Shown here: positions 1-64,000 of the stretch, in pieces | Layout: every line of letters begins with the position of its first letter | Numbering within the stretch: position 1 is the stretch's first letter | Origin: Neobacillus massiliamazoniensis | GTDB lineage: Bacteria > Bacillota > Bacilli > Bacillales > Cytobacillaceae | Length of the DNA: 64,000 nt | Assembly (NCBI RefSeq): GCF_001048695.1 | Contig: NZ_CVRB01000006.1 | Coordinates: forward strand, 1 to 64,000 | Direction: 5' to 3' | Notes under the pieces: model-generated | Databases searched by the model: none | Told to the model about the DNA's origin: nothing | What the model saw: the letters and a program-made list of their open reading frames with translations, nothing else | Made by a program: the position numbers and the translations under genes

Positions 1-334
1 GATGTTCGACTATAAACTTTGAATCATTCTTCGTTTTAATTCCAAAAGATTGTATAGCCGAATCTTTAAATCCAAAGGTTTCATTTAAAAATTTAAATTG
101 AGAAGAACGCTGTGTTTTAAACTTCTTAGTTTTAGGGAGTTGAACTGTTTTTCGGTAGAGGGTAGTGTGTTGAAGGCGGTGAAGTCGTTTTATCCCTTCT
201 CCTAAACAAGCATTATACAATTGCCTTGCACAATTGGATAGCTTCAGAAGATGTTTTACTTGTTTAGGAAGGGTTTTTAAGCGAATCGTAGCGGTAAAAG
301 TAGGGGTGGATTCTCGTTTTTCTTCTTCTGACAT
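1..334 (-). CDS. tnpB: IS200/IS605-type TnpB, N-terminal part (runs off window)
   Basis: RNA-guided nuclease/accessory protein of an IS200/IS605-family element; only the first ~111 codons are in the window. The ATG follows a good ribosome binding site (AGGAGTATAAAAGGAT-ATG). The N-terminus has the TnpB pattern: a basic TIRLKTLP segment, then ARQLYNACLGE, which closely parallels ARMVYNSCLGE of the complete TnpB at 12.3-13.8 kb. It lies 6 bp downstream of the tnpA stop, the usual tnpA-tnpB order. The RuvC domain is off the left edge, so whether the gene is intact cannot be judged. Confidence 0.75.
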   Translation of the reverse strand, partial: MSEEEKRESTPTFTATIRLKTLPKQVKHLLKLSNCARQLYNACLGEGIKRLHRLQHTTLYRKTVQLPKTKKFKTQRSSQFKFLNETFGFKDSAIQSFGIKTKNDSKFIVEH

Positions 335-340
335 ATCCTT

Positions 341-745
341 TTATACTCCTTTCTGATTTTCAATATATTGTTTCACTACATCCAAAGTAGTTCCACCAAC
401 GGTGGAAACAAAATAACTGTTTGTCCAAAGAGAAGGAATACGGCTTTTTAGCCAAGGAAATTCTTTACGAAGAATACGGGAAGAAACCCCTTTTAAATGG
501 CGAACCAATTTGTTGATACCAAATTGAGGGTCTACCTCGACTAAAAGGTGAACATGGTCGGGCATGACTTCTAATTCGATAATCTCCGCTTTCACCCCAT
601 TGGCTACTTCAAAAAGAATAGATTTGAGTCTTTCATCTACTCCTTCCACTAAAACATTTCTCCGATACTTTGGACACCAAACTACATGATACTTGCAGGA
701 ATAAACAACATTGTTATTTGACTTATACTTCATATAACTTTTCAT
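341..745 (-). CDS. tnpA: IS200/IS605 family Y1 transposase TnpA
   Basis: Single-strand (HUH/Y1) transposase that cuts and rejoins the element ends. From the ATG at 745 the protein is 134 aa, normal for the family. The HUH motif is HVH (H64, H66) and the catalytic tyrosine is Y127 in KQYIENQ, with the helper Q131. The open frame extends 39 codons further upstream, but that part crosses the element-end hairpin and is unlike TnpA, so it was dropped; the ATG at 733 is an alternative start. It pairs with the partial tnpB to its left. Confidence 0.85.
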   Translation of the reverse strand: MKSYMKYKSNNNVVYSCKYHVVWCPKYRRNVLVEGVDERLKSILFEVANGVKAEIIELEVMPDHVHLLVEVDPQFGINKLVRHLKGVSSRILRKEFPWLKSRIPSLWTNSYFVSTVGGTTLDVVKQYIENQKGV

Positions 746-799
746 AGTTAAATTATACCATATAACTAAATCTAAACAACTACTTTTGATAAAAAATGC

Positions 800-832
800 C
801 CTATCCCTCCGCCTGAAGGCGGGGGCTTGCGG
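800..832 (-). repeat. IS200/IS605 end hairpin
   Basis: A GC-rich imperfect hairpin (CCTCCGCC, loop TGAA, GGCGGGGG) lies just upstream of tnpA. Such subterminal hairpins are what TnpA binds in this family. It marks the element boundary, which falls at or beside the stop codon of the DJ-1 protein gene. Confidence 0.6.
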
Positions 833-833
833 A

Positions 834-2207
834 CTAGTTTGAATTATGGTCAGCCGGTCCATGACTGGCTTTTTTTAATTGGACAATAAAGAAAGTTACC
901 AATAAAGCTAGTAATCCGATTAGAAGTACATTGTCGTAAGTTTCAAGAGGAAATGGTTTGCCCTCAAGATGGATACCATTCGCACGATATTCAAATCGTT
1001 TTACAGCATGCTTGGCAGTTAAAAGGTCTTCTTGTTTAGCTAAGTCTTCCAATGGTTCTTCGAATGCATATCTGTTTGGTGAATCACTATGAATAAGGAG
1101 GGTCTCTTTAGCATTACCCTTTTCACTCCAAAGTTTTACGTCGGCTGCAGCTAGGGATTTTGCGTTTCCACCTGGTATGATCATTTTATCCAATCTTGGA
1201 GCATTCGAAATTTGATGCCTAGCCACTATATTAAGGTGATTTTTTGTAGCAATGGGTGCATCCGAATTCGAAACGGTCAAGACTTTTGTCGTTCCTGTTG
1301 CTGCGTAAGTATCAAATATAGAAGATAATGCGATTTCATCCATGTCGTTATAAAGTAGTACACCTGCCTTTGTCTTATTCCACTTGAAGGAAAGATTCAA
1401 TAAAAAAGTTACAAAATATATGTCCTTTTGAATAGGTTCTACTTTTGGGTTTTGAACGAAGTGGTAAGAAGGATAACTGATTTCATTCGATATTTTTTTA
1501 GACATGGGTTCTCCGAGTTTTTGAGCTATCAAATATAGCACAGCATCGATACCTGCAGTTTGACCCGCTGAAGTTAAAATGTTTCCTTCATGGACATACC
1601 TCACATCTTCTTTCCAATGAGTGTCAGGATATTGCTTGCTTAGTAAAGAAATACCTTGCCAGTGTGTGGTGGCTGATTTTCCTTTTAATAACCCTGCATC
1701 GGCAAGATTCTCTGATCCACTGCAAATGCTCAAGATAGTGGTTTTACTGCTGGAATGTTGTTGAATCCATTCCCGAGTGGGTTGATATTTCTTTTCATCA
1801 TATATCGGCATGTAAGGAACCACGATAATGTCGGGACTTTTGCCTAATAATTTATCTAATTCTTTATAAGAGTAATGCGGTACTACATCCAGTCCGCCCG
1901 ATAACGTCTTTACGTTTTTGTCTGGGGCAACTGCAAATACATTAAAAGCGTTTGTTCTAGATAACAAATCATAGGGAATCATAAAATCAAATACCTCTGT
2001 GTCTACATTCGCTAATAGAACTGCTACTGTAGGTTTATTAGGATCATACTTTGGTGGTTTAACACCATGTAGAGAAGGAACGGGCTCATGGCGGACATTC
2101 TTGAAAAAATCATTATCAGAACGAACAAATCCGAGGTAGCCCACCCCTCCGACAAACACGGCGAAAATCAATACATAAACAGCTAAACGTACTACTAACT
2201 TTTTCAT
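834..2207 (-). CDS. Membrane-anchored DJ-1/PfpI family protein with two DJ-1-like domains
   Basis: 457 aa. An N-terminal membrane helix (residues ~8-28) and a C-terminal one (~425-447) bracket two DJ-1/PfpI (GATase1-like) folds. The first (~58-235) has a nucleophile elbow with C162 in SICSGSE followed by a TTHW motif (H182), as in the GATase1 domain of AraC-type regulators. The second (~280-390, starting near AGVLLYNDMDE) lacks an obvious Cys elbow and looks degenerate. The start follows GGGGGAATATAAA. Function is unknown; these proteins are annotated as DJ-1/PfpI or ThiJ-like. The stop codon sits at the edge of the IS element, so the native C-terminus may have been altered by insertion. Confidence 0.75.
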   Translation of the reverse strand: MKKLVVRLAVYVLIFAVFVGGVGYLGFVRSDNDFFKNVRHEPVPSLHGVKPPKYDPNKPTVAVLLANVDTEVFDFMIPYDLLSRTNAFNVFAVAPDKNVKTLSGGLDVVPHYSYKELDKLLGKSPDIIVVPYMPIYDEKKYQPTREWIQQHSSSKTTILSICSGSENLADAGLLKGKSATTHWQGISLLSKQYPDTHWKEDVRYVHEGNILTSAGQTAGIDAVLYLIAQKLGEPMSKKISNEISYPSYHFVQNPKVEPIQKDIYFVTFLLNLSFKWNKTKAGVLLYNDMDEIALSSIFDTYAATGTTKVLTVSNSDAPIATKNHLNIVARHQISNAPRLDKMIIPGGNAKSLAAADVKLWSEKGNAKETLLIHSDSPNRYAFEEPLEDLAKQEDLLTAKHAVKRFEYRANGIHLEGKPFPLETYDNVLLIGLLALLVTFFIVQLKKASHGPADHNSN

Positions 2208-2863
2208 TTTATATTCCCCCTTAATTCGCCTTTCCAGATTTGAATGTTGTTATTCTTTAACGCGACAAGAATTTCCCGACTCCAATGAATAAATGTTTGA
2301 TACATTCTGAACAAAAATCATATTTTCCACTTTCCAAAATGTGGATATTTGGTTATTGACTACGCTTGTGAACTACTCTCACATTGTATTTAGTTTGAAC
2401 ATGATAAATACCGTACTCTTTTTGGGTATTACCGCAAAATCTCGTGGTACCCCCGCAGGGTATTTGTTTTTATCTTGATTCCATATTACCTTTTTTCTAA
2501 AGATTCATAATTGTGCCAAAGAACGATTTTTATATCAGACGTCAGACTTAGCTGGTTTCAGACCATAAAAAAAGACAGAGACTTAAATAGTCTCTGCCCA
2601 ATATATTGCCTTAAAAACCGATATCAAGTTATAAGAAATAGACCGTAACTTGAACAATAAATAATTACCTTGATTTTTGTGTCAAATATGAATTTAAAAG
2701 GGTGAGAATTTCCCCCTCCTGCTTCAACTGAACCGTTCGTATAAAAAAAGCTGCCATTGGCTACCATCCTATGTCCATTAGCTATTTATCAATTAAAGGT
2801 CTTACACTATAAGTATCAACGGTATTATTATATTTTTTAGATATTATTGTTTATTAAATAATA
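2208..2863. other. Intergenic stretch with one terminator
   Basis: 656 bp with no supported gene. It holds the upstream region of the DJ-1 gene, a terminator at 2568-2600, and a small GC-rich inverted repeat near 2452-2470 (TACCC...GGGTA followed by a T-rich run) that may be a weak plus-strand terminator. Nothing else was recognised. Confidence 0.5.
2566..2600 (-). terminator. Rho-independent terminator
   Basis: On the minus strand GCAGAGACT - ATTTA - AGTCTCTGTC is followed by seven Ts. It lies ~265 bp downstream of the Asp-box membrane protein gene and would insulate the DJ-1 gene from it. Confidence 0.75.
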
Positions 2864-4342
2864 CTAACTACTTTTAACCTCTTTCACATACTCCCATGTT
2901 TCCCCTTTATCTTTTGATTGATAAAGTGCACTACTATTACCATTATAATCTCCATCTGATCCTTGCCCAACTAACATATTAAATACTCCATCTTTCTCAT
3001 AAGGCATACCTGGAGAATCAAAAGGACTTATAGACTGTCCACTATCTAATTTTACTTCACGGGGTGTATAATTTACCTTTTTAAAAGATATGCCCCCATC
3101 ATCTGTACGATATAACTCGCCCTCAGTACCAGAAGGTCTGACTGCTACTAAAAATCCAAGTTTATCATTTAGAAAAGTTATTCCTGATGCACTACCAATT
3201 GTTCCATTGAATGGATCATTATTTATAACCTCCCATGTTTTACCCCCATCAATGGTCTTGCTTAATGAATAAAACGTACTTCCTAGTGCTTTATCAGTAA
3301 TATTTAGTTTATAACCAACTTCTTTTGATAGGTAAAACTGTTCCTTGCTATTCGTTAAATCTTGTTGCTTCTCTTTAGAACTCTTTTGATTTGGATTTGT
3401 ATTTGCTTTACTCCAATTTGGGTCACCTATTAAGTTATATCTAGCAGGTACTACCTCTTTCTCTTTTCCAGGGACAAATATAGATACAGTATATCCTATG
3501 ATTTCAGAAGTTGATTTTTCAAGATTATGCTCCTTACCATCCTCATTAATATTAATAATTCCCTCTGTATTGTATCCCCAATTTCTTTTTCCATAATAAA
3601 CTAATCCATACTTACTTTCATTCCACTTACTAACTGTTTGCTTAACTGGAATAGCATTAACCGTTTTAATTAGAGGTTCTACTAGTTTATCATCATCATA
3701 ATCTGGATTTGCATATCCATTTCGTATTATTGTAATATCTTGTGACTTTTTCTTATCATAAGCTATTAAATAAGTTTCCTCTTTCCCGTGAGCATTTTTC
3801 CCATAAACAAATGTATCAAATGCTGTAATTATTCCATCTGAATTAAATGTAAGGTCAAAATCACTTGCCATATATAATTTCTTTGGCAAAGGATGTTCCT
3901 TATTTATATCTTCAAAAATACCTTCTACTCCAAATTCATATATGTTGTTATGTTCAAATTTAACTGATCTTTCATTTTTTAATCTTTCTATAAACCATGC
4001 GAGTTTGCCGCCATAATTTGTTGCACTTTTATAAATCTCTACTCCATAAAATGATGTTATTGCAACAATAATTAAAATAGAAATATATTTCCATGCCTTT
4101 AAATTAGGTAATTTTTTAAATTCACGTTCTTTATCTGTTATAATTCTAATTGTAGTGAATGTAATGATAGATATTAAAAATACTATACAAAATAATAAAA
4201 TATAAATATTATTATTCATTCTTCCATACATACATAATGAAGCTAACTCATAACAAAAAATCCAGTATCCAATTATTAATATTGGATTTGTTAATAATGA
4301 TATAAGTATCCTTTTTATAATTCCCCCAAATATGTAAATCAC
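2864..4342 (-). CDS. Membrane protein with C-terminal Asp-box (BNR) repeats
   Basis: Up to 492 aa. Three hydrophobic helices in the first ~110 residues (about 12-35, 44-65, 85-102) are followed by a long polar extracytoplasmic region. The C-terminal third contains three Asp-box-like motifs (IDGGKTW, DDGGISF, KDKGETW), the signature of BNR/sortilin-type beta-propeller blades. Enzymatic sialidase activity is not implied. The start is uncertain: GTG at 4342 begins the frame, but no convincing ribosome binding site precedes it. The gene stands alone, followed by a terminator. Function unknown. Confidence 0.65.
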   Translation of the reverse strand: MIYIFGGIIKRILISLLTNPILIIGYWIFCYELASLCMYGRMNNNIYILLFCIVFLISIITFTTIRIITDKEREFKKLPNLKAWKYISILIIVAITSFYGVEIYKSATNYGGKLAWFIERLKNERSVKFEHNNIYEFGVEGIFEDINKEHPLPKKLYMASDFDLTFNSDGIITAFDTFVYGKNAHGKEETYLIAYDKKKSQDITIIRNGYANPDYDDDKLVEPLIKTVNAIPVKQTVSKWNESKYGLVYYGKRNWGYNTEGIININEDGKEHNLEKSTSEIIGYTVSIFVPGKEKEVVPARYNLIGDPNWSKANTNPNQKSSKEKQQDLTNSKEQFYLSKEVGYKLNITDKALGSTFYSLSKTIDGGKTWEVINNDPFNGTIGSASGITFLNDKLGFLVAVRPSGTEGELYRTDDGGISFKKVNYTPREVKLDSGQSISPFDSPGMPYEKDGVFNMLVGQGSDGDYNGNSSALYQSKDKGETWEYVKEVKSS

Positions 4343-4653
4343 CCCTGATCAAATTTATTAATTCTATTTTTAGTATACTTTGTTTTACCAATATTTGTAT
4401 ATCCCTTTAATTACCCTATTATTTAGTTACTTATGAATTAAAGTTAAAGTAATCGGAATTAATATTGTAATAAATAACAAATAAAAAGGACTCCATCATG
4501 AAAAGATCAGTGCTAATTCCTTAATTCTAATTTTTATTAAATTTAATCCAATAGACTTAAAACAAAAATTCACTATACTCATATTGCAGATGCAGTCGCT
4601 CAAATAAGTGTTCTAACAATGCTTAGTGTTATTTGGGTTTTAACTAGCACTGC

Positions 4654-5616
4654 TTATGGGCAGAATAAGCATAATCTCTCTTTTAAACCTTCTAAGACTT
4701 CTTCTGGCACTTCCCTGACCTTGATATCCCCACCTAGGAAAAGTACCCAATTTGTTATTTCGGTCAATTCTTCGGGATTATTAACATTGATAAAAGTCTT
4801 TAGAATGGCTGTGGTTTGGTAAGGATTCGTATAGGAAATTGAAACTTTTAAAGGATGGTATTTTTTGAACTGGGCAATCGCATTTGGACCAAGTTCAAGG
4901 ACAAGGTTAATTACTTCTTCCTGCTTACTTAGTTTTTCTAAAATCTTTTTCTTACTCAATCTTTTTTTCGTAGGGTATGGTTTGACATTGGTGAGATTGT
5001 CGACAGGGAAAATCTGCCTCTTTTCATCCTCTAAGTCAAAGCCTTCAATCATCCAAATGCCTTTTTCATGATAAAGGTGCAAGAGATAAATTGGATAAGA
5101 CTTTATTACCTTCTCCTCTTTGATGCTAATCAATAAATAGCTATCCAAAAGAAGGAATTGGATGAGTTTTTCTAACATTGGATGGGGTAGGTCTGACAGA
5201 TCAAGTAGGTCGGGATTATTGGGGTTGGTCCCTCCAAAAAGCAAGATTTGATTTAAAAGTACAAGGTCCTCTTGCTGGTTTTCTGAGATGAGGCCTAGTA
5301 ATTTTTCAGCTAAAGACTGACGACTCTTTAGATAAGGAAGTTGTTGATTTCTTGTGGCCATAAAGGCAATAAAAAGTGCTTTAATCTCATTATCGGTAAA
5401 ACGAACAGTGGGCAGGACAGAGTTGTTCATGACAAAATAACCCCCATCCCTTCCAACTTCAGCGACAAGTGGCATCCCCATGGCTTCAATTTCTCTGATA
5501 TCTCTAATAGCTGTCGAACGAGAGATGTTAAATTCTTGCATGATTTCAGAAATTGTAAAGTGGGCGCGGTTGTTGATATACCGCATGATGATATTAATCC
5601 GTTCAACTTTTTTCAT
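4654..5616 (-). CDS. HTH and WYL-domain transcriptional regulator (YobV/YafY-like)
   Basis: 320 aa. An N-terminal DeoR-type winged helix (residues ~3-60, with FNISRSTAIRDIREIEAMG) is followed by a WYL-type ligand-sensing domain (~145-220) and a C-terminal extension, the normal layout for YafY-like regulators. The start follows TTAGGAGGTCCCG. It is divergent from a YobU-like gene 110 bp away, the same pairing as yobV/yobU in B. subtilis, so it probably controls that operon. It has its own promoter (see 5661-5688). Confidence 0.85.
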   Translation of the reverse strand: MKKVERINIIMRYINNRAHFTISEIMQEFNISRSTAIRDIREIEAMGMPLVAEVGRDGGYFVMNNSVLPTVRFTDNEIKALFIAFMATRNQQLPYLKSRQSLAEKLLGLISENQQEDLVLLNQILLFGGTNPNNPDLLDLSDLPHPMLEKLIQFLLLDSYLLISIKEEKVIKSYPIYLLHLYHEKGIWMIEGFDLEDEKRQIFPVDNLTNVKPYPTKKRLSKKKILEKLSKQEEVINLVLELGPNAIAQFKKYHPLKVSISYTNPYQTTAILKTFINVNNPEELTEITNWVLFLGGDIKVREVPEEVLEGLKERLCLFCP

Positions 5617-5660
5617 CGGGACCTCCTAAACAGTATCATTTTTTGACATGATTTAAGGCT

Positions 5661-5688
5661 ATTATAAACTCATCAAGTGAAAAGACAA
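5661..5688 (-). promoter_or_regulatory. Probable sigma-A promoter of the WYL regulator
   Basis: On the minus strand TTGTCT, a 16-bp spacer and TATAAT sit ~45 bp upstream of the regulator start. The spacer overlaps the region in which the divergent yobU-like promoter must lie, so the regulator could autoregulate here. Confidence 0.5.
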
Positions 5689-5726
5689 ATCATTTGATAA
5701 ATTTAAAAAAGAGGAAGGTTTTGAAT

Positions 5727-6206
5727 ATGGCAAATTATACACTAGAAGAAAAAGACAGCTTTACCGTTTTAGGTATTGGAACTGAGCTTAGGAGCGATTA
5801 CACAGACTATGTTGGCATAAACAAGGAAAAGGCAGACTTTTGGTGGGCCGTCAAACAAGATGGAAGGCTTGACACTTTAAAAGCCATAGCCACAAATGAC
5901 TACATTTTTGCTGTGAACGAAGCGGTGAATAACAAGATGATGCATTATGCTGGCGTCATGACAGATGCATCGGTACCAGAAGAATCTAGAGTTATCCAAT
6001 TCCCTAAGGGGGAATACCTAGTTGTTAAAGGGGAAGGGAATACGGCTGATGAGTTGAGTAATAAGCTTGCTGGCATTGCCTTTGGTCAAGTCTTGCCAGA
6101 AGCAAAGAATTTTGCCTATGTTGGTGGGCCAAATACAACGGTTGAGATGGGGCAGCGAAACGGCTTAGTATTTGGTGAAATGTGGATTCCTGTTGTTAGG
6201 AAATAA
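5727..6206 (+). CDS. GyrI-like/effector-binding domain protein (YobU-like)
   Basis: 159 aa, a stand-alone GyrI-like (SOUL/AraC effector-binding) domain, similar in layout to B. subtilis YobU. These small proteins bind hydrophobic ligands. The start at 5727 was chosen because AGAGGAAGG lies seven bases upstream; an upstream in-frame start (5694) lacks such a site. The late motif GLVFGEMWIPV is typical of the domain. It is the first gene of a two-gene transcript and is divergent from its likely WYL regulator. Confidence 0.75.
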   Translation: MANYTLEEKDSFTVLGIGTELRSDYTDYVGINKEKADFWWAVKQDGRLDTLKAIATNDYIFAVNEAVNNKMMHYAGVMTDASVPEESRVIQFPKGEYLVVKGEGNTADELSNKLAGIAFGQVLPEAKNFAYVGGPNTTVEMGQRNGLVFGEMWIPVVRK

Positions 6207-6228
6207 AGAGATTAAAGGAGGGATGGAA

Positions 6229-6693
6229 TTGTCCACTATCGTTGATTTTAAAAATGTGTCTACGGTTGGTTTAGAGTCTTCACCTGTAGTAGAAGCGCTT
6301 GCTGGTTTACGTGCTAATGAAGCCCGTTACTTTATGAACAAATACAAGCATGAATTTACGGTTGTACCAGCTAGCGAAAGCCAAGAGACCCTTGATTATG
6401 TGAACCGAATTTTGAAAGAAGAACGTGATATTGAGTTTGCGGCCAAACCTTTAGAAACGTCGCGTTTTCAAGTGGAAAATATCAAATTTGCCTACGTCAT
6501 TTATGAGGATGGTCTTGTGATCAACGTTATGTATACGGTTGATGACCCTAAGAAGCGGGCTGTTGGTTTTAAGCTTTCTGAGGGGATGGAGGTACCAACG
6601 GAGTTAGAAATGAAGTTTAAGTTTGCTAGGCAGAAGTCTAAACTAGCTGGAACAATTCGGGGATCCTTTTTTGTAATTAAAGGAGAATATTAA
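6229..6693 (+). CDS. Conserved protein of unknown function, co-transcribed with YobU-like gene
   Basis: About 155 aa. AGGAGG at 6216-6221 fits a TTG start at 6229 (7-bp spacing) better than the ATG at 6223 (1 bp), so the protein probably starts MSTIVDFKNV. It is soluble with mixed alpha/beta composition and no signal peptide. It follows the YobU-like gene by 22 bp and ends before a terminator at 6863. I do not recognise a domain. Context suggests a role alongside the YobU-like ligand-binding protein. Confidence 0.6.
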   Translation: MSTIVDFKNVSTVGLESSPVVEALAGLRANEARYFMNKYKHEFTVVPASESQETLDYVNRILKEERDIEFAAKPLETSRFQVENIKFAYVIYEDGLVINVMYTVDDPKKRAVGFKLSEGMEVPTELEMKFKFARQKSKLAGTIRGSFFVIKGEY

Positions 6694-6862
6694 AGTAAGC
6701 AAAAGTGCAAGTGAACGAATTCAGCCGTTTTTTAGTATTTGGTCATTCTTTTTCTTCATTTGGATAAGAATATCCTGATTGAGCAAAAAAATTAAATTCA
6801 TCGCAAGAGCAAAAACAACCATTCATGCAGCAAATGTTAATCTTGGCATTAAAACAACAAAA

Positions 6863-6899
6863 CAGCACCTCTCCATCAAATTAGAGGGTGCTGTTACTT
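6863..6899 (+). terminator. Rho-independent terminator
   Basis: CAGCACCTCT, a ten-base loop, AGAGGGTGCTG, then TTACTTTTTT. It closes the YobU-like operon 170 bp past the last stop. Confidence 0.8.
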
Positions 6900-6902
6900 T
6901 TT

Positions 6903-6960
6903 TGCAAAAACCGCATTTACTTATGATACGGTTCAGCGTTATGTATCGAAATGAGGTTTA
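6903..6960. repeat. Dispersed palindromic repeat, family B copy 1
   Basis: CGCATTTACTTATGATACGG ... ATGTATCGAAATGAGG. The outer arms (CATTT/AAATG) and inner arms (GATAC/GTATC) are inverted. Nearly the same sequence recurs at 11140-11185, with partial copies at 18770, 20580 and 28565. The rest of the 6694-7238 gap holds nothing else recognisable. Confidence 0.6.
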
Positions 6961-7238
6961 GCAATTTTGGTTTAGTAGGTACGATTTGATAAAGCCTTAT
7001 CAGACATACATATGATATTCGGGAAATTCATGTAATAGTCCAAAATACTTCAGTCTTTAATTCCAATCTGCACGTTTTATGTAGAAATAGGAAGTAGGTC
7101 TTGCAGTTCACTAACGACATATTACGTAAGTAAATAAAATACGATCACTATAAGTGGCAGTGCTAATCCAACACAAATCCTTTATTTACCGGTTTTGAAT
7201 AGTTCAAGAATAATCATTTATAGAATCTTTAAGAAACC

Positions 7239-7694
7239 CTAAATTGAGTTGACTGCTCGAAGAATTCCACCATATCCTGTACAGCGACATAGGTTACCGG
7301 ACAGTCCTTCTAGTATTTGTTCTTGTGTTGGATGTGGATGCTTTTCTAAAAGTGCTTTTATAGCTAAAATCATCCCAGGAGTACAATATCCGCATTGGAA
7401 GCCGCCTTCCTCGATAAAAGCCCTCTGAATCGGATCGAGATTTTCTTCCCCAAGCCCTTCAATCGTTAAGATTTCTACCCCATTTAATTGGAAAGCCCTT
7501 AATAAACAAGAATTCACTATTTGGCCATTCATTAAAACTGTACAAGCTCCGCAGCGGCCGATACCGCAAGAAACTTTTGTTCCTGTCAAACTAAGGTTAT
7601 CCCGAAGAATATCATTCAGACTGCACAATGGAGGAATATGAAGCTTTACATGTTGATGATTTACTTTAAACTGAACCTCAATGTTCATATCCAT
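7239..7694 (-). CDS. Xanthine dehydrogenase/aldehyde oxidase family, 2Fe-2S subunit
   Basis: 151 aa, standard length for the iron-sulfur subunit of molybdenum hydroxylases. The N-terminal plant-ferredoxin-type cluster is CGIGRCGAC...C (residues ~43-63) and the C-terminal cluster is CGYC...CRC (~102-138). It passes electrons from the molybdenum centre to FAD. The start follows GGAGAGAGG and overlaps the last codons of the Mo subunit (10-bp overlap), showing tight translational coupling. It is the last gene of a three-gene operon equivalent to B. subtilis pucC-pucD-pucE. Confidence 0.93.
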   Translation of the reverse strand: MDMNIEVQFKVNHQHVKLHIPPLCSLNDILRDNLSLTGTKVSCGIGRCGACTVLMNGQIVNSCLLRAFQLNGVEILTIEGLGEENLDPIQRAFIEEGGFQCGYCTPGMILAIKALLEKHPHPTQEQILEGLSGNLCRCTGYGGILRAVNSI

Positions 7695-9940
7695 TTTCCT
7701 CTCTCCTTTTCCACTGCTTGTAAAATTTCCTCACGTGAAACAGGAATTCGATTACACCAATAACCGATTGCATCATGAATTGCTTTTACGATCGCAGGGG
7801 CAACAGCTACCGTTCCAATTTCTCCAATCCCCTTTGGACCGAATGAATCTCCAGGCTGTAATGTTTCAATTGCATACACATTCATTTCAGGTGGAATATC
7901 ACAAATGGTAGGAATTAAGTAAGTGTCAAAATTCTCTGTCGTGTACTCTCCTTTTTCCATTTGGCAGTCTTCCATAAGTGAGAAACCAATCGACATCACT
8001 CCACTACCCTCAATTTGGCCAAGATAACCCATTGGACTAATGACCGGACCTGCAGCGATCGCCTGGTCTAATCCAAGAACCATAACTTTCCCAGTTAGTA
8101 AATCTACTTCAACTCCTGCCGCAACTGCAGCAAAAGAAAAAAGGTAACGCCCTTTTTGTTTAACATCATTTGATTGTGGATATGGGAATTCAACTAATAC
8201 CTCTATAGGTTCATTTAATTGATTTCCTAAATCGCTATAAGAAAGAACAAGCCGTGAATCACTCCATATTCCACCTGGACCTAAATACATCTGATGTTTC
8301 GGAACACCCATCAATTGTGATACATGCTGCAGAATGTGGCTTTGAAATGATTCTTTCATCTTTTCAATGGCTAGCCATATCATCGTCGTTGCCCGAGAAG
8401 CCGTTGTCGAACCAGAATGGGGAACTAGATCCGTGTCACCAATCACGACTTTTAGATCATCACTTCCACAATTGAAGGCATTCATTAGTAATGTTTCAAT
8501 GACAGATAAAATCCCCTGCCCTACCTCTTCGCCACCAAACGCACCTATGATTTTACCATCTTTGCCGATTGAAAGACGTCCTGCTCCTGGATCAGGTATC
8601 CCGCTGCCTAAACCGGAGCCGAGCATCGTAATAGCAATACCCACACCCCTACGTTTCCATTTATCAGATCCAACCTTTGTCATTCGCAAAATGTTAGATT
8701 GTTTAATGGCATTCAACGTCTCTTTTGCTCCATCAGATGGTATGATTGTTTGATCAAGTGGTCCACAATCGTCCATAGACCTAATATTTTTTTCACGTAA
8801 CTCAATCGGATCCATGTTAAGTTTTTCTGCTAATCGATCAAGCTGCCCTTCGAGTGCAAAAACTGCTTGATTGCTTCCAAAACCTCTAAACTCTCCGGAT
8901 ATACCATTATTTGTATAGACAGATACTCCTTCAATATCAATGTTCGGAATCCGATATGGTCCAACAGCGTTTTCAACTGCATTCTCCAATATTGGCTGTC
9001 CTAACGTCGCATAAGCTCCAGTATCAGCGATAATATAGACTTTATGCGCGAAAATATTTCCTTTTCTATCTGCTCCTGTTTTCATGGTAATACGCATCGG
9101 ATGACGCTTGAGTCCTGCTCGTATCGACTCGTTCCGATTTTGATGGATTTTTACAGGCAATCCTGTATAAAGTGCCAGTAATGCCCCATATGGCTGAACA
9201 TTTAATTCATCTTTTCCACCAAATGACCCGCCCATCGGACTCGAAACAACCCGTATTTTATTTTCTTTCATATTAAGAATTCGTGAAAGCTGAAAACGAT
9301 CAAAGTATCCATGCTGCGTTCCCATATAAACGGTAATTCCACCATCCTTATTAGGAACAACCACTCCGCCTTCAGTTTCCATATAAGCATGGATCTGCCT
9401 TGAAGTATCATACGTTTCTTCAATAATGATCTCACAATTATTAAAGCCTTCTTCTATATTTCCTTTTTTAAAGGAGGATCGATGAAGGATATTTCCCTTT
9501 TCGTGAATGTTGAGAGCTGATGATAGTATCGATTGCTCGGGATCATCGATAACGGGTAGAACTTCATACTCAACCTTAATTAACTGTAAGGCTTTCTCTG
9601 CTATCTCTTTTGATTCTGCAGCAACAGCCGCGACAGCATCGCCTATAAACCGAACCTTATCATAACAAAAAACGGGCTGGTCCGGTTCGAGTATTCCAAA
9701 CCCATTTAGCCCTGGTATGTCCTTATAAGTTAAAACTCCATGGACACCCTTTAGTTTTTTGGCTTCGTCTATATGGATGGATTTGATCCTTGCATGGGGA
9801 TATTGACTGCGCAAAATTTTTCCAAACAACATATTTGGAAACGATAAATCTGTGAGATACTTTAGAGCCCCTGTTACCTTTTCTACTCCGTCAGGTCTAA
9901 CACGCCAGTTTTCACCAGTTGAATCACGATTGAGATACAA
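7685..9940 (-). CDS. Xanthine dehydrogenase family, molybdopterin-binding subunit
   Basis: 751 aa, normal length. Catalytic subunit carrying the molybdenum cofactor. It starts with the RPDGVEKVTG motif of the domain I hammerhead, has SPMGGSFGGK and FRGFGSNQ cofactor-binding loops, and ends with GPKGIGEIG, whose E707 is the expected catalytic glutamate. The start is TTG at 9940, set by GGGGGG six bases upstream. The substrate (xanthine, another purine or an N-heterocycle) cannot be fixed from sequence by eye. The FAD gene ends 12 bp upstream and the 2Fe-2S gene overlaps its end. Confidence 0.93.
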   Translation of the reverse strand: MYLNRDSTGENWRVRPDGVEKVTGALKYLTDLSFPNMLFGKILRSQYPHARIKSIHIDEAKKLKGVHGVLTYKDIPGLNGFGILEPDQPVFCYDKVRFIGDAVAAVAAESKEIAEKALQLIKVEYEVLPVIDDPEQSILSSALNIHEKGNILHRSSFKKGNIEEGFNNCEIIIEETYDTSRQIHAYMETEGGVVVPNKDGGITVYMGTQHGYFDRFQLSRILNMKENKIRVVSSPMGGSFGGKDELNVQPYGALLALYTGLPVKIHQNRNESIRAGLKRHPMRITMKTGADRKGNIFAHKVYIIADTGAYATLGQPILENAVENAVGPYRIPNIDIEGVSVYTNNGISGEFRGFGSNQAVFALEGQLDRLAEKLNMDPIELREKNIRSMDDCGPLDQTIIPSDGAKETLNAIKQSNILRMTKVGSDKWKRRGVGIAITMLGSGLGSGIPDPGAGRLSIGKDGKIIGAFGGEEVGQGILSVIETLLMNAFNCGSDDLKVVIGDTDLVPHSGSTTASRATTMIWLAIEKMKESFQSHILQHVSQLMGVPKHQMYLGPGGIWSDSRLVLSYSDLGNQLNEPIEVLVEFPYPQSNDVKQKGRYLFSFAAVAAGVEVDLLTGKVMVLGLDQAIAAGPVISPMGYLGQIEGSGVMSIGFSLMEDCQMEKGEYTTENFDTYLIPTICDIPPEMNVYAIETLQPGDSFGPKGIGEIGTVAVAPAIVKAIHDAIGYWCNRIPVSREEILQAVEKERGKWI

Positions 9941-9952
9941 GGCAATCCCCCC

Positions 9953-10813
9953 TTAATATAATGAATCTGTTAAACCGGCAATTAAAAGGTTGGCAGCTAT
10001 TAATTTTCGATATTGAGAGGAAGTATAGCGGTCAGTATGAGGCTGAAATTCTTGTAATATTTGTGCATGTGCTCTTTGACATAATTCTTCAGTTAGAACT
10101 TTTCCTTTTAATTGGCCTTCACAAATTAATAAACGTTTAGGGACCATGTCTCCGCCCCCAACCGCAAGACGAGCTTGTTCAACTTCATTTTTGTCGTTCA
10201 CTAAGAGAGCACCAGCTACAGTCAAAAGGGAAAGTGTAAAGGCTTCACGTCGGCCTATTTTTTTATAAAAAGTTTTATTAGAGAAATTAGAGGATTTTTG
10301 TAAGTGAATTTCGGTTACTATTTTGTCCGAGGGATTCTGATTTAAGAAATTTATTAACTCGTCGGTTATATACTGTTTTCCATCAAACGAAGTAATCTTG
10401 GCATCCAACACCAAAAGGGCAGGAATAAGGTCTCCATAACCACAGGCTATGTTCCCACCAATGGTACCTTGATTGCGTACCGCTGGTGAACCCACATTTC
10501 TAGCTGCTTCTGCTAATATGGGCCAGTATCTGTGAATATCTGGGCTGCTTCGGCAAGCTGCTAAGGAAGCGAAAGCACTAATGTTTAATGTATGATCGGA
10601 AGACATCTTCACCTTTGGCAAATCTTCAATTCTTCCCAAATGAATTATATGGTTAGGCACAGCCTCCCCTAATTCCCAACGAAGCTGAACCCATGTTCCT
10701 CCAGAGATATACATAGCATTTGTACCTAGTTTTTGTTTTAATTCCCATGCTTCTTCGATTTGTTTGGGAGTCCAAACCTTAGGTGAAACAGTTATTCTAG
10801 CATTTCCATTCAA
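9953..10813 (-). CDS. Xanthine dehydrogenase family, FAD-binding subunit
   Basis: 286 aa. FAD domain typical of molybdopterin dehydrogenases: the N-terminal P-loop-like YISGGTW (~35-41), then NVGSPAVRNQGTIGGN (~106-121), the FAD phosphate-binding region, and a C-terminal CO-dehydrogenase flavoprotein domain. It oxidises the 2Fe-2S centres and donates electrons to NAD or another acceptor. The start is probably TTG at 10813, behind GAGGTG. First gene of the three-subunit operon. No cofactor maturation gene (pucA/pucB type) is adjacent. Confidence 0.92.
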   Translation of the reverse strand: MNGNARITVSPKVWTPKQIEEAWELKQKLGTNAMYISGGTWVQLRWELGEAVPNHIIHLGRIEDLPKVKMSSDHTLNISAFASLAACRSSPDIHRYWPILAEAARNVGSPAVRNQGTIGGNIACGYGDLIPALLVLDAKITSFDGKQYITDELINFLNQNPSDKIVTEIHLQKSSNFSNKTFYKKIGRREAFTLSLLTVAGALLVNDKNEVEQARLAVGGGDMVPKRLLICEGQLKGKVLTEELCQRAHAQILQEFQPHTDRYTSSQYRKLIAANLLIAGLTDSLY

Positions 10814-10939
10814 CTCTACATCACCTCGTCCTTTTCAAAAATCAGTGGATGAACAGAAATTTCCTTTAACCTAAAATATTATTCAATTAGGAAAAAAGAA
10901 CAATTACTTACCCTGATGCTTAAATTTCTGTTTAATAAT

Positions 10940-10977
10940 CAACAAAAAAACTAGCTTGTCAATCAAAGCTAGTTTCA
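10940..10977 (-). terminator. Rho-independent terminator
   Basis: On the minus strand AAACTAGCTT, an eight-base loop, AAGCTAGTTT and a seven-T run. It lies upstream of the hydroxylase operon, so it ends transcription coming from the Ogt remnant side. The 10814-11190 gap also holds the short inverted motif GGTGTCAGGCACC near 10997 and a family B repeat. Confidence 0.7.
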
Positions 10978-11137
10978 CACAAATAAATAAGAATCGGTGT
11001 CAGGCACCATATAAATACGGTACAAAAAGCAAGCAACTGTCCACCTATGGTTAGACGTTTTTTTACATTGCATAGATATTTTAACAGGTTTGCTGTATTG
11101 TCGAAATATATTTAATTAAATTCAAGAAAAGGGAAAA

Positions 11138-11186
11138 CCTCATTTACTTATGATACGGTTCACCTCAACGTATCTAAATGAGGTGC
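11138..11186. repeat. Dispersed palindromic repeat, family B copy 2
   Basis: CCTCATTTACTTATGATACG ... CGTATCTAAATGAGG: the outer arms CCTCATTTA/TAAATGAGG are perfect and the inner arms GATACG/CGTATC also pair. This is the best-preserved copy in the window. Confidence 0.65.
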
Positions 11187-11190
11187 TTTA

Positions 11191-11402
11191 AAGTTCATAA
11201 CCTCTACTTATGTTCCTTTTTAAAAGATCTCCATGTTGAAGCAGCCATTCCTTTCTCCACAGACCTCCTGTATAACCGGTTAATTTCCCATTTGAACCTA
11301 TTACTCTGTGAAAAGGAATGACAATACTTAACTTGTTTTTTCCATTTGCACTCCCTACAGCTCTAATGGCTTTTTCATTCCCGATAGAAACGCAATATCC
11401 TT
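11191..11402 (-). pseudogene. Remnant of methylated-DNA--cysteine methyltransferase (Ogt) with Cys to Phe
   Basis: The minus strand reads [11 protein letters not shown], then [30 protein letters not shown] and a stop. This is the C-terminal DNA-binding/active-site half of O6-alkylguanine-DNA alkyltransferase. The PCHR active-site motif has become PFHR, so the methyl-accepting cysteine is absent. The N-terminal half is missing: upstream sequence in this frame does not resemble the family and is crossed by a plus-strand gene. Some alkyltransferase-like proteins replace the Cys with Trp or Ala, but this truncated copy reads as decay. Confidence 0.75.
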
Positions 11403-11597
11403 ATATGACCCTGTTTCAGCGTAGGGTCGAGTGAGTGGGGGTTATTGCATTTCTTAGGAAAAACGTTGATTTTATCCTTATTAATGATGTTTGCCCCTGA
11501 CAGAACTTGTCCAGAATTTATATACATATTAGTAATAGCTTGAATAAATAGTTCCTTATTATTTGTTAAGACAGAGCAAGATAGGAGGATAAAAAGC

Positions 11598-11852
11598 TTG
11601 CCTTCAATTATAAAAATAGGAATTCTATTTGTAAACTCTCCGCAACCCAATGCAGCAGTCAACGTTGGTCAAACTGTTATTAATGGAATGGACGCCAACA
11701 GAAAGTATAATTTAAGCATTGGTGGGAGTTATGGTACTAATAATGTAATTACAAATAATCCAAGTACTATCAATGGACCAATCGATGGGCAGATCTTTGA
11801 CCAAGACTTCAAACCAATCATTGTTGGCGGAGGAAAAATGTATAAAAGGTGA
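11598..11852 (+). CDS. GerPA/GerPF-like spore germination protein (short)
   Basis: 84 aa. TTG start at 11598 supported by AGGAGG nine bases upstream. The MPSIIKIG start, N/G/V-rich middle and late NGPIDGQIFDQDF segment resemble small GerPA/GerPF-family proteins, which affect spore-coat permeability to germinants. The match is by pattern only. Single-gene unit with its own terminator. A 95-codon open frame on the opposite strand overlaps it and was rejected. Confidence 0.5.
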   Translation: MPSIIKIGILFVNSPQPNAAVNVGQTVINGMDANRKYNLSIGGSYGTNNVITNNPSTINGPIDGQIFDQDFKPIIVGGGKMYKR

Positions 11853-11886
11853 TGATTTACTTTATACCGTAATAAATAGAGCTTTT

Positions 11887-11915
11887 CCCCTCTATAGCCG
11901 AGGGGTTTTTATTTT
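11887..11915 (+). terminator. Rho-independent terminator
   Basis: CCCCTC - seven-base loop - GAGGGG followed by five Ts, 35 bp after the GerP-like gene. Confidence 0.75.
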
Positions 11916-12014
11916 GCAAATTTCGTTGAACCCAACTTTTTTACTTCAACATCTCTATGGTTACTCTACATCCATCAGCTTAACAAAAATAAGCCACAAT
12001 GGACTTACTACCTA

Positions 12015-12274
12015 ATTAGCTGACAACTCCCACCGCTGAAGCAGTGGGGTTCTAGGGTACAGGGGATACATGGTATCTAGCACACTTCTCAAGGATACCC
12101 TTATCTTTCCTTGCGGAAAGAGTTTCTACCAAAGCACTGGTGTGCGTTCTCCTAGAACATGAACGGACGTATTGCGTATAGCAAGGCACTTCTCTCAATA
12201 AGCCTGAAAAGACTCTTGATGTGCTTATCGTTCCGACCTCTTTTGGGCGTTGTCACGACCAATCGAATTTGTAT
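12015..12274 (-). ncRNA. Putative omega RNA (TnpB guide scaffold) at tnpB 3' end
   Basis: In IS200/IS605 elements the guide RNA of TnpB spans the tnpB 3' end and the right-end hairpin. The 255 bp between the tnpB stop and the right-end hairpin are non-coding and structured, as expected. The guide would be read from DNA just outside the element, below ~12020. Inferred from family architecture, not from a matched RNA model. Confidence 0.4.
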
Positions 12275-13759
12275 TTATGCGACAAACCAACTTAATAGTT
12301 TACTTGATGATTGTTTTAGTCTTGCAATCTCACGATTATGCAATTCAACAAAGCGATCCCACCCAGCTTTGCATAAATCCATATCAATGGAATTGAGCGA
12401 TTCATTCGTATTGCCTATTAAGAAGGCACTATATAAATCTCGTTGGATGCGACACTCTCCAAAATCATTCCACCGGTCTGAGAGTTGTTTTTTGTGGTAT
12501 TCACCAGTTAGATGATTAAATTGGCTTGCTTTTATAGAGAAGGTATCGATTTTCTTTATTGACCGTCCTTGATAACCAAGTTTACGGTCAACAATCGTTA
12601 GCAGCATGGCAGGAGCATGATTAGCAATGGACTTCCCGAACCGTTTCTTCTGATTCATCTTGCCATTCCGCTTATTACGAGTAGTTTTCTTCGCACGTTT
12701 TTGCAGGGAATGAAACCGCATCGTTTCTACTCGTACATCAGAACCAAGCGCAAGAATATCGTTCGCTAACTTTTCGTGTGACATTTTCCGTTGGGTCGCG
12801 ATTTTCCGATATCGTTCTTTGCGTTTTCTACGTAACTTTTTGTATCGGTTGGAGTAGTTCCAAATTAATTTACCTTTTTTAACGGTTCCATTGTCATTAA
12901 AATGGTCGGGATTGGTCGCTCGTTTAGACCTGTCCATTTTTCGCTGAATACATCGGAGTTCTTTTTCGTCCGCATTACACTCTGGGGCAAGTTCACGAAG
13001 TTCTACTGAATTTTCACTACTAATGGCGATTGTGGATGAACCAATGTCGATCCCTACCCGTTTGGTATCATCATCCGCAATTTTGTGGTTGCGTTTTGTT
13101 GGGGGATAGCCCTCTTGAATTAGTTGGACGAAGTAGCGTTCCTTGTCGCGTACTTTACGTTTTAAGATCCGCACATACTTTGTCCTATTCATCAAGGCTA
13201 AATAAGCATATTCATCACCGGATTTCGGTGCAATTGCCATACATAGCCAATTCTTGGGTTTAGGATTTTTCTTTGTCGGTTTATCCCCCCAAAGAATATG
13301 GCCATCGGCATAGCGCAAGCCAGTGGTATTTGATTTATTTTCAACAGAAATATCATCATCAAATGCTTTGAAATGCACTCTTTTCGCTTTTCCATAATGT
13401 AGTTTCTCGACTGTTTGAAAAGCCCTTGTCGCAAGTTTTTGCGCCTCAAAGCTGCCGATATTCTCCTTAAACTTCTGTTGAACGGACTTCACAAAATGGT
13501 GTAATCCATATTCAGAAAAGCCGTGGGCTAAACGAATATCCGCTAGTTGTTTATCACGTTCTTTCGATTTAAGTACTTTAAGCAAAGTGCGGTACTGCTT
13601 ATCCGCTTTTACAGCTTTATGTCGTTTCAGAGCTTCACCTAGGCAAGAATTATAAACCATTCTAGCTATTTTAAATTTCTTTCTCAATCGGTGTTCTTGC
13701 CAAACAGGAATGCGCAAAGCAAATTCGATTGTATAATTTGGTGTATTTTTTCTTGCCAT
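12275..13759 (-). CDS. tnpB: TnpB-family protein with RuvC triad but no zinc ribbon
   Basis: 494 aa. The N-terminal helix-turn region (ARMVYNSCLGE) is followed by the RuvC-like nuclease. All three acidic residues are in place: D238 (VGIDIGSST), E345 (VETMRFHSL) and D441 (QRDLYSAFL). Between E345 and D441, where canonical TnpB has two CxxC knuckles, the sequence reads SQFNHLTGEYHKKQLSDRW with no cysteine pairs, so the zinc ribbon is replaced. The start follows GAAAGGAG, 17 bp after tnpA. The intact frame over 494 codons argues that it is maintained. Confidence 0.85.
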   Translation of the reverse strand: MARKNTPNYTIEFALRIPVWQEHRLRKKFKIARMVYNSCLGEALKRHKAVKADKQYRTLLKVLKSKERDKQLADIRLAHGFSEYGLHHFVKSVQQKFKENIGSFEAQKLATRAFQTVEKLHYGKAKRVHFKAFDDDISVENKSNTTGLRYADGHILWGDKPTKKNPKPKNWLCMAIAPKSGDEYAYLALMNRTKYVRILKRKVRDKERYFVQLIQEGYPPTKRNHKIADDDTKRVGIDIGSSTIAISSENSVELRELAPECNADEKELRCIQRKMDRSKRATNPDHFNDNGTVKKGKLIWNYSNRYKKLRRKRKERYRKIATQRKMSHEKLANDILALGSDVRVETMRFHSLQKRAKKTTRNKRNGKMNQKKRFGKSIANHAPAMLLTIVDRKLGYQGRSIKKIDTFSIKASQFNHLTGEYHKKQLSDRWNDFGECRIQRDLYSAFLIGNTNESLNSIDMDLCKAGWDRFVELHNREIARLKQSSSKLLSWFVA

Positions 13760-13776
13760 AGGTTTTAAACTCCTTT

Positions 13777-14175
13777 CTAATTTCGTTTTTTCTGATTTTC
13801 AACGTATCGTTTAATCGTTTCGCTCGATACATTTCCAGCGGTAGAAACGAAATATGAGCGTGTCCATAGACTAGGCAAATGATGAAGGTGCGGAAATTCT
13901 TCACGCAATTTTTTTGAAGTCACTCCTTTGATTTTTGCCATCATATCTGCAGGACTTAATGTTGGGAGTGCATTGAGAAACAAATGCGTATGGTCTTTAT
14001 CACATTCATGAGCGATAACCTGTATTTGTAGTTCCTCACACACTTCCTTTACTAACTCTTTGAAACGTTGTTCTACCTTAGGTTGCAGAAAAATTTTTCT
14101 TCTATACCGAGGACAGAACACAAAATGATAATTCAATAATGAAACGGTTGTGTTTGTTCTTCTGTATTCGTTCAT
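13777..14175 (-). CDS. tnpA: IS200/IS605 family Y1 transposase TnpA
   Basis: 132 aa, full length. HUH motif is HTH (H62, H64) and the catalytic tyrosine is Y124 in KRYVENQ. It is only distantly similar to the TnpA at 341-745, so the two elements are different family members rather than recent copies. tnpB follows 17 bp downstream. Confidence 0.88.
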   Translation of the reverse strand: MNEYRRTNTTVSLLNYHFVFCPRYRRKIFLQPKVEQRFKELVKEVCEELQIQVIAHECDKDHTHLFLNALPTLSPADMMAKIKGVTSKKLREEFPHLHHLPSLWTRSYFVSTAGNVSSETIKRYVENQKKRN

Positions 14176-14344
14176 AAATAGATTGTATCAGTTTAACCTT
14201 AAAACTACAACAGATGAACAACAAAAAAGAGTGGAATATTCAAATACTTGAAGTACCACTAACCTTTGGTTCATCGATGGCACTCCGTATTTGACCTCAC
14301 TCTCATCCCTCGTCTAAAGACGGGCTACGCCTTGGGTGGGCTTT

Positions 14345-14572
14345 CTCATTCGTGAAAATCTGTAAATTCCAATTATCCTCAATTCTTCTAAATTCCCACT
14401 TCTCCAATTCCTTGACTAACTCAGCTATATCTTTATCTCCTTATACAATCACCTTTTCTAAATTTGTATGGTAAGACAGTTCCTTCTTGATCTGTTTCCA
14501 CCAATGAAAAGCAACCATTTCTGGATTTCGTCCTTCTAATTTGAGTGGAGTGAACCATTTTGTGATCCTTTG
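14345..14572 (-). pseudogene. Degraded gene remnant cut by the IS element
   Basis: The minus strand reads ITKWFTPLKLEGRNPEMVAF, then HWWKQIKKEL, LEKVIV, an in-frame TAA, and DIAELVKELEKWEFRR running into the IS end. The codon pattern and lack of other stops over ~75 codons indicate former coding sequence. A further TAG lies just upstream, and the 3' end is lost at the IS boundary. The family was not identified. Confidence 0.5.
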
Positions 14573-14687
14573 CTATAAGATCTGAAAAGAATATCAATCG
14601 ATATGTTAACTTTCTTCATCGTCATAATTTTACTTAGTTAAATCTTATTCAACTAAAGCACCCTTCGTTTAATAAAAAATATTAAGT

Positions 14688-15065
14688 TTATAATATAACT
14701 CCTGCAAAGTTTCCTCTCAATACTTGTTTCTCATTCTGATTTGTACATAAGAAAGATGCCAAAATAGACGTTCTATTATTGTCTTGCTTTTCAAACTTCT
14801 CGATTTTTACTTCACATATTATTGTATCTCCTGTAAAAACCGGTCTTAAAAACTCAAAATTCATAGTACGAGCGAGTACATTATAATCTCCACCAACCTT
14901 TGTTGGTAAAGTAGCAGTTAACAACCCTTGAATGACAAGTCTCCCCTGTTCGTCAGGATTAATATGATGATTCCCTTCATCCAAAGATACTTCTGTAAAC
15001 ATTTCAACATCTTCTTTGTTGAATGTCCGTTCAAACCTAATTATGTCTCCTACTTTTAATGCCAA
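14688..15065 (-). CDS. MaoC-like hot-dog dehydratase domain protein
   Basis: 125 aa single hot-dog domain. The start is TTG at 15065 behind GGGGGAG. The segment SLDEGNHHINPD aligns with the MaoC/PhaJ active-site loop (D..NPLH.D), keeping an Asp and a His five residues apart. The following GLLTATLPTKVGG helix is also typical. MaoC enzymes hydrate enoyl-CoA to (R)-3-hydroxyacyl-CoA; the substrate here is unknown. Monocistronic. Confidence 0.7.
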   Translation of the reverse strand: MALKVGDIIRFERTFNKEDVEMFTEVSLDEGNHHINPDEQGRLVIQGLLTATLPTKVGGDYNVLARTMNFEFLRPVFTGDTIICEVKIEKFEKQDNNRTSILASFLCTNQNEKQVLRGNFAGVIL

Positions 15066-15521
15066 TCTGAACTCCCCCTTGAATTCAATATTATACTAAC
15101 AGTATAAATAAATTTGAAAAGTCAAACAATTATTAAGCTAAACTGAACCTTTCGTTTTTGTTTAATTGAAAATCTATACAAATCTTTATCTTTTTAATGG
15201 AATAAGATAATAGTTTAATATGCAACAAAAAAGTCCTCTAAGAATCTTATCTTAGAGGACTTGGAGTAAAGAACTTTTTAATGAAGTTAATAACTATTTT
15301 ACCTAGTATAGAACATTTTTTCATGTCAAAATGATACTCATTATTTTCTCAGTCTACAACTTTATTTTCCTAGCCTAATACTTTATTTTCTTTCAACATT
15401 TCAAACTTTCATTAACCAATGTGATCCCTTAGACGTTTGATGTTAACATTCATAACTATTCTTTATCATCCCTATCATCAAAATCCTGAGAAAGATTCGG
15501 CGAGAGAGCCCATGTTGCTTG
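15066..15521. other. Intergenic region with terminator
   Basis: Upstream region of the MaoC-like gene. A strong minus-strand terminator lies at 15227-15262 (AAGTCCTCTAAGA / TCTTAGAGGACTT then six Ts). No gene was seen. Confidence 0.6.
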
Positions 15522-16351
15522 TTACGTGTCACATATAAACCCGCGGATCGCCGAAGCTAGCAATTGAGGCTAATCCTCGGGGATTAGGGTATAACTGTCG
15601 GGGATTTCCATATATCTTCCTTGCGGGAGAAGTTCGGCCAGGCGGCGTCCGTGTACCTTAGACATGACCCGATCCTCGGCTGCCCAGATAACCAGTGAGG
15701 GGCGATTGAAGGACCGCAATACTTCCGCAGCATGAACCATTTCATTCTGATTGGCCGCCTTCAAGTACCTTTCTAAGTCTTTCCGGATAGCCGGATTCGA
15801 AATGAACGGCTGCAGCCATTCGTCCATCACCTTATCGGGGATCGGCCGCTTAGCCATCCATCCGAAAGCAAGTGGAAACCGCCGTATAAATCGCAGTCGC
15901 ATCTGCAGGGCGAGCATTGCTAGTCCACCTGGTATTTTCGCGAAGAGCGCCACCGACCGGCCCGGGAGACCGGGAGGATAGTTGTCAAACGCTTCGCAGG
16001 ACGCAATGACTAGGCGTCCAATCCTGTCTGGCTGTTCAGAAGCCAGAGTTTGTGCTCGCCCAGTGTCATTCTCAACCAGCGTGATGACTTCAAGATTCAT
16101 CTGCTCTAAAAATTCCCCCAAGAGCATAGCTACGGAGTGAGGAGACAGCGCAAAATCGCTCCGTACAGGTATCTTGTGAGCACCCATAGGCAATGTAGGA
16201 ACAATGCAGCGAAATCCTTTCGCAAGTCGGCGACGACCTCGCGCCATAAAGAAGGGCCAATCACTAGTCCCCCCATGAGGACTACAACAGGTCCTTCACC
16301 ACCGGTATCCTCATTTTCGATGACGCCTGAAGAAAGCTCGATCTGTGGCAT
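15522..16351 (-). pseudogene. GC-rich alpha/beta hydrolase pseudogene (frameshift plus nonsense)
   Basis: The N-terminus (MPQIELSSGVIENEDTG ... GPSLWREVVADLRK) is in one frame and continues in another from GFRCIVPTLPMGAHK, so one base was lost near 16212-16216 (beside AAAGGATTTC). The nucleophile elbow is VENDTG, the haloalkane-dehalogenase-like Asp type. A second lesion is a TAG replacing an expected Gln after IPDSYTLIPED; beyond it the frame continues PQLLASAIRGF to a TAA at 15522. The DNA is much richer in G+C than its neighbours, indicating transfer from a higher-GC donor and then decay. Confidence 0.85.
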
Positions 16352-16831
16352 TTACGATCACTTCCAGTTCACAAAAGTAGCTTCTTTTTTCAATTTAATG
16401 ACATTTATATTCGGTAATGTCCACATTATGTCAGCCACTGACGGATAAATGGTTGGAGCAACGTTCCATTTTTCAGTGAAAACCGACCGCTAAAAGCAAT
16501 TTTCGATAAAAGCTTGTTCCTCATTATCTCCAAACCCCTTATATTTTTTGGGGGTGAATTTGAGCTATAAAGCGACTTACTATCCAGACATAAATAAATT
16601 AAAACGATTCAGTATTTACCAAACTTATTTTCATTTTACTTTGACAAATATGTGTTGCATTAAACTGTCCTTTAATAAGAAAAAAATAAAAACGTCAACC
16701 TACGTAAGGCTGACGTTATGATTAATGTCCGCTTAATCAACGACCTTTATTCCGATCACTCTATCGAATGCAATTGTTCAAACTCACCATACTTTACTTC
16801 AATGCGTAGCTCATGATTAATAGGATCCACG
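16352..16831. other. Intergenic region between hydrolase remnant and fabI
   Basis: 480 bp. It contains a minus-strand terminator (16683-16717) and, at 16745-16810, a minus-strand stretch reading VDPINHELRIEVKYGEFEQL and then stops, which may be a scrap of an old gene. Otherwise empty. Confidence 0.4.
16683..16720 (-). terminator. Rho-independent terminator after fabI
   Basis: On the minus strand AACGTCAGCCTTACG is followed by the complementary TAGGTTGACGTT and a T-rich tail (TTTATTTTTTT). It lies 112 bp downstream of the fabI stop. Confidence 0.8.
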
Positions 16832-17611
16832 CTATCCGATTATATTATAACCTGAATCTACATAAATAATTTCACCTGTAACTCCTCTAGATAGATTACT
16901 AAGCATTGCGATTGTCATATCGCCCACCTCTTCTTGAGTTACATTTCTTTTTAAAGGTGCAGATTCTTCAATTTTATGAAGTATTTCATTAAAAGAACCA
17001 ACTCCTTTAGCAGCAAGTGTGCGAATTGCTCCAGCAGAAATAGCATTAATACGAATATTGTCTTTTCCTAAGTCTAATGAGAGATACTTTACTGATGATT
17101 CAAGAGCCGCTTTTGCTACTCCCATAACATTATAGCCACGGACAGCCCTTTCAGCTCCAAGGTAACTCATTGTAACGATGGAGCCACCTTCAGTCATAAA
17201 AGGTTTTGCTTCTCTTGCAACAGCTATTAGCGAGTACGAGCTAGTATCTTGTGCAAAAGCATACCCAGACCTTGAAGTATTTATAAAATCCCCTTTTAAA
17301 TCTTCAGAATTTGCAAATGCAACTGAGTGTACAATTCCGTGGATAGTTCCTACCTTTTTTCCAATTTCTTGAAAGGCATCTTTAATACTTTCATCATTGT
17401 TTACATCGCATTGCACGATTAATTGAGCAGAATGGTTATTTTCCATTAATAACTTATTTAATTTTCCTAGTGAACGTTCTAATCGATAGGTGAAAATAAG
17501 ATTAGCACCAGCTTTATATAGTGACCTAGCCACTCCCCAAGCTAGGCTACGGTCATTAGCAACCCCCATTATTACAATATTTTTACCCCTTAATTTAAGT
17601 AAATCTTCCAT
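16832..17611 (-). CDS. fabI: Enoyl-ACP reductase (NADH-type) FabI
   Basis: 259 aa, normal FabI length. Short-chain dehydrogenase fold that reduces trans-2-enoyl-ACP in the last step of the type II fatty acid elongation cycle. It has the FabI-specific GVANDRSLAWG cofactor loop, Y150 and the Y160-x6-K167 catalytic pair (YNVMGVAK), and the NAISAGAIRTLAAKG substrate loop. Preceded by a sigma-A promoter whose -35 is covered by a FapR-like box, and followed by a terminator. Divergence from typical Bacillus FabI suggests it may be a second copy, which the window cannot settle. Confidence 0.93.
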   Translation of the reverse strand: MEDLLKLRGKNIVIMGVANDRSLAWGVARSLYKAGANLIFTYRLERSLGKLNKLLMENNHSAQLIVQCDVNNDESIKDAFQEIGKKVGTIHGIVHSVAFANSEDLKGDFINTSRSGYAFAQDTSSYSLIAVAREAKPFMTEGGSIVTMSYLGAERAVRGYNVMGVAKAALESSVKYLSLDLGKDNIRINAISAGAIRTLAAKGVGSFNEILHKIEESAPLKRNVTQEEVGDMTIAMLSNLSRGVTGEIIYVDSGYNIIG

Positions 17612-17644
17612 TTTATCCCCCTAAGTTGAATAATAGGTTTTATT

Positions 17645-17674
17645 ATTATAGCTGGTATTAATACCTGATACCAA
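17645..17674 (-). promoter_or_regulatory. fabI promoter with FapR-like operator
   Basis: On the minus strand -35 TTGGTA, 18-bp spacer, -10 TATAAT. The -35 lies within TTGGTATCAGGTATTAA (plus strand 17658-17674, TTAATACCTGATACCAA), an inverted repeat close to the FapR box as I recall it (TTAGTACCTGATACTAA type). FapR represses fab genes, including fabI in B. subtilis, and is released by malonyl-CoA. The operator call is by motif resemblance. Confidence 0.55.
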
Positions 17675-17725
17675 TTATATTATATCATAATAATTTATTA
17701 AACTAATCTGCCTTTACTTTATCAA

Positions 17726-17757
17726 AAAAAAGCATTTCTCCTTCTTTAAGAAACGCC
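17726..17757 (-). terminator. Rho-independent terminator
   Basis: Minus strand GCGTTTCTT - loop - AGAAATGC followed by eight Ts, just downstream of the YxiJ-like gene. Confidence 0.7.
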
Positions 17758-17782
17758 CTCGTTAGCACACTAAAGAATATTC

Positions 17783-18151
17783 TTACTTCACAACTTGTAA
17801 TAATAATTTTCTTGTTTCTTCAAAGTTTTTATATTCCTCATAGAAGTCTAGATAATTATTAATTTTCTCTTCAAAAAACTTATATTGGTTAAAGAAATCA
17901 AAGAAGGACATTTGGAAAATCTCAATCTGACGTTTGGTAATTTTATCTGTTTTCCCTGATAAAACATAACTTAGGGTTCCAGCTATATTCATACAATAAG
18001 TATTGAAATCACCAGTTAGACAGTCCTCTTCTTCGGATAAATTTAAAAACTCGACTCGGAAATCTACTTGTATTCTATCCGTATCTTTATATGGAAATGG
18101 CTTATCCAATTTGTTTTTAATATCAGTAAGTTGTTTTATTATATTGTCCAT
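17783..18151 (-). CDS. YxiJ-like protein
   Basis: 122 aa. The ATG at 18151 is preferred because AGGTGAT lies just upstream; an upstream GTG (18160) is possible. The sequence has the feel of the YxiJ family (PFPY near the N-terminus, EEDCLTGDFNTYCMNIAGTL in the middle, and an acidic/aromatic C-terminus). In B. subtilis yxiJ lies in the yxi/wapA region with toxin-immunity genes. No toxin is adjacent here. Function unproven. Confidence 0.55.
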   Translation of the reverse strand: MDNIIKQLTDIKNKLDKPFPYKDTDRIQVDFRVEFLNLSEEEDCLTGDFNTYCMNIAGTLSYVLSGKTDKITKRQIEIFQMSFFDFFNQYKFFEEKINNYLDFYEEYKNFEETRKLLLQVVK

Positions 18152-18204
18152 TTTTATCACCTGATAAATATGTCATTTACCTATTTTATCACGTTTTCTT
18201 CTTG

Positions 18205-18300
18205 AACTAACCTACCCGTTCGTTGAATAACAAAAAAGGGGGATCACCTCAGCAATCCCTTCCTCAATTAAAGCACCCGGTAGCTTAATAAGTTTTACAA
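18205..18300 (-). repeat. Terminator-bearing dispersed repeat, family A copy
   Basis: Plus strand flanks CCCGTTCGTTGAATAAC and GCACCCGGTAGCTTAATAAG surround a hairpin. On the minus strand GGGATTGCTGAGGTGATCCC is followed by a C/T run with six Ts. It lies directly downstream of the small membrane protein gene at 18362. Confidence 0.6.
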
Positions 18301-18361
18301 AAAAACATTAATTCTTCTTGGATAGACGCCCCAGTTGGTTAAACAAGACATAATAATTAAC

Positions 18362-18523
18362 TTATGATTTCTTCTTTGGTTTTCTAAATAACAAATAGGT
18401 AAATAGCAGCATAATAATAAGCATTATTTTATCATTTTTTACAAACAAACTATACAATCCACATCCCCAAACTAAGAAAAGTGAGATTATATTCCATATA
18501 ATATCGGATTTTTTACCATTCAT
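18362..18523 (-). CDS. Small membrane protein, 53 aa
   Basis: Open frame starting MNGKKSDIIWNIISLFLVWG and ending FRKPKKKS. Two hydrophobic helices (residues ~8-26 and ~31-46) are joined by a short charged loop and followed by a basic tail, giving a hairpin topology with positive ends. A GAAGGGG motif lies ~11 bp upstream of the ATG. Not in any recognised family; too short for many gene callers. A terminator-bearing repeat follows it. Confidence 0.5.
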   Translation of the reverse strand: MNGKKSDIIWNIISLFLVWGCGLYSLFVKNDKIMLIIMLLFTYLLFRKPKKKS

Positions 18524-18940
18524 TTTGTTTCATGACCCCTTCTTGGACACGATACCGAACACTTTTAATAACATATTCTTCTTGTTTTATAATTTATCCT
18601 TTTTGAATTAACCTGCTTCGATAGTTGAAGTGTAAAAATTCACAATATCCACTTTGCTTTAAAATTGTTATTAAACAATATGGCCCTTAAATAAAAAAGA
18701 CGCGTTCCTAAATAAACGCGCCCGATTGTTGAAGATCATGGTATTTCCATAATTTGATTACTATATTTAATTTGTGATACGGTTCGCCGAATACTATCTA
18801 AGTTAGGTTTACTTTTATTACTCAAAATTAACCAGTAGAGGTGGCTTTATTGCAAATTGGTAGGTTTCAATATTAGATAAAGACAACCTATTAGCTTGGA
18901 TCTATTTTTTTAATTTCACATGAGGAATTTCCTTAAAAAA
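18524..18940. other. Intergenic region with repeat scraps
   Basis: Holds a GACGCGTTCC...GCCCGATTGTTGAAGAT repeat (18695-18730, repeated at 54903-54948) and a family B fragment near 18772 (TGATACGGTTCGCCGAATAC). No gene seen. Confidence 0.5.
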
Positions 18941-19855
18941 TCACCTTTTTTTTACAATAACAGAACGGTAGCTATTAAATAATTTTAAGGATAAATTTTT
19001 TGTGAACTCTTGTGTTTCATTAATAAAAGCAGTTAGGACGGGAGTAATATAATCCTTTGAACGTACCTCTAACCCCAAGTTTTGGTACACTTGAGGACTT
19101 AAATATGCAGCAGAAACATTTGGAAATGTTGAAGGAATTGCCATCTCCGGAAGTATTGTACTTCCAACACCTTCTTGAACCATAGCTATGATAGTTGCTA
19201 TATCTCTTACTTCAAATTGGATGTTAGGAGATACTCCTTGTTCCTTAAAGATTGAACGAAGTACATAATCACATTCTTTTGGCATTATGAAAGGTTCATT
19301 AGCGATTTCCTTTAAATGTATGTAAGATTGAGTACTCATTTGGTGTCTTTCTGGCACAAAAACTACCATTTTATCCTGAAGCAATGGAATGAATTCAAAT
19401 TCATGTACTTCCTCTGTGACAACGCCAATATCTATAACCGACATTTTAATCCAATTTTTTATTTCTTCATAACTTCCTTCATATAAAATGACTTCGATAC
19501 CTGGAAATCGTTTTTTAAATGAACTAATCATTCCTGGCAATAATTTAGCTGTCATGCTTGAAATACTTCCAATTCTTATTGTTCCAGTTTCAAGTCCAGT
19601 GATCCCTGCTGCCTCATTAATAATCTTTGTTTTAATCATGATTAAATCTCTAATCAAACTCGTAATCCGTTCACCAATTTTGGTTAAGCTGACACCGCTC
19701 CTGTGCCGGTTTAATAATTTTATATTTAACTCTGATTCCAACGCTGCTACTGCTTGACTGACCGCAGATTGTGAGAGACCGATTTGCTCTCCAGCCTTAG
19801 TAAAACTTCCTGTTTCAACTACCTTTAAAAATACTTCTAATTGAAATAAAGTCAT
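18941..19855 (-). CDS. LysR-family transcriptional regulator
   Basis: 304 aa, normal LTTR length. N-terminal winged HTH (residues 1-60: LEVFLKVVETGSFTKAGEQI, then GLSQSAVSQAVAALE) and a type 2 periplasmic-binding-like effector domain (~90-290). The start follows AAGAGGTATCC. It is divergent from a thioredoxin-like gene 122 bp away, so it probably regulates that gene and itself. The AT-rich divergent region contains a TATAAT for the thioredoxin side at about 19937. The effector is unknown. Confidence 0.9.
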   Translation of the reverse strand: MTLFQLEVFLKVVETGSFTKAGEQIGLSQSAVSQAVAALESELNIKLLNRHRSGVSLTKIGERITSLIRDLIMIKTKIINEAAGITGLETGTIRIGSISSMTAKLLPGMISSFKKRFPGIEVILYEGSYEEIKNWIKMSVIDIGVVTEEVHEFEFIPLLQDKMVVFVPERHQMSTQSYIHLKEIANEPFIMPKECDYVLRSIFKEQGVSPNIQFEVRDIATIIAMVQEGVGSTILPEMAIPSTFPNVSAAYLSPQVYQNLGLEVRSKDYITPVLTAFINETQEFTKNLSLKLFNSYRSVIVKKR

Positions 19856-19977
19856 TGGATACCTCTTTCTTAGATATCAGTTTTACTTATATATATTATA
19901 ATAAACATTAATTTCACTTATATTATAACTCATCATATAATACATTCAACGGCAAATGAAGAAAGGTGAGGAAGTTA

Positions 19978-20292
19978 ATGAGTATCTTACACGCAGATCG
20001 GCAAGATATTATTAAAGAAATTCAAATGAGTAATTTAGTTCTTATAGATTGTTGGGCCCCGTGGTGTCCTCCTTGTAGGATGATTGGAGCTGTTTTGGAG
20101 GAAGTTCATCAAGAATTTGGATTAAAAATTGTAAAAGTGAATGCCGATGAAAATGAAGATTTTATTAGTTTGTTTCAGGTATTAGGCCTTCCAACATTAT
20201 TGCTTTTTCAAGATGGGGAACTTGTGAAAAGGATAACTGGTTTTCAACCTAAAGCTTTACTTATCGAATCCTTGAAAGAATGGATTAATTGA
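19978..20292 (+). CDS. Thioredoxin-like protein with CPPC active site
   Basis: 104 aa from the ATG at 19978 (AAAGGTGAGG upstream). Thioredoxin fold with WAPWCPPCRM: the redox pair is C30/C33 and the dipeptide is PP rather than the usual GP. The cis-Pro lies in GLPTLLLF. It has no signal peptide, so it should be cytoplasmic. Divergent from a LysR regulator, suggesting inducible expression, possibly in redox stress. It is an accessory homologue rather than housekeeping TrxA. Confidence 0.85.
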   Translation: MSILHADRQDIIKEIQMSNLVLIDCWAPWCPPCRMIGAVLEEVHQEFGLKIVKVNADENEDFISLFQVLGLPTLLLFQDGELVKRITGFQPKALLIESLKEWIN

Positions 20293-20685
20293 ATAGGCTG
20301 GATTCTACTAATATCCTATCTTGAAAGGCAGAATACAATAATTAAGAAGATATAAAGAAAATAGCAGACATTAGAAATAACTTATGAAGAATTAGTAATA
20401 TTCAGGATGTTCTTCTAAAATTTAATTGAACAAGACAGGTAAATATTCAACTGATGTAATATGGTTAAGGAAAAAGATAATTTAATACAGTACCCTGTTA
20501 GATCCTACTAACTTATAAAGCAGGAACCTGCAACTATTCCTGCTTTTTTTTCATCATACTTAATACGCAAATTAGGAAAACCTCATTTACTTATGCTACG
20601 GTTCCCCACTATTAATGCTAAATTACTTCCTCAACAATCTGGCCTAATTCATTAAGAAAGGCGCATAATCAGGGAGGAATAAAAA
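20293..20685. other. Intergenic region with terminator and repeat fragments
   Basis: Plus-strand terminator at 20518-20553 (AGCAGGA ... TCCTGCT then eight Ts). A partial family B repeat (CCTCATTTACTTATGCTACG) is near 20580 and a CATTAAGAAAGGCGCAT repeat scrap near 20650. Confidence 0.6.
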
Positions 20686-20925
20686 TTGAAATCTTCTCTA
20701 GTAAAAATATTTGATTTATTTTTTGAGAAAAGAGAAACAAAAGCCAAATCAACACCAATTACAACTGTCTTTCTAACACTGTATGGTTTACTTTTGTTAC
20801 TCTCGATCATTAATCTCCTTAGGCTGTTTGAACATAAAAAAGTCCTAATTAATGTATTTTATTGGCTTTTATTATTTTTAGTAGTAAAACTTGCAGAGCT
20901 CATTACTTCTAGAAAAAATAATTAA
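20686..20925 (+). CDS. Small membrane protein, 79 aa
   Basis: TTG start at 20686 preceded by AGGGAGG at the right distance. A charged N-terminus (~20 aa with FEKRETKAK) is followed by two hydrophobic helices (~26-44 and ~53-70). Not recognised. Isolated gene. Confidence 0.55.
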   Translation: MKSSLVKIFDLFFEKRETKAKSTPITTVFLTLYGLLLLLSIINLLRLFEHKKVLINVFYWLLLFLVVKLAELITSRKNN

Positions 20926-20997
20926 TATAATTGAAAGAATAACTAGTACCTTTAGCGTTTAATTTTACTTCTCAATTTGTGTCAATTACGAAGTTAA

Positions 20998-21098
20998 TAA
21001 ACAACTTCTTCTTCAACTATCCTGCCAGTTACTTTAAGAAGAAAAAAGCGACCTTCGTTATTGAAGGTTCGCACCCATTACTTGAATAAGAAATTCCT
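20998..21098 (-). repeat. Terminator-bearing dispersed repeat, family A copy
   Basis: On the minus strand GCGAACCTTC - AATAAC - GAAGGTCGC is followed by TTTTTTC. Flanks GCCAGTTACTTTAAGAAG and CCATTACTTGAATAAG (plus strand) match the other copies. It lies downstream of the lipoprotein gene. Confidence 0.65.
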
Positions 21099-21220
21099 TC
21101 TATTGAATTGAGTATGCCTTTCCCCAATTCAAGACCTTCCGCCCCGGGGAATAATCTTGTTCGTTTTTAGACTCACTGTCTTCGGAAGGGAGTCTTTTTT
21201 ATTCCTGAAAGACTTTCTCG

Positions 21221-21871
21221 TTAGTTCGTCGGATAAAAATCTACCTTTTCATAAGAATTTGTAACAGGATTGAATATCTCGCCTTTATGGTTGATTTTTC
21301 TATATCCAAATGCATCTGCAAGAACAAAATAATTATTTGGAGCAGGATTATGAGATAAGAAAACCATGATTTCGGAGTTCTTATCTTTATCTTTATTAGC
21401 TTGTTGTTCTACTTTATAAACAACCCTTTCAGATTCACGCTCTTGTTTAGAATATTGTTTTGGCTTATGAACAACACCTTTACTATCAATTTTCTCGGGT
21501 ACCGGTGTTGCGTTCTTCAGATAAGTATCCAGAGTAACTTCGCCACCATAATACACTATATCTATCCCATTCTTCATTTCTGAATCCGTCAGGGTTCCCT
21601 TTAACACTTTGGTTACTTTCATGTGTGACTCAGTTTCAATCGTATCATGGTCTACAAACGACTTATTATCTTTTTCAAATTTCCCTACTAAAACAACTGA
21701 CGCCTCTTGATACATTTTGTCAACAGTGGTCGCTATATAATCCGGATGAGAAGCAATCGTAAATGCTGTTTTCATGCCTGCTGTATTACTAGATGCGTTA
21801 CTTTGATTTGAACAAGAAATAAGACTTAGAAAAGCAACTATTGCAACTATTATAAGAACAGACTTTTTCAT
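21221..21871 (-). CDS. Predicted lipoprotein of unknown function
   Basis: About 216 aa. The ATG at 21871 is chosen because GGTGGAGG ends 8 bp upstream and overlaps the earlier GTG. The lipoprotein signal peptide has a short basic start (MKKSV), a hydrophobic core and lipobox LISC, so the mature protein is a membrane-anchored surface protein starting at Cys. The rest is soluble and unrecognised. Single gene followed by a family A repeat. Confidence 0.75.
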   Translation of the reverse strand: MKKSVLIIVAIVAFLSLISCSNQSNASSNTAGMKTAFTIASHPDYIATTVDKMYQEASVVLVGKFEKDNKSFVDHDTIETESHMKVTKVLKGTLTDSEMKNGIDIVYYGGEVTLDTYLKNATPVPEKIDSKGVVHKPKQYSKQERESERVVYKVEQQANKDKDKNSEIMVFLSHNPAPNNYFVLADAFGYRKINHKGEIFNPVTNSYEKVDFYPTN

Positions 21872-22052
21872 ATACCATACCTCCACCTAGTAAAAAATCA
21901 TAATTCATTGACCAAAATATTCCAATATGTACTGTTTTATTCAAAAGGGTTAAGTTTTTTTATGATAGGTTTAGTTGAAGAAGAGAAAGGGCTGCCGCAA
22001 CAACTAATTGTTGAACAGACGCACCTGTTAGTTTAGCAAGGGATAATGAAAA

Positions 22053-22670
22053 TTAGTCCATTTTTATGACAAATTCAAGACCCGTCGGTTTTGTTTTGAA
22101 TGGAGTTTTACATTCTTTAAAGACCAATTTAATTTTAGAAATATCGTCAGGTAAAGGTGGCGATACAATAAAAGTGTATGATATATGTCCTCTTGAGCCA
22201 CCACCCCATTCATCATTTCGACAGTCGTAATCAGTCCCTTCCACATCGTCGATGGAAAGGTCAAACCAGGTATGCTCTGGAAAAACACCAGGCATATCAT
22301 CGGAATCATCTTTATCAACGTTAAAATGAACCACGCTGGCATTTTCGAATTGACGTAAAAATGTTACCGAATAAAACAAATCATCTTTTTCAAATGATTT
22401 TAAGATTGGTATGTTTTTAAGAAATCCTTTTGGCTCTACAACAGGTTTATATACTTCTTCGTTTAAAAACTGTCCAAATACGCTATTTAAAAAATCTTCA
22501 TATAAATTATATTTTTCAGACCAAGCAGAAATAAGCTGGTTAGTTGGAAAACCAGGATTATTATTTGATATATCTTTCCGTTGTTTTATTAAATCACATA
22601 ATTGTTCATCTATGGCTTCAATTCGTTCATCATAGTGTTCAGTTGGTGGTTCGAAAGGCATTCGTTTCAT
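22053..22670 (-). CDS. Hypothetical protein, 205 aa
   Basis: The start at 22670 fits GGAGG ~8 bp upstream; the frame's earlier TTG overlaps that site. Soluble and acidic, with an N-terminal helical segment (HYDERIEAIDEQLCDLIKQR) and a C-terminal beta-rich region. A glycine-rich WGGGSRGHISYTF lies near residue 165. I do not recognise the family. Isolated minus-strand gene. Confidence 0.65.
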   Translation of the reverse strand: MKRMPFEPPTEHYDERIEAIDEQLCDLIKQRKDISNNNPGFPTNQLISAWSEKYNLYEDFLNSVFGQFLNEEVYKPVVEPKGFLKNIPILKSFEKDDLFYSVTFLRQFENASVVHFNVDKDDSDDMPGVFPEHTWFDLSIDDVEGTDYDCRNDEWGGGSRGHISYTFIVSPPLPDDISKIKLVFKECKTPFKTKPTGLEFVIKMD

Positions 22671-22925
22671 ATTTTCCGCCTCCAAGGATATTTTAAGTTA
22701 ATTTTATTTTAACATAAAATGGTAAAATAAAAATCTTATTATAACCTTTTCGTTACTACCAGATCTAAGCCCTTTTTTTTCAAAACTTTAATTCATTTAC
22801 CTCGCTATTTCTAACATTCTTTCTTTCGGTAATCTTGAACTATTCATTTCTACATAAGTACCATCTTATATCCCAGGATTGAAAACTCCGCCTTTATTGT
22901 TAATTTTTCCAGATTCAATAAAAAT

Positions 22926-22964
22926 AGGGCATGGGAAATTTCCATGCCCTGTTTTTTTGTTTTT
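22926..22964. terminator. Strong bidirectional hairpin terminator
   Basis: AGGGCATGG - AAATT - CCATGCCCT followed by seven Ts on the plus strand, with an A run on the other side. It lies in the 22671-23009 gap, which has no other feature. Confidence 0.65.
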
Positions 22965-23009
22965 GAAATTTGTGCATCAACAAGTTACTTTGGTTTGCCG
23001 TTCTCCGGA

Positions 23010-23147
23010 TTAAAACGGCTCTATGGCTTTCTCGTTTTTACCAGTTTGAGGCTGATTTTCAATATTTCTCTCTTCGGCTTCCTTGGGAATTTCTTTAAGG
23101 TGTTTATTTACTTCTTCTACTTGGTTAGTAGTTCGCATTTCATCCAT
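23010..23147 (-). CDS. Short charged ORF, 45 aa
   Basis: MDEMRTTNQVEEVNKHLKEI ... KNEKAIEPF. Highly charged and probably helical. TGAGG lies ~9 bp upstream of the ATG. Coding status rests on codon pattern and the ribosome binding site only. Confidence 0.35.
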   Translation of the reverse strand: MDEMRTTNQVEEVNKHLKEIPKEAEERNIENQPQTGKNEKAIEPF

Positions 23148-23189
23148 TTTCAAAAACCTCAATTCATTAAAATATCTTTGATAAATATA

Positions 23190-23571
23190 ATATGCCGCAG
23201 TGATGAAGATTTTATGTCCATTGAATCAGACCTGCAGTATTTGAATGGACGCCTAATTATATTGCATAGTAATAACAGCAAAAAAACGGTGACGAGGATG
23301 ATAATTATGAAGGACGTATCTCTTCAAATTTTTTATATTTCATTTGAAAACTCATTGACCCAGAAAGGTTCCTTCCCACTAAGAGGAAAACGCAGGAAGT
23401 CGTGGCTTATAAATGGTTTAGGAAAATAAAGAGAGAAATGCCACTTGGTGCAGATCTCGAGAAAGTGATCGCAGACGGTGACGACATCACTGAAAAAGTA
23501 AAGGAAATTGAAAAAGCCCGATTTCTCAGAAAAATTGAGAAATTGGGCTTTTTCGTTACGGCCAATTCTTG
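23190..23571 (+). pseudogene. Possible frameshifted coding remnant
   Basis: Plus-strand reading SDEDFMSIESDLQYLNGRL is followed, in another frame from about 23362, by RFLPTKRKTQEVVAYKW, FRKIKREMPLGADLEKVIA and DGDDITEKVKEIEKA. The final codons run into a terminator-like hairpin (23507-23552, GCCCGATTTCTCA / TGAGAAATTGGGC then five Ts). This looks like a decayed gene that has lost its true C-terminus. Family not identified. Confidence 0.4.
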
Positions 23572-23654
23572 AATATCAATTTTGTGTTAATGTAATATAA
23601 AAACCGATTCAGTACGCAAACTGAGTTAAGAAATGAAATAAATTCTGAAAGTAC

Positions 23655-23682
23655 AAAAAACCGGCAGGTGCCGTTATTTTTG
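23655..23682 (-). terminator. Rho-independent terminator after dinB-like gene
   Basis: On the minus strand AACGGCA - CC - TGCCGGTT and a T run, 15 bp below the DinB-family stop. Confidence 0.65.
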
Positions 23683-23695
23683 CATCATGATGATA

Positions 23696-24193
23696 TCAGT
23701 TCTTTTGAGCTTTCATTGCTTCCCATTCTTCTTTGCTAGGACCATATACGCCAGGAACTTTCAAGTCAGCTTGTCTCATCAGGACAGTCAATTGTCCACG
23801 ATGATGTGCTTGATGTTGAATTAGCATACGGAAAACAGCTTGAAATGGCATGTCCATTCCAAATAAATTCACCATTTTGTTCATTTCTTCATCTGAAACC
23901 TGTTCAGAAAATGCTTCTGTTAACCGCTGACTTACTGTTTTGTAGGTCTCGCTGATTTCAGCAGCTGATTTCGGTGCCTCTTTTTGAAGATCAGGAATCT
24001 CAAATTTTAATCCAACCTGTGAAGGAAAGAAGTAAGTTGCTCCAGTAATGTGCCAAGCTAGGCTTCCAATGCTGTATAATCCTGGAGAAACCTCCTGATT
24101 CAATGATTGATCCGTCAGCACATCCAGCACTTTTTGGGTAGCAGCTGTTTCTTGTTTCCATTCGTTTAAGAATTCATTTACTGATGTAAACAT
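23696..24193 (-). CDS. DinB/YfiT-family putative metal-dependent protein
   Basis: 165 aa four-helix DinB fold. The metal-ligand histidines are visible: H48 in LAWHITG and the HQAHHRGQL motif near residue 128. Members include bacillithiol/mycothiol-dependent transferases and damage-inducible proteins; the substrate here is unknown. The start follows AAGGAGGGAATGG. Monocistronic with its own terminator. Confidence 0.85.
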   Translation of the reverse strand: MFTSVNEFLNEWKQETAATQKVLDVLTDQSLNQEVSPGLYSIGSLAWHITGATYFFPSQVGLKFEIPDLQKEAPKSAAEISETYKTVSQRLTEAFSEQVSDEEMNKMVNLFGMDMPFQAVFRMLIQHQAHHRGQLTVLMRQADLKVPGVYGPSKEEWEAMKAQKN

Positions 24194-24342
24194 TCCATTC
24201 CCTCCTTAAATTAGCAAATCAAGCCTTTCAAATTCATTGTACCATGTTCAGCTACCATCCGCTTCTCTCAAATGCTTATTAAGCGAAGGATATTTTGCTA
24301 TTCTTGCAAAACCCTATTCAACAATCTGGACCTTAACCTAAA

Positions 24343-24415
24343 GAAACCAATTCCTTCTTCAACCTGATCCATTAGTCCAACAAAAAAATGGGTTCCACCC
24401 CAGCTTCCCCATTCT
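24343..24415 (-). repeat. Terminator-bearing dispersed repeat, family A copy (diverged)
   Basis: TTCCTTCTTCAACCTGATCC, then ATTAGTCCAACAAAAAAATG and GGTTCCACCC on the plus strand. On the minus strand GGGTGGAACCC is followed by seven Ts. It lies ~20 bp downstream of the GNAT gene. Confidence 0.5.
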
Positions 24416-24437
24416 TAACACTTTCATTTTTTCAGTA

Positions 24438-24965
24438 TTAATTTCTAACAGAGTAACTGTTTTTTTTACCTAATAATTCGTCCTTTAGGATGGACATAAT
24501 ATGTAAAGACTCATAAACATCCCCATTTTTTATACATTCTCTTAATGTACCTTCCATTACAAATCCTTGATTCCTATATAAAGTAATTGCTCGTTGGTTA
24601 TTTACCTTAACATCTAACCACAATCGGTTTGCATTATGTCTATAAAAAGCCCAATCCTTTATAAGCCTAAATGCCTCCTTTCCAAATCCCTTACCTTTTT
24701 CATCCATAGTAATCCTTAAAAACTCAATACTGTTATGCGGATTTAGAATACCAGATAAAATAATGAAGCCCACTTTTCGATTATCAATTTTGCTTTCAAT
24801 AATTAAATGTAGAAAATCTTTGTCATCTAAGGCTGCTTTATGTTTTTCAACTGACCAGGGGATTATAAACTGAGCATTCTCTTTTTCGGATTCTAAGGTA
24901 CATACAAAATCTAAATCTTTTAATTGTGTAAATCTAAACGTTATTAAATTTGATTCCTCGAACAA
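24438..24965 (-). CDS. GNAT family N-acetyltransferase (RimJ/RimL-like)
   Basis: 175 aa. TTG start at 24965, seven bases from GGGGG. Acetyl-CoA binding motif A is seen around residues 87-103 (EFLRITMDEKGKGFGKEAF), followed by NNQRAITLYRNQGFVMEGTL, the motif B region typical of RimJ/RimL-type GNATs. The acceptor is unknown. Single gene followed by a family A repeat. Confidence 0.85.
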   Translation of the reverse strand: MFEESNLITFRFTQLKDLDFVCTLESEKENAQFIIPWSVEKHKAALDDKDFLHLIIESKIDNRKVGFIILSGILNPHNSIEFLRITMDEKGKGFGKEAFRLIKDWAFYRHNANRLWLDVKVNNQRAITLYRNQGFVMEGTLRECIKNGDVYESLHIMSILKDELLGKKNSYSVRN

Positions 24966-25034
24966 ACTTATACCCCCAAAATTATTTAATTGCCGCTTTT
25001 GCTATTATTCTACATAAGTGCTTAAATTCATTTC

Positions 25035-25097
25035 TAGAACTAACTTGACCGTTGTGGAACAAGAAAAGTGAGATTCCGCCACACCCCTGTTAAAGAA
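25035..25097 (-). repeat. Terminator-bearing dispersed repeat, family A copy (short)
   Basis: CTAACTTGACCGTTGTGGAA followed by CAAGAAAAGTGAGATTCCGC on the plus strand. Immediately downstream of the methyltransferase gene, in the same orientation as the other copies. Confidence 0.45.
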
Positions 25098-25105
25098 CTT
25101 TTAAG

Positions 25106-25669
25106 TTACTCTGGCTTCACTGCATCAATAATAAGTGAAGGAAAAACAAGTTTGTCACCTTGGTTTCGTGGGTCATACTTCTTGGAACGAAAAATAACAC
25201 CATCAGCTCCATCCCATAGATTTTGGTGAAAATCCCCTTGCTCATCACAAAACTCTAGTAATTTTACTTCATATCCAACGTTTTCAAACATTCCCGTCAA
25301 CGTTTCATAATTATGAACTATTTTATGACTGGCTGCTGCGTGGTCTTTTGGACCTGGTCCTCCAATTTGAACGATATTCTGGTAAGATTCATCTGGAAAA
25401 TAGCCATCAGGTACAGCACATCGAATATACCCAGAAGGCTTTAAGTATTTAAAACATATTTTTGCTGCCTCCATACCTTCTTCGTATGAAAGATGTTCCC
25501 ACACATGTTCAGCTAAAATAGCAGTTATTGAACTTTCATCGAACCTATTTTGCCAAGTTTTTTCGTCTAATAAATTTAATTCTTCTTCCTGTGTATGTAT
25601 CCAACCAGGATTATTAACATATTCTCCTGCTCCGATAACTACCATTATATGATCTATAATTTTATTCAT
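25106..25669 (-). CDS. SAM-dependent methyltransferase-like protein
   Basis: 187 aa. AEHVWEHLSYEEG (~52-64) and FKYLKPSGYIRCAVPDG (~73-89) match the motif II/III part of class I methyltransferases (Methyltransf_11 type). The N-terminal glycine motif is partial (VVIGAGEYVNNPGW), so SAM binding may be altered. The start follows GAGGAGTGAC. Target unknown. Isolated gene between repeats. Confidence 0.65.
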   Translation of the reverse strand: MNKIIDHIMVVIGAGEYVNNPGWIHTQEEELNLLDEKTWQNRFDESSITAILAEHVWEHLSYEEGMEAAKICFKYLKPSGYIRCAVPDGYFPDESYQNIVQIGGPGPKDHAAASHKIVHNYETLTGMFENVGYEVKLLEFCDEQGDFHQNLWDGADGVIFRSKKYDPRNQGDKLVFPSLIIDAVKPE

Positions 25670-25734
25670 TTAGTGTCACTCCTCTTTATTGCTTAATTAA
25701 GTTTTCGAATATCAATTCTATTTAATGCTGTAAA

Positions 25735-25807
25735 TATCCTTTTTCCACTATCCTTCATTCGTTCAATAAGAAAAATAGACCGCCACAGAGATCTTTAACT
25801 AAAACTA
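25735..25807 (-). repeat. Family A repeat, half interrupted by the group II intron
   Basis: CATTCGTTCAATAAGAAAAA and then TAGACCGCCACAGAGATC on the plus strand form one half of a family A repeat; the other half (GCCCCTGCTAGTTTAATAAG) continues at 27753, on the far side of the intron. Confidence 0.6.
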
Positions 25808-27752
25808 GTCGAGTAGAAGGGAGCCTTTTTACCTTGCGGTAAATTGAACTCCACCCCCCTCACAGAACCGTGCTTGCACTATTAATGCACACGGCTCCTC
25901 CTAATTATCATTTACAGAATGTAGCTAATTTCTTTTCTTAAATCATATATATTCACTTTTATTCTTGGTGAAGGTAGTGGATATTTATTAAGAAAGAGTC
26001 TGAATTTATCCCATGTAAAGGATTTCCTTTGACTTCTTCGGTTAAGCCATTTAAACAGTAACCTTTCTATTTTGTCTTTGAAGTTGTTTACATTTTGGGT
26101 ATTATCAGTGACGCAATAATAGTTGTAATAACCTATCAGTGATCGTTTAAATCGATCCATAATAATATGAATATCTTTATTTCGATTACTCTTCAGCCAT
26201 TCTTTCGTTTCTTTTAGTTTGCCTTGGACTTTCTTCCTGCTTGATTTCCTTTTCACACGGAAGTTTCCTTGTTTGCTCTTCCCACAATAGTGCGTAAAAC
26301 CAAGGAAACCAAAGGTTGCTGGTTTATTTCTCCCCTGTAGATTTGTATTTCTCTCCGCAAACCTCCCGAAGGGAATGATTTTGGTCTTATCCTCAGCTAT
26401 TTCTAGGTTAAATTTCTTTAATCTTAACTTTAATGAATGGAAGAATTGCTCAGCTTCACTTTTATATTGAAAACAACAAACAAAATCATCCGCATACCTC
26501 ACTATGTATGCCTGTCCTTTGCACTGTTTCCTAACCCTTTTCTCAAACCATAGGTCGAGTACGTAATGGAGATATACATTGGCTAATATCGGAGATATTA
26601 CTCCACCTTGCGGTGTGCCATTGTCTGTCTTGTATTTCTTACCTTCCTCCATATACCCACCTTTTAGGAATCTACTAATTATTCTTAGTAGGTTTGGGTC
26701 AGCGATTCGAAGTTTTAAGAACTCCAACATCCATATGTGGTCAACGTTGTCGAAGAATCCTTTAATATCTACATCTACTACATAATTTACTGACCTCTTT
26801 TCAATATAGTGGTTCAGTATTTTCAAAGCATCGTGGCAGTTACGATTTGGGCGGAATCCAAAGGAACAGTCTAGAAAGTCATTTTCATAAATGGTATTTA
26901 GTATCTTTGTAATGCCTTTTTGAACAATTTTATCTTCATGTTCCGGTATTCCCAATGGTCTTTTCTTGTTGGAATTGAGCTTTGGAATATACATTCTCCT
27001 TACTGGAACAGGACGATAGCTTTTGCTTTTAAGCCTACTTACTAAATCCTCTATGTTTTCTTCTAAACTTTCACCGTATTGCTCTTTAGTTGTACCGTTA
27101 ATCCCAGTTGCCTTCTTATTGGGTAGTTCAAGATGACATTGAACTAATGCTTCCTTATTTAATAGATGTGCAAGAGATGTAAATTTCATTTTAGGTTCAG
27201 ATTTTGCTAATTCTGCTATCCTTAGTAGTTTTGTTTCCATTTATAATTCCTACCTCTGTGTGTAGTAAATGTGTCCCTAGTAAGGGTGATAACTGGTAGC
27301 TAGCCTTTCCTCCATCGGCATTACCCAACTTCATTGGTACTACGCTGCTATCCGACTCCCTACACGGCATTTGGTTTCCTTGCTTATTATCGCTTGTAGA
27401 CCATACTCTTCTAAAAAAAAAGAAAAGACCGGTAGGGTCTCCCGAGTTGCCGTATCATATCAATGTATAACGTGCCAAGGTCTCTGACTCCAGAGAGGTT
27501 TTACCCTTCTTGCCTCTAACGAAAGATAAAATGTAGCTTTCTGCTGTGCGTAACGCATCAGCCCTCTCGGTTTACTAACATTATGGAGCTCAATCCCTTT
27601 AACCATTTGGCTTTCGGCCCGCCACCTAACTGTCTACGCTTAAAGACTAAAGTTACCTTTAGCCCTCCAAGACTCGCTACGAGCGAATGGCTAGTTCTTA
27701 CTCGACGGGAATCCCACCCGCTATATGATACGACCTAAGCTCGGCCGCACAC
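25808..27752 (-). mobile_element. Group II intron with reverse transcriptase
   Basis: The 5' end on the minus strand is GTGTGCGGCC (27752 downward) and the 3' end is CTACTCGAC (ending at 25808), giving ~1.95 kb. Domain V is visible at 25865-25897 (GAGCCGTGTG ... AAGCACGGTTC), followed by a domain VI stem. The maturase ORF lies between domain I-III sequence and domain V, the normal location in domain IV. Ends were assigned from consensus. Confidence 0.85.
25912..27240 (-). CDS. ltrA: Group II intron reverse transcriptase/maturase
   Basis: 442 aa. Reverse transcriptase fingers-palm with IPKLNSNKKRPLGIP, DIKGFFDNVDH and the catalytic YADD (residues 249-252), then a maturase X domain with FLGFTHY and IGYYNYYC. 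The protein ends at SYIL without a C-terminal HNH endonuclease, so insertion probably uses a different strand-priming route, as in endonuclease-less lineages. It promotes splicing and retrohoming of its host intron. The frame is intact. Confidence 0.95.
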   Translation of the reverse strand: METKLLRIAELAKSEPKMKFTSLAHLLNKEALVQCHLELPNKKATGINGTTKEQYGESLEENIEDLVSRLKSKSYRPVPVRRMYIPKLNSNKKRPLGIPEHEDKIVQKGITKILNTIYENDFLDCSFGFRPNRNCHDALKILNHYIEKRSVNYVVDVDIKGFFDNVDHIWMLEFLKLRIADPNLLRIISRFLKGGYMEEGKKYKTDNGTPQGGVISPILANVYLHYVLDLWFEKRVRKQCKGQAYIVRYADDFVCCFQYKSEAEQFFHSLKLRLKKFNLEIAEDKTKIIPFGRFAERNTNLQGRNKPATFGFLGFTHYCGKSKQGNFRVKRKSSRKKVQGKLKETKEWLKSNRNKDIHIIMDRFKRSLIGYYNYYCVTDNTQNVNNFKDKIERLLFKWLNRRSQRKSFTWDKFRLFLNKYPLPSPRIKVNIYDLRKEISYIL

Positions 27753-27782
27753 GCCCCTGCTAGTTTAATAAGAAAACTTTAC
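27753..27782 (-). repeat. Family A repeat, other half
   Basis: GCCCCTGCTAGTTTAATAAG continues the repeat broken by the intron at 25807/27753. Confidence 0.55.
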
Positions 27783-27834
27783 CTATAAAGTTATTAGAAT
27801 TTGTTGTAATACACTTTTAATACCATAAAAGCGT

Positions 27835-28085
27835 ATTTAAAAAGGCTTTGATGATACAATGTTAGTGACATCAAGAATTGCATCTTAAGCTGCTAAACTA
27901 ATACCTGATAATTGAAAAAAGCCATGAGTTACTCCTAGATATCGTTTACAATGAGCTTCAACATTTGCTTTTAATAATTGCCTATACAATAGCTCCCCTT
28001 CATCTACAAGTGGATCGAATTCCGCAGTAAGTATATGGGTTTCAGTACCAAAGAGATAGCCTTCTTCAACAAAACCGCCACTTTA
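27835..28085 (-). pseudogene. C-terminal fragment of alpha/beta hydrolase (lipase/esterase) gene
   Basis: The minus strand reads THILTAEFDPLVDEGELLYR, then QLLKANVEAHCKRYLGVTHG and FFQLSGISLAA, then TAA and a continuing DAILDVTNIV. This matches the catalytic Asp (EFDPLVDEG) and His (THGFF) ends of hormone-sensitive-lipase-type esterases. The N-terminal two-thirds, including the Ser elbow, is missing. Confidence 0.75.
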
Positions 28086-28174
28086 GTTACTAAAATGTAA
28101 ACAGATTGTTATCCGAATAGCATTGAAGGGGCAGACCTCAAAGTATACTATTAATACTCGTAAAGGAGTGATGG

Positions 28175-28492
28175 ATGATGATAACCGGAACAGTAGATAA
28201 TTTAAAATTCAAGAAAAAATTATCGGTGATTGAACAAATCACACTGAAAGATATTCTGTATACTTGGGTAGGTAGATCAACCAAAGGATTGAATGATTTT
28301 CTTCATCTTGAATACACAGAAGATGTCTTTGCCAAAATGGAAAAAACGATGAATGACGACGATTTGTTGATTTCTGATGATGATTATTTCAGATACATAA
28401 CATTGACAGAAGATAATCAAATTGTGATAGGTGTTTTAGATATGAATTCCCAATTAAAACATAGAATCATTTTACTAGATGAGATTAAATAA
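28175..28492 (+). CDS. Hypothetical protein, 105 aa
   Basis: ATG behind AAAGGAGTGATGG. Acidic soluble protein with a cluster of Asp residues (DDDLLISDDDYF) and a beta-rich C-terminus (IVIGVLDMNSQLKHRIILLD). No family recognised. One of few plus-strand genes in this zone; a terminator follows at 28520-28553. Confidence 0.6.
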   Translation: MMITGTVDNLKFKKKLSVIEQITLKDILYTWVGRSTKGLNDFLHLEYTEDVFAKMEKTMNDDDLLISDDDYFRYITLTEDNQIVIGVLDMNSQLKHRIILLDEIK

Positions 28493-28519
28493 TTCTTCCT
28501 TTTCTGTAAGCTCATACAA

Positions 28520-28553
28520 AAAGAGTCAGCGTGGTGCACTGTCTCTTTTTCTT
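28520..28553 (+). terminator. Rho-independent terminator
   Basis: AAAAAGAGTCAG - loop - CTGTCTCTTTTT, downstream of the 105-aa hypothetical gene; the hairpin is near-symmetric, so it may act both ways. Confidence 0.65.
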
Positions 28554-28582
28554 TGTTTACTATATGTCTTATGCTACGTTAT

Positions 28583-28660
28583 TTCACCTACCCCATTACT
28601 TGAATAAAAAAAGCGATCTTCGTTATTGAAGTATCGCAACCGTTAGCTGAAGAAGCAAGT
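28583..28660 (-). repeat. Terminator-bearing dispersed repeat, family A copy
   Basis: On the minus strand GCGATACTTC - AATAAC - GAAGATCGC and seven Ts; flanks ACCCCATTACTTGAATAA and AACCGTTAGCTGAAGAAG (plus strand). Confidence 0.65.
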
Positions 28661-28727
28661 ATTACAAATTTGTTCTTATATTATTTTTATTAATGTCCAC
28701 TTTGTTTGCTGTAAAATTTAATAATTG

Positions 28728-28880
28728 ATTTTAAGACCAATATTTATTGATAAAGGTAATTGAATTTTTTTAACTACCTCTTCTAAGACATCGTATTCGT
28801 CTTCTCTTTTGTTATAAAAAACAACTGAACTAATAAATCATTCATCATCTTCAATATCAAGACTGCAAATCATTAGACAA
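28728..28880 (-). pseudogene. Small coding remnant with internal stop
   Basis: The minus strand reads MICSLDIEDDE, then TGA, then FISSVVFYNKREDEYDVLEE and VVKKIQLPLSINIGLKINY before a stop. The open length and codon pattern look like a decayed small gene. Not recognised. It occupies most of the 28661-28952 gap. Confidence 0.35.
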
Positions 28881-28952
28881 TATAACCATAGGTACAAGTA
28901 AAAGGTTCAGGCCTCCGTGACCCTTATCTTTATCATGGAGACCATTCGAAGA

Positions 28953-29666
28953 TCATTTATCCATATATTGTTCATCTGGCTCATTTAAAGCTGCAGCCAA
29001 GATTTTCTCTGCAACATATTCAGGAGTATCAGATTCAGATGGATTGGAAGAACCTTGTGGCCGCTGCCGGCGAACGCCCAGAGCGTTTTTGCCAAAATCC
29101 GTTGCGGTTGCGCGAGGATAGACAGAAATCACCCGGATTTGCTCTGAGGCCAATTCGCCTCGTGCTGTATCGGAAAGCATGTTCAAAGCGGATTTGGTAG
29201 CCGCGTAGGCTCCGATTCCAGGAATATTCATCTTGGTGACCACCGAACTTATATTGATGATCAGTCCTCCTCCTTGCTCTCGCATGATAGGGATCACAGC
29301 TTGCATGGCTGTTAATGGTCCTATTACATTGAGGTCAAAGATCTTACGAAAGTCATCAGGATTGAGGTCGGCAATCGTGCCTCTTGCAGCTTGTCCTGCG
29401 TTATTGATGACCACATCCAGGCGACCAAAGTGCCGCGCCGTCTCCTCAATGACCCGTTGAACCTGCTTCGGATCGCTCAAGTCAGCAGGCAGAGCTACAG
29501 CGTCACTTCCCCGGCTCTTCAATTCCTCGGCGAGATGATTGAGTACATCAGCAGATCGAGCTACCAATGCTAATTTGGCACCTGCGGCGGCAAAGCGGCG
29601 TGCTGTGGCTAAGCCGATACCAGCGGATGCTCCAGTAATAAGAACAACTTTGTCACGAATTTCCAT
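28953..29666 (-). CDS. Short-chain dehydrogenase/reductase, GC-rich
   Basis: 237 aa from the ATG at 29666 (AAAGGAAC upstream); the 21-codon extension lacks a site. Rossmann TGASAGIG (~12-19), NNAG (~85-88), ISSV and catalytic Y-x3-K (GAYAATKSAL). NAD(P)-dependent oxidoreductase with unknown substrate. Its G+C content and codon use are clearly higher than its neighbours, like the hydrolase remnant at 15.5-16.4 kb, indicating transfer. The C-terminus ends at EPDEQYMDK. Confidence 0.88.
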   Translation of the reverse strand: MEIRDKVVLITGASAGIGLATARRFAAAGAKLALVARSADVLNHLAEELKSRGSDAVALPADLSDPKQVQRVIEETARHFGRLDVVINNAGQAARGTIADLNPDDFRKIFDLNVIGPLTAMQAVIPIMREQGGGLIINISSVVTKMNIPGIGAYAATKSALNMLSDTARGELASEQIRVISVYPRATATDFGKNALGVRRQRPQGSSNPSESDTPEYVAEKILAAALNEPDEQYMDK

Positions 29667-30487
29667 AATAAATGTTCCTTTCTTTGAATGAAATGATTGG
29701 CTTACCACGGGATTGGGCCGCTCACACACGAGAAAGTGCCCGTCGGACCGTTATTTTGTCGAAGAGCGCGAGGCGCACAGGATGACGTGCGGTCTGTTGG
29801 ACGGTGAGAGTTCCCCGAAGTTGTTGAGATCCGTCGCGGTGAAGCCCCTGTATAACGGATAAATTCTATATGATAACAAATAAATCCTTCTTCAAGTAGC
29901 TGGTTTAGTTTAAGAACATTTCTTCACAATCTCAAACCTACTTTTTACCACAATCCTTTATTTCAATTAGATTAGATCTTAATTGGGACGTAATATTTTT
30001 ACCGTTACAGAAAATTCTGTAACGGAACTTTTTTAAGTGCGATTTGGGATACAAAAAGACCGCCTTTTTATAAGAAATTCCTTTGGAACAACAAAAAAGG
30101 ACATCCAAATCGTTTAAGTTATGTAAACAAAATATCAAAAAAGCCGATTTCCAAATGGAATCGACTTCAAAAAAGATTCTTCAACTAAAGCCACCCGATA
30201 GTTTAAGTTCAATATTTTACAATCTTTAAATAAAAGCACTTTACTATTCATTTATACGAACCGTTCCTTATTTTGCCATTTTCTGTTATTATTCCCTAAT
30301 TACTTTACAAGTATTTTCGATTCCCTTTTTGCACTAAAATGTCCGTTCGTAATATAAAGTTAGTGAGATTTTCTGGTTAACATTTTTATTAGGTCTAATT
30401 ATTACTGTAATCGGAGCAGAACAGAGAGCTTTTATAAGTCCTTGACATAAAAAAACTGCTCATATGAAGTAATTTTTCCTTTTAAAT
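29667..30487. other. Long intergenic region with GC-rich scrap and repeats
   Basis: 29,740-29,860 is GC-rich DNA of the same character as the SDR gene, probably the remainder of the transferred segment, with no credible gene. A symmetric hairpin at 30012-30035 (CCGTTACAGAA / TTCTGTAACGG plus Ts) and another at 30141-30172 (minus strand, then six Ts) are terminators. Family A repeat fragments lie around 30060-30110 and 30178-30212. Confidence 0.5.
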
Positions 30488-31036
30488 CTATTCTGAGGTT
30501 TCTGTTTGGTCGCTATCCTCACCTGAGTTGTCTGCCGTGCCACCTCCTCCTACAGAATGTTGCTGTTTGGTATTGGAACTTTCAATCGCAGCGTTAGTTC
30601 CCGCAGCACTGTCATCTCCACCACCACTTGCAACCTGAGTAGCACCTGCCTGTTTCCTACTTGTTTTATTTACTTGATTATTTATGACAAGCACAAACTC
30701 TACGTCCTGTTCTTTGTGCTCTTTATTCTTTTGATGTGGCTCTATCTGTTCACCACTCATACCTGTGTTGTTAGCTTCCCCCTCTGCTCCTACACTTTGT
30801 TGCTGCTCGGTATTTGATGCATCAATTGCAGCATTATTCCCGGCTGCGCTGTTTCGTCCGGCACCACTGGCAATTTGTGTGGTATTGGGTGCAATTGTAA
30901 ACTGATTGTTAATAACGATTACAACTTTTGGTTTATCAGTAAGATCAGTAAGAGGACCAACATTAATATCTTGTTCGCCCTCTTTTACGAATCTGAAAGT
31001 GATGGTCTGATTATGATCTTTCTCATTATTACCCAT
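30488..31036 (-). CDS. Hypothetical protein with internal tandem duplication
   Basis: 182 aa. Two copies of a ~65-residue unit: VVIVINNQ ... TQIASGAGRNSAAGNNAAID ... SNTEQQQSVG in the first, and FVLVINNQ ... TQVASGGGDDSAAGTNAAIE ... SNTKQQHSVG in the second. Each unit is a short beta strand followed by an Ala/Gly/Asn/Ser-rich stretch. There is no signal peptide or membrane helix. The start follows AAGGAGGGTAAGGAA. The composition recalls surface or spore-layer proteins, but this is not demonstrated. Single gene with a downstream terminator. Confidence 0.7.
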   Translation of the reverse strand: MGNNEKDHNQTITFRFVKEGEQDINVGPLTDLTDKPKVVIVINNQFTIAPNTTQIASGAGRNSAAGNNAAIDASNTEQQQSVGAEGEANNTGMSGEQIEPHQKNKEHKEQDVEFVLVINNQVNKTSRKQAGATQVASGGGDDSAAGTNAAIESSNTKQQHSVGGGGTADNSGEDSDQTETSE

Positions 31037-31232
31037 TTCCTTACCCTCCTTCCATTATAGCTAATGCTATTAAATGACAAGATAATAATAATCGCTTGGA
31101 CAAAAGTATATTTTCTTATAAATATTTGAATATATCAGCCTTATTGTCCGTGCTTTTGTGAAGGAGGAATTATTATTTTATGAAACTACATTCTATAACA
31201 TGAAAAATTTATAAGATTGTTTAAAAATACTT

Positions 31233-31772
31233 CTAACCCTCTTGATTAATTCTTTGTGCAACAATTCGGGCACATTCCTCTGGAGATGCATCTGATGTAT
31301 CAACTTCGATATCATAGTTCATGCCTACGTGAACCACATTTGCTTGTGAGACTGCCATTCCTGCCACACGGTCCCCTCTTTTGTTTTCTCGAGCGGTCGC
31401 CACGGCGGGATCACAAAAGACACCAACCCATAGTACCTGCAACCCTTCCAAAGAAACTTGCCATCGATTATAAGCGTCTATTCCGCTAATGAAGACATCG
31501 TCGATAATTACCTTGGCTCCTCTACGAACCATTTCAGCAATACCGTGCATCCATGCAGATTCTATAGTACGGAATTCAGCTCCTGGACTAACGGAGCCAT
31601 CGGAATCAAATTTTATTCCGCTGTCTGCACTAAACATTGCGTCTGGCATGGCGTCGATTAAATCGTCGATACTAAACCTTAACCATGACGTTGGCAATGA
31701 ATTTTGGAGGCACTTTGCGATAGTGGTTTTTCCGGAACTCGACCCACCATTCAGGATAATTACGTCTAACAT
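31233..31772 (-). CDS. Chloramphenicol phosphotransferase-like P-loop kinase
   Basis: 179 aa. Walker A GGSSSGKT (residues 9-16), FSIDDLIDAMP and a late SQANVVHVGMNYDIEVDT segment follow chloramphenicol 3-O-phosphotransferase (CPT family). The homologue may inactivate chloramphenicol or phosphorylate another small molecule. The start follows AAGAGG. Single gene. Activity needs assay, as many CPT-like proteins do not confer resistance. Confidence 0.8.
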   Translation of the reverse strand: MLDVIILNGGSSSGKTTIAKCLQNSLPTSWLRFSIDDLIDAMPDAMFSADSGIKFDSDGSVSPGAEFRTIESAWMHGIAEMVRRGAKVIIDDVFISGIDAYNRWQVSLEGLQVLWVGVFCDPAVATARENKRGDRVAGMAVSQANVVHVGMNYDIEVDTSDASPEECARIVAQRINQEG

Positions 31773-32110
31773 ACTTTTAACCTCTTTTCGGATCTTAACA
31801 TAGTCTTAATAGGTTACTTATGGAGCTAATCTGCCTCGTTACTTCAAAGAGATCTAAAACTCTTGCCCCCTTTAAGATATAACAAAAAATAATTTCATAT
31901 TCCATTCATCCTTCTAAGTGCTCTATTCTAAATTATCAACTTTACATTAACAGTTTTTGTAATTTACAAGAGGGGAAATCGTCGATTTTTGTTTTTCTTT
32001 TTTTATGTTCTTCTTTAACTCCTGTTATTGGAATAAGAAAAAAGCCGCCGAAGCAGCTGTTGATCTTAAACTATAACACCTGTTAGTTCAAGTGTAATCC
32101 ATCACAATCA
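31773..32110. other. Intergenic region
   Basis: Contains a family A repeat (32015-32098; AGCTGC-TTCG-GCGGCT and six Ts on the minus strand). No gene. Confidence 0.5.
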
Positions 32111-32278
32111 TTAGTTTTTATACTCTATAATTTCACCATGTTGACAATCCAATGCTTTACATATTGCCTCTAAAGTTGAAAATCTTATAGCTTTTGCTTT
32201 TCCATTTTTCAATATAAAAAGATTAGCCATTGTAATTCACAAAAGTGCAGCAATAGGCTCTTTAATCTGCTAAAAGAT
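32111..32278 (-). pseudogene. XRE-type (YozG-like) HTH regulator remnant
   Basis: The minus strand reads IKEPIAALL, TGA, ITMANLFILKNGKAKAIRFS, TLEAICKALDCQHGEIIEYK and stop. The second half matches the C-terminal part of small Cro/CI-type HTH proteins (TLEKICKALDCQPGDILEY type). The recognition helix is disrupted by the stop, and the N-terminus is missing. Confidence 0.65.
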
Positions 32279-32458
32279 TTCTTTTAGGAAAGTAAAATTC
32301 TTAAGAAGTTCACTTTCATTTATCGATATCCTATTCGTTAAATCTTTCGTTCTCAATACAAACTCTTTAACCCCTATAAATTCTGATTCACTTACCAAGT
32401 AAAACTGTGTTCCTTTTTTATATCCATTAAACTGCCTTTTTAGTCTATATAACTTCAT
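32270..32458 (-). CDS. Hypothetical protein, 62 aa
   Basis: Starts MKLYRLKRQFNGYKKG behind AGAGGTTAT. A beta-rich basic/acidic protein with ESEFIGVKEFVLRTKDL in the middle. Seems a genuine small gene, family unknown. Its end overlaps the XRE remnant by a few bases. Confidence 0.55.
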   Translation of the reverse strand: MKLYRLKRQFNGYKKGTQFYLVSESEFIGVKEFVLRTKDLTNRISINESELLKNFTFLKEIF

Positions 32459-32643
32459 TCAATAACCTCTAGTGTTGAATTAATATGATGATTTGTGTGT
32501 GACAGTTGTTATCTTAGAGGGGATATTACCTATCATTAATCATTTCCCTAAATAATATCATAAAATTATAGTCCTTATTAAACAATATGGCAGCTCCGTT
32601 CCGTTCTTTAATTCTTGCATCTGAGGGTTGAACAAAAGTGGGC

Positions 32644-33267
32644 TTATATGTGATTTTTTAATCGCTTTTCCATCAGTTCTGCCATTTGTTTAGAATGTGG
32701 ATTTCCTTCATTTTGTAATTTATCAATGATGTTAATATAATCCATTTCATTTCGGTTCTGACTTAATTTATATGCAGCCTGAATTTCTCCCACCTTAATC
32801 TTAAATCCAACTATACCTTTCAGTTCACTTTCTAAGAGATGAGGAGAAAGTTTATCCCATAAAACAGGATTTTCACGATTTTCTTCATATTTTTCCAGCA
32901 TTATTGTTAATTCTTCTATTAATTCATCTTTATCTAAAATGCTTGCTTTACCATACATATGAATAGCCTGATAATTCCACGTCGGAACATTTTCGTGCGA
33001 ATACCAGGAAGAGGAAACATAAGCGTTCGGTCCCTGAAACATAACAAGCACATCTTCGCAGGTTTCAAATGTTCTCCACTGAGGATTTCCATAAGCCATA
33101 TGCCCTGTAATATAGCAATCATCACCTTTTTTATTTAACCCCAAAGGCAAATGAGTGGCAATTGGTTTCCCTTGTTCTGTTGTGACAATTGTGCCAAAAG
33201 AGTTTTTTTGAACAAAATCCAAAATTTCATCAACGTTTGTGACCTTAAAATATTTTGGAATATACAT
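32644..33267 (-). CDS. paiB: FMN-binding negative transcriptional regulator PaiB
   Basis: 207 aa, the length of B. subtilis PaiB. Split-barrel flavin-binding fold with THLPLGLN, GHMAYGNPQW and SSSWYSHENVPTWNYQAIH motifs characteristic of PaiB. With PaiA it was described as a negative regulator of sporulation and degradative enzyme genes. Here paiA lies 23 bp upstream of the ribosome binding region and a MarR gene precedes both, so the three form an operon. Confidence 0.92.
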   Translation of the reverse strand: MYIPKYFKVTNVDEILDFVQKNSFGTIVTTEQGKPIATHLPLGLNKKGDDCYITGHMAYGNPQWRTFETCEDVLVMFQGPNAYVSSSWYSHENVPTWNYQAIHMYGKASILDKDELIEELTIMLEKYEENRENPVLWDKLSPHLLESELKGIVGFKIKVGEIQAAYKLSQNRNEMDYINIIDKLQNEGNPHSKQMAELMEKRLKNHI

Positions 33268-33290
33268 AATGATCCACCTTTCAAAAAAAG

Positions 33291-34287
<997 letters not shown>

Positions 34288-34310
34288 AATTAACTCCTTA
34301 GTACATGTTT

Positions 34311-34328
34311 TTGTTGCAAATGCAATAA
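34311..34328. promoter_or_regulatory. MarR-type palindromic operator, site 1
   Basis: TTGTTGCAAATGCAATAA: half-sites TTGTTGCA and TGCAATAA (one mismatch from perfect). It lies 24-41 bp upstream of the marR start. Confidence 0.65.
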
Positions 34329-34357
34329 AAACGGCATATATCAAATCTAACCTATCT

Positions 34358-34375
34358 TTGTTGCATTTGCAACAA
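34358..34375. promoter_or_regulatory. MarR-type palindromic operator, site 2
   Basis: TTGTTGCATTTGCAACAA, a perfect palindrome, 47 bp (between four and five helical turns) from site 1. Together the pair should flank the promoter. Confidence 0.7.
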
Positions 34376-34379
34376 AATC

Positions 34380-34529
34380 AATGGACCAATTGGTATTGAG
34401 ACTTTCTTTACCGTGTGTGCGGGAGGTCCGATTCTAAATTACTTTATATCATTGGTTACAAAAGGATTGAGCACACTTACTGAGACTAATACAGCGACTA
34501 CTAGTGATAAAGACAAAACTCATTCTGTT
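34380..34529 (+). pseudogene. C-terminal fragment of YczE/YitT-like membrane protein gene
   Basis: Plus-strand frame reading GPIGIETFFTVCAGGPILNY, then FISLVTKGLS and a stop at 34529. The GPI...G.GPILNYFI pattern is that of the last helix of YczE/YyaS/YitT membrane proteins. The rest of the gene is missing. A terminator (ACTCATTCT-GTTT-AGAATGGGT then TTTAATTTT) follows. Confidence 0.6.
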
Positions 34530-34549
34530 TAGAATGGGTTTTAATTTTG

Positions 34550-34636
34550 TTTTTCAACTAAACCTTTAGCTAAATAACGAAAAGGGATCGCCGTAGCAAT
34601 CCCACCTTAACATAAACCCCCGTTGAAGAAGAAAAT
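34550..34636 (-). repeat. Terminator-bearing dispersed repeat, family A copy
   Basis: On the minus strand GGGATTGC-TAC-GGCGATCCC followed by TTTTC. Lies just downstream of the P-loop kinase gene. Confidence 0.6.
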
Positions 34637-34661
34637 TAGTTTTTCAAACCAATCGGAATAA

Positions 34662-35159
34662 TTACTCTTGCAGTTGATTTAAAATCAGTTTCAATACATC
34701 GTTTTGTGACATATCATTAGTCAATATCACTTCTCCATCCACGCCAAGATAATCGTTTTGATTCCACCAGGCCCGCAAAGAATCTTCTCCGAATTCCATC
34801 TTTTTCGAACTAGAGTTGTGACGTATAACTGTTTCCTCAAAGGATAAATCAAAATAATAAGTATATGTCTTTTGGTTAAAGAACTGGATTAAGTTATTCA
34901 GCATTTCACCATAACGATTTTTATACAAGATTCCTTCCACAATAACAAATTCACATTTATCTTTACCGTATTCTGCGGTTTGGCGAATCAAATCAATTGA
35001 AAGGTTCCCATCTCTATCGTGAACCTTCAGCATTTCACGGCGAACGGTATCCTGAGAAACCAAGAGTGTTCCATGCCCCAAATGATTTTGAAGACTATTC
35101 GCAGTCGTTGTTTTTCCACTCCCAGCGTTTCCTCGTATGATAATAAGCTTAGATTCCAT
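34662..35159 (-). CDS. P-loop kinase of unknown substrate (AAA_33 type)
   Basis: 165 aa. Walker A RGNAGSGKTT (residues 9-18), then VSQDTVRREML, the FVIVEGILY Walker B-like strand and a LID-like stretch (SFEETVIRHNSSSKKMEF). Similar in length to small-molecule kinases. The start follows GAAGGGGGAGAAT. Single gene followed by a family A repeat. Confidence 0.75.
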   Translation of the reverse strand: MESKLIIIRGNAGSGKTTTANSLQNHLGHGTLLVSQDTVRREMLKVHDRDGNLSIDLIRQTAEYGKDKCEFVIVEGILYKNRYGEMLNNLIQFFNQKTYTYYFDLSFEETVIRHNSSSKKMEFGEDSLRAWWNQNDYLGVDGEVILTNDMSQNDVLKLILNQLQE

Positions 35160-35261
35160 ATTCTCCCCCTTCGCATCCTAATTGCCTTCTATTTATATTA
35201 TCTTCCATTGGTTATAACAACATTTTCTTAATTTTAATGCATTCGATATAGAAATTAATTA

Positions 35262-35354
35262 TTCCTTCTTCCACTCCCTGAACCTTTAATACAACAAAAA
35301 AAGGATCGCCGCAGCAACCCATCCTGAACCCAAGCACCCGTTCGTTGAATAAGA
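35262..35354 (-). repeat. Terminator-bearing dispersed repeat, family A copy
   Basis: Flank CACCCGTTCGTTGAATAAG. On the minus strand GGATGGGTTGC ... GCGATCC is followed by seven Ts. 17 bp downstream of the 152-aa hypothetical gene. Confidence 0.65.
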
Positions 35355-35371
35355 AAACAGATAATATTAAT

Positions 35372-35830
35372 TTATTTTAGTAACATTTTTAAAGCCTCTT
35401 CAATATCTGTTTCTATTTCATTATTTGATAAGTCATATAATGTTCCTGAACCTTTAAAATACCCACCAAAGTAATACCACAACTCAATTGTATCTGCATA
35501 AAAATCATCATCAATTTTCTGTCCGTCATAATCTATTGCTATTTGAGACCGATACTCCTTTTCTAGACAACGTTCCGATGTCAAGTCTTCTTCTTGATCT
35601 CCATCAATGTCCCTGCACACCCAAATTCTAAGGTTCTGTTTTCCCTTACTTTCAAATACATTTTGATATTTTCTTTGAAGAACTTTACTCCATTCATCGC
35701 CTAACCTTTCAAGTTCAACTATGTTTCTTTTTAACTCTTCATTTATCTCGCTTTCTGGAATAAATACGTATTTTTTATCAATTTCTTTTTGCATATCTTT
35801 CTTAAAGAACTTTCTGAATTTATCAAGCAA
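35372..35830 (-). CDS. Hypothetical protein, 152 aa
   Basis: TTG start at 35830 behind GAGAGGA. Strongly charged. The N-terminal half is helical (KKDMQKEIDKKYVFIPESEI) and the C-terminal half acidic with DTIELWYYFGGYFKGSGTLY. Not recognised. Placed between two family A repeats. Confidence 0.55.
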   Translation of the reverse strand: MLDKFRKFFKKDMQKEIDKKYVFIPESEINEELKRNIVELERLGDEWSKVLQRKYQNVFESKGKQNLRIWVCRDIDGDQEEDLTSERCLEKEYRSQIAIDYDGQKIDDDFYADTIELWYYFGGYFKGSGTLYDLSNNEIETDIEEALKMLLK

Positions 35831-35939
35831 GATTTCCTCTCCCCAACAACTGAAAACGTATATTTAAGTTTCAACTTTCTTCTTTAACAAACCTGACTTT
35901 CGTTTAAGGCAAGAGTTTTATAGAAAATATATTTAACGA

Positions 35940-36012
35940 GAACAAATAAAAGCAATACCATAAAATGAGCATTGCTTTCTTTAATTCTCCGCACCCTTTA
36001 GTTGAAGAACAA
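35940..36012 (-). repeat. Terminator-bearing dispersed repeat, family A copy (diverged)
   Basis: AAAGCAATACCATAAAATGA, then GCATTGCTTTCTTTAATTC and TCCGCACCCTTTAGTTGAAG on the plus strand. AAAGCAAT and ATTGCTTT pair, with T-rich and A-rich sequence on both sides. Confidence 0.5.
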
Positions 36013-36118
36013 TTCATATGATGGCATTCTTTATGTCCACTTTTCAAGCAAATCGGGTCCTAATAACTATCTAATGTTAGTACACTTTGAATAACCTATT
36101 CAAATAAACATAATAAAA

Positions 36119-36574
36119 TTACTTTATTTCATAGTTTAACCAAACTTGTTTTTTTGCTCCCATCTTGTCATATAACTTTTGAGCAACTTCATTATCATGA
36201 GCAGTTTCCCAAATCATATGAGAATAATCATTTTCTCTAACGTAAGAAAGACAAGTATTAAATAATCTTTCACCAATCTTTTGACCTCGTATATTGGGTG
36301 TTACAAACAAATCATATAAAATAGCCATTCGTTTTACCTCTAGTGTATTAAACGTGAAGTATAATGTAGCAAATCCAACTAATTGGTTTGTTTCCTTCTC
36401 AGCAACAAACTGGATTCCTTCATAAGGATTTTCAAGTAAATGATTAATTAGTTTTTTGAGAGAGTCTTCACTTGGATGTGGGCACTTGTAGAAATCAACG
36501 ATGTATTGGTTCATTAGTTCAAATAGTTGTGGGATATCATCTTTTGTAACAGTCCTAATATTTACTGTTTCCAT
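36119..36574 (-). CDS. GNAT family N-acetyltransferase
   Basis: 151 aa from the ATG at 36574 (GGGAGGAG upstream). Motif A in LYDLFVTPNIRGQKIGERL (~81-99) and a motif B region with AHDNEVAQKLYDKMGAKKQV. Acceptor unknown. Monocistronic. Confidence 0.88.
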   Translation of the reverse strand: METVNIRTVTKDDIPQLFELMNQYIVDFYKCPHPSEDSLKKLINHLLENPYEGIQFVAEKETNQLVGFATLYFTFNTLEVKRMAILYDLFVTPNIRGQKIGERLFNTCLSYVRENDYSHMIWETAHDNEVAQKLYDKMGAKKQVWLNYEIK

Positions 36575-36592
36575 GTTTATTTCTCCTCCCAA

Positions 36593-36911
36593 TTTTATTC
36601 AATAATAGGTAAAGCAACTTTCATGCCAAAAAAATAACAAACCACAGAAATATGTATTAATTCGTATTATTTTATTTAATTACTTCGTTATTGAATAACA
36701 ACATTTGTTTTCAAAAAATCATAATTAACCAATTGGAGGCAAAAAAACACCTCCTAAAAGGTGTTGCTGCTACGTGATATTGTCCGGAAGCGACAGAAAA
36801 AAGCCAACAATTAATTTGTTGACCTCAATATTAAACAAAAGGACTCGTTACTTTAAGTACACCCTTTCACAATCTTTGATATATAAAAAGAATTATGTTC
36901 ATTAGTAATGA
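36593..36911. other. Intergenic region with hairpins
   Basis: Contains CACCTCCTAAAAGGTGTTG (36750-36768, a small hairpin) and AGCCAACAATTAATTTGTTG (36800-36820) next to a family A-like tail (GGACTCGTTACTTTAAGTAC). Probably termination signals and a decayed repeat. Confidence 0.45.
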
Positions 36912-37277
36912 TTACACTAAACTTAATTTTTCAATTGCCTGCTTTTCATCTGAAAAGAAAAATATATCTTTCCCTTTATTACTCTCATAGATAAAGTCTT
37001 TCAAACTCTTACTTGAATATACAGAAAAGTCCCCTACAATGGCTATTTTCACATGATAATTGATAAACTTTTGTAATATTTCCCCTGCAAGTTTCGTACT
37101 TAAGTGAAAAAAGTCCTCACATATTGCCGATTTATTCAAAATTATACGGTCACAGCCAGTTTCATACTGTACTGTCGCCATAAAATCCAATGCTGACTGA
37201 ACATCTTTTATTAGTAGCTCGCTACTGCTTATAACAGCAATTTCAATATTATTCTGCTTAACGGTATTTATTTTCAT
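36912..37277 (-). CDS. DUF4180 domain protein
   Basis: 121 aa from the ATG at 37277 (TGGAGGACTATT upstream). A small alpha/beta protein: SAICEDFFHLSTKLAGEILQ and KIAIVGDFSVYSSKSLKDFI match the conserved core of DUF4180, with the KDFIYESNKG motif. The fold resembles STAS-like domains. Biological role unknown. Isolated gene. Confidence 0.75.
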   Translation of the reverse strand: MKINTVKQNNIEIAVISSSELLIKDVQSALDFMATVQYETGCDRIILNKSAICEDFFHLSTKLAGEILQKFINYHVKIAIVGDFSVYSSKSLKDFIYESNKGKDIFFFSDEKQAIEKLSLV

Positions 37278-37404
37278 AATAGTCCTCCATTTCGGTAAAT
37301 AAGTTTGTTGCACAATAATTAATCCTCTGATTTTTGTTTTATTTTCTGGAACATTAATACGTCTAATTATATTTTACAGTAGATGAACATTCCTATTGAG
37401 ACTT

Positions 37405-37505
37405 CCTGTTGAACAAACCTACTTCGTTAGTTTAATAACTTCAACAGAAAAAGCGTTAATCCTTCTTCGATTAGCGCACCCGTTCGTTTAATTTAAGTTC
37501 ATTTT
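37405..37505 (-). repeat. Terminator-bearing dispersed repeat, family A copy
   Basis: On the minus strand GCGCTAATC - GAAGAAG - GATTAACGC and five Ts; flanks TTCGTTAGTTTAATAAC and CACCCGTTCGTTTAATTT (plus strand). Just downstream of the CbrC-like gene. Confidence 0.65.
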
Positions 37506-37521
37506 TTCACAAACTTCCATA

Positions 37522-38346
37522 TTAAGGTAAATCTGTTGTTAATCTGTGCTTTCCACAATGAATACATTTAAATAAATGTCCAACTAAGTAAGAATCCAAG
37601 GCTTTTTTTAAATCACCATGTTCAAGATTATATTTTGATGCTTCTAATGTTAAATCACTGTGGAGCGCTGACTCTAGATAGCTAACTCCTTCCCAATCTA
37701 CCTCTCCTATATATGCACAAAAATCATTACAGTGTTCTAACCAGGATATTTCTTGCCACGATAGAATTGATGGAGTTCTCAAATGAAGTTCCTCAACTAT
37801 ATTATCATCATTGAAGGAGATTGGATATTGATAATTAAAGAACACACTATGTTCCTTCCCTGCCTTCCCAGACGCAATGCAATGAACACATATAATTTCT
37901 AAGTCACTTTCTCCATAACAGCCCTCATTAAAGAAGGAACTCTCTTGGTTACATACCTCACATATATCCTTAAAGTAAGATATCCTTCCACTTTCATAAA
38001 CATTAGGATGATATTTAAAATAAGGAAGCTGGTGGACAACCTTAAACTCATCTATTATGTTTTCAAGGTCAAGGAGGTTAATTGTTATTATTTTCTCTTC
38101 AGTTTTCTGACATATAGTAAAATTCGTCATATCATCATCCAATAGTTTAATTATCTTTCTTAAATTGATAATCTTGTCATATTCAGTATCAAATACAGTA
38201 TAGACTTCTGTTTTTTTACCAACAGCCCTCCTGAACGATTGAAAATCTTGAGTAGGTATGAATTTACTTACCTCAGAAAAGAATTTCCCTTTCTGATTAT
38301 TATTTAGTTCTGTAAGAACAATTTCTAATATTAAGGTATAGGACAT
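37522..38346 (-). CDS. CbrC family (UPF0167) protein with N-terminal extension
   Basis: 274 aa. The C-terminal ~170 residues carry LPYFKYHPNVYESGRI and CEVCNQ...CVHC, the start of the CbrC/UPF0167 family (E. coli CbrC is linked to colicin E2 tolerance), and a last CIHCGKHRL pair. The N-terminal ~105 residues are an additional domain seen in Firmicute versions, function unknown. The start follows AAGGAAG. Possible immunity-type role, not shown. Confidence 0.65.
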   Translation of the reverse strand: MSYTLILEIVLTELNNNQKGKFFSEVSKFIPTQDFQSFRRAVGKKTEVYTVFDTEYDKIINLRKIIKLLDDDMTNFTICQKTEEKIITINLLDLENIIDEFKVVHQLPYFKYHPNVYESGRISYFKDICEVCNQESSFFNEGCYGESDLEIICVHCIASGKAGKEHSVFFNYQYPISFNDDNIVEELHLRTPSILSWQEISWLEHCNDFCAYIGEVDWEGVSYLESALHSDLTLEASKYNLEHGDLKKALDSYLVGHLFKCIHCGKHRLTTDLP

Positions 38347-38474
38347 ATATTAATCTTCCTTCATGTTAATTTATTAAATTACTATCATTTGGAAAATATT
38401 TCACAAATAAATTAAGACTACCTTTTAAATTAAATCTACCCGTTACTTTTAAGAATAGTTCTTCATAATATAGT

Positions 38475-38939
38475 TTAAGAATGGTTCGGGTATCGTTCCA
38501 ATGATAAGACTAAATCTTTAAGCTTATCTATTTCTTCACTACTCCATTTATTCCTTTCCACAGACCTAAGAACCTTTTTTGAGGTTGAAAGTAAACTTGC
38601 TTTTAATTCACTAATACTACAAATCGATGAATATTCAACGCTCCCTCTTTCACTATTACCAAAGAAAGACAACTCCATTTTATCGGAATCTGTTTTCTTT
38701 CCGAAAACAACTGGAGTTCCATCCATAAAGTCAAACTTATAAACTCTTCCTGCTTCAGAAATAATAAGTCCTTTGAGTGATTCTATCCACCAAGATAAAA
38801 CAATGATCACTAAATCAGACCACCCTTCAGCAGGAAAAAAACGATGGTAATCATTCACAAAACATATATTTCCTACAATATTGTCATTTGTTTTTTCTAA
38901 CGTTTCCAAATCCACCTCAATAGAAACCGCCTGTGTCAT
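38475..38939 (-). CDS. Hypothetical protein, 154 aa
   Basis: Start at the ATG at 38939, behind AAAGGA; the upstream TTG (38948) is too close to that site. Soluble with WSDLVIIVLSWWIESLKGL near residue 43 and a charged C-terminal helix. It resembles small immunity-like proteins in composition but was not matched to a family. Confidence 0.55.
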   Translation of the reverse strand: MTQAVSIEVDLETLEKTNDNIVGNICFVNDYHRFFPAEGWSDLVIIVLSWWIESLKGLIISEAGRVYKFDFMDGTPVVFGKKTDSDKMELSFFGNSERGSVEYSSICSISELKASLLSTSKKVLRSVERNKWSSEEIDKLKDLVLSLERYPNHS

Positions 38940-38999
38940 ATATATCAATCCTTTGAAAATAACAAATTAAACTAAATAATTCGATTTAATTTTTTGTTT

Positions 39000-39062
39000 T
39001 CCTTCTTCAGCTAAACTGTTCCGTTAATCCAATAAAAAAATATGGATTGCTGCCACAATCCT
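39000..39062 (-). repeat. Terminator-bearing dispersed repeat, family A copy
   Basis: Minus strand GGATTGTGGCAGCAATCC followed by ATATTTTTTTATTGG. Immediately downstream of the 69-aa gene. Confidence 0.6.
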
Positions 39063-39074
39063 GATAATACATTT

Positions 39075-39284
39075 TTACGCCTCATTTAGTGTTTCTATCG
39101 CAGAATTTAAAGGAGTTAAAACCTTTTTCGCTTCGTTAATGTTTAACCATATTTCTGCATCTCCTGCCTGTCGCTTCGAAACACAAATGCCTATCTCTGA
39201 ATTATCAAAGGTGCTTATAATAACTGTTTCTTCTTCTTTTCCTTCATTTACAATTAATGTTTTGATTGTTTTCCGACCGTCCAT
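39075..39284 (-). CDS. Hypothetical protein, 69 aa
   Basis: MDGRKTIKTLIVNEGKEEET ... AIETLNEA, ATG behind TAGAGGTGATTAA. Predicted to be a small beta-sheet protein with a C-terminal helix. Unknown function. Confidence 0.55.
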   Translation of the reverse strand: MDGRKTIKTLIVNEGKEEETVIISTFDNSEIGICVSKRQAGDAEIWLNINEAKKVLTPLNSAIETLNEA

Positions 39285-39364
39285 TTAATCACCTCTAGAA
39301 AAAGTATAAAGAATCCATAAAAATACCCTATTTAGGACAAAAATTCCTTATTAAATATCCTGTA

Positions 39365-39425
39365 CTTTAGCTCAAGAAGAAAAAAAGCGATTGCCTTTAT
39401 TCCACAATCGCACACGTTTGTTTAT
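39365..39425 (-). repeat. Terminator-bearing dispersed repeat, family A copy
   Basis: On the minus strand GCGATTGTGG - loop - GGCAATCGC followed by seven Ts; ~120 bp downstream of the VOC fragment. Confidence 0.6.
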
Positions 39426-39545
39426 GTACAATATTTTACAAAGTCAAAACTAATTAAGCTCTAATATGAAAATAGGTATTACCCTTTGTAAAGTAATACC
39501 CCATTAGCTAATGTAGTTTTTTTATTTATTAATTCCCCAAACCAT

Positions 39546-39761
39546 TCACAAAGGAAGATTTAATTGCCACGATACCCAGATTCGGTCATTTAGCCAAACA
39601 AACTTTTTACTAAAACCATAATCGTTTATTGGCATCAGGGCTTGTCCACCATCAATAAGTTTTTGATATAGGTTGTTAATTTCCTGTTCAGTATCACAAG
39701 TAACATAGATTGAGAATGATGGCGTAAAAACCCTCGTTTTAGCTCCAGGGTGTTGGAGCAT
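39546..39761 (-). pseudogene. C-terminal fragment of a VOC/PhnB-like glyoxalase-fold gene
   Basis: 71 aa reading FTPSFSIYVTCDTEQEINNL and ending in RIWVSWQLNLPL, the C-terminal half of 3-demethylubiquinone methyltransferase-like VOC proteins. The first half is missing, no ribosome binding site precedes the ATG, and the join at ~39760 abuts the end of the transporter gene. A 5'-truncated remnant. Confidence 0.7.
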
Positions 39762-39766
39762 TTATA

Positions 39767-41200
39767 TCAATGTGGTCCCCAGTGTGTTAATACTCCGATT
39801 ACAATGATGATTAATCCTATCACAAACCACATCGCAATTAAAGGCAGAACAAACCGTACCCATTTGATATAAGGAATGCCGCTGGCTGCCAGAACACCCA
39901 TTAATACGCCGGATGTTGGGTTGAAGGAGTTGACGATACCTTCACCGACCATAACGGCCTGGATGGCAACCTGTCTTGTAATATGCATTAAATCGGCAAG
40001 CGGTGTCAAAATTGGTACGACAACAACTGCTTCCCCGGTTCCGGACGAAATAAAGAAATGCAAGAAAGCACTTAAAACATACATCCCAATGGCACCGAAT
40101 ACTGGACTTAAGCCATGTAACATATTAGCAAGTGAATTGACGATGGTATCTAGCAGGTTTCCTTCTGTTAAGACAACTGAAACCGACCGTGCCATTCCGA
40201 CGATTAACGCACCGTAAACAAGGTTTTGACAGCCGCCGATAAAGGTTTTGGCAATGTCATTAATTTTCAAGCCGCCGATCATACCGGCAATAATGGCAAT
40301 TAAAATAAAGACGGCAGACATTTCATTATCAGCCCAGCCAAGTTTAAAGGCACCGTATACATATACGATCAATAATAAAGCAGTAACAGCTAGGATTAGT
40401 TTTTGTCGCCACTTGAACGTAATTTGTTCCGGAAGACTGGAAGCCTTTTCAATACTTTTGTTAGGGAACCAATCATCGCCTAACAAACTTTTATTTGTTT
40501 TCTGCAGTTTTTTAGAGTACCAGTACAAATAGCCAATTGTAACGGATATGAAGAGTAAATAGTTTATAAGCCGGAGTCCCATACCGGAGAACATCGGAAG
40601 CTCGGCCATCTTTTGCGCAACACCTAATGGACTTGGTGATAAGATTTGAGCATTAAATCCTGCATAAGTACCCAAATAAATAATGGCTGCCCCAACCATC
40701 GCGTCCCATTTAAGTGCCCTAGCAACGATCAAGCCAAGAGGAATAAAACCGATAACAGAGTTAACAATAATACCTGTTGTTCCTAAAATGGAAAATAAGA
40801 ATCCAACAGCGGCAATAAATAATAGCTGCTTTGTTTTAAACTTGTCGACAACAGTGTGGATTAGACTGTTGACAGCGCCTGTTTTCTCAAGAACGGCAAT
40901 CGTACCGCCAGTAAATAAAACTAGAAAAATAATCGAAGATGAAGCAATCATACCTTGTGGAATCGCTGAAAAAAATTCGACAAAGCTGACAGGTGTTTGT
41001 GCAATTGTGTGATAGCTACCCGGTATAACGGTCGTTATATCTCCTTTTGCAACTCTCTTAAATACCCCTGCCGGGATTAAATAAGAGGCAATAGCCGCGA
41101 TCAATGCGACGAAAAACATGAGAACATAGGCATCTGGCTGTTGAAAAGATCGCTTCGTTTTACCTGCTACAGCTTGTTGTGGACGTGGATTCATACTCAC
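39767..41200 (-). CDS. YfcC/DcuC-type membrane transporter
   Basis: 477 aa, ~12 membrane helices with no signal peptide. Similar to YfcC-family (C4-dicarboxylate/arginine-ornithine-like) carriers: [17 protein letters not shown], the re-entrant-type [19 protein letters not shown] and [21 protein letters not shown] start at 41200 set by GGGGGA seven bases upstream. It is the last gene of a block with GNAT, M20 and enolase-superfamily genes, so it probably imports an amino acid, peptide or acylated derivative used by them. Confidence 0.85.
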
Positions 41201-41221
41201 CTTGTTTTCCCCCTGTTTACT

Positions 41222-42046
41222 TTAAAGTGATAAGGAATTTAATTTTTTCAAAACATAATAACACAAATCAGGATCCAACTTTCTTCTATACAAATCAATC
41301 ACTGTCCACCCATTTTTAAAATAATAAGTAAATAATTCACGGGTACTCATTCTCCACGATAATGCTAACTCAGGATTATTTTTCTTCAGCGTTTGAAAAT
41401 CACTTGGTACTGGTACAAAAAGGAAACCTTCCGAAGAAACCCTTTCCAAATCAATCTCCTTAGGGACCAAGTACTCTTCAGAATCACGGTCAATATCGAT
41501 TAACAAGCTTCCTTCTAATTCATATTGGCTAGGCCTTTTCACGAAATCTTCCTTAATCCACCATTCAACCGTAAATCTGTCAGACGACATCCCTTGATTT
41601 AACCCATCTTCCATTTCGCCGTAGCAATTCTCCACATAAATGGAGCATCTTGCACCAAGTTTATGAAGATTCAAATTGCCATTAACAGTTTCGAGGGGAT
41701 CGTAAGTCCAAGTAACTAAATCGTAACCTTTTTTCAACGATTCTTTCCTTTGTGCAAGCTTCAGTTTTTCACCAATCCCCAACTTCCGATACTGAGGATG
41801 AATCCCCAAAGTATGGGAACATAGATAAATCTTATCCCCTTTAAATCCTGGAAAGCTATATAGAAATCCAATAAGTTCATTTTCCAAAAAAGCTCCCAAC
41901 ATCATACCGCCGTTCTTAATTGCCGTAAGGGTTTGACTGGAGGGTATTGACTCGTACTCACTCCAAATCAGTGATTCAAGCCTTCTAACCTCTTCCAGCT
42001 GCTCGACCGATTCGAGCATACGAATATCGATATTTGTATTACTCAT
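41222..42046 (-). CDS. GNAT acetyltransferase/acyltransferase of the COG3375 type
   Basis: 274 aa, longer than typical GNATs. The N-terminal ~130 residues are the GNAT core (LCSHTLGIHPQYRKLGIGEK is motif A, followed by YDLVTWTYDPLETVNGNLN and LHKLGA), and the C-terminal half is family-specific. This type sits beside N-succinylamino acid racemase genes in Geobacillus, where it acts as a succinyltransferase on D-amino acids. The start follows AGGGAG. 21 bp upstream of the transporter gene. Confidence 0.75.
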   Translation of the reverse strand: MSNTNIDIRMLESVEQLEEVRRLESLIWSEYESIPSSQTLTAIKNGGMMLGAFLENELIGFLYSFPGFKGDKIYLCSHTLGIHPQYRKLGIGEKLKLAQRKESLKKGYDLVTWTYDPLETVNGNLNLHKLGARCSIYVENCYGEMEDGLNQGMSSDRFTVEWWIKEDFVKRPSQYELEGSLLIDIDRDSEEYLVPKEIDLERVSSEGFLFVPVPSDFQTLKKNNPELALSWRMSTRELFTYYFKNGWTVIDLYRRKLDPDLCYYVLKKLNSLSL

Positions 42047-42128
42047 CCAGCATACTCCCTTTTTAAAAATCTACCATAAAATCCCATTCAGTCACTATTA
42101 TACTTCTTCGTGCTCAAAATCATTATTT

Positions 42129-42336
42129 TCAATAGAACGATTCTTGTTTTTTAACGAATTTATATCCAAACCATATTACTAAAAAGAGCGGAATTCCTAT
42201 ATCGGAAACTAGTAAACCATTCCAATCAATCTTATCTCCCAAAAACTCTTTGTAGTCTTGCCCGATAATCGCTACCATACATAAAACAAAAGTCAGAACC
42301 CATACTACGCGGAAACCGCTTTGCTTTATATGACAG
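42129..42336 (-). pseudogene. Small two-helix membrane protein, start lost
   Basis: Minus-strand frame reading HIKQSGFRVVWVLTFVLCMV, AIIGQDYKEFLGDKIDWNGL and then a second helix ending KKQESFY with a stop. No start codon precedes the first helix in this frame (TAA instead) although AAGGAG lies upstream, so the gene has probably lost its start. An internal ATG would leave one helix. It sits inside the operon between the GNAT and M20 genes. Confidence 0.4.
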
Positions 42337-42364
42337 ATCGTTTAAATCTCTGCTCCTTAAAAAA

Positions 42365-43495
42365 CTAGGTGTTTTGTTCAAATGTTGCAAGAACGGTTCG
42401 GGTTAATATTTCAATCCCATCCAAAAGTGCTTCCCGATTAAACGTCATATTCGGGTGATGCAAGCCAGGGGCTAAATCACAGCCCAACCCAAGCATTGCG
42501 GCTTTCAGATGCGGACGTTCTTTTGTGTAAAAATGAAAATCCTCGGCACCCGGTGTGACAACCGGTGGCTTGACGTTCTCATCACCTATCGTTTCCGAAA
42601 TTGCTTTTGCTATAATTTTTTGCGCTTCCGGATCTACCACAGCAGCATATACTTTTTCTTTATGTTCAAATTCAATCTGCACCTCAAATAATGAAGCAAT
42701 GTGCTGTAAAATATGTTCAACTTTCTGTACCAGCACATCCATGGTCTCATTTTTTTGAGCCCGCAGGTCTAAGTGGAATTGGGCAGAACCGGGGATGACA
42801 TTCTTGTTTTCTCCCCCAGCGCTAACCTGTGTCATTTTTACAGAAAAGGAATCAAACGGATTCATGCGGATTCCTTTTAATTGCTCGACGATGGCGGATA
42901 CCACTTCAATTGCATTCACCCCTAAATCAGGACGCGCACCATGAGCATCGAAGCCAATGATTCTCCCAGAAACGGTTTCAGCTGCGCCGTGAATAATCCC
43001 TGGTGATGCCGTTCCCATCGAAAGCTCCTGTATGGGACGCAAATGAACGCCATATAAAAAGTCTATATCGTCAATCACTCTTTTTTCTATCATTTTTAAG
43101 GCCCCATTACCTACCTCTTCTGCCGGTTGAAAAATTAATTTTAGCCGCCCCTGCAGCTCTACTTGCATTTCTTTTAAGAGAAGCAGCATGCCTAAAACCA
43201 TGGTCATATGAGCATCATGACCGCAGGAATGATTGGCTTGATAGGTCCCATTCACTTCCTGCCATAACGAATCCATATCGGTGCGAACCCCGATCGTAAA
43301 CGAACCATTTCCTAATTCCCCGACTACACCCGTATGTTCCGGAAAAGTTCTGACCTTATACCCATTACTTTTTAAAAATTCAGCAATATAGTGAGTGGTG
43401 TTAACCTCCTTCCAGCTAATCTCAGGATTTTCATGTAAATGGTTAAATATGTTAAAAATAATGGGGCTTAATTTCTCAAGTGTTTTTTTCATCAT
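42365..43495 (-). CDS. M20-family amidohydrolase (N-acyl-L-amino acid amidohydrolase type)
   Basis: 376 aa. The M20D pattern is visible: RTDMDSL, NHSCGHDAHM (metal ligands), QPAEEVGNGA (catalytic Glu) and TPGAEDFHFY, with a final His in LHHPNMTF. Such enzymes cleave N-acyl groups (hippurate, N-acetyl, N-succinyl) from amino acids. In the proposed pathway it would release the L-amino acid after epimerisation. The start follows TGAGGAAACA, 11 bp after the enolase-superfamily gene. Confidence 0.9.
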   Translation of the reverse strand: MMKKTLEKLSPIIFNIFNHLHENPEISWKEVNTTHYIAEFLKSNGYKVRTFPEHTGVVGELGNGSFTIGVRTDMDSLWQEVNGTYQANHSCGHDAHMTMVLGMLLLLKEMQVELQGRLKLIFQPAEEVGNGALKMIEKRVIDDIDFLYGVHLRPIQELSMGTASPGIIHGAAETVSGRIIGFDAHGARPDLGVNAIEVVSAIVEQLKGIRMNPFDSFSVKMTQVSAGGENKNVIPGSAQFHLDLRAQKNETMDVLVQKVEHILQHIASLFEVQIEFEHKEKVYAAVVDPEAQKIIAKAISETIGDENVKPPVVTPGAEDFHFYTKERPHLKAAMLGLGCDLAPGLHHPNMTFNREALLDGIEILTRTVLATFEQNT

Positions 43496-43505
43496 TGTTT
43501 CCTCA

Positions 43506-44621
43506 TCACTTGGATTGAACCGTATCTTTTTTAATCGTTAATTCTTTTAGGGTAGTTTCATTCACTTCAACTCCTAATCCTGGCTTTTCGCTGAGGACAA
43601 CATATGGAATTCGATATTCCAAGTCACCAATATCTTTACTAAACAACAATGGTCCGGTTAACTCAGTACTAGTGATATTCTTTCTGGCCATCGCAGTATG
43701 ATATCCGGCAGCAGACCCGATAGAGGATTCAACCATTGATCCAACTTGGCAGCTAAGTCCGGCAGCTTCTGCGGTTTTTGCCATATGGAGGGCTGGATAA
43801 ATTCCACCAGATTTCATTAATTTAATATTGATTTTGTCAGCAGCATTTTTCTTGATAATTTCATTTAAATCAGAACTGTCATGAACACTTTCATCCGCCA
43901 TAATCGGGATAACCGTTTTCTTTCGAAGCTCCGCAAGTCCGTCGATGTCTCCCATCTTAATTGGCTGTTCAAGCCAGGAAATTCTGAGCGGCTCTAATAA
44001 TGGAAGTGCTTGTGCAGCTGTTGAATAATCCTTCCAGCCTTGATTCACATCAACCCGGATCGGAACCTCATCGCCAACTGCATCTCGGACCGCTCTTATA
44101 CGTTCTAAATCTTTAAAAAGATCAATTCCAACTTTTAATTTTAGGGAACTGTAACCAAAGTCAAGCGCCAGTTTTGCCTTTTCGGCCATGATCTCAGGCT
44201 CATCAATACTTAACACTTTTGCAAACGTAAGTTCATTATGGAATTTCCCGCCGATTAATTCGTAAATCGGCTTGCCTGTATATTTACCCATTAAGTCGTA
44301 ACAGGCAATATCGATGGCTGCCTTCGCCGAAGGGTTAGCATAAATTCGGCTATCCATAATATGGTGAATTTTTTCAATCGAAAAAGGGCTTTCTCCCATA
44401 ATGGCAGGCAATAATTGGTGTTTTAAAATTTCAATCACACTAAAGAATGATTCCCCTGTTACATGTTCATCCGGAACGGCCTCACCATATCCCACTAGCC
44501 CATCATCGGTTTCCAGCTTCACGATAATAGAGGGCATATAGTCAAAGGTTTCATAGGAAATAATAAAAGGGGACTGTAAAGGTAAATGGATGCCAGTAAT
44601 ATCGGCTTTAATAATTTTCAT
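43506..44621 (-). CDS. Enolase-superfamily (muconate lactonizing subgroup) epimerase/racemase
   Basis: 371 aa from the ATG at 44621 (GGAGGAGAAAAGC upstream). Catalytic K-x-K in SSLKLKVG (~162-169), metal ligands in RVDVNQGW, LEQPI and IMADESVHD, and the second base in INIKLMKSGG. The end of strand 8 reads TSTELTGPLL rather than the DxD of L-Ala-D/L-Glu dipeptide epimerases, so it is not a canonical YkfB. An acylamino-acid racemase or proline-derivative enzyme is possible. First gene of the operon, with a palindromic operator in front. Confidence 0.8.
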   Translation of the reverse strand: MKIIKADITGIHLPLQSPFIISYETFDYMPSIIVKLETDDGLVGYGEAVPDEHVTGESFFSVIEILKHQLLPAIMGESPFSIEKIHHIMDSRIYANPSAKAAIDIACYDLMGKYTGKPIYELIGGKFHNELTFAKVLSIDEPEIMAEKAKLALDFGYSSLKLKVGIDLFKDLERIRAVRDAVGDEVPIRVDVNQGWKDYSTAAQALPLLEPLRISWLEQPIKMGDIDGLAELRKKTVIPIMADESVHDSSDLNEIIKKNAADKINIKLMKSGGIYPALHMAKTAEAAGLSCQVGSMVESSIGSAAGYHTAMARKNITSTELTGPLLFSKDIGDLEYRIPYVVLSEKPGLGVEVNETTLKELTIKKDTVQSK

Positions 44622-44639
44622 GTTGCTTTTCTCCTCCAT

Positions 44640-44669
44640 TTAGCGTCAATGACGTTATATTGTCGCTAA
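44640..44669. promoter_or_regulatory. Palindromic operator before the enolase-superfamily operon
   Basis: Arms TTAGCGTCAAT and ATTGTCGCTAA (10 of 11 bases pair) flank GACGTTAT. On the minus strand it lies between a -10-like TATTAT and the ribosome binding site of the operon, so a bound protein would block elongation or initiation. The regulator gene next door is the natural candidate. Confidence 0.7.
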
Positions 44670-44715
44670 TTGTTTATTTTTATAATATACTGTAAATTCA
44701 TAAAAAACAATCCTT

Positions 44716-46044
44716 TTAAGTAATATATTTTTTTAAGTTTTCTGAAATATTATAAAGTGCTCGTGGGCGTCCTTGGTCATAAGGCTGCTCCTCTCCGGTA
44801 ATCGCTAGTAACTCTTGTTCAAGAAATCTTTTAATGATCCGCTCTGCTGAACGCCTGCTTACTTCTAAATAATCTGCCAACTCCTGTGCTGAAAATGAGC
44901 GAAATTGATGAAGACGAATAAAATCAAAAAAGCGTAGCAGATTTTTTGCCGTCATTTTTAGTTCGTCCGCTAAAAACTGGATATTTTGATTCTCATTTTT
45001 TAAAGCGTATTGTTTTTCATTTTCAAATAAAGGTCCAACCAATTTTTTGTCTTCATCTAACAGAAAAATTGTTGTTTTTTCCTTTGACTGTTTTTCAGTA
45101 AAGTATAAGGCTTCTTTCGCATGATTTTCCGCATCATTCATTGTATATCCATAACCGATTCCGATTTGTAGGGGAGAGTTAATTTTCCCTTCAAGCTCTA
45201 GAACTTTTTGCAAATTTCGTTCTTTCAGAGCTGCTTCCATTGAGCCACGATTGGTATAAATAAAAAATGGTTGATGTTGATCCAGGGAAACTCTCGCATT
45301 TAATTGTCTTGCTATTTTATGTAAATACTGGAATATTTGTAAGCGAAAAGCTTGTTCCTCTTGTGTTGGATAATTCGCTACTTTAATTGAGATGACAGCG
45401 ATTTGTGAGTCCTTGGTTTTCTTTAATTTGATTAACGTGACAGCTTTTTCAAGGCCTTCCTTTAGGGATTGCTTCGGCTGTACCATGTAAATTGAAGGAA
45501 TAGACAATTTCTGTAGCTCCTCATAGACGGCGTGAATACTAGTCAAAGCAAACTGCGTTTTCTTCTCATGATAAAGGTCCGCATGAAAACGAACAAATTT
45601 GGTAATATCAAAGGCTTCCTTCTTTTCTTCTATGTTATAAATCCAAGGATAGTCTTTTACAAATAAAGTTTGATCCGTTATATGGATTTCTTTTAAGACA
45701 TTATCTAAAAATTCTTGTTTCGGTAAGTCAATCGAAATCTTTTCTAAAGAAATTTTTTGATGAAAATAAATTGAAAATAAGGATAATGAGACGACGAACT
45801 CGTTAAATGGATCATATGTGGTCATCAATCGGTGTTCGTTAATTTTTTCCTGACCGAAATAATAAGCAATCGCCCCGGAGAAAAATAAAAAATCAACCTC
45901 TTTTCCTGCCTGATCAATCAAATGGTCAATTTCCCACGGAGAATCATACGTATAGTTAATAAACGAGATTTCCGGAAATAAATGATAATATTCAGAAATA
46001 GCATCAATATATAAGTTTGAACCTAATACACCAATCGCGACCAT
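44716..46044 (-). CDS. Multidomain transcriptional regulator of the adjacent operon
   Basis: 442 aa from the ATG at 46044, chosen because GGAGAG lies 9 bp upstream; the 68-codon extension is not protein-like. The N-terminus (MVAIGVLGSNLYIDAISEYY) resembles a substrate-sensing Rossmann-like domain, the middle (~220-350) a GGDEF/PucR-like degenerate domain with GIGYGYTMNDAENHAKEALY, and the C-terminus a winged HTH (FSAQELADYLEVSRRSAERI). Same strand as the operon, 94 bp upstream of it. Likely binds the palindrome at 44640. Unusual architecture; I do not know a named family. Confidence 0.65.
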   Translation of the reverse strand: MVAIGVLGSNLYIDAISEYYHLFPEISFINYTYDSPWEIDHLIDQAGKEVDFLFFSGAIAYYFGQEKINEHRLMTTYDPFNEFVVSLSLFSIYFHQKISLEKISIDLPKQEFLDNVLKEIHITDQTLFVKDYPWIYNIEEKKEAFDITKFVRFHADLYHEKKTQFALTSIHAVYEELQKLSIPSIYMVQPKQSLKEGLEKAVTLIKLKKTKDSQIAVISIKVANYPTQEEQAFRLQIFQYLHKIARQLNARVSLDQHQPFFIYTNRGSMEAALKERNLQKVLELEGKINSPLQIGIGYGYTMNDAENHAKEALYFTEKQSKEKTTIFLLDEDKKLVGPLFENEKQYALKNENQNIQFLADELKMTAKNLLRFFDFIRLHQFRSFSAQELADYLEVSRRSAERIIKRFLEQELLAITGEEQPYDQGRPRALYNISENLKKYIT

Positions 46045-46724
46045 CTTGACCAACTCTCCTACAGTAACTTTAATAGCTATATCATTTTCTAGTATAACAT
46101 GGTTATGCAAACTTTTTATGGAAGAATGAAGGTCCAATTTTAGGTTAATCTTTATGATTTTACCCTTTATCGAAGTTTGAAGGGATATTCTCCTCAACAA
46201 AACTACTTCTGTTGAGTTAAAACAAAAAAAGGAATGAATTGTCGCCATTTGTGCATGATTAAGGAGGGGTATTGTTGGCTAATAAATATTGGGGTAGCAC
46301 GCATATTTTAACGGTCTTATACGATAAGCAATTCTCAAAAAACTCAATGGTATTAATTCCAATTGAGACTTTAATTCAGAGATGAGTTTTCAGACGGGTT
46401 TAATACTATTATTACAACATTGATGATTCCAAATATTTTCCCTTAATAGACCGAAATGGAGATGTCTAACTGTATCGTTCGCTAAATAAGCCTTATTCCA
46501 TTAAATGGCACAATTCATTAAGAAGAGCGCATTTCCTGCTCGAGAAATACGCCTTATAGTGCTAAAAGCTGCCGCTATAACGGCTTATCTGTTCACGTAT
46601 AATCAAATTTCCCACCAACCACGTTTTTTATTTTTTCTCTACTTAGTTCGATAGTTTATTCAATTTCCTTCTTGTACTAAACTCCCCGTTCGTCAAAAAA
46701 AGAAGATTCTGTCCAATAACAGCT
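46045..46724. other. Intergenic region between regulator and aroA
   Basis: Contains a 36-codon plus-strand ORF (46275-46385) with a strong AAGGAGGGG site but TTG start and no recognisable product, repeat scraps resembling GGCACAATTCATTAAGAAG (46508-46526), and a family A-like fragment (CTCCCCGTTCGTCAAAAAAA, ~46681). No clear terminator for aroA was seen. Confidence 0.4.
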
Positions 46725-48020
46725 CTAATTCAGCTCATAAAGCTTCCTTAACGTTTCAAAAAAGGTTGGATATGATACCTTAATTGCTTCACTATTTTCA
46801 ATTACCGTTTCTCCATCTGCAAGACAACCTGCAATGGCGAGCATCATCCCGATACGGTGATCTCCATGGCTGTTTACGTGCGCTCCTTTTAATGTGGTTT
46901 TACCATGAATAATTAACCCATCTGTAGTTGTTTCAATATGCGCACCCATTTTATTTAATTCTTTGGCTACGGTATCGATGCGATTGGTTTCTTTCACCTT
47001 TAATTCGCCAGCATCCTTAATAATGGTTGTTCCTTCCGCCTGTGTAGCGGCCAGAGAGATAATCGGAATTTCATCGATTAATCTTGGAATCAATTCACCC
47101 GCGATTTCAGTTGCTTTTAAAGGGGCAGATTTAACTTTTAAATCGGCAAATGGCTCGAAGGATTGTTCATCCTCCCCTGTTACTTTTATTGAAGCCCCCA
47201 TCCTCTCTAATACATCAATGATCCCCGTTCTAGTTTGATTTACTCCAACACCTTGAATGGTAATATTACTATTAGGAATGATAGAACCTGCTACTAAGAA
47301 AAATGCTGCGGACGAAATATCTCCTGGTACATTGATGGTCGTGGCAGTTAGACTCTGCTTCCCCGCAATAGAAACTTTTTTACCACTTCGATGCACCGTT
47401 ACACCAAATGCCTCGAGCATGCGTTCAGTATGATCTCTTGAGACTTGAAGCTCAGTAACAGATGTTGTTCCTGTAGCATGAAGCCCCGCAAGTAGGATCG
47501 CCGATTTAACCTGTGCACTGGCTACTGGCATTGTATAATCAATGGCCTGCAAACTTCCTCCGTTAATGGAGAGAGGAGTAAATTTACCCGATTGACGTCC
47601 ATCCATTTTTGCGCCCATTAACCGTAATGGTTCAACGATCCGATTCATCGGTCGTTTTGCTATTGAAGCATCCCCTTGCAAGCAAGCATAAAAGGGCAAA
47701 CCTGCCAGCAAACCCGATAACAGTCGGATGGTTGTTCCTGAATTCTCAACCTCAAGGACAGCCTCAGGCTCACGTAAATGTCCCCCCCTTTTTCCATCAA
47801 TTTCTACGTAATCCCCTTCCTGCAAAATGTTTACATCAAGCTGTCTTAGACATGAAATCGTGCTCAAACAATCTTCTCCTGGTAAAAATCCTTTCACCAC
47901 AGTTTTTCCTTTCGCAATTCCACCTAGCATAATAGCTCGATGGGAAATCGATTTATCCCCAGGAACAGCTATCGTTCCATTAAGACCATTTTCTGTTTTC
48001 CTCACTACTTGTAATGTCAC
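46725..48020 (-). CDS. aroA: 3-phosphoshikimate 1-carboxyvinyltransferase (EPSP synthase)
   Basis: 431 aa from the GTG at 48020, placed by GAAGGAG eight bases upstream; earlier ATGs lack a site. Class II-like [16 protein letters not shown] near the N-terminus, [24 protein letters not shown] and [10 protein letters not shown]. It transfers enolpyruvate from PEP to shikimate-3-phosphate in the shikimate pathway. Last gene of the operon (aroE in older B. subtilis naming). Confidence 0.95.
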
Positions 48021-48066
48021 TAGTTTCACTCCTTCTATCATTTTCACTGAATTCATTCAGCAACCT

Positions 48067-48933
48067 TTAAACATGGCTTGGTAAAGAATCACGGTATTCT
48101 TTAGCTCCTTCAAAAAAATGATGGATCGCTTGTTCATCACCAGCCTGCAAAACAGCAGTCAATTTACGAATTTCGTTCATCCAATCCTCGATTAAATCCA
48201 GTAAATTATGGCGATTATCCATAACGATATCACTCCAAATGCTTGGATTACTTGAGGCGATTCTTGTTATATCACGAAATCCTCCTGCTGCCATTTGGCG
48301 AATAAGCGGCTCTCTGATCGCATGTTTTTTTGCTTGATTCACCAATACTCCAGCAATTAAATGTGGAAGATGACTAATCATTCCTACAATGTAGTCATGC
48401 TCATCTTTGTCGAGAATATGGAGACGCGCATTGGTGCCACTTAACCAACTCTTTAATTCACTTATTCTTTTATTACTGATTTCGGGAGCAGGAGTAAGAA
48501 TATAATACGCATTGTCAAATAAATGTAAGTCGGCATTTTCTACTCCGGTTTTATGCGAGCCCGCTATAGGGTGCCCGCCAATAAAGGTTACTTTTCCATT
48601 AAACACCTCATTGGCAGCCTCCATAATCTCCCCTTTTGTACTACCTGTATCTGTAATAATGACATTGTCTTTTAATGTCATGCTTGATAATTGTTTCATT
48701 ATTTTTCTCAGTTCTACTACAGGTGTCGATAAAATAATTAAGTCGGCGAGTTCTGCTCCCTGTTGTAAAGAATCCACTTTTTCGTCAATAACGTTGAGTT
48801 CAATTGCTTTTTCTATCTCATGTTGATGAACATCCAAACCATAAATTTTTGTATTTGGATGCTGGTTTTTTATTGTAAGGGCAAGCGATCCACCGATTAA
48901 TCCTAATCCTACAATAAATACATTTCCTTTCAT
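48067..48933 (-). CDS. tyrA: Prephenate dehydrogenase TyrA without ACT domain
   Basis: 288 aa from the ATG at 48933 (GACGGAGG upstream). NAD-binding GLGLIGGSLA, then TDTGSTKGEI and GGHPIAGSHKTG (substrate loop), then a helical dimer domain. It makes 4-hydroxyphenylpyruvate, the tyrosine precursor. The protein stops at YRDSLPSHV, where B. subtilis TyrA (~371 aa) continues into an ACT domain for tyrosine sensing. The next gene starts 46 bp later, so the domain is cleanly absent. Confidence 0.92.
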   Translation of the reverse strand: MKGNVFIVGLGLIGGSLALTIKNQHPNTKIYGLDVHQHEIEKAIELNVIDEKVDSLQQGAELADLIILSTPVVELRKIMKQLSSMTLKDNVIITDTGSTKGEIMEAANEVFNGKVTFIGGHPIAGSHKTGVENADLHLFDNAYYILTPAPEISNKRISELKSWLSGTNARLHILDKDEHDYIVGMISHLPHLIAGVLVNQAKKHAIREPLIRQMAAGGFRDITRIASSNPSIWSDIVMDNRHNLLDLIEDWMNEIRKLTAVLQAGDEQAIHHFFEGAKEYRDSLPSHV

Positions 48934-48960
48934 CATTAGACCTCCGTCATTACTTTCCAT

Positions 48961-50046
48961 TCATTGAGCGTTCTTTATAAATTCCTTTATTGCCTCTCTG
49001 ACTCTTTCATTTTGTTCCGCTAAACCAATCGTAATCCTCACACATAACGGAAACCCTAATTGTTTGCCTGATCGTACGATAAGCCCCTGTTCCAATAAAA
49101 ACTTTGAGACCACGTCTCCATCACAATTGAAATCAATTAATACAAAGTTCCCTTCTGAAGGATAAATTTTCATCCCATTGTCTAGACAAAAAGCATAATA
49201 TTTCTCCCGCTCAGCCACATTTTTTTGAAAGCATTCCTTTACAAATTCTTGATCACTTATTGCAGCGGCAGCGGCCATTTGGCCAAGGGCATTTGTATTA
49301 AATGGCGGACGAGCCGCTTCTAATTTTTGAATAATGTCGACAGATGAAATCCCATATCCCACTCGTAAACTAGCGAGCCCATAAATTTTCGAAAACGTTC
49401 TTGTAATCATTACGTTAGGGAAATCCTCAAGCAATTCGATCGTGTTACCTGGCTGTTCCACATATTCAAAATAAGCCTCATCTAGTACTACAAACACATC
49501 GTTTGGAACTTTCTTCAAAAATGTCCAAAGTTCATCGATAGCGGTATAAGTCCCTGTTGGATTATTAGGGTTGCATACCCATACCACCGTTGTATTCCTA
49601 TCGATGGCTAAAAGCATTCTGTCTAAATCATGTCTCCCATCAACTAACGGGATTTCTCGTACCTCCCCACCCTCGATCACGGCATTATGTTTATACTGTG
49701 AAAAAGTAGGGGTAGCCATTACCGTATTTTTCCCAGGTTGTATTAAAGCCCTCGAAATAATTTGGATTAATTCATCCGTTCCATTTGTAAAAATTAATTG
49801 ATTCGGATCAACCTCTAAAATTGTGGCGGTCTCCGCTCTTAATTTGCTAGCTTTTCCATCTGGGTAAATATTTAATGAACCCCCAAAATCTTTTAATGCT
49901 TTATCTACTTTTAATGAATGACCATATGGATTCTCATTTGAAGCTAATTTGATAATCGAGTTTCGTGTATCATGAGTCTTCACTTCAGCAATTGATTTAC
50001 CGGGTTGATATGCATGTAGTTGATGCATTTGTTCTTTCCATTTCAT
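48961..50046 (-). CDS. hisC: Histidinol-phosphate/aromatic aminotransferase HisC
   Basis: 361 aa. Fold-type I aminotransferase: SNENPYGHS near residue 38, NPNNPTGTY, LDEAYFEY and the PLP lysine in TFSKIYGLASLRVGYG. In Bacillus, HisC serves both histidine synthesis and transamination of phenyl/hydroxyphenylpyruvate, explaining its place between aroB and tyrA. 7 bp downstream of aroB. Confidence 0.95.
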   Translation of the reverse strand: MKWKEQMHQLHAYQPGKSIAEVKTHDTRNSIIKLASNENPYGHSLKVDKALKDFGGSLNIYPDGKASKLRAETATILEVDPNQLIFTNGTDELIQIISRALIQPGKNTVMATPTFSQYKHNAVIEGGEVREIPLVDGRHDLDRMLLAIDRNTTVVWVCNPNNPTGTYTAIDELWTFLKKVPNDVFVVLDEAYFEYVEQPGNTIELLEDFPNVMITRTFSKIYGLASLRVGYGISSVDIIQKLEAARPPFNTNALGQMAAAAAISDQEFVKECFQKNVAEREKYYAFCLDNGMKIYPSEGNFVLIDFNCDGDVVSKFLLEQGLIVRSGKQLGFPLCVRITIGLAEQNERVREAIKEFIKNAQ

Positions 50047-50053
50047 TTTGACT

Positions 50054-51130
50054 TCACTCCTTACTCTTATCTTGTAAAACTAAAAAAGTTTTTCGGAGTA
50101 ACTCCTGATCAACTTTTTGCATAACAGGTTTTCCTAAATCCTGCAGTAAAACAAATACAGGTTCATTTCCAACAGATTTTTTATCTCGAACCATCCATTC
50201 CAGAATGGATTCAAATGGATAATTATTAGGAATTTTCCACTCATACCCCAATCCCTCAAGCCAACTGATAAAGCTTTCATAAGAGAAAGCAAACTGATAG
50301 ATTTGCTTACTTAGGTTCAAAGCATATACGATTCCAATCATGACAGCTTCACCGTGAGTTAATTCACCAAACCCGGCTGCAGCTTCCAAGGCATGGCCGA
50401 GTGTATGACCGAAATTTAAATAGGCGCGAATATATTTTTCCGTTTCATCCTTTTTCACAATATTTGCCTTGGTTTCAATGCCTTTTTTCAAAAATTTTTG
50501 TAAAGGAACTGCGGTTAGATCTTCGAGTGATTTTGTTTCATTCATCAATTCCTGTAAAAATAGTGGATCTGAAATTAAGGCATGCTTAATGATTTCCGCA
50601 AACCCACTTCTTTTTTCTCGAATTGATAATGTTGCTAAAAATTGAGTATCATAGATAACCAGTTCTGGCTGCTTAAAGGCGCCAACCATATTTTTTCCTA
50701 GTGGATGATTAATCCCTACCTTGCCCCCGACCGCACTGTCATGAGCCAAAATGGTGGTAGGAATCTGTATAAAGGCAATCCCTCTCATGTAAGTGGCTGC
50801 AACAAATCCTGCTAAATCACCAATGGCCCCGCCGCCAAAAGCTAAAACAACCGAATGACGATCCATCCCTTGTTTAATTCCAAATGAAATACAATCTTGA
50901 TATATCTCAAATGTTTTCGCCTTCTCACCATTGGGAGCTATATAAATATGGGTTTCTATATTAGGAAGATGGTTCTCAAGTGTGTCTAAATGTCGTTTCT
51001 TTAAATCAGTATTTGTGATGATCCATAGCTTTGAATAGTATTGTAAATCAACTGCAATTTTACTAAGGATTTCTCTACCTAAATAAACTGGGTAATTTTT
51101 AGATGTGGTCAAAACATTAATGACATCCAT
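50054..51130 (-). CDS. aroB: 3-dehydroquinate synthase
   Basis: 358 aa from the ATG at 51130 (AGGGGA upstream, 1 bp after the aroC stop). NAD-binding FGGGAIGDLAGFVAATYMRG, IQIPTTILAHDSAVGGKVGI and zinc ligand motif NFGHTLGHALE with HGEAVMIG. Converts DAHP to 3-dehydroquinate, the second step of the shikimate pathway. Coupled to aroC. Confidence 0.95.
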   Translation of the reverse strand: MDVINVLTTSKNYPVYLGREILSKIAVDLQYYSKLWIITNTDLKKRHLDTLENHLPNIETHIYIAPNGEKAKTFEIYQDCISFGIKQGMDRHSVVLAFGGGAIGDLAGFVAATYMRGIAFIQIPTTILAHDSAVGGKVGINHPLGKNMVGAFKQPELVIYDTQFLATLSIREKRSGFAEIIKHALISDPLFLQELMNETKSLEDLTAVPLQKFLKKGIETKANIVKKDETEKYIRAYLNFGHTLGHALEAAAGFGELTHGEAVMIGIVYALNLSKQIYQFAFSYESFISWLEGLGYEWKIPNNYPFESILEWMVRDKKSVGNEPVFVLLQDLGKPVMQKVDQELLRKTFLVLQDKSKE

Positions 51131-51131
51131 G

Positions 51132-52304
51132 TTAAAATCCCCTGGCATATAAATTGTGATCTTCAATGGATTGCTTCAATAACTCAAAACGATCATTACT
51201 AAATTGCTCCGTTATTGCAACGGCAAGCTCCCAAGCTACAACCGCTTCTGCCACGACACTTGCGGCTGGAACGGCACAGCTATCGGAACGTTCGATACTT
51301 GCTGAAAAGGACTCTTTTGTATCAATATCAACGCTTTTTAACGGTTTATATAAGGTTGGAATTGGTTTCATTACTCCTCTTACAACAATCGGCATACCTG
51401 TTGTCATTCCACCCTCAAAGCCTCCTAATCTATTCGTAGAACGAACATATCCTTTATTCTCATTCCAGATAATTTCATCATGCACTTCACTGCCCGGGAT
51501 TCTCGCCATCTCAAAGCCTAAGCCAAACTCTACACCCTTAAAGGCATTAATACTTAATATGGCTTGGGCAATTTTCGCATCCAGTTTCCGATCATATTGA
51601 ACATAGCTCCCTACACCAATCGGCATGCCTTCCACTATGACCTCCACAATACCGCCAATTGAATCTCCATTTGCTTTCGCTTGATCAATAGCCTCCATCA
51701 TTTGTTTTTCCACTTTTTGATCAAAGCAGCGAACAGGAGAATCTTCGGTTTTTTGCTGTAATTCTTGAATATTTTCATATTGTGGTGGATTTGCTCTTAC
51801 TCCGCCAATTTCTAAAACATGTCCGGCAACTTCAATTCCAAGCAGTGAAAGGAGTTTTTTAGCAACCGCTCCTGCTGCGACCCTAACCGTTGTCTCTCGT
51901 GCCGAGGAACGCTCTAGAACATTTCTCATATCGCGATGCCCATACTTAATCCCACCGACTAAATCAGCATGCCCTGGCCTTGGTCTCGTTACCTTTCGCT
52001 TCACTTCTTCTTGATTTTCCAGATTCAAAGGCTCAATCCCCATGATTTTTGTCCAATGCTTCCAATCATTATTTTCGACGACAAGGGATAACGGTGATCC
52101 TAATGTAAAGCCATGGCGAACACCTCCAGTGATATTGACCATATCGGTTTCAATTTGCATCCTTCTTCCGCGTCCATAGCCTTTTTGACGACGAGCGAGT
52201 TCATGATTAATATCCTCTACAGTTAAAGGCATCCCCGCGGGTAGCCCCTCGATAATCGTCGTCAGCTGCGGACCATGTGATTCACCGGCTGTAATGTGTC
52301 TCAT
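51132..52304 (-). CDS. aroC: Chorismate synthase
   Basis: 390 aa from the ATG at 52304, nine bases from AAAGGAGG; the frame's first ATG touches the site. GESHGPQL start, [17 protein letters not shown] and RSSARET motifs bind FMN and EPSP. Makes chorismate. Named aroF in B. subtilis. 60 bp downstream of the DAHP synthase gene. Confidence 0.95.
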
Positions 52305-52373
52305 TGTTGACATCCTCCTTTGACCCCTGCTGAACTGCAGGGATCGACTATTCTATTTTTTATAAAAATGCTC

Positions 52374-53450
52374 TTACGCTAATTTTTCTTGTAACGTTTT
52401 TAATTCCTGGATAAACTCATTAAACTGCGGAATATCCATTTGCTGTGCGGCATCTGATAATGCTACCGCTGGGTCTGGATGTACTTCTGCCATAATCGCA
52501 TCAGCACCAATGGCCATCGCCGCTTTCGCTGTTGGAAGTAGTAAATCTCGTCTTCCAGTTGAATGTGTCACATCTACCACCACTGGGAGATGGGTTTCTT
52601 TTTTCAAAATAGGCACGGCCGAAATATCCAACGTATTTCTTGTCGCTTTTTCATAAGTTCGAATCCCACGCTCACATAAAATGATTTGATTATTTCCTTG
52701 TGAAATGATGTACTCCGCTGCATGGATAAACTCTTCAATCGTAGCGGAAAGTCCTCGTTTTAATAAGATTGGTTTATTCACTTTACCAACTGTTTTAAGT
52801 AAATCGAAGTTTTGCATATTGCGAGCCCCGACTTGAATAACATCTACGTAGTCTAGTGCAAGCTCTACATCATTAGGTGAAACAATTTCACTAATAATCG
52901 ACATCCCCAATTCATTTCCGACTTCTCTTAAAATCTTCAGGCCTTCTACCCCTAAGCCTTGGAAGTCATAAGGTGATGTTCGTGGTTTAAATGCCCCACC
53001 ACGCATGAGGTTCAAGCCTTGATTCTTCATAGCTACGGCAACCTCTCTTACTTGTTCATAGCTTTCAACCGCACATGGTCCCATAATAAATCTTTGTTTT
53101 CCATCACCGATCGTTTCACCATTGATGTCGACGATGGTATTTTCAGGTTGCGCCTTCCGCGACACTAGCAATACTTTCCGACTATCGTCATTTTGAAGCT
53201 CTAAGCTTGCTTTAAATATTTCTTTAAAAATATGTTGAATGGTTGATGTATTAAAGTGTCCGTGGTGATGCTTAATAATTAAATCAAGTGATTCTCGTTC
53301 ACGAACAGGATCAAAACGATTAACCCCTTGTTTTTTCTTTTCTTCTCCAATTTCTTGGACGACTTCAGCTCTTTCGTTTAATAAATGTAATATTTCTAAG
53401 TTAATCTCATCAATTTTGTTTCGTAATTGCGTTAATTTATTGGTTGTCAT
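52374..53450 (-). CDS. Bifunctional chorismate mutase/DAHP synthase (type I beta)
   Basis: 358 aa. Residues 1-90 are an AroQ-type chorismate mutase ([20 protein letters not shown]) that in these fusions also acts as the allosteric sensor for chorismate/prephenate. Residues ~110-358 are DAHP synthase with [25 protein letters not shown] and [11 protein letters not shown] metal/PEP motifs. It condenses PEP and erythrose-4-phosphate, the pathway entry. B. subtilis calls it aroA (older aroA(G)). First gene behind four T-box leaders; ribosome binding site CAGGAGGAAG. Confidence 0.95.
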
Positions 53451-53540
53451 ATTTCTTCCTCCTGAACATTTATAATTAAAATTCGCGAATTTTTTAAGTG
53501 AAAACTATGCGGGAACCCTAAGTATCAATTCTAAACAAGC

Positions 53541-53552
53541 ATCACCTCCTTT
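53541..53552 (-). promoter_or_regulatory. Orphan perfect Shine-Dalgarno in the aro leader
   Basis: AAAGGAGGTGAT on the minus strand is a full match to the 16S anti-SD, yet the nearest starts give only a three-codon ORF (ATG, spacing too short) or a six-codon TTG ORF. It lies ~90 bp upstream of the real start, between the last T-box terminator and the DAHP synthase gene. Confidence 0.45.
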
Positions 53553-53583
53553 AAGTTTGTTAGGGCGGTTTTAAAAAAAATAA

Positions 53584-53822
53584 AAAAGCCCCTACTGGTT
53601 TTCCAGTAGGGACGAATTGATTTCGCGGTACCACCCTAGTTGTGAACAGTCTTGTTCACCTCTCCATTTTGTTAACGATCATATGACCGTCTTTCCCTTC
53701 ACAAGAATATCTCCTTGCTACGAAAAAGAAGCTCCAGGATTGTAATTCATGTTGATCTTTGTACTGATTTGCACCACCATCAGCTCTCTTGAACAGGGAG
53801 ATCATCCACTACTTATTTCCTT
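53584..53822 (-). promoter_or_regulatory. T-box riboswitch 4 (gene-proximal), Tyr specifier
   Basis: On the minus strand: Stem I with the AGAGAGCTGATGGTGGTG distal bulge region, specifier UAC (53742-53744) in AATTACAATCC, antiterminator T-box AGGGTGGTACCGCG, and terminator CCCTACTGG-AAAA-CCAGTAGGG with T run. Most diverged of the four copies (for example ATATCTCCTTG instead of GACTCTTTG). Confidence 0.93.
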
Positions 53823-53857
53823 TCATTGCTTTGCATCTTATTAAATTTTGAATATAA

Positions 53858-54096
53858 AAAAGTCCCTACTGGTTTTCCAGTAGGGACGAATTGATTTCGC
53901 GGTACCACCCTAGTTGTGAACAGTCTTGTTCACCTCTCGATTTTGTTAACGATCGTATGACCGTCTTTCCCTTCACAAAGACGACTCTTTGCTACGAAAA
54001 AGAAGCTCCAGGATTGTAATTCATGTTGATCTTTGTACTGATTTGCACCACCATCAGCTCTCTTGAACAGGGAGATCATCCACTACTTATTTCCTT
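53858..54096 (-). promoter_or_regulatory. T-box riboswitch 3, Tyr specifier
   Basis: Same parts as its neighbours: specifier UAC at 54016-54018, AGGGTGGTACCGCG and a complete terminator. Terminators are spaced exactly 274 bp apart. Confidence 0.93.
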
Positions 54097-54131
54097 TCAT
54101 TGCTTTGCATCTTATTAAATTTTGAATATAA

Positions 54132-54370
54132 AAAAGTCCCTACTGGTTTTCCAGTAGGGACGAATTGATTTCGCGGTACCACCCTAGTTGTGAACAGTCT
54201 TGTTCACCTCTCGATTTTGTTAACGATCGTATGACCGTCTTTCCCTTCACAAAGACGACTCTTTGCTACGAAAAAGAAGCTCCAGGATTGTAATTCATGT
54301 TGATCTTTGTACTGATTTACACCACCATCAGCTCTCTTGAACAGGGAGATCATCCACTACTTGTTTCCTT
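54132..54370 (-). promoter_or_regulatory. T-box riboswitch 2, Tyr specifier
   Basis: Specifier UAC at 54290-54292. Shares TTTACACC in the distal loop with copy 1 (others have TTTGCACC), otherwise almost identical to copy 3. Confidence 0.93.
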
Positions 54371-54405
54371 TCATTGCTTTGCATCTTATTAATTTTTGAA
54401 TATAA

Positions 54406-54645
54406 AAAAGTCCCTACTGGTTTTCCAGTAGGGACGAATTGATTTCGCGGTACCACCCTAGTTGTGAACAGTCTTGTTCACCTCTCGATTTTGTTAACGA
54501 TCAATATGACCGTCTTTCCCTTCACAAAGACGACTCTTTGCTACGAAAAAGAAGCTCCAGGATTGTAATTCATGTTGATCTTTGTACTGATTTACACCAC
54601 CATCAGCTCTCTTGAACAGGGAGATCATCCACTACTCGTGTTCCT
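54406..54645 (-). promoter_or_regulatory. T-box riboswitch 1 (promoter-proximal), Tyr specifier
   Basis: Specifier UAC at 54565-54567. It has a one-base insertion (CAATATGACC) relative to copies 2 and 3, and its upstream edge loses the common TTTGCATCTTATTAA sequence, showing where the tandem array ends. Confidence 0.93.
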
Positions 54646-54678
54646 TTCAATGCCGAACATATAATTATTATTTTTCAT

Positions 54679-54708
54679 ATTATATATTTTTTAAAGTTGA
54701 TAAGTCAA
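54679..54708 (-). promoter_or_regulatory. Sigma-A promoter of the aromatic operon
   Basis: On the minus strand TTGACT, 18 bp, TATAAT, ending ~35 bp before Stem I of the first T-box. The only good promoter seen in front of the four leaders. Confidence 0.75.
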
Positions 54709-54719
54709 CAATTTTTTTC

Positions 54720-55048
54720 AAATAAATGAACATAACCCTCTTTTGTAGTTTACTTCATTTTAGCAAACGTACGTTCCTATGACGATGAAATTTTGGAATA
54801 ATAAATCCGTTTTATAATCAAAAATATTTTCCGCTCAAACCAGATTGATTAACCACTAATAATACTTTTCCTTAATCCGTTAAATGGCCCTAAAATGAAA
54901 TTAGACGCGTTCCTTATTAAAGAAAAGTGCCCGATTGTTGAAGATTAATCTTTAATTCCAATTTGAATATGAAGGTTGGTTTTAGAGTATATCATCCTAA
55001 GCTCTATTAAAGCTACCACTAGCGGGGAAGTTCCAGCACCGTGCTTCT
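54720..55048. other. Intergenic region with repeat
   Basis: Holds GACGCGTTCC ... GCCCGATTGTTGAAGAT (54903-54948), a near copy of 18695-18730, and nothing else recognisable. Confidence 0.5.
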
Positions 55049-55966
55049 TCATCGTCCACTAAAAACTTTAACTGAGGAGTGCGGATAAGACCTCAAATTT
55101 GGAAGAGAAATGATTAAGGTTCCAAGGATAATCGTCAATGCACCTATACCAGACAACCACGAAAAAGTTTCATGATAAAAAACGACTCCCAGCACCATAG
55201 CAAGAATCGGTGAAACAAAAAGCCAGGTTGAAGGGAAAACAGGGTTTGTCTTGGAGACAAGCCAGTAATAAAGACTATGTCCGCCCATTGATCCAACTAC
55301 TATCAAATAAAGGGACGATCCGATTGCTGCCGGACTCACTAAAGTAGCCATTTGGAAATCCTCCGTCACAAAAGACAAAATCATTAACAGGATCCCGCCA
55401 TGCATCATTTGAACGGCATTTAAAGCAATTGGGGAAATTTTATCAAACTGATTGATTACCCTTTTCGAATAAATCGTTCCTGATGCATAAAACACCTCAC
55501 CTGCCATAATTAAGACACAGCCACCCAGCACCAAGGAATTAACAAGAAAAGAAAAGCTCGGTAAAATGAGGAGAAAGACCCCCGCTATTCCTACGAAACA
55601 TCCAATAAAGGAACTCGAATTTGCTTTCGTCTTTAAAATAAAAGCTTGAATCAGCAGTATCATCATCGGTCCGGTAGCTGATAAGACGGCTGCTGTTCCT
55701 GACGGGACAAACTGCTCTGCCCAATATAATGTGGCAAAAGTACCAAAAGTCAGCCCAATACCCGTCAATAGCATCTCCATACGAAAAAACATCCTTAGTG
55801 TAGTCTTTCTTTTTAACATCATAATGGCAAATACAATCAAACCTGCTAAAAAAAAGCGAAGACCTGCTGAGAAAAAAGGCGGCACGCCTGCATCAATCCC
55901 TATTTTTATCGCAAGAAAGGTCGTACTAAAAATCATACACATAAACAAATAACCAAACAATACCAT
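55049..55966 (-). CDS. EamA-family (DMT) transporter
   Basis: 305 aa from the ATG at 55966 (AAAGGAGGAATTTAC upstream). Ten membrane helices in two EamA repeats; the first repeat ends near FVPSGTAAVLSATGPMMILL and the second near WLFVSPILAMVLGVVFYHE. Probable metabolite exporter. Divergent from a MocR-type regulator 113 bp away, which likely controls it. Confidence 0.9.
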   Translation of the reverse strand: MVLFGYLFMCMIFSTTFLAIKIGIDAGVPPFFSAGLRFFLAGLIVFAIMMLKRKTTLRMFFRMEMLLTGIGLTFGTFATLYWAEQFVPSGTAAVLSATGPMMILLIQAFILKTKANSSSFIGCFVGIAGVFLLILPSFSFLVNSLVLGGCVLIMAGEVFYASGTIYSKRVINQFDKISPIALNAVQMMHGGILLMILSFVTEDFQMATLVSPAAIGSSLYLIVVGSMGGHSLYYWLVSKTNPVFPSTWLFVSPILAMVLGVVFYHETFSWLSGIGALTIILGTLIISLPNLRSYPHSSVKVFSGR

Positions 55967-56079
55967 GTAAATTCCTCCTTTTTGCTTAATTATAGGTGAA
56001 GGATAATAGAACAGATGAAAATCATTAGACCAGATTAAGGAGAAACGTGCTAAAATCAAAGGGATTGGGAGGGAAAAGA

Positions 56080-57477
56080 ATGAATGGAGATTACTTATTT
56101 AAACAAGTATACGATTATGTTTTACACCGAATCGAACTCAATGAATGGAATGAGAATGAAAAGCTCCCTTCAATTAGAAATTTAGCTAGTGAGATGAAGG
56201 TTCATCGCTTAACCGTATTAAAGGCCTACCAGCTTCTTAGACAGGAAAATAGAGTCTATGTCAAAGATAAATCCGGCTATTATGTCCAATCCCGTGAAAT
56301 TAATAAATTAGAAAGCCTGGTAAATCCGATCGTTTCTGCATATGTGCAAAAAAATCATTTATCGGAAATCCATCAGGTACCTGTTTCCTATCAATTTTCG
56401 CAGGCATTAATTGACCCTAATCTTTTGCCGAATCGCTTCATATCGGACTATGTAAAAAAAGTTTTTGATCTCTATCCAAAGGTTCTCTCCACCTACTCCA
56501 CCGTTCAAGGCGATCATGAACTGCGTCAAACACTTTCTGACTATTTTAATCAGCATTATAAAACGATTACACATCCAGATCATCTATTAATTACGTCCGG
56601 TTCCCAGCAAGCCATTCATCTGATTGCCCAGGCATTTGTAAAATCAAGAGACACTATCCTTTTGGAGCGGCCGAGCTATAGTTCTGCCATTGATATTTTT
56701 CGAGCACAAGGAGCCAATATTGTAACCGTCGATATCCATCCGTACGGATATGATTTAGAGCAGATTGAATTCATCATGAAAAAACACAAGCCTCGTCTGT
56801 TTTATCTGAATCCAACCTTCCATAATCCAACCGGATACACTGTCCCATTGGTCCAAAGAAAGCAATTAGTCCAGTTAGCCCAGCACTACCGTTGTCTGTT
56901 AATAGAAGACGATGCTTACTACGACATCTTTTTTGATCAGGAGCCTCCACCGCCCATGTATACCTATGATACTTCCGGCATGGTGATTTATATCAAAAGC
57001 TTTTGCAAATATGTATCACCAGGGTTGCGAATAGCCGTCATGATGAACGGTCAGTCTTCCGTGGTGAAATCTTTGCTAGCAGTAAAATCATTGGCCGATA
57101 ATGGATCACCCCTTTTAAATCAAAAGATTTTCCTGCATTACTTTTCATCTTCAAGGCTGCAACAACATGTTGAGAAACTGCGAATTGCGCTGCAAATACG
57201 AAAGGAAATCATGGAGGAAGAGCTGTCCGTAACAGATTGGCAATGGACCAGCCCAAATGGTGGCTTGAATTTATGGGTACTACTCCCAAGCCGCCTGTCA
57301 ACAGAAGACTTATTGGTCAAGAGTCTGGAGCAATCAATTTCCTTTGTTCCCGGCCAAATATGTGACCCCTTAAAGGAGCCATCCTCATGGCTTCGGTTAA
57401 GCTATTCCTATGCCAATGAAAAACAAATCTCGGACGGACTTAGGAAGTTTATTAATTTAGTACGCTCTACTCAATAA
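56080..57477 (+). CDS. MocR-family regulator (GntR HTH + aminotransferase domain)
   Basis: 465 aa from the ATG at 56080 (GGGAGG upstream). Residues ~1-75 are a GntR winged HTH (LPSIRNLASEMKVHRLTVLK); ~115-465 are a fold-type I aminotransferase-like domain with NPTFHNPTGY, EDDAYYD and a PLP lysine in SFCKYVSPGLR. Such proteins sense PLP or amino-compounds. Divergent from the EamA transporter, a common MocR arrangement. Confidence 0.92.
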   Translation: MNGDYLFKQVYDYVLHRIELNEWNENEKLPSIRNLASEMKVHRLTVLKAYQLLRQENRVYVKDKSGYYVQSREINKLESLVNPIVSAYVQKNHLSEIHQVPVSYQFSQALIDPNLLPNRFISDYVKKVFDLYPKVLSTYSTVQGDHELRQTLSDYFNQHYKTITHPDHLLITSGSQQAIHLIAQAFVKSRDTILLERPSYSSAIDIFRAQGANIVTVDIHPYGYDLEQIEFIMKKHKPRLFYLNPTFHNPTGYTVPLVQRKQLVQLAQHYRCLLIEDDAYYDIFFDQEPPPPMYTYDTSGMVIYIKSFCKYVSPGLRIAVMMNGQSSVVKSLLAVKSLADNGSPLLNQKIFLHYFSSSRLQQHVEKLRIALQIRKEIMEEELSVTDWQWTSPNGGLNLWVLLPSRLSTEDLLVKSLEQSISFVPGQICDPLKEPSSWLRLSYSYANEKQISDGLRKFINLVRSTQ

Positions 57478-57816
57478 GGGGTTGTATTAGGATAATACGA
57501 ATTTACAACATTAAGGATATTTCAATACTAAAAAGCCCAATTTCTCTGTATTAAATTAGAGAAATTGGGTTCTTATTTATTACTAAATTAAAGCGCCCTA
57601 TAATGGAATTAACCTTTTCTTTATAACTTTACTGCAAATTAAGATATTGTTAAGAGTTTTTCTTTATGATGATTATGGGAAGGATGGCAAGCGTGGCCGT
57701 CATTGTATTTGGCGTAGGTGGGGCCGATACATGGGATAGATGGAAATAAATAAGCATATACCCTTAATTGGGGTAAAAGTTCTTTTATCATATTTTAAAA
57801 AAGGTGGTATGATATT
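57478..57816. other. Intergenic region with terminator and tiny ORF
   Basis: Plus-strand hairpin at 57531-57571 (GCCCAATTTCTCT / AGAGAAATTGGGT). A 27-codon ORF at 57666-57749 (MMIMGRMASVAVIVFGVGGA, then DTWDRWK) has a single hydrophobic helix but a weak ribosome binding site; it may be a small peptide gene or a remnant. Confidence 0.4.
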
Positions 57817-58008
57817 ATGACTATTTTAAAAGAGCTTATTATCAGAGGTGTATTAGTTGTTGCATTAAATGATGCCATTATATTTTACTGGATTAGTAAA
57901 CATTCTCGGAAAATAACATTGCCATTAGCAATAGGAATTATAGTAATCACAAGTATCGCATTAGTAATTAATATTTGGTATTGTCTTTATCGAAACGGAA
58001 TTATATAA
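57817..58008 (+). CDS. Small membrane protein, 63 aa
   Basis: ATG behind AAAGGTGGTATG. Two hydrophobic helices (~8-25 and ~33-55) separated by SKHSRK, and a short tail. Unknown. A hairpin (GGTGAG-CAAATAA-CTCACC, 58033-58055) follows. Confidence 0.55.
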   Translation: MTILKELIIRGVLVVALNDAIIFYWISKHSRKITLPLAIGIIVITSIALVINIWYCLYRNGII

Positions 58009-58228
58009 ATGCAATTTTCTTTTAAAGTGTATTAAATGGTGAGCAAATAACTCACCATTAAATTTTATATAATATTTCAACATTGTATTAAAACATAGCT
58101 TAATTTATAAATATTTGTTTTCAACTTTCTCCATTTTTATCGATAAAATCTATCAAACCTATGGGATACATGGAACTTTTATAAGTCAATAGGCGCAGAA
58201 TGAACATATTGTGCATTTGAACTGACCA

Positions 58229-58477
58229 CTAGTTGAACAAAAAATACATTGCCCATTCTTTAAGATATGCGCACTTTAACGGAATAACAAGGAGTTCTAA
58301 TGCTTTGTTTTTCGTGAAATTACTCAGTGTTGTTTTTTCATCTTTAAATCCTATAATTCCGTAAGCTGTATCTCCTAATAATCGATCTGACAATGTAACA
58401 AATAAGCTCCAAAGGTTATCCACATCGATATTAATTTCAACAAAATGAGTAAATTTCTCTTCATGTATTGCTGTCAT
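58229..58477 (-). CDS. Hypothetical protein, 82 aa
   Basis: MTAIHEEKFTHFVEINIDVD at the N-terminus; the C-terminus (ALELLVIPLKCAYLKEWAMY) is hydrophobic. No clear ribosome binding site. It lies directly downstream of a DinB remnant and may itself be a fragment. Confidence 0.4.
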   Translation of the reverse strand: MTAIHEEKFTHFVEINIDVDNLWSLFVTLSDRLLGDTAYGIIGFKDEKTTLSNFTKNKALELLVIPLKCAYLKEWAMYFLFN

Positions 58478-58503
58478 AAAAATCGAAATTTCCTTCTGGG
58501 ACC

Positions 58504-58711
58504 CCTTTTATAAATTCCAACTTTCCTCAACGGCAACAATATGAAATAGGATCCTTAAAATAGATTTCACACCGCCTACTCTTTCCTTTACCAGTTCCTC
58601 AAAAGAGAGGATTGAACATAATTCAAACCATTCATCCCTTACCATCCAGTTATATTGAAAAAAGTGATTAAACGTATCTTCCTTTCCTAGTGAATCTGCT
58701 TTAAACTAATT
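58504..58711 (-). pseudogene. DinB-family gene remnant
   Basis: The minus strand reads HFFQYNWMVRDEWFELCS, then FEELVKERVGGVKSILRILF and HIVAVEESWNL, then TAA. This is the N-terminal half of a DinB protein (first metal His in FHIVAVE). No start codon is evident and the C-terminal helices with the HxxxH motif are missing. Confidence 0.65.
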
Positions 58712-58763
58712 CTATAAATATTCTAAAAATACCTTTTTTATGAAACCGGAGGGAAAATACCAT

Positions 58764-59315
58764 ATGATACCGATGAGACAGAAAAACTCTGAATGCACCG
58801 ACACTAAAAAAATAGCTAGCTTCTTAGAAACTGCAAAAACAGGTTATTTAGGATTAGCTGATGGAGCGATGCCATATGTCATACCTTTAAATTTTGTTTG
58901 GCTCAATGACGCCATTTACTTTCACGGCGCTTCAGAAGGAAGAAAAATAAACATCATCGAAGAAAATGCAAATGCTTGTTTTACCGTAAGCGAGGACCAA
59001 GGTACATTGACCGACCCTGTACCGGCGAAAACAGATACAGCTTTTATGAGTGTGATGATTTTTGGCATGGCAGAAAAAGTACAGGACCTGGAGGAAGCAA
59101 CTGAAGCAATGCAAAAAATGCTCGATAAATATGTACCTGGTTATTATGATCAACCGCTTGCTAGTACACATGTTGAAAAATATCGGTCATCACTTGGCAG
59201 CAAAACGGCTATTTATAAAATAAAGACCGTGGAATTAACTGCCAAAGAAAACCCAATACAACTAGAAAAATTATTCTATACTGGAAAAACAAGCCAAAAC
59301 GATATTTCCAATTAA
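58764..59315 (+). CDS. Pyridoxamine 5'-phosphate oxidase-like (NimA-type) flavoprotein
   Basis: 183 aa from the ATG at 58764 (CGGAGGG upstream). FMN-binding split barrel with [20 protein letters not shown] and [12 protein letters not shown]. NimA-type members can reduce nitroimidazoles; many have other or unknown roles. Single gene. Confidence 0.85.
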
Positions 59316-59359
59316 TTTACATATGGAAAACCTATTCGAATCCCCAAAAATTTAGTATG

Positions 59360-60197
59360 ATGTAGAGCAAGCTATGAAAAATTCCTTGAGCTTGCCGAAA
59401 TCAATAAGAATCAACATTTATACGCCTATGAAAAGCAAAAGGATTTTATCAAAAAGCAAGAAGAATTTATTGCTAAAAATAAAGCCCGCTATTCGGCAAC
59501 TGGACGTGCAAAGAGTCGTCAAAAGCAACTTGATCGACTTGAGCGGATTGACCGCCCAGAAACAGCTATGAAGCCAACATTTGAATTTAAGGAATCTCGC
59601 AGCAGTAGCCGATTTGTTTTTGACGCAAAGGATTTAGAAATTGGCTACTCCCACCCACTCCTTCCTAAGATGGATTTCACCATTGAACACGGTGAAAAAG
59701 TGGCGATAATTGGGTGTAATGGGGTTGGAAAATCGACTCTTCTTAAAACGATGCTTGGAAAAATTGAACCGTTAAATGGAAAGATTGAGCGCGGTGACTT
59801 CCTCTTCCCTTCTTATTTTGAACAAGAAGTAAAAGCTGGTGGAATCACACCGATTGATGATGTTTGGAACGCTTTCCCGCATATGGACCAGCACCAAGTT
59901 CGCGCTGCCCTTGCCCGCTGTGGTTTGAAAAATGAACACATCTCCCGTCCGCTTAATCAGCTGAGCGGTGGTGAACAAGCAAAAGTTCGTTTATGTAAGC
60001 TGATGATGAATGAATCCAACTGGATCTTATTCGATGAGCCGACAAACCACTTAGATGTGGATGCAAAAGCAGAGTTAAAAAGGGCTTTAAAAGCCTATAA
60101 AGGAACTATCGTTCTCGTCTGCCACGAACCGGACTTTTTCGAGGATTGGATCACAAAAGTCTGGAATGTAGAAGAATGGTCGCATCAAATAGTTTAA
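59360..60197 (+). pseudogene. Truncated ABC-F ATPase (C-terminal half only)
   Basis: Open from 59360 with no start, reading SYEKFLELAEINKNQHLYAY (linker), then a full second ABC domain: Walker A GCNGVGKST, signature LSGGEQAKVRL, Walker B WILFDEPTNHLD and H-loop VCHEPD. The first ABC domain (~300 codons) is missing. An internal ATG at 59568 could give a single-domain protein, but ABC-F proteins need both. Closest in layout to YkpA/YbiT-type ABC-F. A terminator follows. Confidence 0.8.
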
Positions 60198-60213
60198 TAA
60201 TAGTAATTTTCGG

Positions 60214-60248
60214 TCGCTTAACATGTTTAAGCGACCATTTTTGATTTA
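60214..60248 (+). terminator. Rho-independent terminator
   Basis: GGTCGCTTAA ... TTAAGCGACC followed by ATTTTTG, 17 bp after the ABC-F fragment. The remaining gap to 60635 is AT-rich; a 40-codon ORF at ~60475 lacks a ribosome binding site. Confidence 0.7.
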
Positions 60249-60635
60249 TTAACACGTTTTCGGTCGTTTATCCATATTCTAATTTACTCACTGATACAAA
60301 GAAGAGCCTGATATTCTTCGCTATAAACAAACTAACAAACTGCTAGCACACTGATATCCAATTGATACAACTTGATATGTACTGAAATAAAGAGATTCTG
60401 ATTTGAAAGTAATGAATCATTACGTCCTTTTCCTATTGTTTACATTACTATAATTGTGTAAAAATTCACCATTAATGAATCACCTTTTTTATGAAAGCGT
60501 TTTTCTAAAAACTGCTTTGGTTCTTTTTAGAATTGCAGATAGTTATTGGTTGCATACTATTACCAACATGGGTAATAATTGCTTTGAAACATAATTTTTC
60601 ATCTTATGGAAGTTCAACTAAGGAGTGGAGATTAT

Positions 60636-61802
60636 ATGAAAACAAAATCAGCTTTACCCATTTTGTTTATCGTAATGTTTTTAGTTATGGTTGGCTTTGG
60701 AATCATTATTCCTGTTTTACCGTTTTACGCTAAACAAATTGGGGCAAATCCTACAGAACTAGGTCTATTAATGTCGGTTTATTCCCTTATGCAACTTATT
60801 TTCGCGCCAATTTGGGGTCAGGTATCCGACCGTATCGGGCGAAAACCCGTTATGATGATTGGGATTGCTGGACTAGCGGTCTCCTTCTTTATTCAAGCCA
60901 TTTCAACGACACTATGGATGTTATTTGTGGCAAGAATTATTGGAGGAATCCTTTCATCTGCTAACATGCCTACTGCAATGGCATATGTTGCCGATATTAC
61001 AACAGAAGAAAATCGCGGGAGAGGAATGGGAGTTGTTGGTGCAGCAACAGGCTTAGGCTTTGTTTTCGGTCCGGCGATTGGAGGCATTTTTTCCACAATA
61101 AGCTTGAGTACACCGTTTTATATTGCGAGTGTGTCTTCATTTATTACGCTTTTCCTAGTATTTCTTTTACTAAAAGAATCAAAACACGACAGAACCACAT
61201 CTCAAGTTAAGAAAACTTCGATTTGGCAGGCATTTAATCGTTCAGGTTCCATTTTATTTTTCGTACAGTTATTAATTTCATTATCTTTATCCGGTTTGGA
61301 AGCGACATTTGCATACTTTGGTGCCAAAGAAGCAGGTTTGGACTCAACACAGCTTGGTTATATATTTATGATTATGGGCTTTGGAAGTGCGATTGTACAA
61401 GGTGGTTTAGTCGGCAGATTAACGAAGAAATACGGTGATAGGGCTGTCATTCAAGGTGGAATGGTTGTATCCGCAATCGGTTTTGGCTTAATTTTGCTTG
61501 TTCATAGTTTTACAACAGCGGCAATCTACCTAACGATTTTTGGTCTAGGAAATGGCGTTATCCGACCAAGTGTTTCTTCTTTAATAACAAAAACATCTAC
61601 GGCAGGACATGGAAGTGCAACAGGGCTTTTGTCTTCTTTTGATTCGTTAGGAAGGATTATTGGACCGACATTAGGTGGCTGGTTATTTTCGGTGGCGTTT
61701 AGACTTCCTTATATTTCTGGAGCCATTATTACGATCGTTGCACTTATTTTGTTTCAAGTTTATCGGCCGCAAGAAAAAACGGTTGGATCTACTAATATGT
61801 AA
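60636..61802 (+). CDS. MFS multidrug/tetracycline-type efflux transporter
   Basis: 388 aa from the ATG at 60636 (AAGGAGTGGAG upstream). Twelve membrane helices, motif A GQVSDRIGRKP between TM2 and TM3, and a motif C-like GAATGLGFVFGPAIGG in TM5, as in drug:H+ antiporter family 1 (TetA/YwoG type). Substrate unknown. An exported-protein gene follows 80 bp downstream. Confidence 0.9.
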   Translation: MKTKSALPILFIVMFLVMVGFGIIIPVLPFYAKQIGANPTELGLLMSVYSLMQLIFAPIWGQVSDRIGRKPVMMIGIAGLAVSFFIQAISTTLWMLFVARIIGGILSSANMPTAMAYVADITTEENRGRGMGVVGAATGLGFVFGPAIGGIFSTISLSTPFYIASVSSFITLFLVFLLLKESKHDRTTSQVKKTSIWQAFNRSGSILFFVQLLISLSLSGLEATFAYFGAKEAGLDSTQLGYIFMIMGFGSAIVQGGLVGRLTKKYGDRAVIQGGMVVSAIGFGLILLVHSFTTAAIYLTIFGLGNGVIRPSVSSLITKTSTAGHGSATGLLSSFDSLGRIIGPTLGGWLFSVAFRLPYISGAIITIVALILFQVYRPQEKTVGSTNM

Positions 61803-61881
61803 TTATTGTTGGTATATGCTTTTAAGACATGCATAAAATGAGTTACGAGGATGATGTAATTTCGTTAAAGGAGACGGAGAA

Positions 61882-62205
61882 ATGAAGTCGAAAACTTTTA
61901 GAAATGGATTGTTTCTCTTCCTTACTTTAGGACTCGTAGCTTACTTGGATTCCCCTTTTTCGTTCTTAAATATTAATTATGCCTATATGGCTGACCAACC
62001 AGTTATTGCCCAACTCGCTAAGGTCGATCCTCCTCAAGATGTACCTGTTATGGAGGAGAAATTAGAGAAATCCGAAAAAGTTGATGGCTATATTGTTGAA
62101 ACCTATCAGGAATTTGAAGTGTATAGGGATCAATTTGGCAAAGTCACAAAAAGAGTACCAACATCGAAAACTGAGACATTAAAGTATTGGGACGGTAATA
62201 AGTGA
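61882..62205 (+). CDS. Secreted or membrane-anchored hypothetical protein, 107 aa
   Basis: N-terminal signal/anchor (MKSKTFRNGLFLFLTLGLVA) then a short polar domain (KVDGYIVETYQEFEVYRDQF, GKVTKRVPTSKTE). ATG behind AAAGGAGACGGAG. Unrecognised. Terminator follows at 62217. Confidence 0.65.
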   Translation: MKSKTFRNGLFLFLTLGLVAYLDSPFSFLNINYAYMADQPVIAQLAKVDPPQDVPVMEEKLEKSEKVDGYIVETYQEFEVYRDQFGKVTKRVPTSKTETLKYWDGNK

Positions 62206-62216
62206 TAAAAAACATT

Positions 62217-62250
62217 AAAAAGGCTGTCATGCTCGACAGCCTTTTTATAC
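62217..62250. terminator. Bidirectional terminator between convergent genes
   Basis: AAAAAGGCTGTC-ATGCTC-GACAGCCTTTTT serves both the exported-protein gene and hpt; the hpt stop codon overlaps its edge. Confidence 0.85.
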
Positions 62251-62772
62251 TTCCTTTACAGTAGCTATGTATGGCAGATTTCTGTACAATTCTGCATAGT
62301 CAATTCCGTATCCGATAATGAATTTATCTGGAATAACAAATCCTACATAATCTGCTTTTAAGTCGACCTTGCGGCGTTCAGGTTTATCAAGCAAGGTACA
62401 TATTTTCAAGGACTTTGGTTTATGAAGCTGAAAATGCTCCTTTAAAAAGTTTAGCGTTAAGCCAGAATCGATTATATCCTCTACCAGCACGACGTTTTTA
62501 CCAGTAATGTTTACATCGATATCCTTTAACAGTCTTACTTTCCCAGTAGTTACGGTTTGACGCCCGTAACTCGAAGCCATCACAAAATCAACCGTCACTT
62601 TCCCTTTTAGCTCTCTAATTAAGTCTGCTGCAAAGACAAATGCGCCTTTTAGGACAATAATCAATACAATGGGTTCATCTTGGAAATCCTGACGTATTTG
62701 TGCACCGATTTCTTCCACTTTTTGCTTCAATTGTTCTTCCGTTAGTAAAATGCTATCTATTTCGTATGCCAT
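62245..62772 (-). CDS. hpt: Hypoxanthine phosphoribosyltransferase
   Basis: 175 aa, normal length. PRPP-binding VVLVEDIIDSGLTL (~94-107) and ASSYG loop; DYVGFVIPDKFIIGYG in the C-terminal part. Salvages hypoxanthine/guanine. In most Bacillaceae hpt lies between tilS and ftsH; this one stands alone, so it may be a second copy. Confidence 0.92.
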   Translation of the reverse strand: MAYEIDSILLTEEQLKQKVEEIGAQIRQDFQDEPIVLIIVLKGAFVFAADLIRELKGKVTVDFVMASSYGRQTVTTGKVRLLKDIDVNITGKNVVLVEDIIDSGLTLNFLKEHFQLHKPKSLKICTLLDKPERRKVDLKADYVGFVIPDKFIIGYGIDYAELYRNLPYIATVKEV

Positions 62773-63036
62773 ATTCTTACCTTTCTAGTATGTATTTATT
62801 GTTAAAACATTTAAGAAGCAATATCAATTCTATACTATAGAGAATAAATTTCAAGGTCATAACTCTATTTAAAGGTTAGCTTTTGCAATTTGCTCATTCC
62901 TAGTTCTTTCTATTGAATCTTATTTTTGTACCTGAAATTCAATGTGTTAGACAAAAGTCCTAAAAGATAAAGTTGTGAATATAGACTTAGTTTTTCTGTA
63001 TTAAATAAAAATTCCATAGAATTATTCAAAGAAAGG

Positions 63037-63660
63037 CTAACTACTTTTTTCTAAATGTGCTGTATCCACTAACAGTTGTACGTCAAATTTTTCTCCATCC
63101 CAATTAAAAACTGTTAGACTTGTCCCATGAATAAATGGTGGTTCCCACATCTTTTCAGTTGGTATATCCAAGACAAATGAGAAAATCGCTTTTATTACAA
63201 CAGCGTGTGTGACTATTAATATATTTCCATTCGAATTTTCTGTAATGATTCCCCTTATAACTCTTTCTACTCTTTTTTTGAACTCTGTTAAACTTTCACC
63301 ATTATGTGGCTCATGATTATATAGTTTAGGTGCATTCCAAAAATTGAAATATTCACTTTTACAGTTTTGCTCAATCTCTGCCTGAGTTTTCCCTTCCCAT
63401 TCACCAAAGAAAATTTCTTTTAGGTCTGATTCAACAATTATCGGGATGTCTCTTTCCGATTTCACATATAACGCAGTTTTATACGCCCTCTCACTTGGAC
63501 TTGTGTATATTACATCAAACTTCGTTTTATTTAACCTTGCTCCTAACATACATGCATTCAGTACTCCCTTTTCAGTTAGTTCTGAATCCTTCCATCCTTG
63601 TAGCCGTTTCTCTTTATTCCATTTAGTTTCACCGTGTCGTGTTAAATAAATATTTAACAT
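63037..63660 (-). CDS. Histidine phosphatase family protein (PhoE/phosphoglycerate mutase-like)
   Basis: 207 aa. LTRHGETKWN (catalytic His9 in RHG), SPSERAYKTA, EIFFGEWEGKT and the second catalytic His in IVTHAVVIKA. Broad-specificity phosphatase fold; substrate unknown. The start follows AAAGGGGGAAGC. Single gene. Confidence 0.88.
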   Translation of the reverse strand: MLNIYLTRHGETKWNKEKRLQGWKDSELTEKGVLNACMLGARLNKTKFDVIYTSPSERAYKTALYVKSERDIPIIVESDLKEIFFGEWEGKTQAEIEQNCKSEYFNFWNAPKLYNHEPHNGESLTEFKKRVERVIRGIITENSNGNILIVTHAVVIKAIFSFVLDIPTEKMWEPPFIHGTSLTVFNWDGEKFDVQLLVDTAHLEKSS

Positions 63661-63699
63661 TTAGCTTCCCCCTTTCCTTTTAATTCGATGGCTCTGTTA

Positions 63700-63880
63700 A
63701 ACTTGGTTGTTGATTTGCGCTCCAGGCGCTTCGCTTTCCGCGGGCGTTCCGGGGAGACTCCCGCAGGATGTTGAATCAGCATCTTTGAATCTACACCGCA
63801 CGAAGGAAATGCGATAGCATTTTCGAGGATCTCGCGCCTTCCGCTCCAATCAACATTGTTAAAAAAAACAACAATGACCT
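63700..63880. repeat. GC-rich dispersed Bacillaceae-type repeat
   Basis: GTTGATTTGCGCTCCAGGCG ... CTTCCGCTCCAATCAACATT: a ~170 bp GC-rich element inside AT-rich DNA, with inverted ends (TTGATTTGCGCTCC and GGAGCGGAAGG on opposite strands) and an internal GCGGGCGTTCC...CCCGCAGG motif. Elements starting TTGATTGGAGCGGAAGGCG are, to my knowledge, common in intergenic Bacillus DNA. The rest of the 63661-64000 end holds no gene. Confidence 0.6.
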
Positions 63881-64000
63881 TTTACACAGCCAATTCGATA
63901 GTAAAAAGCCAATTATTTTTAGAAAAAAATACCATATAATAGGTATTGTTATAATCATCCATTTCTCTTTACCATCAATTGAAATCCAATCTACTTAATA

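Follow-up and report, generated by a model that had tools for sequence, protein, structure and literature searches.

Four near-identical tyrosine T-box units in series ahead of a tyrosine operon in Neobacillus massiliamazoniensis

The 64,000-nucleotide stretch of the Neobacillus massiliamazoniensis genome analysed here (the window) carries on its minus strand a leader of about 1.2 kb, composed of four consecutive T-box units and followed by six genes of aromatic amino acid synthesis. The elements of the leader, in the order of transcription, are as follows.

54679..54708, minus strand: promoter-like site TTGACT-18-TATAAT, 11 of 12 consensus positions
54427..54659, minus strand: T-box unit U1, promoter-proximal, specifier UAC at 54565-54567, 137.1 bits
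54410..54435, minus strand: terminator of U1, 11 bp stem and U tract, -20.1 kcal/mol
54153..54383, minus strand: T-box unit U2, specifier UAC at 54290-54292, 5' spacer of U4 type and body mainly of U1 type, 144.4 bits
54136..54161, minus strand: terminator of U2, from terminator scan and folding
53879..54109, minus strand: T-box unit U3, with its UAC specifier at 54016-54018, an exact chimera of U4 and U2, 144.0 bits
53862..53887, minus strand: terminator of U3, from terminator scan and folding
53605..53835, minus strand: T-box unit U4, the closest to the genes, with its UAC specifier at 53742-53744 and a Stem III region that diverges, 143.9 bits
53588..53613, minus strand: terminator of U4, with U-G in place of one U-A pair, -19.5 kcal/mol

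An Rfam covariance scan of the window aligned all four units with the full T-box model (RF00230, model positions 1-219) at 137.1-144.4 bits (E-values 2.1e-30 to 2.8e-32), against a gathering cut-off of 93 bits. The four complete units that an initial annotation had read from the letters, with no mention of the strand, are thus borne out, and all elements lie on the minus strand. A motif search found GAAUUACA, with the tyrosine codon UAC at the specifier position, in each of the four, as that annotation had also held; specifiers differing between units were considered and rejected on this result. The T-box cores start at 54458, 54184, 53910 and 53636, a spacing of exactly 274, and the positions of the terminators, likewise 274 apart, confirm the earlier claim of one terminator per unit at this exact interval. 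Tandem Repeats Finder reports a period of 274 with 3.9 copies and 98% matches, and the unit bodies are pairwise 94-99% identical (0.938 to 0.992). The array is not a chance repeat. A gene within it was ruled out, there being no ORF of 60 aa or more inside 53584-54708; no tRNA gene occurs in the 64-kb window.

The antiterminators are identical in all units (-5.9 kcal/mol), against terminators of -20.1 kcal/mol in three units and -19.5 kcal/mol in the last. The segment GUCCCU is common to the antiterminator and the terminator of every unit, and the two structures are mutually exclusive. The T-box bulge reads UGGU; its match to the discriminator of tRNA-Tyr depends on that base being A73, as we assume. 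When whole units are folded without constraints, the minimum-energy structures contain the terminator, lack the canonical Stem I and vary between units, so that the unit structure rests on the covariance model. Terminator-like sites in the region number 10, versus a mean of 1.0 in shuffles. Promoter-like sites (7) are hardly enriched over shuffles (mean 4.8, sd 1.7), and the promoter call therefore depends on strength and position: a single strong promoter-like site is present, it lies upstream of U1, and it is the TTGACT-18-TATAAT promoter proposed earlier. At least two complete units behind one promoter, the arrangement that defines a tandem riboswitch, are accordingly found here. A weak promoter-like sequence (TGGAAA-17-TATATT, 9 of 12 positions) follows terminators 1, 2 and 3; it recurs because the spacer itself repeats, and is probably due to chance.

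Downstream of the leader the following features were identified.

53458..53463, minus strand: AGGAGG, likely ribosome-binding site of aroG, read from the sequence
52374..53450, minus strand: aroG, bifunctional DAHP synthase/chorismate mutase, NF009239 above cut-off
51132..52313, minus strand: aroC, chorismate synthase, TIGR00033 above and top model NF009113 below the respective cut-off
50054..51166, minus strand: aroB, 3-dehydroquinate synthase, by family models
48961..50046, minus strand: hisC-like aminotransferase, by family models
48067..48960, minus strand: tyrA, prephenate dehydrogenase, best model NF005107 at 384.4 bits, below its cut-off of 414 bits
46725..48056, minus strand: aroA, EPSP synthase, by family models

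The general aroC models are passed by aroC, and the product of the hisC-like gene would probably serve as the aromatic aminotransferase. On gene content, aroG-aroC-aroB-hisC-tyrA-aroA is a chorismate-to-tyrosine operon, consistent with the UAC specifier. On its other side the leader adjoins a divergent pair (55049-57477) of an EamA-type exporter-like gene on the minus strand and a MocR/PdxR-like regulator gene on the plus strand. Elsewhere in the window a group II intron occupies 25808-27714 on the minus strand, with RF02005 and RF00029 matches around a reverse transcriptase/maturase ORF (25912-27240).

The genome possesses a second copy of the pathway, as checked for aroG and aroC among the six operon genes. 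The second aroG, on another contig (C4), is 72% identical to the array-linked one, and no T-box core was found in the 16 kb around it; the second aroC is 75% identical to its array-linked counterpart. Matches to aroG (E-value of 1e-60 or better) are present in 59 of 60 congeners at 71-74% identity, except for a partial match of 78% in G072, an assembly with 13% contamination in which aroC is in two pieces. Two congeners have a second aroG match (73% and 59%). All 60 congeners match aroC, at 72-76% apart from the two G072 pieces.

In an aroG protein tree, built from sequences longer than 300 aa and without 29 distant loci (L082-L110), the array-linked gene lies outside a group of 29 congeners and the genome's own second copy. 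Together with the genes of Priestia koreensis, Priestia megaterium, a genome labelled Rossellomorea vietnamensis and the genome G056, it forms a group of five (support 0.926). The tree represents 29 of the 60 congeners by a fetched locus, and its relatives come from 80 of 587 matches listed. The highest pairwise identity among the matches listed (79%) is with Ectobacillus antri, whose contig holds only 227 nt upstream of aroG. The operon was probably acquired horizontally; alternatively, it may be an old duplicate that was retained. All four tree neighbours have two T-box cores upstream of aroG, in the same leader position as the array. Of 111 aroG loci examined, 8 had one or two cores in the 1400 nt upstream, and none had more. 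Three of the four double leaders have UAC in both units, the second unit of P. koreensis being without a motif-resolved specifier. Their two units are 65-79% identical to each other, in contrast to the 94-99% of the four in N. massiliamazoniensis.

The history of the array was read from an alignment of the four 274-base blocks. U3 matches U4 at columns 9, 40 and 84. Wherever U2 and U4 differ between columns 141 and 267, it follows U2 instead, and it has no private base. It is an exact chimera, with its 5' part from U4 and its 3' part from U2. U2 in turn joins a U4-type 5' spacer to a mainly U1-type body. Its origin is less clean than that of U3, because at columns 9 and 40 it agrees with U1 and not with U4, and at column 175 it shares with U3 a base absent from U1 and U4. 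Most likely the row expanded recently from two to four units through successive unequal crossovers: a first would have turned U1-U4 into U1-U2-U4, and a second, between U4 of one copy and U2 of another, U1-U2-U4 into U1-U2-U3-U4. Gene conversion could produce the same chimeric pattern. The recent expansion suggested by the initial annotation is thus upheld by the high identity and the exact chimera, although its opposition of function to an expansion without selective value does not stand, since both can hold. Paired units of other genomes mostly group with their own array partner, so that units cannot be matched across genomes, and we infer the two-unit ancestor. The phenylalanine-hydroxylase arrays of congeners (two or three units) are 87-95% identical within an array, and their units group partly by position across genomes. 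As these groupings suggest, homogenisation of T-box arrays is common.

The genome yielded 36 T-box matches, 32 of them above the cut-off, a count that may be low since 150 of 267 candidates were scored. Tandem sets account for 12 of the 36: one of four, two triples and one pair. The first triple (L174, contig C3:122312-123091) precedes a threonyl-tRNA synthetase gene (thrS), with units 273-274 bp apart and 91-92% identical, two of the three scoring above the Rfam cut-off. The second (L173, contig C5:22563-23477) precedes an MFS transporter gene, with units 328 bp apart and 92-96% identical; its specifier resembles GUC (Val) by eye, and the first two units in the order of transcription have degenerate cores (GAGTGGTATCGTG). 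The pair (L172, contig C1:1488265-1488744) is a tyrosine T-box pair (GAAAUACA), 89% identical, before an NhaC-type antiporter gene. Congeners carry tyrosine T-boxes before an aromatic amino acid hydroxylase gene, as triples in G005, G070 and G072 (L176, L189 and L190) and as pairs in G025 and G030. No hydroxylase-linked T-box match was obtained in the N. massiliamazoniensis genome with the tyrosine unit as query.

A pattern of three exact T-box cores at a spacing of 253-283 was matched in 4 of 61 genomes of the genus, 9 of 397 genomes from the order and 3 of 398 from the class, N. massiliamazoniensis being included each time, and overall in 12 of 815 distinct genomes. A reversed control pattern gave no match among those listed. 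In the other 11 genomes the arrays precede a threonyl-tRNA synthetase gene in seven cases, all assigned by eye; a phenylalanine hydroxylase gene in three, one assigned by family model and two by eye; and in one case an amino acid permease gene, assigned by visual comparison with a scanned relative. None of 19 genomes in the family of Ectobacillus (G815) matched the pattern; the two sets probably overlap by one genome or more, as G057 and G817 share coordinates. A search of 8 genomes of the family of G056, with one unit as DNA query, gave no array of three or more. Only N. massiliamazoniensis among the 815 produces two overlapping matches, that is, four units, and in this sense the array is as exceptional as first proposed; the statement holds for the pattern alone, which missed both other triples of the same genome (thrS and MFS transporter), and fours elsewhere are possible.

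Tandem T-boxes themselves are well documented. In the Bacillus cereus group the tyrosine operon and phenylalanine hydroxylase are under T-box control (Wels 2008, PMC2494555). There the T-box lies upstream of the tyrosine operon, as in our array, but the passage concerned describes one T-box, whereas the array has four. The same source gives two or three adjacent T-boxes for thrZ and trpE, and counts chorismate mutase (5 cases) among the genes whose T-boxes lie 300-480 nt upstream, a listing that may point to pairs. In its part on contiguous T-boxes, a 2025 survey of 5,418 genomes (PMC12452182) reports up to three, triples being exceptional for trp and artQ-glnQ-artP, with a figure of 13% of tandem cases for thrS. 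These triples resemble the array in placing complete units in series before one gene or operon; they differ in that, in the parts of the two papers that treat them, the reports stop at three and concern threonine, tryptophan and transport genes (PMC2494555, PMC12452182), while the array has four units and concerns tyrosine. A triple-tandem c-di-GMP-I riboswitch of Bacillus thuringiensis likewise consists of complete riboswitches in series, but with another ligand and three units. According to the data quoted from its study, it showed the lowest background (0.036) in its series and, at about 38, the largest fold change, and was called more digital than two or one, and maximal output starts dropping at three (PMC4759541). 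Triplets occur in several classes of riboswitch, and an arrangement of four glycine aptamers amounts to two double-aptamer riboswitches, as stated in the relevant part of a 2022 review (PMC9481103). How tandem T-boxes act is termed unknown in the passage of a 2020 review that mentions them (PMC7583486). No four-unit T-box leader was found among the literature matches listed, though an earlier mention in older work on tandem T-boxes is possible; the bacterial "four T-box" paper concerns four separate Staphylococcus aureus leaders.

We consider it highly probable that these are four serial, recently expanded tyrosine T-boxes which jointly gate an extra tyrosine operon, with low leakage and a raised threshold. 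RNA polymerase starting at the single promoter would encounter four conditional terminators. Each would be passed only with uncharged tRNA-Tyr, whose anticodon would pair with the UAC specifier and whose CCA end would pair with the T-box bulge, the bound tRNA stabilising the antiterminator; this is the textbook mechanism, as restated in PMC12452182. Transcription of aroG-aroC-aroB-hisC-tyrA-aroA would need all four terminators to be passed. An extra, costly tyrosine pathway would then leak very little and come on only once a large share of the tRNA-Tyr is uncharged, at the price of a somewhat reduced maximal output.

A series model was calculated for identical, independent units, with an assumed readthrough of 0.1 unbound and 0.8 bound and the total as the product. 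From one unit to four, the modelled floor falls from 0.1 to 0.0001, in keeping with the very low basal expression predicted earlier; the fold range rises from 8 to 4096, the half-point becomes 4.5-fold higher, and the ceiling drops from 0.8 to 0.41. The Hill slope is 1.26 for four units versus 1.00 for one. The steep response anticipated in the initial annotation therefore appears overstated, and under this model "tight lock", with the threshold raised, describes the array better than "steep switch". Such a lock would fit a duplicate, costly pathway.

The unit number of four comes from one assembly, of 5.6 Mb in 10 contigs. It contains two full 16S genes, few for such a genome, so that repeats have probably been collapsed; it may have been built from short reads. 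On contig C8 (60925-64214) a partial 16S match lies 1.4 kb beyond a full one, which may mark an rRNA region collapsed in assembly. An assembly artefact, with fewer units on the real chromosome, would be in line with the low 16S count, with the lack of private bases in U2 and U3, and with a longest exact repeat inside the array of 330 bp. We nevertheless regard it as very unlikely. Both U1 and U4 carry private bases. Removing U2 costs 42 of the k-mers present here at k = 21, and removing U3 costs 4 at k = 61 and 70 at k = 127, although none at k = 55. Were U3 present in a further exact copy, as a fifth unit, no new k-mer would arise up to k = 331, so that miscounting would rather hide units. 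Under-counting is thus more likely than over-counting, unless the joins used k of 55 or less.

If four units are real, two might have been enough, and the third and fourth could be recombination by-products on their way to being lost. To this neutral or transient expansion we would give somewhat less than an even chance. It agrees with the recency implied by near-identity and the exact chimera, with the absence of fours, by the pattern used, from the other 814 genomes scanned, and with a genome in which a third of the T-box matches (12/36) already stand in tandem sets. Against it, full T-box anatomy is kept in all four units, which recency alone could explain, and the partly position-grouped hydroxylase arrays of congeners indicate that extra units can persist longer. 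A division of labour, by which each unit would sense a different tRNA or the last unit alone would regulate, could appeal to the divergent Stem III region and slightly weaker terminator of U4; as specifier, T-box bulge and antiterminator are the same throughout, we give it even less credence than the artefact. It is scarcely conceivable that the true product is the short terminated leaders, acting as a sponge for tRNA-Tyr: the promoter-like site is strong and a long transcript would offer four tRNA sites, but immediately downstream lies a complete tyrosine operon, equipped with a good ribosome-binding site, and terminated leaders would mostly contain one unit.

The array is the four-unit form of tandem T-box control, an ordinary switch in an unusual number of units. 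It documents the growth of a riboswitch array, as it would occur via unequal crossing-over. Its four near-isogenic units provide a natural series in unit number, in which units may be removed singly with the sensor unchanged, and allow the claim of a "more digital" response to be tested against a plainer expectation, in which the floor falls and the threshold rises. The near-identical 274-bp units and the 330 bp exact internal repeat also suggest a copy-number dial, by which units would recombine often enough for unit number to vary within one population. We think this unlikely. In Lactococcus lactis a single T-box is reported to go with mixed populations (PMC7058034). Were such a dial to operate in N. 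massiliamazoniensis, the leak and the threshold of tyrosine synthesis would be heritably and reversibly tunable, possibly giving mixed populations.
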